DNA from: Glandiceps talaboti
Lineage: Eukaryota; Hemichordata; Enteropneusta; Spengelidae
Length of the DNA: 64,000 nucleotides
Assembly: GCF_964340395.1 (NCBI RefSeq)
Contig: NC_135554.1
Span: forward strand, 11,276,475 to 11,340,474
Direction of reading: 5' to 3'
The position numbers and the translations under genes are program-made. This document shows, piece after piece, positions 1 to 64,000 of the stretch (within the stretch, counting starts at the first letter, position 1; each line of letters opens with the position of its first letter). The notes beneath the pieces are model-generated. The model had not been told where the DNA came from. It made no database searches and saw only the letters and a list, made by a program, of their open reading frames with translations.

Positions 1-45
1 TACATCCATCATTTTGATACATCCACATTTGGTCAATTTTTCATT

Positions 46-130
46 AGGCCAAAACAAAAAATTGTTTGGTTCCGATAACGCCCAATTTTAAAATAGGGTG
101 GGTAGGTAGGGTTTACTTTTTATTTTACTT
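46..130. repeat. End fragment of a dispersed TIR element family
   Basis: The stretch with ttgtttggttccgataacgc resembles the ends of the fuller elements at 37339-37672 and 42807-43116. Only the end region can be aligned by eye. Confidence 0.4.
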
Positions 131-552
131 TTTTTTTTATCTTCGAGGATCTGTTGAACTGTTCACTTCATATTTGCAGAGGTCAACAGAGACTTATCAT
201 CTATGTCATCACACTTTCTGTACTATACACAGACGACATATCATGTTGTACGCTCTATTCCACCAATTATTTTGTTTTGATCACATGATGCGATGACGTC
301 CATGTCTTCAAATCTCACTATTTCTCGCGCCAGTTAGCAAATTGTTTTCGTTTTCAATAATTTTTTTGGGGGGAATTACCTAAAATATTCTGGTGGCAGT
401 AAAGATAGAATAGATTGGCTCAGGTTACCGGAACCAAAACTTATATTTTGCAAGTATGTCAAATACACGTAAAAACTGTAAAATACCTTAATAGAGGTGA
501 TAATTTCAGTTTTTTAAATGAACCTATTTCATGCAATTTCTATCACAAATAC

Positions 553-1802
553 CTCTAATATTGTTATGTTCCTATCGTTCATTGTTGGGTACAGATTGAT
601 TTCTTCCTCAGTCAGACACGTTGTAGCTCCATGACCACCTGGAAAAAGTAAAACGGGTAAATCTTTAGCTGCTGGTAGTCGAAATATTTCATTTTGTGAA
701 AAATATATAACTTTGCAGACAGACTTTAATTATTCATTTTAAAAAAGCCTCTAACACACTTTTTCAAGATTATGAAAATATAAAAAGGTACACAGCTGGA
801 AATCCACAGACAGATTAGAAGGCATATCTGTAACTAGGCCGCGTACAGATCCCGTAACAGGGTATGAAACCAGTGCTGTTACATGGTCTGTAAATTTGAT
901 AACAGGAATGTTACAGGGTTTACACAGGACCTGCTTCAAGGGCGACATTTTCTATAGTGTGTCTTTTAGTCCAAATACTCTTGACTGTTCTTATACATAT
1001 ACATGCTGTAACTACCTAATAACAATATATTACAAACTTGCGTCTCTAGGTGTTACTATTATGTTGACAATAACTGTTATCTGTCAATTTGACAGTTCGA
1101 TGAAATATCAAATATCTGCAATACATGTAAAGCATATAGTGTAAACATACTGATCACCTCAACAAATACTCACCTGGGCAACAAAATCGAACTTTGTAAT
1201 TTTCACAAATACCGTCATCTTGTTGGCGATCGATGCACGTAAATCCTGTGGAATTGTATCGGCTGAAATATTCCCCTGTTTGTGAAGCTGGTACACCGTC
1301 TATGGTAGCTACATCGATATCTGTGGGTTCTTCGCAAACTAGATTTGGAAATTGTAGCCTAATACGGTCTAAATGTTCTTTATCGTTTCCGTATTTGAAG
1401 CCATGTGGATAAGCCCTGTTGCAGCTATCAAACCAACGAGTCCAGCTGCCGTCTATTTGACAAGGGTAGAAATGTAGTCTTTTTTAAAAATAAATGTCGG
1501 GAATAAATCAAATTTCTGTAACGTCGACACTGCTTATCATGTTTCCAAGTCGCGACCATTTTGTGAACACAAAAATTGCATGTGTGGACCATTTATTATG
1601 CGCTGATCACCTTTTCGGGGGTGACAGCATACTCTTATTCCATTGTGTAATGAATTATGGGGGAAAAAACCTACCCCGCTAATAAAATAATTTAAATACA
1701 AAATCACTTCACTTGTGCATTTTACAACAAAGCATGAACTCAACAACAGCAACACCACAGACGACAGCACAACAAATGCACAGAAACGTTAGTGTGTGAA
1801 TC
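553..1802 (-). CDS. Receptor-like gene with WxxW domain, 5' part only (paralogue of the receptor kinase at 9435-35586)
   Basis: Two exons are clear on the minus strand. Exon 1174-1452 (phase 1 to 1) encodes a mucin/CILP-type WxxW domain: it starts GSWTRWF, has a GVPASQTGEYF core and ends YKVRFCCPG. Exon 553-638 (86 bases, phase 1 to 0) encodes GGHGATTCLTEEEINLYP and matches in length, phase and sequence the 86-base third exon of the receptor kinase on the plus strand (GGFGAKTCLSDSELSQYQ). A likely first exon ends at 1713 (donor gtgaag, phase 1) and encodes a leucine/valine-rich signal-like stretch ending VVKCT. It aligns with the first exon of the plus-strand gene, but no in-frame ATG precedes it before a TAA. 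The rest of the gene lies beyond the left edge. It may be a working receptor with an unusual start or a gene that has lost its start. The family link is firm; its being a kinase is inference from the paralogue. Confidence 0.75.
1174..1452 (-). CDS. WxxW-domain exon of the left-edge gene
   Basis: This is a single phase 1-1 exon of 279 bases with a clean acceptor (tcaaatag) and donor (gtgagt). It encodes 92 full codons with the conserved cysteines and tryptophans of the Mucin2_WxxW family, an extracellular module known from gel-forming mucins, CILP and many invertebrate secreted proteins. It is about 65-70% identical by eye to the exon at 10316-10573 on the other strand. Confidence 0.88.
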
Positions 1803-4250
1803 GAAAAGTTAACGATACATTGTCTTGTATGATAAAATTATATCCGTCATTATCTATAATCTCGTGAGGTATGTTTCTGTAAGTAAACAATTATCAATAC
1901 ATAGCGAAAATTACCGCCCCCCCCCCCCCACACACACAAATACAAATCATTCTATGCCCCTTCAATTATGTCGTGTCCAAAGTTGATAAGAGTTACGACA
2001 AAAGATAACAACGACTTGCGCAATACACGTCTCCACAAGTGGGGTTAAAGGTCAAAATGAGCAACTGATAACATCAACATGATCAGAAGATTACGGTGGA
2101 GAGGTATACTATATGTAAGTCACGACGCATACTGGCTGTGGACCAAGGTCACACGTCACCTGTCGTATATGCACTTACATTTACTGATGATTTAGCAGTT
2201 TCCAAGTTATTTTTAAGACCATTTATTGCATTTTACAATTCATCGTTATCAGACGGAATTCCTTCCTCGTAGTTGTCATGGAAACGGGTACTGTTGTATT
2301 TTGAAAGGCGGGGGATTGAAGTGGATTTTATTTTGCCGTATTTTTATATGGATTTCCTCATTAATCGCTCACGGGAGGGGTAAGAGGAATTGATCAATGG
2401 TGGAATATTTGTGTACCCCCTACCCTCAGGCCTCCCTGTGCTGACAAAATTGAAGTACCTCCTGACATGTTGACAGTTTAATAAACTACAACTGCAGACA
2501 TCAAACAATGGCCAAATGGAACCGTTTACACACAGGGAACGTAAACAACTGGTTCAGCATGTTGGAACGGGGAGACTTGTATTACACACCATGGTTTGAT
2601 GAGAACAGTTTTATAGCCTCTTTATGTGTACATGAAATGCCAGGGGCACGGGAAATTTGTTTGTGAATGTAAACTATTATGTAAAGTGGCCATGAAACTT
2701 TTCGTATCAAATGATGGAATGTAATACAAGTCTCTATACTTCCAACATGCTGTGCCAAGTGTTATCAATCCCATTCAGTTGTTTATACAATGTTTATAAC
2801 AGGTTCAGTTTGTCCATGGTCTGATTTCGACAGTTGTATACCAAACGCCCATTAAAGGAACCATTCGTAGCAACTGCGTGTAATTGCAAACTGTTGTACT
2901 TGCAAACTCAAACGATTTGTCAATACGATAATGAATGACTTGGTGCTGTTATGTGGTTCAACGTAATGATAGTTGTGACAGACAGAAGGAGCGAGACAGT
3001 TTACAATAAAATTGAAGAAATGAGATAATGAAAATAAAACAGCTAATATCTGTCAAACTAAACATCCTGGTAACGACATTTCTGATTCAAAAGAGGTTTT
3101 TCAATATTTAACTAGATATTATTTTCCATAGCACTTCGAATACTGGTAGGCTTACCCACCATCTCTGTCTCTCATAAATTTTACAGGCTAATTCAGTCTT
3201 CCTCCTTTATATATAATAACTGATTCCTAAATATTATTTCTTCAAAATGTTTTAATCAAAGCTGCTGAAACCAATACCATTGAAATTAACTTATTTTGAT
3301 CTTTTGGTAAGTTTGAATTGACTTACGATCGGCATGAGTTTGCTCCCGTTTGATCACCTAAAAAAAGACTATAAAGGTTCTCTTGGCGATGGCCACCTAA
3401 AGCTAAGGTTCTCGCCAGTTTCTGCCAATTGTGCACACGAAGCCTTGTTAGTCTTAATCAAGTATGTTCGTTCTCTATATTTGCTAATTAACCAGGATTT
3501 GCGAAGATTGTCGCATGCACGAGTACATGTGTATATATAATTATGTGATTTGTTTTTCTTCCTCCATTCTCTTGCAGTGCATTACATCTTCATGATTATA
3601 AAGTCTTCCCTATTCCCATATATATTTCATCTTTCAATTTTCACGATCAGTCCTACCTATGATGACCTAACCATGGAAGACTAAGCTGGAGCAGCGCGCA
3701 GATGCATGTATAAAGTGCCCTCTCAAACGAAAAAAAAAGGTTAGCCACCGAAATGGATGACAGCGCCATGATTACAGTGGTATAAAATATTTAGTACTTA
3801 CCTGTATGAGGTGGAATCATGATAAAACAAAAACAAACAATAGAGAAAACTTGCGAACGGTACATGTTTAGTACATTGGTAAATTAAATACGACGTCCAA
3901 AATGCTGTGAACGATCCCGGCAGCATGCAGTGTCTGTCGTCTCGAACGAATGTCAAATAAAATGTTCCGGTACCGATTTTTACAATGAATATAATATTTG
4001 TCCCTCTTAAACATGCACCAATTGCAAATACAGCAGGTAGATAGGATTGTGTCACGTACAAAGAAAATAAATCACATCACATCGGTTCTTTCTGCTCTTC
4101 GCTGGTTAACTCTTCCAGTACAGGATTCAATACAAAGTACTACTGATCACCAATACAAGGCATTCAATGCAATAACACTAATACTCCTGGTTACATCGGT
4201 GACTTGAATTGATTAATAGTAAACCCGCAACTCGTTCACTTCGCTCAAAT
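1803..4250. other. Intergenic region without a recognisable gene
   Basis: This is AT-rich non-coding sequence upstream of the left-edge gene. It has a short poly-C followed by a CA run near 1918-1937. I see no exon with splice sites or a recognisable protein. A segment around 2745-2790 resembles one around 14608-14650 (shared catgctgtgccaa core), probably an old dispersed repeat. Confidence 0.5.
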
Positions 4251-4254
4251 AACA

Positions 4255-4445
4255 AAAAGTATACTCCATTGATCCCTTTGTGATACAAAATCACACGGTG
4301 AGCGTGTGTTATCGCGAGTAGAGCCAGTCTTATGGAACAGTGTATTATATATTACTTAAACGCTCTTCACAAACTGTCTATAAATTCAAAAAGGACACCA
4401 AGACGCATCTGTTCGCAAGAGCTTTCTAACTTTTGACTTCGATCT
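4255..4445 (+). pseudogene. Possible degraded non-LTR retrotransposon (LINE) reverse-transcriptase C-terminus
   Basis: Across a frameshift the plus strand reads RVEPVLWNSV and then YKFKKDTKTHLFARAF followed by a stop. That is the pattern at the very end of many CR1/L2/Jockey-type LINE proteins (a WNSLP-like motif, then FKK.LKTHLF). Only about 60 codons remain, with frame breaks, so this is a weak call. Confidence 0.42.
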
Positions 4446-4756
4446 ACTATTGTTCCTGTTCACTGCCATAAAACATCGTCATGTTGGATGTGGTCGTTAT
4501 ACTAGTTCTCGTGATTGATTGAATATTATTTATTGTAACCACACCAATGGAAATCCAAACGTTTGACTCGTTGTCAAACACTGTTCAGGTCAAAGTCTTT
4601 GGAAATAATTCGGTACAGGTGGAGATATGATAGTGATTCTTTAATAGCTAGGTGGGTGCGGAGATAAAAAAATAATAACAAAAAATCACCAGTCACTGTT
4701 CAAGCCGACAAATAGCCACTGCCTCAGTGAGTCGTTCGGAATACATCAGTTTGCAT

Positions 4757-4885
<129 letters not shown>

Positions 4886-5992
4886 CTTGTTGTAATTGCA
4901 TTGCTGCTAGTACAGTCCACATTGTAAAACCAACATATTTATAACTTAATGGCTATCAGATATTTATTCACAATCTCGAGTAGAATGAACTGACGACCCA
5001 AGTACATGCACGATCCAAGCTGCTAAGCCATTCATCAGTCTGTCCGAAGATTAATGTCGTATACAGGTCTGACGTATGACCTATGATCATACATCTGACG
5101 CCACTGTGGTCAGTACTGTATCAACAGTACACAATTGGTATTTTACACCTGATTAAAAGTATGGCAGTGGCTTGTGGGCTATCTGATTATACAAACGGGG
5201 CATGCAATTGGCCACATTTGTTTACAAATATTTGTTTACAATTTATTTATTGTTTCATACTTTTACTTTTTTTCTTTGTTTTTCCCTACAAGGTGCCATG
5301 TAATAAAGTAATGATTTGAAAAGCTGGTGTTGTGTTGTTGTTTTTTTCAAAATGGAATGTTACTTCTTCTTCTGTTGCTTTTAATAAACAAGTTTTATCA
5401 GTTATTTGAATTAGTTCTCTTGAGCGCCCTCAACCGGTGACCCCTCCTCGTCCCACTCACCGTGTCCTTTCTTCACTGTATTAAGAAACCAATTCACTAG
5501 TTTTAAAATATTTAATGGTGGTACCTGTATTATCCAATTTTAATGTGTGATGTCAAAAAGGAAAACAATTGCAAGTCAACCAATAATATCAAATTGTAGT
5601 TTTATTTACAACTTTGTGAGTTTTTAGATTATGAAAGTTAATAGATACAGGTTGTTTAAAATTTAGAATGTTTGTGTGTATAAGAACACTTCCGTTAATA
5701 TATGCAGTATTTCCCGGTGAAATTACTAAAAGATTCAAGAGATAAGAGATAGGAAAAACTGTTTTATAACAACTGCTGTGGAATATTTTGTGTTGCAATT
5801 GTCAACAATTCTTATGAGGTATTCGACCTTTAAGCACTTTAATCCCGACATATTTCAGTTACCTTAATATGTAATAATACATAACTTCTAAATATGATTG
5901 AAATATTGGTTTGGTTTTTGATTGTCCACTTACTGTATAGGAGGGGGGGGGGAGGTTCTTTGTCGGAATCTTCATACGGTGACCACAGATTC

Positions 5993-5993
<1 letters not shown>
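4886..5993. other. Intergenic region, nothing recognised
   Basis: AT-rich sequence with no convincing exon or element ends; a short G-run occurs at 5942-5951. Confidence 0.45.
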
Positions 5994-6050
<57 letters not shown>

Positions 6051-6056
6051 GTGGTG
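5994..6056. repeat. (GAT)n microsatellite
   Basis: About 18 GAT units ending in GGT units. Poly-Met and poly-His frames over it are artefacts. Confidence 0.97.
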
Positions 6057-6514
6057 GTCCGTATGCATAATAAGCGAAATGAAAGAAATGGTTGGTGTTT
6101 ACTTTGCTTATTGAGGATTCACAACGTTAACTTCATTCGTTGTATTAATATGCAAATATAGACGTATTAACGTTACGAATATCGTAACCACGACCTAACC
6201 GAAAAGAGGTCTCCACGAGGACTCATTACAACCCAAACCCGTGGTGGTGATCAGTTCTACAGTCTCGATTTGTAGCCCTGTCTCACAGTCCTAAACCTGA
6301 TTTCTGTTGAAAATGTCGTTGCGGTTATGTTTGTATTCGTCTGCATAGAAAATCACCGGGAGCAATAAGTGAAAAACGGCTTTAAATATCAGATACAGGA
6401 GGACCAGACTTGAGGAGCACTTCTCAAGCATCACACATCTAAACAACAACAAACAGGACTCGTAAGCCCACTTTCTGTGACTTTGAGGTAATGTAAAGTG
6501 TGAACCCCAGCGTG

Positions 6515-6600
6515 GGGTGGTTGAAACGTAGTTTCCCCAGACTCTCGTGTGGGTGGTCTTGTAGAAGAGCCCCCAGCGGTCAGAGTCGGGGTAATAGTCC
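6515..6600. repeat. Dispersed hairpin-bearing repeat, copy 1
   Basis: It has a stem-like pair (agactctcg ... cagagtcgg) around a core ending in agagcccccagcgg. The same arrangement recurs at 30296-30392 and 35045-35135. The class is not recognised. Confidence 0.45.
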
Positions 6601-7125
6601 AGTTGCCAGAGGTGGTTTTGGGGGGTTAACCTTGCAATGTGTCATAACTTGATTTGATAAATACAATCTAGATGATACATGGATGTACAAACACAATACA
6701 CATAAAACACAGTCACTACCTATAAGTCATAGCAACTGAAAATGGCGTCATTTTGTTGACCTTTGGCCTAATTATGATATTTTGATATCCAGAACTTTTG
6801 ACAAAATATTTGTAATTGACTGATTATTCATAATATACAGTGTGTAACATGTAAATATGACTTTTAAGTAACTTTGACATGGTTTTATAGGCAGTAAGTA
6901 TTAAGCCTACCAAAACATGTGTTTACCCATAGCAATACATGGTATTTCGGTTTTCTCGCGATATAACAAAATGCCCAGGGGTGCGCGAGTGGCAACCATC
7001 AGATATGCTAACAGGACACCTTTCTGAGGTGGAATCTGCAAAAAAATATCATATAACTCACATTGCAAGGTTAACCCCCCAAAACCACCTCTGGCAACTG
7101 GACTTAAACCGAGACTACATAACCA
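6580..7125. mobile_element. Non-autonomous TIR element with 43-bp perfect inverted ends
   Basis: Bases 6599-6641 and 7059-7101 are perfect reverse complements over 43 bases. The outer end of each arm is tccagttgccagaggtgg, read inward. Imperfect complementarity continues outward for about 20 bases (tagtccagtt). The 417 bases between the arms have no coding capacity, which fits a MITE of roughly 0.5 kb. I could not define target-site duplications. Confidence 0.65.
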
Positions 7126-7129
7126 GCGA

Positions 7130-8300
7130 TTGCTTCACTGCATGACTGTTAAAAGCTGAAGACTGATATGTTCTGATATCACGTCACAAATGTACTAGTG
7201 GCTGTCGGTAGATGTGATAGCAATGGGCTTTGAAATCGGTGGCAGAAGTGGGATGCCAAAAATCAGATAATAATACGTAGTTAGATAATAACAAGTGTTG
7301 AAGTAAAATGTGGGCCTCCCTAATTTCAATAGCCATGGTCAGGTCTATGTCAAGAATGCGAATGTGAAGGTATTTCGATGACAACATTTTACATTGTGAG
7401 TTGAAATATCATACCACAGTAACCTGTGTGGGCGGTATGTGATTATACCTACCTAAGTTGAATTGCCCAACTTTAAGCATTACATTTTGTAATCGTTTAA
7501 AGTTGTCTTCCAATAAACTTCGCATGTTGATCTATATGAATAATTCCTTGGAAAAGTGACACAACTTTGATATGCAAATAAGCATGCAGCATGTAACGTC
7601 CCAAGCCTTTGTTATGTATACTTGTAGTAAAAGTCTGTTGTGTTGGGACCCACATAGTTCACATTTGACTTGGATGAAGCTGTGCTGTATGTAGTGAACA
7701 ATTCAACGGAGGACAGAAAGAGAAGCAAACTGACACAAGTGAACAGATAAAACTAAGGTATACCATCGGATTTATACATGTAACATTGTAATGCTGTATG
7801 ATTAGATATTCTTGTTCGTAAACATGCGCACAGAAGACGCGCAGCGCATGACCACTAATTCAGTGACGAAAAATGTCAACAATCTTTCTAATTTCTCTGT
7901 ACATTTGTTATCAAGTAAATGTTCTAATAGTATGTTGAATTCAAAGGTGAGGGGTGGGTGGGGGGGGGGGGTTGTTTAATACACTGATTATGTAGATGTC
8001 TTGGAAGCTTATACATGTATTATATTCCGTTCATTGGATATGATTAATGAATAAAGTATCCTGTCTTCCAATGATACAAATCTGTTTCAATATGGTTGTT
8101 GTGTATGAAATTAAAGTTTCAATTTGAATGTATGTGTTTATGGCAACATACGATGTTTGTACAGATTATCATAAAATGGCTGTGCATCTTGTATCGCCAC
8201 TTGGACATATCCTGGAAGTCATAAGACATCAATAGATATATTCATCGACTTCTCGGACCGTTTGATGAAACCATTACTGCTCAGCACAGTACCATACCTT
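7130..8300. other. Intergenic region, nothing recognised
   Basis: AT-rich sequence with a G-run near 7959-7970; no exon or element with definable ends seen. Confidence 0.45.
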
Positions 8301-8409
8301 TCTCTTTCCCATGAAAAATGGCCCGAGACTTTCTGCCATGGTCCAGTTCTCACGATCGTTCTCAGCAGGTTCCCACCGCAGCATCTCATCTATGTACTGG
8401 AAAACCAGC

Positions 8410-8673
8410 ACTATCACAGTATTTAAACTTGATCACAGGAAGAAAGACACTGAGCTCAGTAAATACATCTGGCACCTAAAAGATAGTAAAACCAATTACG
8501 ACATACACTGTCAGTTCTCAAGCAGGCTTCCTCGTACTCAAATGTTAGCAAAAGATATAAACTATGTCTCTGGGGGAAAACATTTTATTATAACCGCCGA
8601 TAAATCGACCACCTTGAACACCTATAATATCATGAACCATACAGTTCTAACCCCAATATTTCGAAGAGACTGA
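8410..8673 (+). pseudogene. Retroelement-derived protein fragment
   Basis: The frame reads KKDTELSKYIWHLKDSKTNY and later KHFIITADKSTTLN before its stop. This pairing is familiar from the C-terminus of endonuclease/reverse-transcriptase-type retroelements in marine invertebrates (Penelope-like is my best guess). The cysteine cluster expected between the two motifs is disrupted, and nothing upstream is intact, so this is a dead fragment. Confidence 0.5.
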
Positions 8674-8814
8674 GCTCCTCTTCATCGATGGGTCTCCAGT
8701 TCTGTCAAGCAAGTAAAGTTCTGTTACACTTTAAATACTGAAGACAGAGGTTATTGTCATACAAAATAGTGTTCTTGTCTTGGAATGGTATGAATATTAC
8801 ACTCAGCCAGCCAG

Positions 8815-8817
<3 letters not shown>

Positions 8818-8896
<79 letters not shown>
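8818..8896. repeat. (AT)n microsatellite
   Basis: About 39 uninterrupted AT units. Confidence 0.98.
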
Positions 8897-8899
<3 letters not shown>

Positions 8900-9434
8900 C
8901 ACTTCTTCATTAGTTCACAAAATAGTTTTATATATCCCTCGCCCCCCCCCCCCCCTTCACACACACTCAATTATATAAATTATCATAGAATGAACATTTC
9001 ACCTCCTCTCTTAAAGACAAGCTTGTACCATGTCGCGTGTGAGAGGCGTGTGAGATAAGAAAAGAGGAAATGTTTTTTTCAAACATAAATATATCTGTTT
9101 ACTTACACATGACGTATATTGTTGGCATTAGGAATCGGTCAATGACAGTGGACGAGGTGATCTGTCTCAATCCACTGTCGCATGATGACCACACCAGTGG
9201 CAGTGCATTGGCCAGTCACACCAAATGTGTGTACTATATCAACTTTGAACACTGACTGCTTTGACAAACTTGTCACTGCTTTATTTAACATGTTGAGTAG
9301 AGGCGATTTTATCAAATAGCTAATTGTACAGTCCAACTTCCGCATTTTTGACAATCAGTAAATACATAATTTGATAATACTTTAGCTCAGAAGTGTTACA
9401 GTCTTGTGATGTCTTGTCCGTGTAACTGCTCAAT

Positions 9435-35586
<26,152 letters not shown>

Positions 35587-35850
35587 TACTTTAAGGATTT
35601 AGCCATATAAATTTACCAATTACAATTGACAAGTCACCTTTATCATCTTTATAGTCGCATTAGCTGTAACCGGAATATTATTTTTCCATCTGACAACAAA
35701 CAATGTGTTCACTGAAAATTGTTAAAATACCAATAATTAGATATTTTTCATGCTTATTATAATCAGAGGTTGAATTTATCCACAAGTTGCACAGCAACAA
35801 GTGGAAATTATGATCGCATGGGCGCTGCTGATTTTAGGTGCGGACCCAAA

Positions 35851-35856
35851 AATAAA
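35851..35856 (+). promoter_or_regulatory. Possible polyadenylation signal of the receptor kinase
   Basis: AATAAA about 265 bases after the stop codon and the first canonical hexamer downstream; placement is plausible but unproven. Confidence 0.4.
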
Positions 35857-35934
35857 TTTGGTATGATTTTTTGTACCTTGTTATGATTGCAGCTGCAAAA
35901 AATTGTTTATCCACACTTGATTCAATTACACTGT

Positions 35935-36314
35935 ATGGATGGATGGATGGATGGGTGGGTGGGTGGGTGGGTGGGTGGGTGGGTGGATGGATGGATGGAT
36001 GGATGGATGGATGGATGGATGGATGGATGGATGGATGGATGGATGGACGGATGGATGGATGGATTCATGGATGGATGGATTCATGGATTCATGGATGGAT
36101 GGATGGATGGATGGATGGATGGACGGACGGATGGATGGATGGATGGACGGATGGATTGATTCATGGATGGATGGATGGATGGATGGACGGACGGATGGAT
36201 GGATTCATGGATGGATGGATGGATGGATGGATAGATGGATGGATGGATGGATGGATGGACGGAAGGATGGGTTCATGGATGGATGGGTGGATGGATGGAT
36301 GGACGGATGGATGG

Positions 36315-36345
<31 letters not shown>

Positions 36346-36441
36346 AGAGGGTGGGTGGATGGATGGATGAGAGGGTGGGTGGGTGATGGGAGGATATGTG
36401 AGAGAGAGAGGGACAGACAGACAGACAGACAGACAGACAGA
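35935..36441. repeat. (GGAT)n minisatellite-like tract ending in (AGAC)n
   Basis: About 450 bases of GGAT with GGGT, GGAC and GATT variants, then a GAGA and an AGAC run. The Trp-Met-Asp-Gly reading frames through it are artefacts. It lies just after the receptor kinase's 3' end. Confidence 0.97.
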
Positions 36442-37338
36442 GACAGAGATGATGTATTGAGTAGGCTTAGTTACATAGGAATTTGAATCGCATATTATAA
36501 AGTATTTCAAAGTTGTTACGAAATATAAGATGTCTAATGGATGTTTAGAGAGTCGAGTAGTTAATGCCGCCATACACAGGAAGTTTATTGTGACGTCAAT
36601 GGTGTATGTCTTGAAATGATGTCGATACTATATATATATTAACTCGAGGGCAGATATACATATATTTAATATACGGATCCAATCATAATACTTAGATTAA
36701 GCATGTAATGACGACGACTATCCAATGAGTAATATATTAATTATCCAGGGAAGTGAGTCTTACTAGCGTTTTATATAGATTTAACTATTTGGATAATGAG
36801 TTCATGAGTAAATAAATAAAGTCTATATATGCAGGGAAAGGCAGCTGTGTGAGAATCTTTGATGTATGCTGTGAGATGTGTGTGGAATACAAGATCCAGA
36901 ATTGTATATGACCAGCGAAAATGTTTGAAGACATCGCGCGCAGTCAACTTTATTGATGACAAAAATACCTGGTGTTTCTTTCAGTTTTCGGTCAGTTTCA
37001 TGTGACGAATCGAAAAGCGTTGAACCAACAAGTCTTTTTATATAATATATTCTTATCATGTTATTGATGGTATAGTGGCACAAAATAGTTTATCTAAATT
37101 GGAAGTATTACTGTTGTAACATTATAAGTTACATGGCGTTGGGGTGTCTCCCCTATGGTGTTAAACATCCAAAACAAACGTTTATCATAAAGTTAATATA
37201 ACGTGTGATGATGGCTAGTTGCGCATACCCCGTTAATCCTGTTGAGAAAATTTAAATGTGATACAGGTGCTTGCCGGATGCTTATTGATAAGTATCACTA
37301 TATCGACCAAACCAAGGTCTGCTTAATTAAAATAAGTT

Positions 37339-37672
37339 ACCCCCAAAAAATAATTGTTTCGTTCCGGGTACCCGACCGCACCTAGCTTTTCACTGCCGAC
37401 CCTAAACTTTTTTTTTACTCTTTCGAAAAAAAAATTCTCACGACAAATAGTGGACGCGAAAACTAACATCAACTTAAAAAGACAATATAAAACTGTTCTT
37501 CCAATCTGTAATGGCCGTACATCTGATAGGAAGAAATAAACAACACAGAGACCATATGGAAAACAATGGAAACCCTGAAATATACAGGCACTCACACAGA
37601 AAGAAAGGTATATAATAAAATAAAATAAAAACTTTACCTCCCCCATAAATTCTAAAATTGAGCGTAATGTAT
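37339..37672. mobile_element. TIR element family, copy at 37.3 kb
   Basis: One end reads ccaaaaaataattgtttcgt and continues gggtacccgacc. The body (ccaatctgtaatggccgtac, acagagaccatatggaaaac) matches in reverse orientation the element at 42807-43116. About 330 bases, no coding capacity of its own. Confidence 0.65.
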
Positions 37673-38292
37673 TATGCCTTACCACCGTGCAGTTCTTGAA
37701 AGAGAACCGGAGAAAATATAATAATACCGTATCGGAATTTAAACTTATCTTTGTCATAAAAGTCAAAAGTGGTATTTCTTATGAAGTATCTTTCCCATGA
37801 GTGCAATTGACTATAATGGAACTTTATAGTTCATACACACGAGAAAGCCTATATGCGAATGAAAGAGAGCGTAGACCCCCGTGATCTGGGTGAGAAATTT
37901 CATAAAAATGCAGATGTTTTTTTCTCAAGAAACAAGATATATATCGAGTTAATGCGACCAATGAGTCAGTATTGCGAAGTTGTTTCCAGGTAAGTTAAAA
38001 TAAAATTGTGTACATACTTTTTTCAGTATAACAGAAAACTTGTTGTATGCTGGTACTGGTATGTGAATTCCCTTATTCAAAACTTTTCTCAGATCTGAAA
38101 CACTTTAATACATCTGTGGAAAAAGTACTAGTTTTGAATGTGCAAAAGTAGTCAGCTATGCATACAGGAATTTATCAATGAATGAGACAATATTCAAGGT
38201 TTATATCACATACGCTTATGTAGTTCGTTGAGCATTTATGCCGGCCTCTGCACGGTCTGTCTGTGATACGGTTCTAAGTGAACACTGTTAGC

Positions 38293-38399
38293 CTGTCTCT
38301 GTCTGTCTGTCTGTCTGTCTGTCTGTCGTCTGTCTGTCTCCCCTCTGTCTGTCTGTCTCTCTCTCTCTCTCTGTCTGTCTCTCTCTCTGTCTCTCTCTC

Positions 38400-38483
<84 letters not shown>

Positions 38484-38490
38484 CTCCCTC
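38293..38490. repeat. (CTGT)n and (CT)n microsatellite
   Basis: Mixed CTGT/CT tract of about 200 bases between the receptor kinase and the amylase. Confidence 0.97.
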
Positions 38491-38726
38491 CCTCCCCTCG
38501 GACGTTTACATGTTAATTATTTATTCTGTTTAAACTGTTTCCGGATAGTTTGTATATTTAGATGAAGATTCTTTGTAACTCTAGAGCTCATATCACTGCC
38601 AGTAAAGAAAGATACGGCATATGGGTAACTTCAAGTTCACCAAAAAAAACAAAACAATATCAAGTTGTGCGCCTAATAATATTCTAATGTACACATGCAA
38701 CACTCTGCTATCGGATTACGTACAAT

Positions 38727-38740
38727 ACTTAATATAAACA
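38727..38740 (+). promoter_or_regulatory. Possible TATA element upstream of the amylase
   Basis: aatataaaca about 180 bases before the amylase ATG. In this AT-rich sequence it could be chance. Confidence 0.2.
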
Positions 38741-38913
38741 GTCATATATACAAAATTGCAATCCCCTGCCCAGCTACGCAATATATGTAATTCATTCCCA
38801 GGGTCCGACTAAATATCTATCATGGTGCTAGTGTGATTCTCAACTTCGTGAAAATGCCTTGTAAAAATCTGTACATTCTTCACATTTCAGCACAGTGACG
38901 TCATCCTGGCAAT

Positions 38914-42471
<3,558 letters not shown>

Positions 42472-42723
42472 ATCTATATCGTATTCTTAGAATAATAAGA
42501 TTGGTAACTATTGTCGATTATAAATATGAAACGAAATGAAAGGAAGTAAAATGCTTAAACACATGTACAGCTACTTTTGTCTGAATATCTGGTCATAGTA
42601 GTTGGATTATTTGGTTTAGTCGTGTGGTTTCGGTGTACGTAGTAGAGTTGATGGTGTGCGGATGAGAGTGAGAGTACTTTTACGTCCGTGTAGATGCTCC
42701 ACATTTTCATCGTACACATAACA

Positions 42724-42729
42724 ATTAAA
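42724..42729 (+). promoter_or_regulatory. Possible polyadenylation signal of the amylase
   Basis: ATTAAA about 250 bases after the amylase stop; no AATAAA is nearer. Confidence 0.28.
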
Positions 42730-42806
42730 CTAGACTGTAAGATACGCCCTCATCGGCTTGGTCGATGTGTGAGGGCGCCCCACACGGCGCACCTTACATA
42801 CTAATT

Positions 42807-43116
42807 GGGCCTAACAAAAAACTGTGTTGTTCGGATTACCCTCAATTTTAGAAGAGGTAGATTTTGTTTTTTAAATTTGTTATATTTTTTCATATGTGAG
42901 TGTCTAGTTCAGGTAGTTATGTTTTCCATATAGTCTCTGTGTCATTGGTTTCTTCTGATCAGATGTACAGCCATTACAGATTGGAAGAGTTTTTCAGTTT
43001 CTGTATCCACTATTTCTTGCGAGACTTCACAATTGAGGCGATTTCATTATTTTTTTCACAAACACAAGTTTAGTAGGACGGGTCGAGTAAGCGGAACCAA
43101 ACTATTTTTTAGGCAT
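42807..43116. mobile_element. TIR element family, most complete copy
   Basis: The left end (gcctaacaaaaaactgtg) and right end (accaaactattttttaggc) are inverted relatives. The body matches the copy at 37339-37672 in reverse orientation, with end fragments at 46-130, 15733-15842 and about 63575-63635. About 310 bases, non-coding. Confidence 0.65.
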
Positions 43117-43649
43117 TACCAACATTCCATATGTAAACTTTTCAGACGTATGCATCTATGTCGAATCGAACAAATCACTATGTTCTTCAAACTTCTCCAC
43201 CTCCATAGGGTCTGTCTGTCTGTCTCTGTCTCTGTCTCTGTCTCTCTCTCGAAATTGAAATGTTTCTAAATTTGATGTACTTTGAAAAATAAGTATACAT
43301 ACATACGTCATCAGGAAAACACTACCATCATAAAAGGTGTCTCTTAACCATATCACATCACAAAATCTACAGTTAAACTGGATATTACGAAATAGTTTTT
43401 TCATTTTAGCACATCATACGTCAATGGAACAATTCACCAGACCACATCATCCAAGCCAAAACTGTTGTGGACTTTAAAAAAATTAGACTGGACCAGTACC
43501 AGTAAATGAATACTACACATGTACATTAGGGATTATATGAACCTTTGAGGCCCTCTTCCCTGTCTTGCCATGGTTAGTCTAGAAAATCTCAGTATCAGTG
43601 TAATATAAAGCACTTTCAAGTATTTCATCATAAAACTGATATATTACCG

Positions 43650-43657
43650 ATTTTATT
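43650..43657 (-). promoter_or_regulatory. Possible polyadenylation signal of HEATR1
   Basis: On the minus strand AATAAA is read here about 575 bases after the stop codon. The intervening sequence has no other gene feature. Confidence 0.3.
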
Positions 43658-43854
43658 ACTTGATCATAATACAAGTACAACTGATTGTACAAGACATAGT
43701 ACCCTCTAAGAAGTACAAATGTAACAGTATGAATACTATATCATCAAAGGAATCAGACAGTAATATCACTCTGAAAATAATTAAGACAAATTTTGTCACT
43801 CAATGATGAATTCCATGTAATTAATTCAAGACTATTTTTCAGTCAAGAAAAATA

Positions 43855-43920
43855 TGAATGGCACTAAGGAGCCTTGTTACTACGAGTCAGACAGGTAGTG
43901 ACAAGACCACCTTAGGTCAT
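43855..43920. repeat. Fold-back repeat shared with 58070-58110
   Basis: actaaggagccttgttactac is mirrored by gtagtgacaag ... cttagg. One arm recurs near 58080 (gcctaaggggccttgtcact). Confidence 0.5.
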
Positions 43921-44228
43921 GAAAATTTTCCAGCTGATGAATAAAGAAATATATTATTATACCAGTACAATCAGAATTTATCAACGACATTGTCATGACG
44001 TGGAAAGACCAGGGTATAAATATCATATATTTGTTCACACATGATTAACTTGGCTTGCAAGTGGATACAATACTCCACAGTATCAAGTCCGTGACCTGTA
44101 CACAGTAAAAAATATTCACTGTTTGCAAATATTTGTACTAGAAAACATGTATTCCTTGTTTGTTGAATGATAATTTAATGACAGTGAGAAGGGACAGAAG
44201 CCCCCAAAACATATCAACTATTCTAGGA

Positions 44229-47200
44229 TTAGAAGTATTTCTGTAAAGATTCTCCAATAGTCTTCTCAATTTCTTCAATCACTTGACGACATTGTTTCTC
44301 AACCTCCTCAGATTCATCTACAAAACAAAATATCAGATTAAATTTAAAAAAAAAAAGATTGACTCAAACTTTATGTAAATTTAAAGTATTAAATGGGTGG
44401 AACGAGACTTGAAATGATCTCTACAAACATCACGATACATATACTTTATGCTATTTATAAAGTTCCAGGAGTTGTCACATCATTTTCCAATGCTTTCCTT
44501 GTTGGTCAACAATGAGTTTATTTTGAAAACTGCAAAGGGATCTTGGGTGTGTCAACAATGTCATATGCCAGGAGTACAACTTCGTACAGCATTTTACTAG
44601 CAATCTGCCATTTCACTTTTACTCACAGAACTTTCTTACAGCCAGTTTTTTTAAGAAACGACATTCAACCTCATTCAGTGTTTACACTATCTTGGTTTCA
44701 GGGTGATTATATCCAAAATAAACAAGGCATTGCTATCACCCACTTGTTTAGTTTACGTCTATCTTAGTTTTCTGATATCACATTTTCCGCAGTAGTATTA
44801 CGCTTACCTTCTAATAACTCAGCTAGGAATGGAATAGTCTCAGGAACAAGAATCTGGAAATCTTCATTCAGTCTGTTATGGATTTCTTGTAAGACTGACA
44901 GTGCTGCAAAACGTACCTGGATATAACACAAAAAGACATATTACTAGCATGAACCTGTCTATCTTGCGTGGGCGAGGCACCAAACACTTGCCTAATAATG
45001 TCATCTTTTTTCATCGATGAAAACAGATTCAATCCAAATTCGTACAATAGAGTGTTATTTTATCAGTGGCACGGTCATTCTTCTGTGTTGGACCTACTTT
45101 TTCTAAATCTCTGTTCACACGACATTTTAATACTAAACGGAACAGGACCCTTTACATAATTTTTTTAAATTATTGTCACGGTGTATATATTTCACCATTT
45201 AATGATATCCGGCAATATGAAGTCTTATGACCTAAGCAGTCTATATATTTTTGATTGATAACGACAACGTCAGACAGTACTTGGTAATTGTGTGGTTTCC
45301 ATGACGTATCGTCACCGGCAGCAATGGTTAATTGTCCAATAGACTGAAATACTTTATGGGTCAAAATGACAAAAAAAAAGTTTTCTAGTGAGCTACAACA
45401 TACTAAAAAATAGGTAGGTTAGGATATCATTGGTGTATCCATAGACAGTCCATCAACGAGGGTCTATGGTGCATTAAATGAAATAGATGTGCATCAGTGA
45501 CTCTTTGTTTTCACTTAGAACACTGAGCCAAACACTTCAGAAGAAGAACAAACCGTGTGAAAGTTCAAAGTGTTCCCCCTAGTCTTTCACACTGTACAAA
45601 ATCACATGTACATCTATCTCTCTACCAAAACTAGCTGAACTCCTTGACAACTGACCTTTGCAGAATCACTTCTAGTTTTCAATAAAACTTGGTAATTGAG
45701 TGGTTTCCATGACGTATCATCACCAACAGCAATGGTTAATTGTCCAATACAAGGTGTTAGATGGGATGTGATTCTCTCTTGATAAATATCGGCACCACCT
45801 TGGAAATTATCAATCTGGTGTAAAAAAAAAACAAACAAACAGAAAACTCAGTTTTGTTATTTTCAGTAAAATTTTCATACATGAAAAAAAATTTCTAAAC
45901 TTGGAGTAAACTTTACAAAAATTTCACTGTATTCAAAATCACAACAGACAACTTAAATTCTTAACTATTAGTGACAAGTGAATTCTGTGCGGCCTACTTT
46001 TATAAACACTCTTCTAGATGGTTTTATAACATTGTTTTCATACAGCCTGCTGTCATTGGCTTCTGTCACCTCATATAGGCTAGTGACACATAGTGACCTC
46101 AATTTGCATATAGCAAGGTACTAGTCATGTTCTATTCTCCCTAGGGCACTAGTCATGTAGCATGGAAGTATTTTCATTGATTTGCTTTGACTATGGAATG
46201 AATATGTGCCTGAAAATATGATGTGTTAGATAAAATGCTTATTGACTTTATTTGGGTGCTAATAAATATCATATTACCCCCTCCTGTTATTATGTAGCAA
46301 CCATTTCCCTTGGCTGAACAGCTGCTGCATTAAACTGCTCTCAGGGTAATAGACATCTATTAGTGCCCTCATAGCCAGGTAATAAAAGTGTATAAACATT
46401 TGGAATGAGTAGACTACTGAAACAGACCAATGAAATTCTGAGACCTACACTCGATGTTTTTATTATCAGCACAGTTTTGATATCCCTACCTGGTCAACAA
46501 GTGGCTGCATAAGACAGTCAAACCTGTCCTTGTTCATAAAACCCTCAGTGTCATACAGGAAACATTTATGTAGACAATCAATGATGTATTGTAACAGTAA
46601 GGAAGACTTAGCATCACTAGACTCATCGCTTCCAAAGAAGGCTACATCTAGATATAAACAAGAGAAATGAAAATGTGATCATTCATTAGAAGTGAATATT
46701 TAACAGCCTGCTTGATTACAACCATATACAACAATGAGACAAAGCCAACCAAATTCTTGTGTTGGGGTGATTATTATCTTTTGCACAATGATAACTAGCC
46801 TGAAAAGATTATGTTACAACATTAAAAAAGTACAAACACAAAAATACTTTAATTAAAGCAAATCTAATCTCTCTTCTGTCGTAATCGTAGACTGTGTACA
46901 TTCTATTCTACCAGCAAAATCTTTGGAATTGTGCTACTTTAGTTTCAATGGTCATTCACATATTTCACTTTCCTTCAAGATATCACAGTACTCTGTCATT
47001 GAACATACAAAACAAGTGTAGATATTACACAATGTCTCCCTCACACCCCTATCACCATATTTCTTTTGTTTTTACTTGGTCTGGGCAGTCCAACTTCTCC
47101 AACATAAATAGCAAGGGCCATTTCTTACAGAAACCCACAAACTTACCTGTATTGGATAGGTTATTATCATTTAGCAAGCTGGCTGAGTTTTTAACAAGGT

Positions 47201-50200
47201 GTCCAGCAAACAGAGTAAACAATCCTTTCAGTTTGTCAGCTATACAGTTAGACAGTCGGTAAAATGTGACCAGTCTGTCTTTTGGTGCATCACTCCTGGT
47301 GGCCCAATCATATAACTGTAACAGAACATTATACAGTGAGATACATAGCAGACTTGTAGATTTATAAAAAACAACAAAAATACTCAGCTGGAGTAAAGAA
47401 GGTTTTCTGAAAGTGCTAGCTACATTGTAAGTGCCAACATACCCCCTTTCAGCATAGTTCTAATATTAATGGTTCATACGAATGGCCTCCCACAAATAAA
47501 TAAATAAATAAATAAATAAATAAATGAATGAATGTATAAATGTAAAAATAATTAAATAAAAAAAGAAAAAAAAGAAAGAAAACAATTCAGAAGCTTATCT
47601 CCCTTGAGCAATCAACTATAACTTGAAGGGAATAATACAAGATACAACAATTCCTAGTTTTTCCAAATACACACATTGCATCATTCTACAGTGCCAAATG
47701 AATAAATCTTACAAGAGGAACTGCAGGTTGACGCTGGGCTAGCAATCAGAAAGGGATTCTTGAGCTATATACAGGTGTAAGCTACACTCACCTGTGGTTA
47801 TAGGTATGCTTTCTATAGACTTGTAGACAACTACTACATTGTACATAATGTGATTAATATGAATTTCAATGCATTATGTGCCACGTGTGTGTGTGTCAGG
47901 TTGGTCAGCCACTAGAGGGAGTTACGTATGAAACAGGTTTCCTCTATGTGAACTTTACAAAAATCATACGACTACCACGTACCTTGAAAAAGACGGGTTT
48001 GAATGACGCTTCTGATGACTTCATTACGAGAGATAGAAACGCTTCTATGACATCACCTTCAATACTGGATATAACGTCCAATGGAGACTGTACCAAAAAA
48101 GACATACTGCTAAGATTCAAGAACATACAAAACAAACTACAGGAGAACTGAAGTTGCCTTGGTGTTTCACTCATGGTACATGATGGTTTTAATACAAAGA
48201 CACACACAATTCAACTCTAGACTAACAATAACAGAGACACAACACACACAGCAGGATCCTTTCCCTAATCACATTGAAAAAAGATCAAGCATTGCAGCTA
48301 TACTTTTACAGTGCTGTAGAAACAGGCTTCTGCAACATGTTAACTTGTGTGCTTCTACATCATGTATCACGAGTGAAACAATAAGGTATCTTCAGTTCTG
48401 TTGTATTCATCACACATATGATACATGTAAACAAATTACAGCAACCATTTTGTTTGTTTTGTAAAAGTTACTTTAAACGGACACACTTCTACCAAATTAC
48501 TCCCCAAAAAGTGACCATGTACTTGAAATTCAAAGTCACTCTTTGCAAGTTTTATTTTCCCTAATTCTATTTCCATCAACAACAGTATAAAGTACATCAG
48601 TGTATGGAATATTTGACAACAGAATACAAATATCTCACTATTTGTACGGATATCCCAATTAATCTGAAATTTGACAAGTACTGTCAAGACGAAATGTCTG
48701 ACATAAAACTTTACCTGTGTATGCGTAGCTCTGTAATCTAACGCTGTAAGGAACAATGTTAGTATAGTACTCTGATGAGATGTTAGGTCTTCTTTCTGCA
48801 TTGTTGAGATGGATTCTCCTAATACCTTCATAAGCGGTCCAATACATACCTGGATATATTCATATAAAACATAGCAATGAAATAATGGATAAAATTTTGA
48901 AAAACTACAGGTCAGCATAAATTAGCTGGGTGCGATTGCTATGACTAGATAGATACACTATTTGCAGAAATATTGTGAACTACCAGTGCAAACTAAAACT
49001 ATATATTTACTGCATTGCTATCAACTTCATAACACTGACTGACTACTTACTGCACTGCTATCAACTTCATAACACTGGGTGACTACTTACTGCATTGCTA
49101 TCAACTACACAACACTGAGTGACTACTTACTACATTGCTATCAACTACATAACACTGGGTGACTACTTACTGCATTGCTATCAACTACATAACACTGGGT
49201 GACTACTTACTGCATTGCTATCAACCACATAACACTGGGTGACTACTTACTGCATTGCTATCAACTACATAACACTGGGTGACTACTTACTGCATTGCTA
49301 TCAACTACATCATGATAACACTGGGTGACTACTTACTGCATCACTATCAACTACATCGTGATAACACTGGGTGACTACTTACTGCATTGCTATCAACTAC
49401 ATAACACTGGGTGACTACTTACTGCATTGCTATCAACTACATCATGATAACACTGGGTGACTACTTACTGCATTGCTATCAACTACATCATGATAACACT
49501 GGGTGACTACTTACTGCATTGCTATCAACCACATAACACTGGGTGACTACTTACTGCATTGCTATCAACAACACAACACTGGGTGACTTCTTACTGCATT
49601 GCTATCAACCACATAACACTGGGTGACTACTTACTGCATTGCTATCAACTACATCATGATAACACTGGGTGACTACTTACTGCATTGCTATCAACCACAT
49701 AACACTGGGTGACTACTTACTGCATTGCTATCAACAACACAACACTGGGTGACTACTTACTGCATTGCTATCAACAACACAACACTGGGTGACTTCTTAC
49801 TGCATTGCTATCAACCACATAACACTGACTGACTACTTACTGCACTGCTATCAACTTCATAACACTGAGTGACTACTTACTGCATTGCTATCAACCACAC
49901 AACACTGGGTGACTACTTACTGCATTGCTATCAACCACATAACACTGGGTGACTACTTACTGCATTGCTATCAACCACATAACACTAGGTGATTACTTAC
50001 TGCATTGCTATCAACTACACAACACTGGGTGACTACTTACTGCATTGCTATCAACTACATCATGATAACACTGGGTGACTACTTACTGCATTGCTATCAA
50101 CTACACAACACTGGGTGACTACTTACTGCATTGCTATCAACCACACAACACTGGGTGACTACTTACTGCATTGCTATCAACCACACAACACTGGGTGACT

Positions 50201-53200
50201 ACTTACTGCATTGCTATCAACAACACAACACTGGGTGACTTCTTACTGCATTGCTATCAACCACATCGTGATAACACTGGGTGACTACTTACTGCATTGC
50301 TATCAACTACATAACACTGGGTGACTACTTACTGCATTGCTATCAACCACATAACACTGGGTGACTACTTACTGCATCGCTATCAACTACATCGTGATAA
50401 CACTGGGTGACTACTTACTGCATTGCTATCAACTACATCGTGATAACACTGGGTGACTACTTACTGCATCGCTATCAACTACATCGTGATAACACTGGGT
50501 GACTACTTACTGCATTGCTATCAACTACATCATGATAACACTGGGTGACTACTTACTGCATTGCTATCAACTACATCATGATAACACTGGGTGACTACTT
50601 ACTACATTGCTATCAACTACACAACACTGGGTGACTACTTACTGCATTGCTATCAACTACATCATGATAACACTGGGTAACTACTTACTGCATTGCTATC
50701 AACCACATCATGATAACACTTGGTGACTACTTACTGCATCACTATCAACTACATCGTGATAACACTGGGTGACTACTTACTGCATTGCTATCAACTACAT
50801 CGTGATAACACTGGGCGACTACTTACTGCATTGCTATCAACTACATCGTGATAACACTGGGTGACTACTTACTGCATTGCTATCAACTACATCGTGATAA
50901 CACTGGGTGACTACTTACTGCATTGCTATCAACTACATCGTGATAACACTGGGTGACTACTTACTGCATTGCTATCAACTACATCATGATAACACTGGGT
51001 GACTACTTACTGCATTGCTATCAACCACATAACACTGGGTGACTACTTACTGCATTGCTATCAACAACACAACACTGGGTGACTTCTTACTGCATTGCTA
51101 TCAACCACATAACACTGGGTGACTACTTACTGCATTGCTATCAACTACATCATGATAACACTGGGTGACTACTTACTGCATTGCTATCAACCACATAACA
51201 CTGGGTGACTACTTACTGCATTGCTATCAACAACACAACACTGGGTGACTACTTACTGCATTGCTATCAACAACACAACACTGGGTGACTTCTTACTGCA
51301 TTGCTATCAACCACATAACACTGACTGACTACTTACTGCACTGCTATCAACTTCATAACACTGAGTGACTACTTACTGCATTGCTATCAACCACACAACA
51401 CTGGGTGACTACTTACTGCATTGCTATCAACCACATAACACTGGGTGACTACTTACTGCATTGCTATCAACCACATAACACTAGGTGATTACTTACTGCA
51501 TTGCTATCAACTACACAACACTGGGTGACTACTTACTGCATTGCTATCAACTACATCATGATAACACTGGGTGACTACTTACTGCATTGCTATCAACTAC
51601 ACAACACTGGGTGACTACTTACTGCATTGCTATCAACCACACAACACTGGGTGACTACTTACTGCATTGCTATCAACCACACAACACTGGGTGACTACTT
51701 ACTGCATTGCTATCAACAACACAACACTGGGTGACTTCTTACTGCATTGCTATCAACCACATCGTGATAACACTGGGTGACTACTTACTGCATTGCTATC
51801 AACTACATAACACTGGGTGACTACTTACTGCATTGCTATCAACCACATAACACTGGGTGACTACTTACTGCATCGCTATCAACTACATCGTGATAACACT
51901 GGGTGACTACTTACTGCATTGCTATCAACTACATCGTGATAACACTGGGTGACTACTTACTGCATCGCTATCAACTACATCGTGATAACACTGGGTGACT
52001 ACTTACTGCATTGCTATCAACTACATCATGATAACACTGGGTGACTACTTACTGCATTGCTATCAACTACATCATGATAACACTGGGTGACTACTTACTA
52101 CATTGCTATCAACTACACAACACTGGGTGACTACTTACTGCATTGCTATCAACTACATCATGATAACACTGGGTAACTACTTACTGCATTGCTATCAACC
52201 ACATCATGATAACACTTGGTGACTACTTACTGCATCACTATCAACTACATCGTGATAACACTGGGTGACTACTTACTGCATTGCTATCAACTACATCGTG
52301 ATAACACTGGGCGACTACTTACTGCATTGCTATCAACTACATCGTGATAACACTGGGTGACTACTTACTGCATTGCTATCAACTACATCGTGATAACACT
52401 GGGTGACTACTTACTGCATTGCTATCAACTACATCGTGATAACACTGGGTGACTACTTACTGCATTGCTATCAACTACATCGTGATAACACTGGGTGACT
52501 ACTTACTGCATTGCTATCAACTACATCATGATAACACTGGGTGACTACTTACTGCATTGCTATCAACTACATCGTGATAACACTGGGTGACTACTTACTG
52601 CATTGCTATCAACTACATCATGATAACACTGGGTGACTACTTACTGCATTGCTATCAACCACATCATGATAACACTGGGTAACTACTTACTGCATCACTA
52701 TCAACCACATCGTGATAACACTGGGTGACTACTTACTGCATTGCTATCAACCACACAACACTGGGTGACTACTTACTGCATTGCTATCAACCACATCGTG
52801 ATAACACTGGGTGACTACTTACTGCATTGCTATCAACTACATCATGATAACACTGGGTGACTACTTACTGCATTGCTATCAACCACATAACACTGGGTGA
52901 CTACTTACTGCATTGCTATCAACCACATAACACTGGGTGACTACTTACTGCATTGCTATCAACCACACAACACTTGGTGACTACTTACTGCATTGCTATC
53001 AACCACATCATGATAACACTGGGTGACTACTTACTGCATTGCTATCAACCACACAACACTGGGTGACTACTTACTGCATTGCTATCAACCACACAACACT
53101 GGGTGACTACTTACTGCATTGCTATCAACCACACAACACTGGGTAACTACTTACTGCATTGCTATCAACTACATCATGATAACACTGGGTGACTACTTAC

Positions 53201-55741
53201 TGCATTGCTATCAACCACACAACACTGGGTGACTACTTACTGCATTGCTATCAACCACACAACACTGGGTGACTACTTACTGCATTGCTATCAACCACAT
53301 AACACTGGGTGACTACTTACTGCATTGCTATCAACTACATCGTGATAACACTGGGTGACTACTTACTGCATTGCTATCAACTACATCATGATAACACTGG
53401 GTAACTACTTACTGCATCACTATCAACTACATAACACTGGGTGACTACTTACTGCATTGCTATCAACCACATCGTGATAACACTGGGTGACTACTTACTG
53501 CATTGCTATCAACCACACAACACTGGGTGACTATTTACTGCATTGCTATCAACTACATAACACTGGGTGACTACTTACTGCATTGCTATCAACTCCATCG
53601 TGATAACACTGGGTGACTACTTACTGCATTGCTATCAACCACACAACACTGGGTGACTATTTACTGCATTGCTATCAACTACATAACACTGGGTGACTAC
53701 TTACTGCATTGCTATCAACTACATCATGATAACACTGGGTGACTACTTACTGCATTGCTATCAACCACATAACACTGGGTGACTACTTACTGCATTGCTA
53801 TCAACCACATAACACTGGGTGACTACTTACTGCATTGCTATCAACTACATCATGATAACACTGGGTAACTACTTACTGCATCACTATCAACTACATAACA
53901 CTGGGTGACTACTTACTGCATTGCTATCAACCACATCATGATAACACTGGGTGACTACTTACTGCATTGCTATCAACCACATAACACTGGGTGACTACTT
54001 ACTGCATTGCTATCAACCACATAACACTGGGTGACTACTTACTGCATTGCTATCAACTACATCGTGATAACACTGGGTAACTACTTACTGCATTGCTATC
54101 AACCACACAACACTGGGTGACTATTTACTGCATTGCTATCAACTACATCATGATAACACTGGGTGACTACTTACTGCATTGCTATCAACTACATCGTGAT
54201 AACACTGGGTGACTATTTACTGCATTGCTATCAACCACATCGTGATAACACTGGGTGACTACTTACTGCATTGCTATCAACCACATCGTGATAACACTTG
54301 GTGACTACTTACTGCATCGCTATCAACTACATCGTGATAACACTTGGTGACTACTTACTGCATTGCTATCAACTACATCGTGATAACACTGGGTGACTAC
54401 TTACTGCATCGCTATCAACCACATCATGATAACACTGGGTGACTACTTACTGCATTGCTATAAACTACATCGTGATAACACTGGGCGACTACTTACTGCA
54501 TCGCTATCAACTACATCATGATAACACTGGGTGACTACTTACTGCATTGCTATCAACTACATCGTGATAACACTTGGTGACTACTTACTGCATTGCTATC
54601 AACTACATCGTGATAACACTGGGTGACTACTTACTGCATCGCTATCAACTACATCGTGATAACACTGGGTGACTACTTACTGCACGCTATCAACCACATC
54701 GTGATAACACTGGGTGACTACTTACTGCATTGCTATCAACCACACAACACTGGGTGACTACTTACTGCATTGCTATCAACCACATAACACTGGGTGACTA
54801 TTTACTGCATTGCTATCAACTACATCGTGATAACACTGGGTGACTACTTACTGCATCACTATCAACTACATCGTGATAACACTGGGTAACTACTTACTGT
54901 ATCACTATCAACTACATCATGATAACACTGGGTGACTACTTACAGCATTGCTATCAACCACATCGTGATAACACTGGGTAACTACTTACTGCATTGCTAT
55001 CAACTACATCATGATAACACTGGGTAACTACTTACTGCATCGCTATCAACTACATCATGATAACACTGGGTGACTACTTACTGCATCACTATCAACTACA
55101 TCATGATAACACTGGGTAACTGCAGGTAGTAAAATCCTGGTGGCCACAGTATTGGATAGTTTGTCACAGATTGCCTTTAATCTTATATTCAACTGAGACT
55201 TGTCATCATTGTCAATGGTTGAAAGTGCTGAAACCTACACAGTGGAAAGAAATGAACACAGGTTAGTGGAAAGAAATGAACACAGGTTAGTGGAAAGAAA
55301 TGAACATAGGTTAGTGTAGAACAAAACAGTTGACACAAAAGCTATGATCATAGACATTTTGTAGTATAACATGTATGACTAAATAGTCTTTGAATATCAA
55401 AACTATTATTATTTGCTTTCATTTATCAACATTCATGGATATATGACTTGGTAATGATGAAAACAGTACATGTAATGGTGACTATTATACATATATGTAT
55501 TAACTAGCGTGTGTGTGTATGTGTGTATGTATGTATGTATGTATGTATGTATGTATGTATGTATGTATGTATGTATGTATGTATGTATGTATGTATGAAT
55601 CTATGCATGCATGTATGTATGTATGTATGTATGTATGTATGTATGTATATGTATGTATGTACCGGTACGTATGTATGTATGTATGTATGTATGTATGTAT
55701 GTATGTATGTATGTATGAATCTATGCATGCATGCTTGCCCA

Positions 55742-55772
<31 letters not shown>

Positions 55773-58700
55773 ATGTGTGCATGTGTGTGCGTGCATGCAT
55801 GCATGTGTGACTGTCGGCTGACTTACCCTCTTCAGTATATCCAGCAAGTAAGGACTTAGAAAGTGTGGTAGGTTATCCACTACCTTGTGTAGTGCTGTTA
55901 CAGCACTTAGTTGGAACAGATCTGAACTGTAAAGCAAATACATTTATATATATATCTGATTATCACGGCATACAGTAAGTGATCACTTCCAGATTTGAGT
56001 GACTGTCAATATTTATTCATGCACTGATTCTTGAAAACATACAAAATTTATTACAAATATACTTGTCAATCTAAATGCGCAATTTGTCATGAAATTTTTT
56101 TGGACAAAGACAAAACAGTTAAATGTAACTGTGAATCCTCAAATTTAATGAAGTCTTTAACACAAGCAATCTGTTATCCACAAACAAGAATAATACATGA
56201 TTGTGTACTTTTCACGTGACCGACACCACAATTTTCTGCGCAATGATTTTCAAAAGTGTGTATGTTTTAACTGTACTGTGTCTGAATTATCCTTGCAACA
56301 TCCAATGATTATTAATGTAACACTGTGCATACCTTGCTGTAGATTCATTGTTATCCAGTACTTCTAATAATGGTGGCATGAACTTAGATAAATATGGAAT
56401 GTTATGAGCTTTCAGATTGGTACATAGTTCAGCTAAGCAGAGCAGAGCACTGGCAGCAACCTGAAAACAAAAAACACAATGTTAACATATTTTGAAACTG
56501 TTCACTACCATAATGTATGTAAACATATGACTGTTACATCTTAGTCCTGAATTTTGTTTATTATATGAATATCTTTTTCTCCTCACAAGAATATTTTTCT
56601 CTTTACAGGCTTGCAAGACTTTCCAGGATATGACAATGTGTGGTGATGACGCCATGATCATGGAGAAAAATCACTCTTTTTTTTCTTCTTCTATGCAGTA
56701 ATGAAGTGGCTACCCTTGCATCAATTTGTGCAAGAATGAATATGAAACTAGTGAAAATTTTATTTTACAATGTCAAAATCTTTGGATATAAGTCATTTTT
56801 TCTTTTCTTTTTTCAAAGTCTTGTAGTGTGGTGTATTTCTTCCTTGCTTATAAAGGAATTAAAAACATTTAAATAAATAAAATAAAAAGTTCAAAACTCT
56901 ACTGACCTGAGGATTACTGTTTTCACTTGAGAAAATCCTTGTTACGACTTCAATAACTGGAGTAAAGGACTTCGGATGTTCCAATCCAAATATCTTACAC
57001 AGAAGTTTCAAACTGTACAGCGCTGTTTGTTTGTTGATGTTCAATTCCTCCATGTCTCCCCTAATGGCTTGTGTTGCCTTGGCAACAGACACTAGTTCAT
57101 CAACCATGTTCAGCAGGGACGACACCTGAATAGTGGAATGATGTGTAGAGGTCAAGAGAACAAACAAAATACATCACATTACTGTCAGGATAGGTGGCTT
57201 GGGTTAAAGGTCAACCGTTTGGAAAATGGTAACCCCCTAGTTTCCTAATAAAATGAGTATTTTGAAAATCTTGAGTCTAACCACCATGGTGTTCATATAT
57301 GTACTTTACAGTGCCTAAGTACAATGTATGCAAAATATAACTTGCAGTCACGTTGACAGTAGAAATGATGTTGGCTTGGCGTTTCACTCATGGGACATGT
57401 TTTTGACACAACGATAGACAAATTTCAAACTCTAGACTACATTTGTACCAATAACAGAGACACAACACACACAGAATCACATTGTAACGTGATAAGCATT
57501 GTTATCTGTTTAACAGTGCAGCAGAAACACCAAGGCATCCTCATTTGTACTGTAAAACATATAAACTTTACAGAATAAAGTGCTATGGTTCATACAGTGG
57601 TAAACTAATTCATCCATTCAAGGATTTTACAATTTAAAATTTTAACAATTTTGGCATCTAAAACATTGAAAAAAATTACTAATTTTTTCAAATGAAATTT
57701 TTCCATCCAAACACTTAAATTTAATTCAACTATAATTTTTCAGTCAAGACAAAGACATAATTATAAAATATGAGCTACTGTCCAACAATTTCATCAACAC
57801 ATACCTGCTGTTCTGTGAAAGGTTCTCTGTGCTGAGCTAGTTTATTATTCAGGAGTTCCATAGCTTTACGACGGACTGAAGCAGCACTGTGATGCATCAA
57901 CCCAGACACAACGGTTATGAAGGCACTGGTTGGTAGCAGGGCATTCACCTAGAGTGGAAAATAAAGAAAAAACCAATTATTTCACCACACTATATAAATT
58001 CTACATGTAGATAAATTCTGCAGTGTTCGTGTAATTACATGACATTCTCAAAATACTTTTCTGCGTTCAAAATATGAGTGGCCTAAGGGGCCTTGTCACT
58101 ACAGGTTGAAGACAAGTAGTAAGAAAACTTTTATTGTCACAAGTATTTTCCAAATGAATAAAATAAAACATGGGGGGGGGGGGGGAGATGTTGACGTAAT
58201 CGTACACTTACCATATCTAGTGTATCATTGGTCTTATGTAGCAATGTATTCTACACTTACCATATCTAGTGTATCAATGGCCTTATGTAGCAATATATTC
58301 TACACTTACCTTATCTAGTATATCATAGGCTTTATGTAGCAATGCCCTCCAAAACTTGACAGAAGGCTTTTCATGATTGGCTTCTAATGATCTAGCTGTG
58401 ATGGCCATATACCGTAAGTTTTCCTCTAAAAGACTAACAAGAGATATATACAAGATTAACATCAACGATGATTATAGATCTTCACAGGTTTGCCACATGT
58501 ACAAATAGGCTAAACAAAACCGTTACTCTTCTACATTTTCTACACAGTACAACAAATTTTATCATACACATCACTAATTTCTCTTTTCCACCACTAGAGG
58601 GCATACTTTACTGCACGCTCTAAAGCTGACGGACATCTTCCCTGATCTATCAACTAATAGTATGTCTGGAATATTTCATGTGTGATTTTGGTTGATATTG

Positions 58701-61692
58701 AACACTTTTCAATGCTAGAAATTAGAGTTAATTCCAATCAAAATACAGATTTAGATAAACTGACAAGAAGTATCCTACCTTTGATAAAGTACTTTCATCT
58801 CATTCATTGCATCTTCTGACAACTCAGCAATCTACAAACAGAGAGCAATGAGACATTCATTTTATTTCTTTTCTTTTTTCATTTTTTTCATTTACAAATT
58901 GTAGAGTCAGCCCAAATCAGTATTCATCTAAAAACAGTCAGAACTAGAACGACGGCCTCTATATCTTTGTAGTAAGACCTCAGACCTGTGCTCAGAAGGC
59001 TACCGTACAAAAACTGAAGGTTTACTGTGCACCTTTGTTCACAGTCAATATGGAGTTCAGTCCTTGGTTATGTGACCTACGGTTGTTTCGAAAAGTTAGC
59101 ACAACTGCTCGAAGGTCTAGCAGCTAGGCTATGAAGACTCCTCGGTATTTCATTTACTGTACACTTTACAAACTTATGACAAAAAAAAAAAGAGAAAAAA
59201 AAAAAAAAAAAAAAAAAAAAATTATGACAAACACTTGTACATTAACCAGTCAAATTAAGACAGCGCTCTTAGCTTTAAACAAACCATCTTTGCTTCACAC
59301 CCAAATTATGTATTTAGATTTTACTAATGAATGGTCGTAAATATGTTACCTTTCACTTACTAACAGTAAAGATGACTGAAGTGTGCAGTCGAAAATTCCA
59401 ATTTCAAAGCTTTGTTCAGAATTAATCTGATACTACGATATACCATTGATCACAGATGAATTTTCAGTTGAATTTTTTTTTGTCTATTTGATGCACATTT
59501 ACTTATCAATGAATTCAGATGATTAATGGGTTGCTTTTCTCTCTGGACTTGCAGATATTTATCTAGCATGACAGTAATTAAGATGTGCTTTCATAACGCT
59601 CCACACTTATCTGAATGTTACAAAATTTGATGCTACCTTACCTGACTGACAAATGTTGTACTTGCCAAGAGTTGTGGCAAGAAACTGACAACTACATATT
59701 TAAATTGACGTAATTGTTTAGATGTGTTTCTTTCAACATTAAATAATGGTTCTGTTTTCTTCTTCTCAGCTGACTTGGGAGTTCTGCCAGGTCTTAACAT
59801 TCCAGGCAGTGCAGGTTCTATAAAAAAACAAACCCCAGAGATACATTTTTTGTAATATTTCATTTCTTTGAACCAAAAATACCATAATTTTTTTGTAAAC
59901 TGAGTATTGCTAGTTTGTTGTTCATAATGTTTGGCATTTTTGTATGTTACAAAGCAGACAAATCTATTTCTCCCTGTGAGAGTATTAACATATATTGCAT
60001 TGCACTGTACTGCATTGCTTCGTGTTGTGTTGTGTTGTATTGTATTGTATTGTATTGTATTGTATTGTATGGTATGGTATTGCATTGTGCTGTACTGTAT
60101 TGCATGTATTGAATTGTATTGTATTGTATAACATACTGGGGAATAATATTTAAATATGCCAATTGCTTGTCACCCCTCTTTTGTCTAACATAGATCACTC
60201 TATCAAAGGACGAAACCAAAGTATACCTATACATGGGGTTGGGAAGCCATGGATGGAGGGGGTGATGTCAACTTGCTTTTGTTTTTTTTCTTCAGGTAGA
60301 GAACACAGGTATTGTAGAATCTGAATCACAACTTTTGACTTGTACATCAGGTTTACAGGTACATGGAGGTGTGGGTGGGGGAGGGGGAGGGGGGGGGGTA
60401 AATAGTGGAGGTGTCAACTTACTGTCATCCTTGTCTTCAGGTAGAGAATTAAGATACTGTAGTATCTGTATCAAACTCTTAACTTGTACACCAGGAGTAC
60501 AGTAATGACAAACTGATAAACATAACTCTATGTCTTTGCCTGCACCAATAATTGCCTGTCATCAAAATGTAAAATCACAACAAACAGTTATTTTCACTTA
60601 ATAGTAAAAAATTCGGTTCAAATCAAGTTCTTTAAAAAAAAAAAATAGTTGATGTTTACATGCAGCAATAAAATTGTTATTATAATTATCACAGTTTGCT
60701 AAAATAGAGTACAGCGATACTAAGCAAGGTTACCATGGCAACCATGATGTTTTATATAATTGTCTAATAAACAAACACACTGTATTACGATAGATATACT
60801 ATGTTGACAAAATAAATCACCAAATTTTTTCCCTGAATCCATTTTATGACGAGTACATAGATATCACTATCAAAAAACAATAATTTTTGTGTGGTGTTTG
60901 TGAGAGAACTAACCTTGTTTTCGGAATCTGCCGAGTTGTCAGTTTTTTTACAGACATGACTGGCCAACAGAAGTATAACCACCGTCCATAGGAATCTATC
61001 GCTACCTAGGGTGTCTAGTAACTGTGTTAATACAGGTAACTGACGATGAGCCGGAATGTGGGGTAATGCATCCACAAACACCCTGGTTACCATGACAACC
61101 ACATCCTCAATGCCGCCTCCAAGTTTTTCTCGCATTGCATCTTCCTCACTTGCCTGAAATGTGAACGAGATAATTAGGATGAGGTATAAAATATGTTATA
61201 CATGTGAGCAGTTGGAAATGGACATGGAATTTATCATTAAACAAATTTGCATATATACATTTGCATATTTGCATATATGCCTGGGATGTTTAGAACCTTC
61301 TGGAATGAGCAGACTCTTTACGCCATTCCCTGCTACCATCTAATTATGTCCATTCTCTCTTTCAGAACGCGTTTTGGGGTTCTCTACGGTGCGTGTGATT
61401 TTAACATCTTTCTATGTAATACTTTACTGTTTGTTAAAGCTAGTTGTGTGTCGTTCCTTTTCAGTTACACAGATGTAAGCCAGACTTTGTATACCGACTT
61501 ATATCTTCCCTTTATCCTTGTTAAAGAATATTAATTCGAAATGTCGGATTGCATTTGTTGATTGGGACTGTTTTACTCGTTACTTATGCACTTCTTTTGC
61601 ATATACATGTAGTTTGTACATACGTGTCATATATCCAAATTTTCACTGGTCTAGTTACCATTATCTGGGTTATATTAAAATGGGCTGTTATC

Positions 61693-61723
<31 letters not shown>

Positions 61724-63897
61724 ACTAGGGACTCGCGAAATGAGTTGAAGTGATACAGCTAGTATTTTGACAATGTTTGACTCTTACCTTAATCAATACA
61801 GGTATTATAGTTTGTACTATCTTGTTACTATGGTAACAATGTTTTATTCTTACCTTGATCAATACTGGTATAATAGTCTGTACTATCTTGTTGATAACTT
61901 GAAAACTGTAGGAATCATCTTGTCTTAGTAAGTTAGCACCCATGAAGGTAAAGATGGACATTATATTGTGTAACACGTGTTCCTGTGAAAAATACAGTTT
62001 TTCTCATTATATACTTATAACAGAAATAAATACAAATACATGAAACAAATTTATATAATGTATTTGTGATTGTAGGAGGTAGGTAAATACAACTCTTAAC
62101 ACTGTATTTGTCAATCTCATTTACAGCATTCATATCAAGTGTAGAAGTATAGGGTTTTTTTTGGCCATATGGATGAGGATTGAGTTTTTATTTGGGATTT
62201 TTAATTTATAAAACAATTTTATAATGGCTTCATACTTGAAAAAATCAATGTGAGACAACAATTGCCAAGTCTGTGTTTGTAACTAAATAAATTGCAAAAA
62301 CTTAAAAAATATGTAAAAAAAAGTTTTGTTTTTGTACGTGCAATAACAAACATTTTATACATTTATTAGATATTTAAACTATTTATTCAGAAGAACTACA
62401 CACCATTGTAATTTGTAAAAGTGAAAGTTTAGGTGAAGCTCTCTTGTCTACACCTGTGGGTTTGTTACATACATGTGGATAGAAGTTTTAGTTTCATTTT
62501 CGTAAAATTTCAACTGTGTGAAGGTTTTCAAGAGTTCAAATTTCAAAGTTGAGTTTTATCAATACAAATCTCTAATGAGAGGATAATGAAATATATATAA
62601 ATTCATTACACTATTTTGCAGCATGCACACTACTATAATGACAATAGACATGAGGTATAATTTCTTGAAGTTCAAACAAAATTAATGGTCAGCAGCCAAC
62701 TGAACTGTTTCTTTCATGCAGTTACTGTTTATATCATTAACTAAATAAAGTGCCCACACTGTGATGTTTGTGTGTTATCTTTATTGTGTCTATCTCAACA
62801 TGAAATCTTATGATCAGGCTCACTGATCTTGATAGTTTCGTTTAGAAGCTCGGACAAGCTTCTTCAAAAAAAGAACTAAGATTTGTACTGTAATTTACTT
62901 ACAGGGAAGAGACCAGCAGCACAGGCTAGTAACAGCATAGCATGGTGATGTGTTTGTGGATTATCCGATACACGTATACACTGGATAATTAAATCTACGT
63001 TAAACTGTTCAACACTTAGGATATCTGTTGAGAAGAGGAGACATTATAAATATTTTTATATGGCATATATCATTATCAACACTATGTTCAAACACAAACT
63101 GGTTATGACATACACAAAATGTACACATAGTGCTTCGATGTAGTCTTTAACACATACATGAGGGGCTTGAAATTAACAGTACTAGTAGTCCCGTGTCCAA
63201 AGACAACCAATTCTTGTCTTGTCTAGACGTTTGGGCTTTTTTTCGATACAATAAGCGAACGAAATTCACAGTGACGGCTTTCCTGAACTCGAAACAATCA
63301 AAGGTTTCAGTGGTTCCATCCTCGATAGCGAAGAACAGCTGAGGTCTAGCAGATAGACTAGGGGCTACCACAATTTGCAGCCCACTCAGGCTACAATGTA
63401 CCATGACAATTTGATTATGCAATGATTTAAAGGATGGAAGATTTACAGACATGAAAGTATTTTAATAACAAACATATTTCCAACAGAGGAACCGTTTTCA
63501 GTTCAGGTGCATGGGACTATTGGTCATCATCCTTGGGCTACCACTTTCTGAAATTTTCCTTGAATACATAAAAAATATGTTTTAGGATCGGCAGTGAACA
63601 ACTAGCTGGGATTGGGTACTGGGAAATAAATGTTGAAGTGGTTGTACATGAGACTACACTGGGACATACTTTTTGGAAGTTTACTCTATTGTGACAAAAA
63701 TTTTCTACTTGACAAAAATTATGTACAACTATAGATTTTGTATGAAAAGAAATGAATGCATTAATTGGAACAACATACGTTTTGGCAGTGGCTTATTGTC
63801 TGGTGATAGTCTCTCACATAAACCATGAATACATCCCAGGATTAACTGTTTTACATACTCTATGGAACCTTGCTCAGATATCTCTACATCCAGACAT
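44229..63897 (-). CDS. HEATR1: HEATR1 / UTP10 homologue, C-terminal 20 exons (5' part beyond the right edge)
   Basis: HEATR1 is a giant HEAT-repeat scaffold of the nucleolar t-UTP/U3 snoRNP (small-subunit processome), needed for rRNA transcription and early pre-rRNA cleavage. Exons in gene order: 63779-63897, 62903-63024, 61854-61982, 60914-61153, 60423-60555, 59642-59817, 58779-58831, 58310-58433, 57805-57948, 56907-57125, 56333-56460, 55827-55926, 55082-55234, 48715-48849, 47983-48087, 47147-47315, 46490-46647, 45656-45814, 44808-44916, 44229-44317. They join in phase to 920 residues plus stop, against about 2,100 for the full vertebrate protein. Family-typical stretches are FTFMGANLLR, VVDNLPHFLSPYL, EDLTSHQS, LKGLFTLFAGHLVK, DDTSWKPLNYQVLLKTR, LVPETIPFLAELLE and the final TIGESLQKYF. 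The BP28CT domain lies near the start of this part. Every junction is GT-AG. Five exons carry downstream partial duplications (see findings). Confidence 0.96.
45276..45342 (-). pseudogene. Partial duplicate of HEATR1 exon 45656-45814
   Basis: About 66 bases encode IGQLTIAAGDDTSWKPHNYQ, against IGQLTIAVGDDTSWKPLNYQ in the true exon. There is no acceptor before it and the copy breaks off before the donor. It lies 411 bases downstream of the exon in the next intron and is not expected to be spliced in. Confidence 0.85.
47497..47545. repeat. (AAAT)n microsatellite
   Basis: About nine AAAT units with variants, in a HEATR1 intron. Confidence 0.9.
48137..48404. mobile_element. MITE family copy 2 (HEATR1 intron)
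   Basis: It begins ctacaggagaactgaagttg followed by ccttggtgtttcactcatg. The end carries the complement (gagtgaaacaataaggtatc, then ttcagttctgttgta). Longest of the three copies. Confidence 0.75.
48999..55130 (-). repeat. Tandem array built from a HEATR1 exon end and its 5' splice site
   Basis: About 140 head-to-tail units of 46 or 40 bases fill nearly the whole intron between exons 55082-55234 and 48715-48849. On the coding strand the full unit is the last 36 bases of the upstream exon (ending gttgatagtgatgca) plus the first 10 bases of the intron (gtaagtagtc). The 40-base form lacks six bases around catgat. Units differ mainly by transitions (atg/acg, gta/gtg/gtt, agt/agc). The first unit is the true exon end itself, so the array arose by amplification of this exon-intron junction. 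A G residue before the donor is missing in every unit (gca|gtaagt). Confidence 0.97.
49500..52495. repeat. Higher-order duplication of about 1,496 bases inside the array
   Basis: Marker variants recur at a constant offset: gctatcaacaacacaacact at 49561 and 51057; the rare ccacataacactgactgact unit at 49801 and 51297; the gggtaactac unit with cttggtgact at about 50675 and 52171. The block therefore duplicated as one piece, recently. Confidence 0.85.
55242..55314. repeat. 24-base tandem repeat, three copies
   Basis: gtggaaagaaatgaacacag plus gtta repeated three times, just on the intron side of the acceptor of exon 55082-55234. Confidence 0.95.
55505..55800. repeat. (ATGT)n microsatellite
   Basis: About 300 bases of ATGT with gtgtgt edges and two atgaatctatgcatgc interruptions, 26 bases short of the HEATR1 exon at 55827. 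Tyr-Val-Cys-Met and Ile-His-Thr-Tyr frames are artefacts. Confidence 0.97.
57356..57553. mobile_element. MITE family copy 3 (HEATR1 intron)
   Basis: It begins acagtagaaatgatgttggc and ttggcgtttcactcatg and ends gaaacaccaaggc then tcatttgtactgt. It is shortened internally compared with copy 2. Confidence 0.72.
58203..58343 (-). repeat. Triple tandem copy of HEATR1 exon end plus donor
   Basis: The last 34 bases of exon 58310-58433 with 15 bases of intron (gtaagtgtagaatat) form a 49-base unit present three times. The upstream copy is the real exon end and two degenerate copies follow in the intron, each with an intact gtaagt. Reading past the true donor meets a stop within about ten codons. Confidence 0.93.
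59189..59221. repeat. Poly(A) tract
   Basis: About 30 adenines with one G; possibly a retroposon tail, but no element is recognisable upstream. Confidence 0.9.
60005..60128. repeat. (TATTG)n microsatellite
   Basis: Pentameric tract of about 24 units with tgctg, ggtat and similar variants. Confidence 0.95.
60265..60370 (-). pseudogene. Partial duplicate of HEATR1 exon 60423-60555, with a GC donor
   Basis: The end of the exon is repeated about 145 bases downstream. It reads KPDVQVKS and then, after a one-base insertion, VIQILQYLCSLPEE, matching CTPGVQVKSLIQILQYLNSL in the exon. The donor gtaagttg has become gcaagttg. The frameshift makes use as an exon unlikely. Confidence 0.85.
61686..61723. 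repeat. Poly(C) tract
   Basis: About 37 uninterrupted C residues on the plus strand. Confidence 0.95.
61788..61892 (-). repeat. Tandem duplicate of HEATR1 exon end plus donor, in frame
   Basis: A 66-base unit (39 exon bases and 27 intron bases) is present twice at the 3' end of exon 61854-61982. Both copies end with a gtaag donor. The sequence between the two donors is open, so use of the second donor would add 22 residues (KHCYHSNKIVQTIIPVLIK at its end), repeating the NKIVQTIIPVLIK of the exon. Confidence 0.93.
61984..62900. other. HEATR1 intron without recognised element
   Basis: AT-rich intron. It holds one arm of the fold-back repeat seen at 33866 (near 62133) and otherwise nothing I can name. 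Confidence 0.45.
63025..63778. other. HEATR1 intron with a long antisense-free frame and a repeat fragment
   Basis: A 101-codon frame on the minus strand (63147-63452) has no flanking splice logic fitting HEATR1 and no recognised product. At 63575-63635 the core aggatcggcagtgaa is a fragment of the TIR element family. Confidence 0.4.
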
Positions 63898-64000
63898 CTA
63901 GAAAGGAAAGACATAACAAGATTAGTACATTCAAAAAAATACAATAGGGAACTTGCAATCCAGACTGAGCATGCTCAGATGCGAAGGACTATCGGATTAT

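What the first reader, a model, noticed from the sequence alone, without database searches (positions are those of the whole stretch)
48999..55130. An intron made almost entirely of about 140 copies of its own 5' splice site
In HEATR1 the exon 55082-55234 ends at gca|gtaagt, and the same 36 exon bases plus 10 intron bases are repeated head to tail through a 6.2 kb intron. Minisatellites in introns are common; one whose unit spans the exon-intron border of the host gene, and so multiplies a functional donor site, is something I have not seen described. Every unit offers a gtaagt donor in sense orientation, so splice choice, U1 binding or premature polyadenylation control could be affected.
Basis: partly seen in the sequence, partly recalled or inferred. 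Interest (0 to 1): 0.92.

Follow-up and report, generated by a model that had tools for sequence, protein, structure and literature searches.

The report
Giant repeat of a splice donor site
In an animal HEATR1 gene the end of one exon and the start of its intron are copied about 140 times in a row, so the true splice site is followed by over a hundred near-identical decoys; human genes have small versions of this, so the kind is known and mainly the size is new.

Summary
On the minus strand, HEATR1 exon 55234-55082 ends gca|gtaagt, and the segment spanning that border (37 exon + 9 intron bases) is repeated head to tail to 49010: 142 donors, 141 units (71 of 46 bp, 69 of 40 bp, one of 45 bp), about 97% of a 6,232-bp intron. 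130 of 142 donors are exact GTAAGT. The gene is HEATR1 (E=4.8e-268 to human). The first donor gives a protein collinear with human; each of the other 141 runs into the same stop codon. All 70 reported genome hits of the unit (up to 3 mismatches, 590 Mb) lie in the array. The claim that this is undescribed does not hold: human F7 intron 7 has 37-bp repeats whose first unit holds the true donor, with only the most upstream donor used ('oriented scanning'); human IFI6 is another case. Best reading: a neutral minisatellite born by tandem duplication of the border and tolerated because the first donor wins. New are the scale, and that three more donors of this gene lie in small border-crossing duplications (suggestive, post hoc). 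Donor use in RNA could not be tested.

The parts
55082..55234 (-). HEATR1 exon (153 nt, phase 0) whose 3' tail is the exonic part of the repeat unit
   Evidence: open frame, ungapped match to human HEATR1 (7mq8) across its 3' end
55073..55121 (-). Source segment: AGT (55119-55121), 37 exon bases (55082-55118) and 9 intron bases GTAAGTAGT (55073-55081), i.e. one 46-bp unit flanked by the AGT micro-repeat
   Evidence: sequence (own reading); TRF boundary 55121
55076..55081 (-). First (most upstream) donor GTAAGT, the only one of 142 that gives an intact reading frame into the next exon
49010..55081 (-). Array of 141 units (71 x 46, 69 x 40, 1 x 45 bp) with 142 donors, 130 of them GTAAGT
49469..52460 (-). 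Two head-to-tail identical 35-unit blocks of 1,496 bp (52460-50965 and 50964-49469): recent long-range duplication inside the array, or an assembly duplication
48850..49009 (-). Single-copy remainder of the intron with the acceptor (tatatccag|GTATG); probable ancestral intron body of about 160 bp (inference)
48715..48849 (-). Next HEATR1 exon
55241..55316 (-). 24-bp x 3.2 tandem repeat of branch-point/pyrimidine-tract-like sequence just before the acceptor of the same exon (resemblance by eye)
61760..61892 (-). Second border-crossing duplication: 66-bp unit, 2 copies, spans donor of exon ending 61854; both donors gtaaga; donor 2 would add 22 aa in frame
58203..58344 (-). Third border-crossing duplication: 49-bp unit, 2.9 copies, spans donor of exon ending 58310; three gtaagtgta donors; donors 2 and 3 run into a stop
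60261..60502 (-). Fourth border-crossing duplication: copies 146 bp apart, 2 copies (76.5%), spans donor of exon ending 60423; the copy has gcaagt instead of gtaagt

Best explanation
A neutral, border-spanning minisatellite. A short-homology (AGT...AGT) tandem duplication copied the last 37 bases of a HEATR1 exon and the first 9 bases of a roughly 160-bp intron; unequal exchange or slippage then expanded it to 142 donors, most recently by a 1,496-bp block. Splicing uses the first donor, which is the first to be transcribed and the nearest to the exon's own acceptor, and ignores the rest, as reported for human F7 intron 7. The downstream copies are then simply removed with the intron. Shown: anatomy, gene identity, single locus, stop codon for all later donors. 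Inferred: order of events, use of the first donor, neutrality.
For: Array structure. HEATR1 frame and ungapped alignment across the first donor. 141 of 141 later donors give the same stop after 59 residues of the exon's frame, so an essential gene (essentiality recalled) must use the first. The donor is not the quietest part of the unit: its nine columns rank 8th of 46 windows in 55 non-redundant 46-bp units. The first donor is no stronger than the decoys (7 of 11 consensus matches; 131 of 142 score 7), so position must decide. Unit found only here (70 of 70 reported hits). F7 precedent for most-upstream use (PMC6627357 passages).
Against: No RNA and no second genome were available, so donor use and copy-number variation are untested. 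The donor columns are quieter than the rest of the unit on average (minor-base share 0.6% against 3.4% in 46-bp units, 2.0% against 3.9% in 40-bp units), which a selectionist could use, although seven other windows are ranked quieter. In human IFI6 downstream repeat units are used as donors (PMC4526556 passages). The last donor reads GTAAATATATAG rather than GTAAGTAGT, so the ancestral intron head needs one extra small change. Three other donors in the same gene are also tandemly duplicated; random placement gives three or more in about 0.26% of trials (post hoc).
Confidence: 0.8

Rival explanations
1. Leaky donor choice with a regulatory effect: some transcripts use later donors, gain the stop codon and are degraded, so that array length tunes HEATR1 output.
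For: All 141 later donors give the same early stop; 131 of 142 donors match the consensus equally well; IFI6 uses downstream repeat donors (PMC4526556 passages).
Against: In F7 only the most upstream of the repeated donors is used in the normal state (PMC6627357 passages). I found no feature of the sequence that marks the later donors as used.
Confidence: 0.12
2. The donor array is kept by selection as a U1-binding platform (decoy, telescripting or intron-length device).
For: 130 GTAAGT in 6,232 bases against 8 in the remaining 13,568 bases of the gene stretch; donor columns less variable than the average of the other columns.
Against: Seven of 46 nine-column windows rank quieter than the donor window. 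There is no AATAAA or ATTAAA in the intron to protect against. A copied unit multiplies whatever it contains.
Confidence: 0.03
3. The array is real but its length is an assembly product, for example the exact 1,496-bp block counted twice.
For: A 35-unit block is repeated with every unit identical.
Against: 71 of 141 units lie outside the two blocks, and the array holds 43 distinct unit sequences; recent block duplication is ordinary in minisatellites (recalled).
Confidence: 0.15
4. Intron birth by tandem duplication (Rogers/Hellsten type), the array having created the intron.
For: A border segment is tandemly copied, as in the potato RdRp case (PMC4974935 passages).
Against: No AGGT anywhere in the array; the acceptor lies in single-copy sequence outside it.
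Confidence: 0.03

Closest known systems
Human coagulation factor VII (F7) intron 7 37-bp minisatellite
   Same: Repeat whose first unit contains the true donor, followed by highly homologous repeats; only the most upstream donor used (PMC6627357 passages; original paper Borensztajn 2006 not held)
   Different: Copy number recalled as about 5-8 (from no call), against 142 donors here; different gene, animal and unit
Human IFI6 (6-16/G1P3) minisatellite (Turri 1995: title and citing passages only)
   Same: Minisatellite supplies several donor sites to one transcript
   Different: There two downstream repeat units are used and yield extra mRNAs; here any later donor gives a stop
Tandem-duplication intron gain (Rogers model; ATP2A1; potato RdRp; fission yeast 24-bp repeats; all from PMC4974935 passages)
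   Same: Tandem copying of a segment in an exon or at an exon-intron border
   Different: Here an existing intron appears to have been enlarged; no new acceptor was made

Membership tests
F7-type border-spanning minisatellite | Repeat unit spans the exon-intron border of the host gene | tested here: met
F7-type border-spanning minisatellite | First unit holds the authentic donor | tested here: met
   Judged from protein only: ungapped alignment with human HEATR1 across that junction; later donors give a stop, 141 of 141
F7-type border-spanning minisatellite | Downstream donors near-identical to the true one | tested here: met
   130 of 142 GTAAGT; 125 of 142 are GCAGTAAGT from -3 to +6
F7-type border-spanning minisatellite | Only the most upstream donor is used | not testable with these tools
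   no RNA data
F7-type border-spanning minisatellite | Copy number varies between individuals | not testable with these tools
   one assembly only; exact 1,496-bp block duplication hints at instability
IFI6-type donor minisatellite | Downstream repeat donors are used | not testable with these tools
   no RNA data; predicted products carry a stop
AGGT tandem-duplication intron gain | Duplicated segment supplies both new splice sites (AGGT) | tested here: not met
   0 AGGT in the array; acceptor outside the array

The most novel reading that the evidence does not exclude
In this genome, or in this gene, tandem duplication strikes 5' splice borders more often than chance: 4 of the 18 donors that I placed in the window's part of HEATR1 lie in border-crossing tandem duplications (2, 2, 3 and 142 copies), while none of the repeats examined there crosses an acceptor (acceptor places approximate). 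A donor-linked duplication process, or tolerance for spare donors, would then be at work, and the 142-donor array is its extreme.
Probability: 0.12. Interest if true: 0.6.

Novelty: new member of a known kind. Interest (0 to 1): 0.38.

Why it matters
The true donor here is one of 142 competitors, 131 of them with the same consensus score, so it is a natural, extreme test outside mammals of the rule that the most upstream of identical donors wins. If HEATR1 mRNA is normal, strength and number of decoys barely matter and position (first made, nearest the exon) decides. The three small duplications in the same gene look like what early stages of such an array would be.

Tried and rejected
Recursive splicing through the units: rejected, since gca|gtaagt cannot rebuild a donor after an AG cut and there is no AGGT in the array. 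RNA hairpin function: three units and the exon-border copy fold little better than shuffles (z -0.5 to -1.4, four sequences), and a 198-nt stretch has z -2.0 with 7 of 200 shuffles as good; not pursued. Enrichment of GTAAGT in tandem duplications elsewhere: not seen in a small sample (304 kb, of which 12 kb N: L001-L021, L030-L034 and window 1-44000, so the N-terminal half of HEATR1 is inside it; 53 duplication loci kept, GTAAGT in register in 1, mean of 90 permuted hexamers 1.1; GTAAGT or GTGAGT in 3, backwards control in 2). That sample is not annotated for genes. Two loci longer than 3,000 bases (L020 whole, L021 4383-10000) were dropped before the counts (counted). In the clustering test I dropped the 46-bp array itself (one variant of the run kept it), microsatellites and homopolymers (among them 47494, 55512, 59181, 59993, 61694). 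The N-terminal half of HEATR1 (L030, L031) holds four tandem-repeat loci; by eye none crosses a donor, which weakens the clustering argument. Protein search with a 96-aa piece found nothing, as expected, because length limits exclude full-length proteins. Literature searches without a usable hit: one paper, on ABO, start of abstract only; no paper.

Full report
WHAT IS THERE. On the minus strand the exon 55234-55082 ends gca|gtaagt and is followed by a tandem array (TRF 49007-55121, period 46, 142 copies, score 8297). Cutting at the donors gives 142 donors from 55081 to 49010 and 141 units: 71 of 46 bp, 69 of 40 bp, one of 45 bp. The 40-bp type lacks 6 bases in the middle (consensus units compared). 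130 of 142 donors are GTAAGT, 6 GTAAAT, 6 GTAAGA. The intron is 6,232 bp, so the array is about 97% of it; what remains is about 160 single-copy bases with an ordinary acceptor.

GENE. Two exons on either side of the intron match human HEATR1 (7mq8, E=2.3e-18). A chain of exon translations from 63.9 to 44.2 kb matches human HEATR1 residues 1237-2144 (E=4.8e-268) and Utp10 chains (best E=2.4e-54). The alignment runs without a gap across the first donor, so the splice at 55081 fits the conserved protein. The genome is 590 Mb in 47 contigs; the window is C7:11276475-11340474.

ORIGIN. The exon reads gcAGT|TACCC...; the units read gtAGT|(T/C)ACCC.... The unit therefore starts and ends at an AGT, which fits a short-homology tandem duplication of 37 exon plus 9 intron bases (own reading). 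After the last donor the sequence is GTAAATATATAGT|TTTAG, again with AGT at the joint; the ancestral intron head may have been a few bases longer (inference). A unit-length pattern with up to 3 mismatches gave 70 hits in the genome, all listed inside this array, so no outside source was found. Units close to the exon look slightly more exon-like (distances; no test made). A block of 35 units (1,496 bp) is repeated exactly: recent growth, or an assembly duplication.

CONSEQUENCES. Splicing from donor 1 keeps the frame. Splicing from any of the other 141 gives the same stop, after 59 residues of the frame that starts with the exon. The true donor is no stronger than the decoys: 7 of 11 consensus matches, the score of 131 of 142; the 17 window donors of the gene that I scored range from 6 to 10. 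So the cell must choose by position. Within the unit the donor columns are quieter than the other columns on average (minor-base share 0.6% against 3.4% in 46-bp units, 2.0% against 3.9% in 40-bp units, second copy of the duplicated block left out) but are not the quietest stretch: their window ranks 8th of 46. I read that as no clear sign of selection on the copies. There is no AATAAA or ATTAAA in the intron and no GTAAGT or GTGAGT on its other strand.

PRECEDENTS. [quoted passage not shown] it cites Borensztajn 2006, which was not held (anything further about it is recalled). [quoted passage not shown] paper not held). PMC4974935 (passages) covers intron gain by tandem duplication. The kind is therefore known. 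I found no described case of this size in eight searches, but most subscription papers are not in the library.

OTHER BORDERS OF THE SAME GENE. Self-comparison of the window shows three further tandem duplications across donors of this gene: 61760-61892 (66 bp, 85%), 58203-58344 (49 bp, 91%, three copies), 60261-60502 (146 bp apart, 76.5%). In the first two the human alignment again fits the upstream donor; in the third the alignment has insertions there and does not decide. The other repeats of this stretch are a copy of exon interior (45279), a 24-bp repeat (55241), an 18-bp repeat (62281) and microsatellites or homopolymers. None of the repeats examined crosses an acceptor (acceptor places approximate). 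Random placement of the six non-microsatellite duplications outside the array puts three or more across donors in 0.26% of trials. That number is post hoc, ignores that an exonic copy decays more slowly, and leaves out the N-terminal half, where none of four repeat loci crosses a donor by eye. In 304 kb of other sequence GTAAGT is not enriched in tandem duplications (1 of 53 loci). A genome-wide count could not be obtained.

VERDICT. Observation confirmed, explanation ordinary in kind and extreme in size: a border-spanning minisatellite that, by the features testable here, belongs with the F7 type; most likely neutral, with the first donor used.

Noticed in passing
11013-13365: Peptides repeated in two copies (for example at 11199 and 12034) with the look of a decayed, partly duplicated mobile element, possibly Maverick-like (name recalled, not tested).
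   Followed up: no
45279-45341: A 63-bp copy (94%) of the inside of the HEATR1 exon 45814-45656 lies about 400 bp downstream in the next intron.
   Followed up: partly
61760-61892: Using the second donor here would insert 22 amino acids in frame into HEATR1, a possible alternative isoform.
   Followed up: partly
69139-70133 in window-extended coordinates (L030): Another HEATR1 intron stretch carries a 52-bp array about 1 kb long that does not cross a donor by eye; the sampled genome is rich in tandem repeats, 39 loci kept in 21 stretches of 10 kb, two very long ones dropped.
   Followed up: partly
L010 9770-10000, L012 4644-5008: Random-sample tandem repeats with GTGAGT or GTAAGT in register; whether they sit at gene borders is unknown.
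   Followed up: partly
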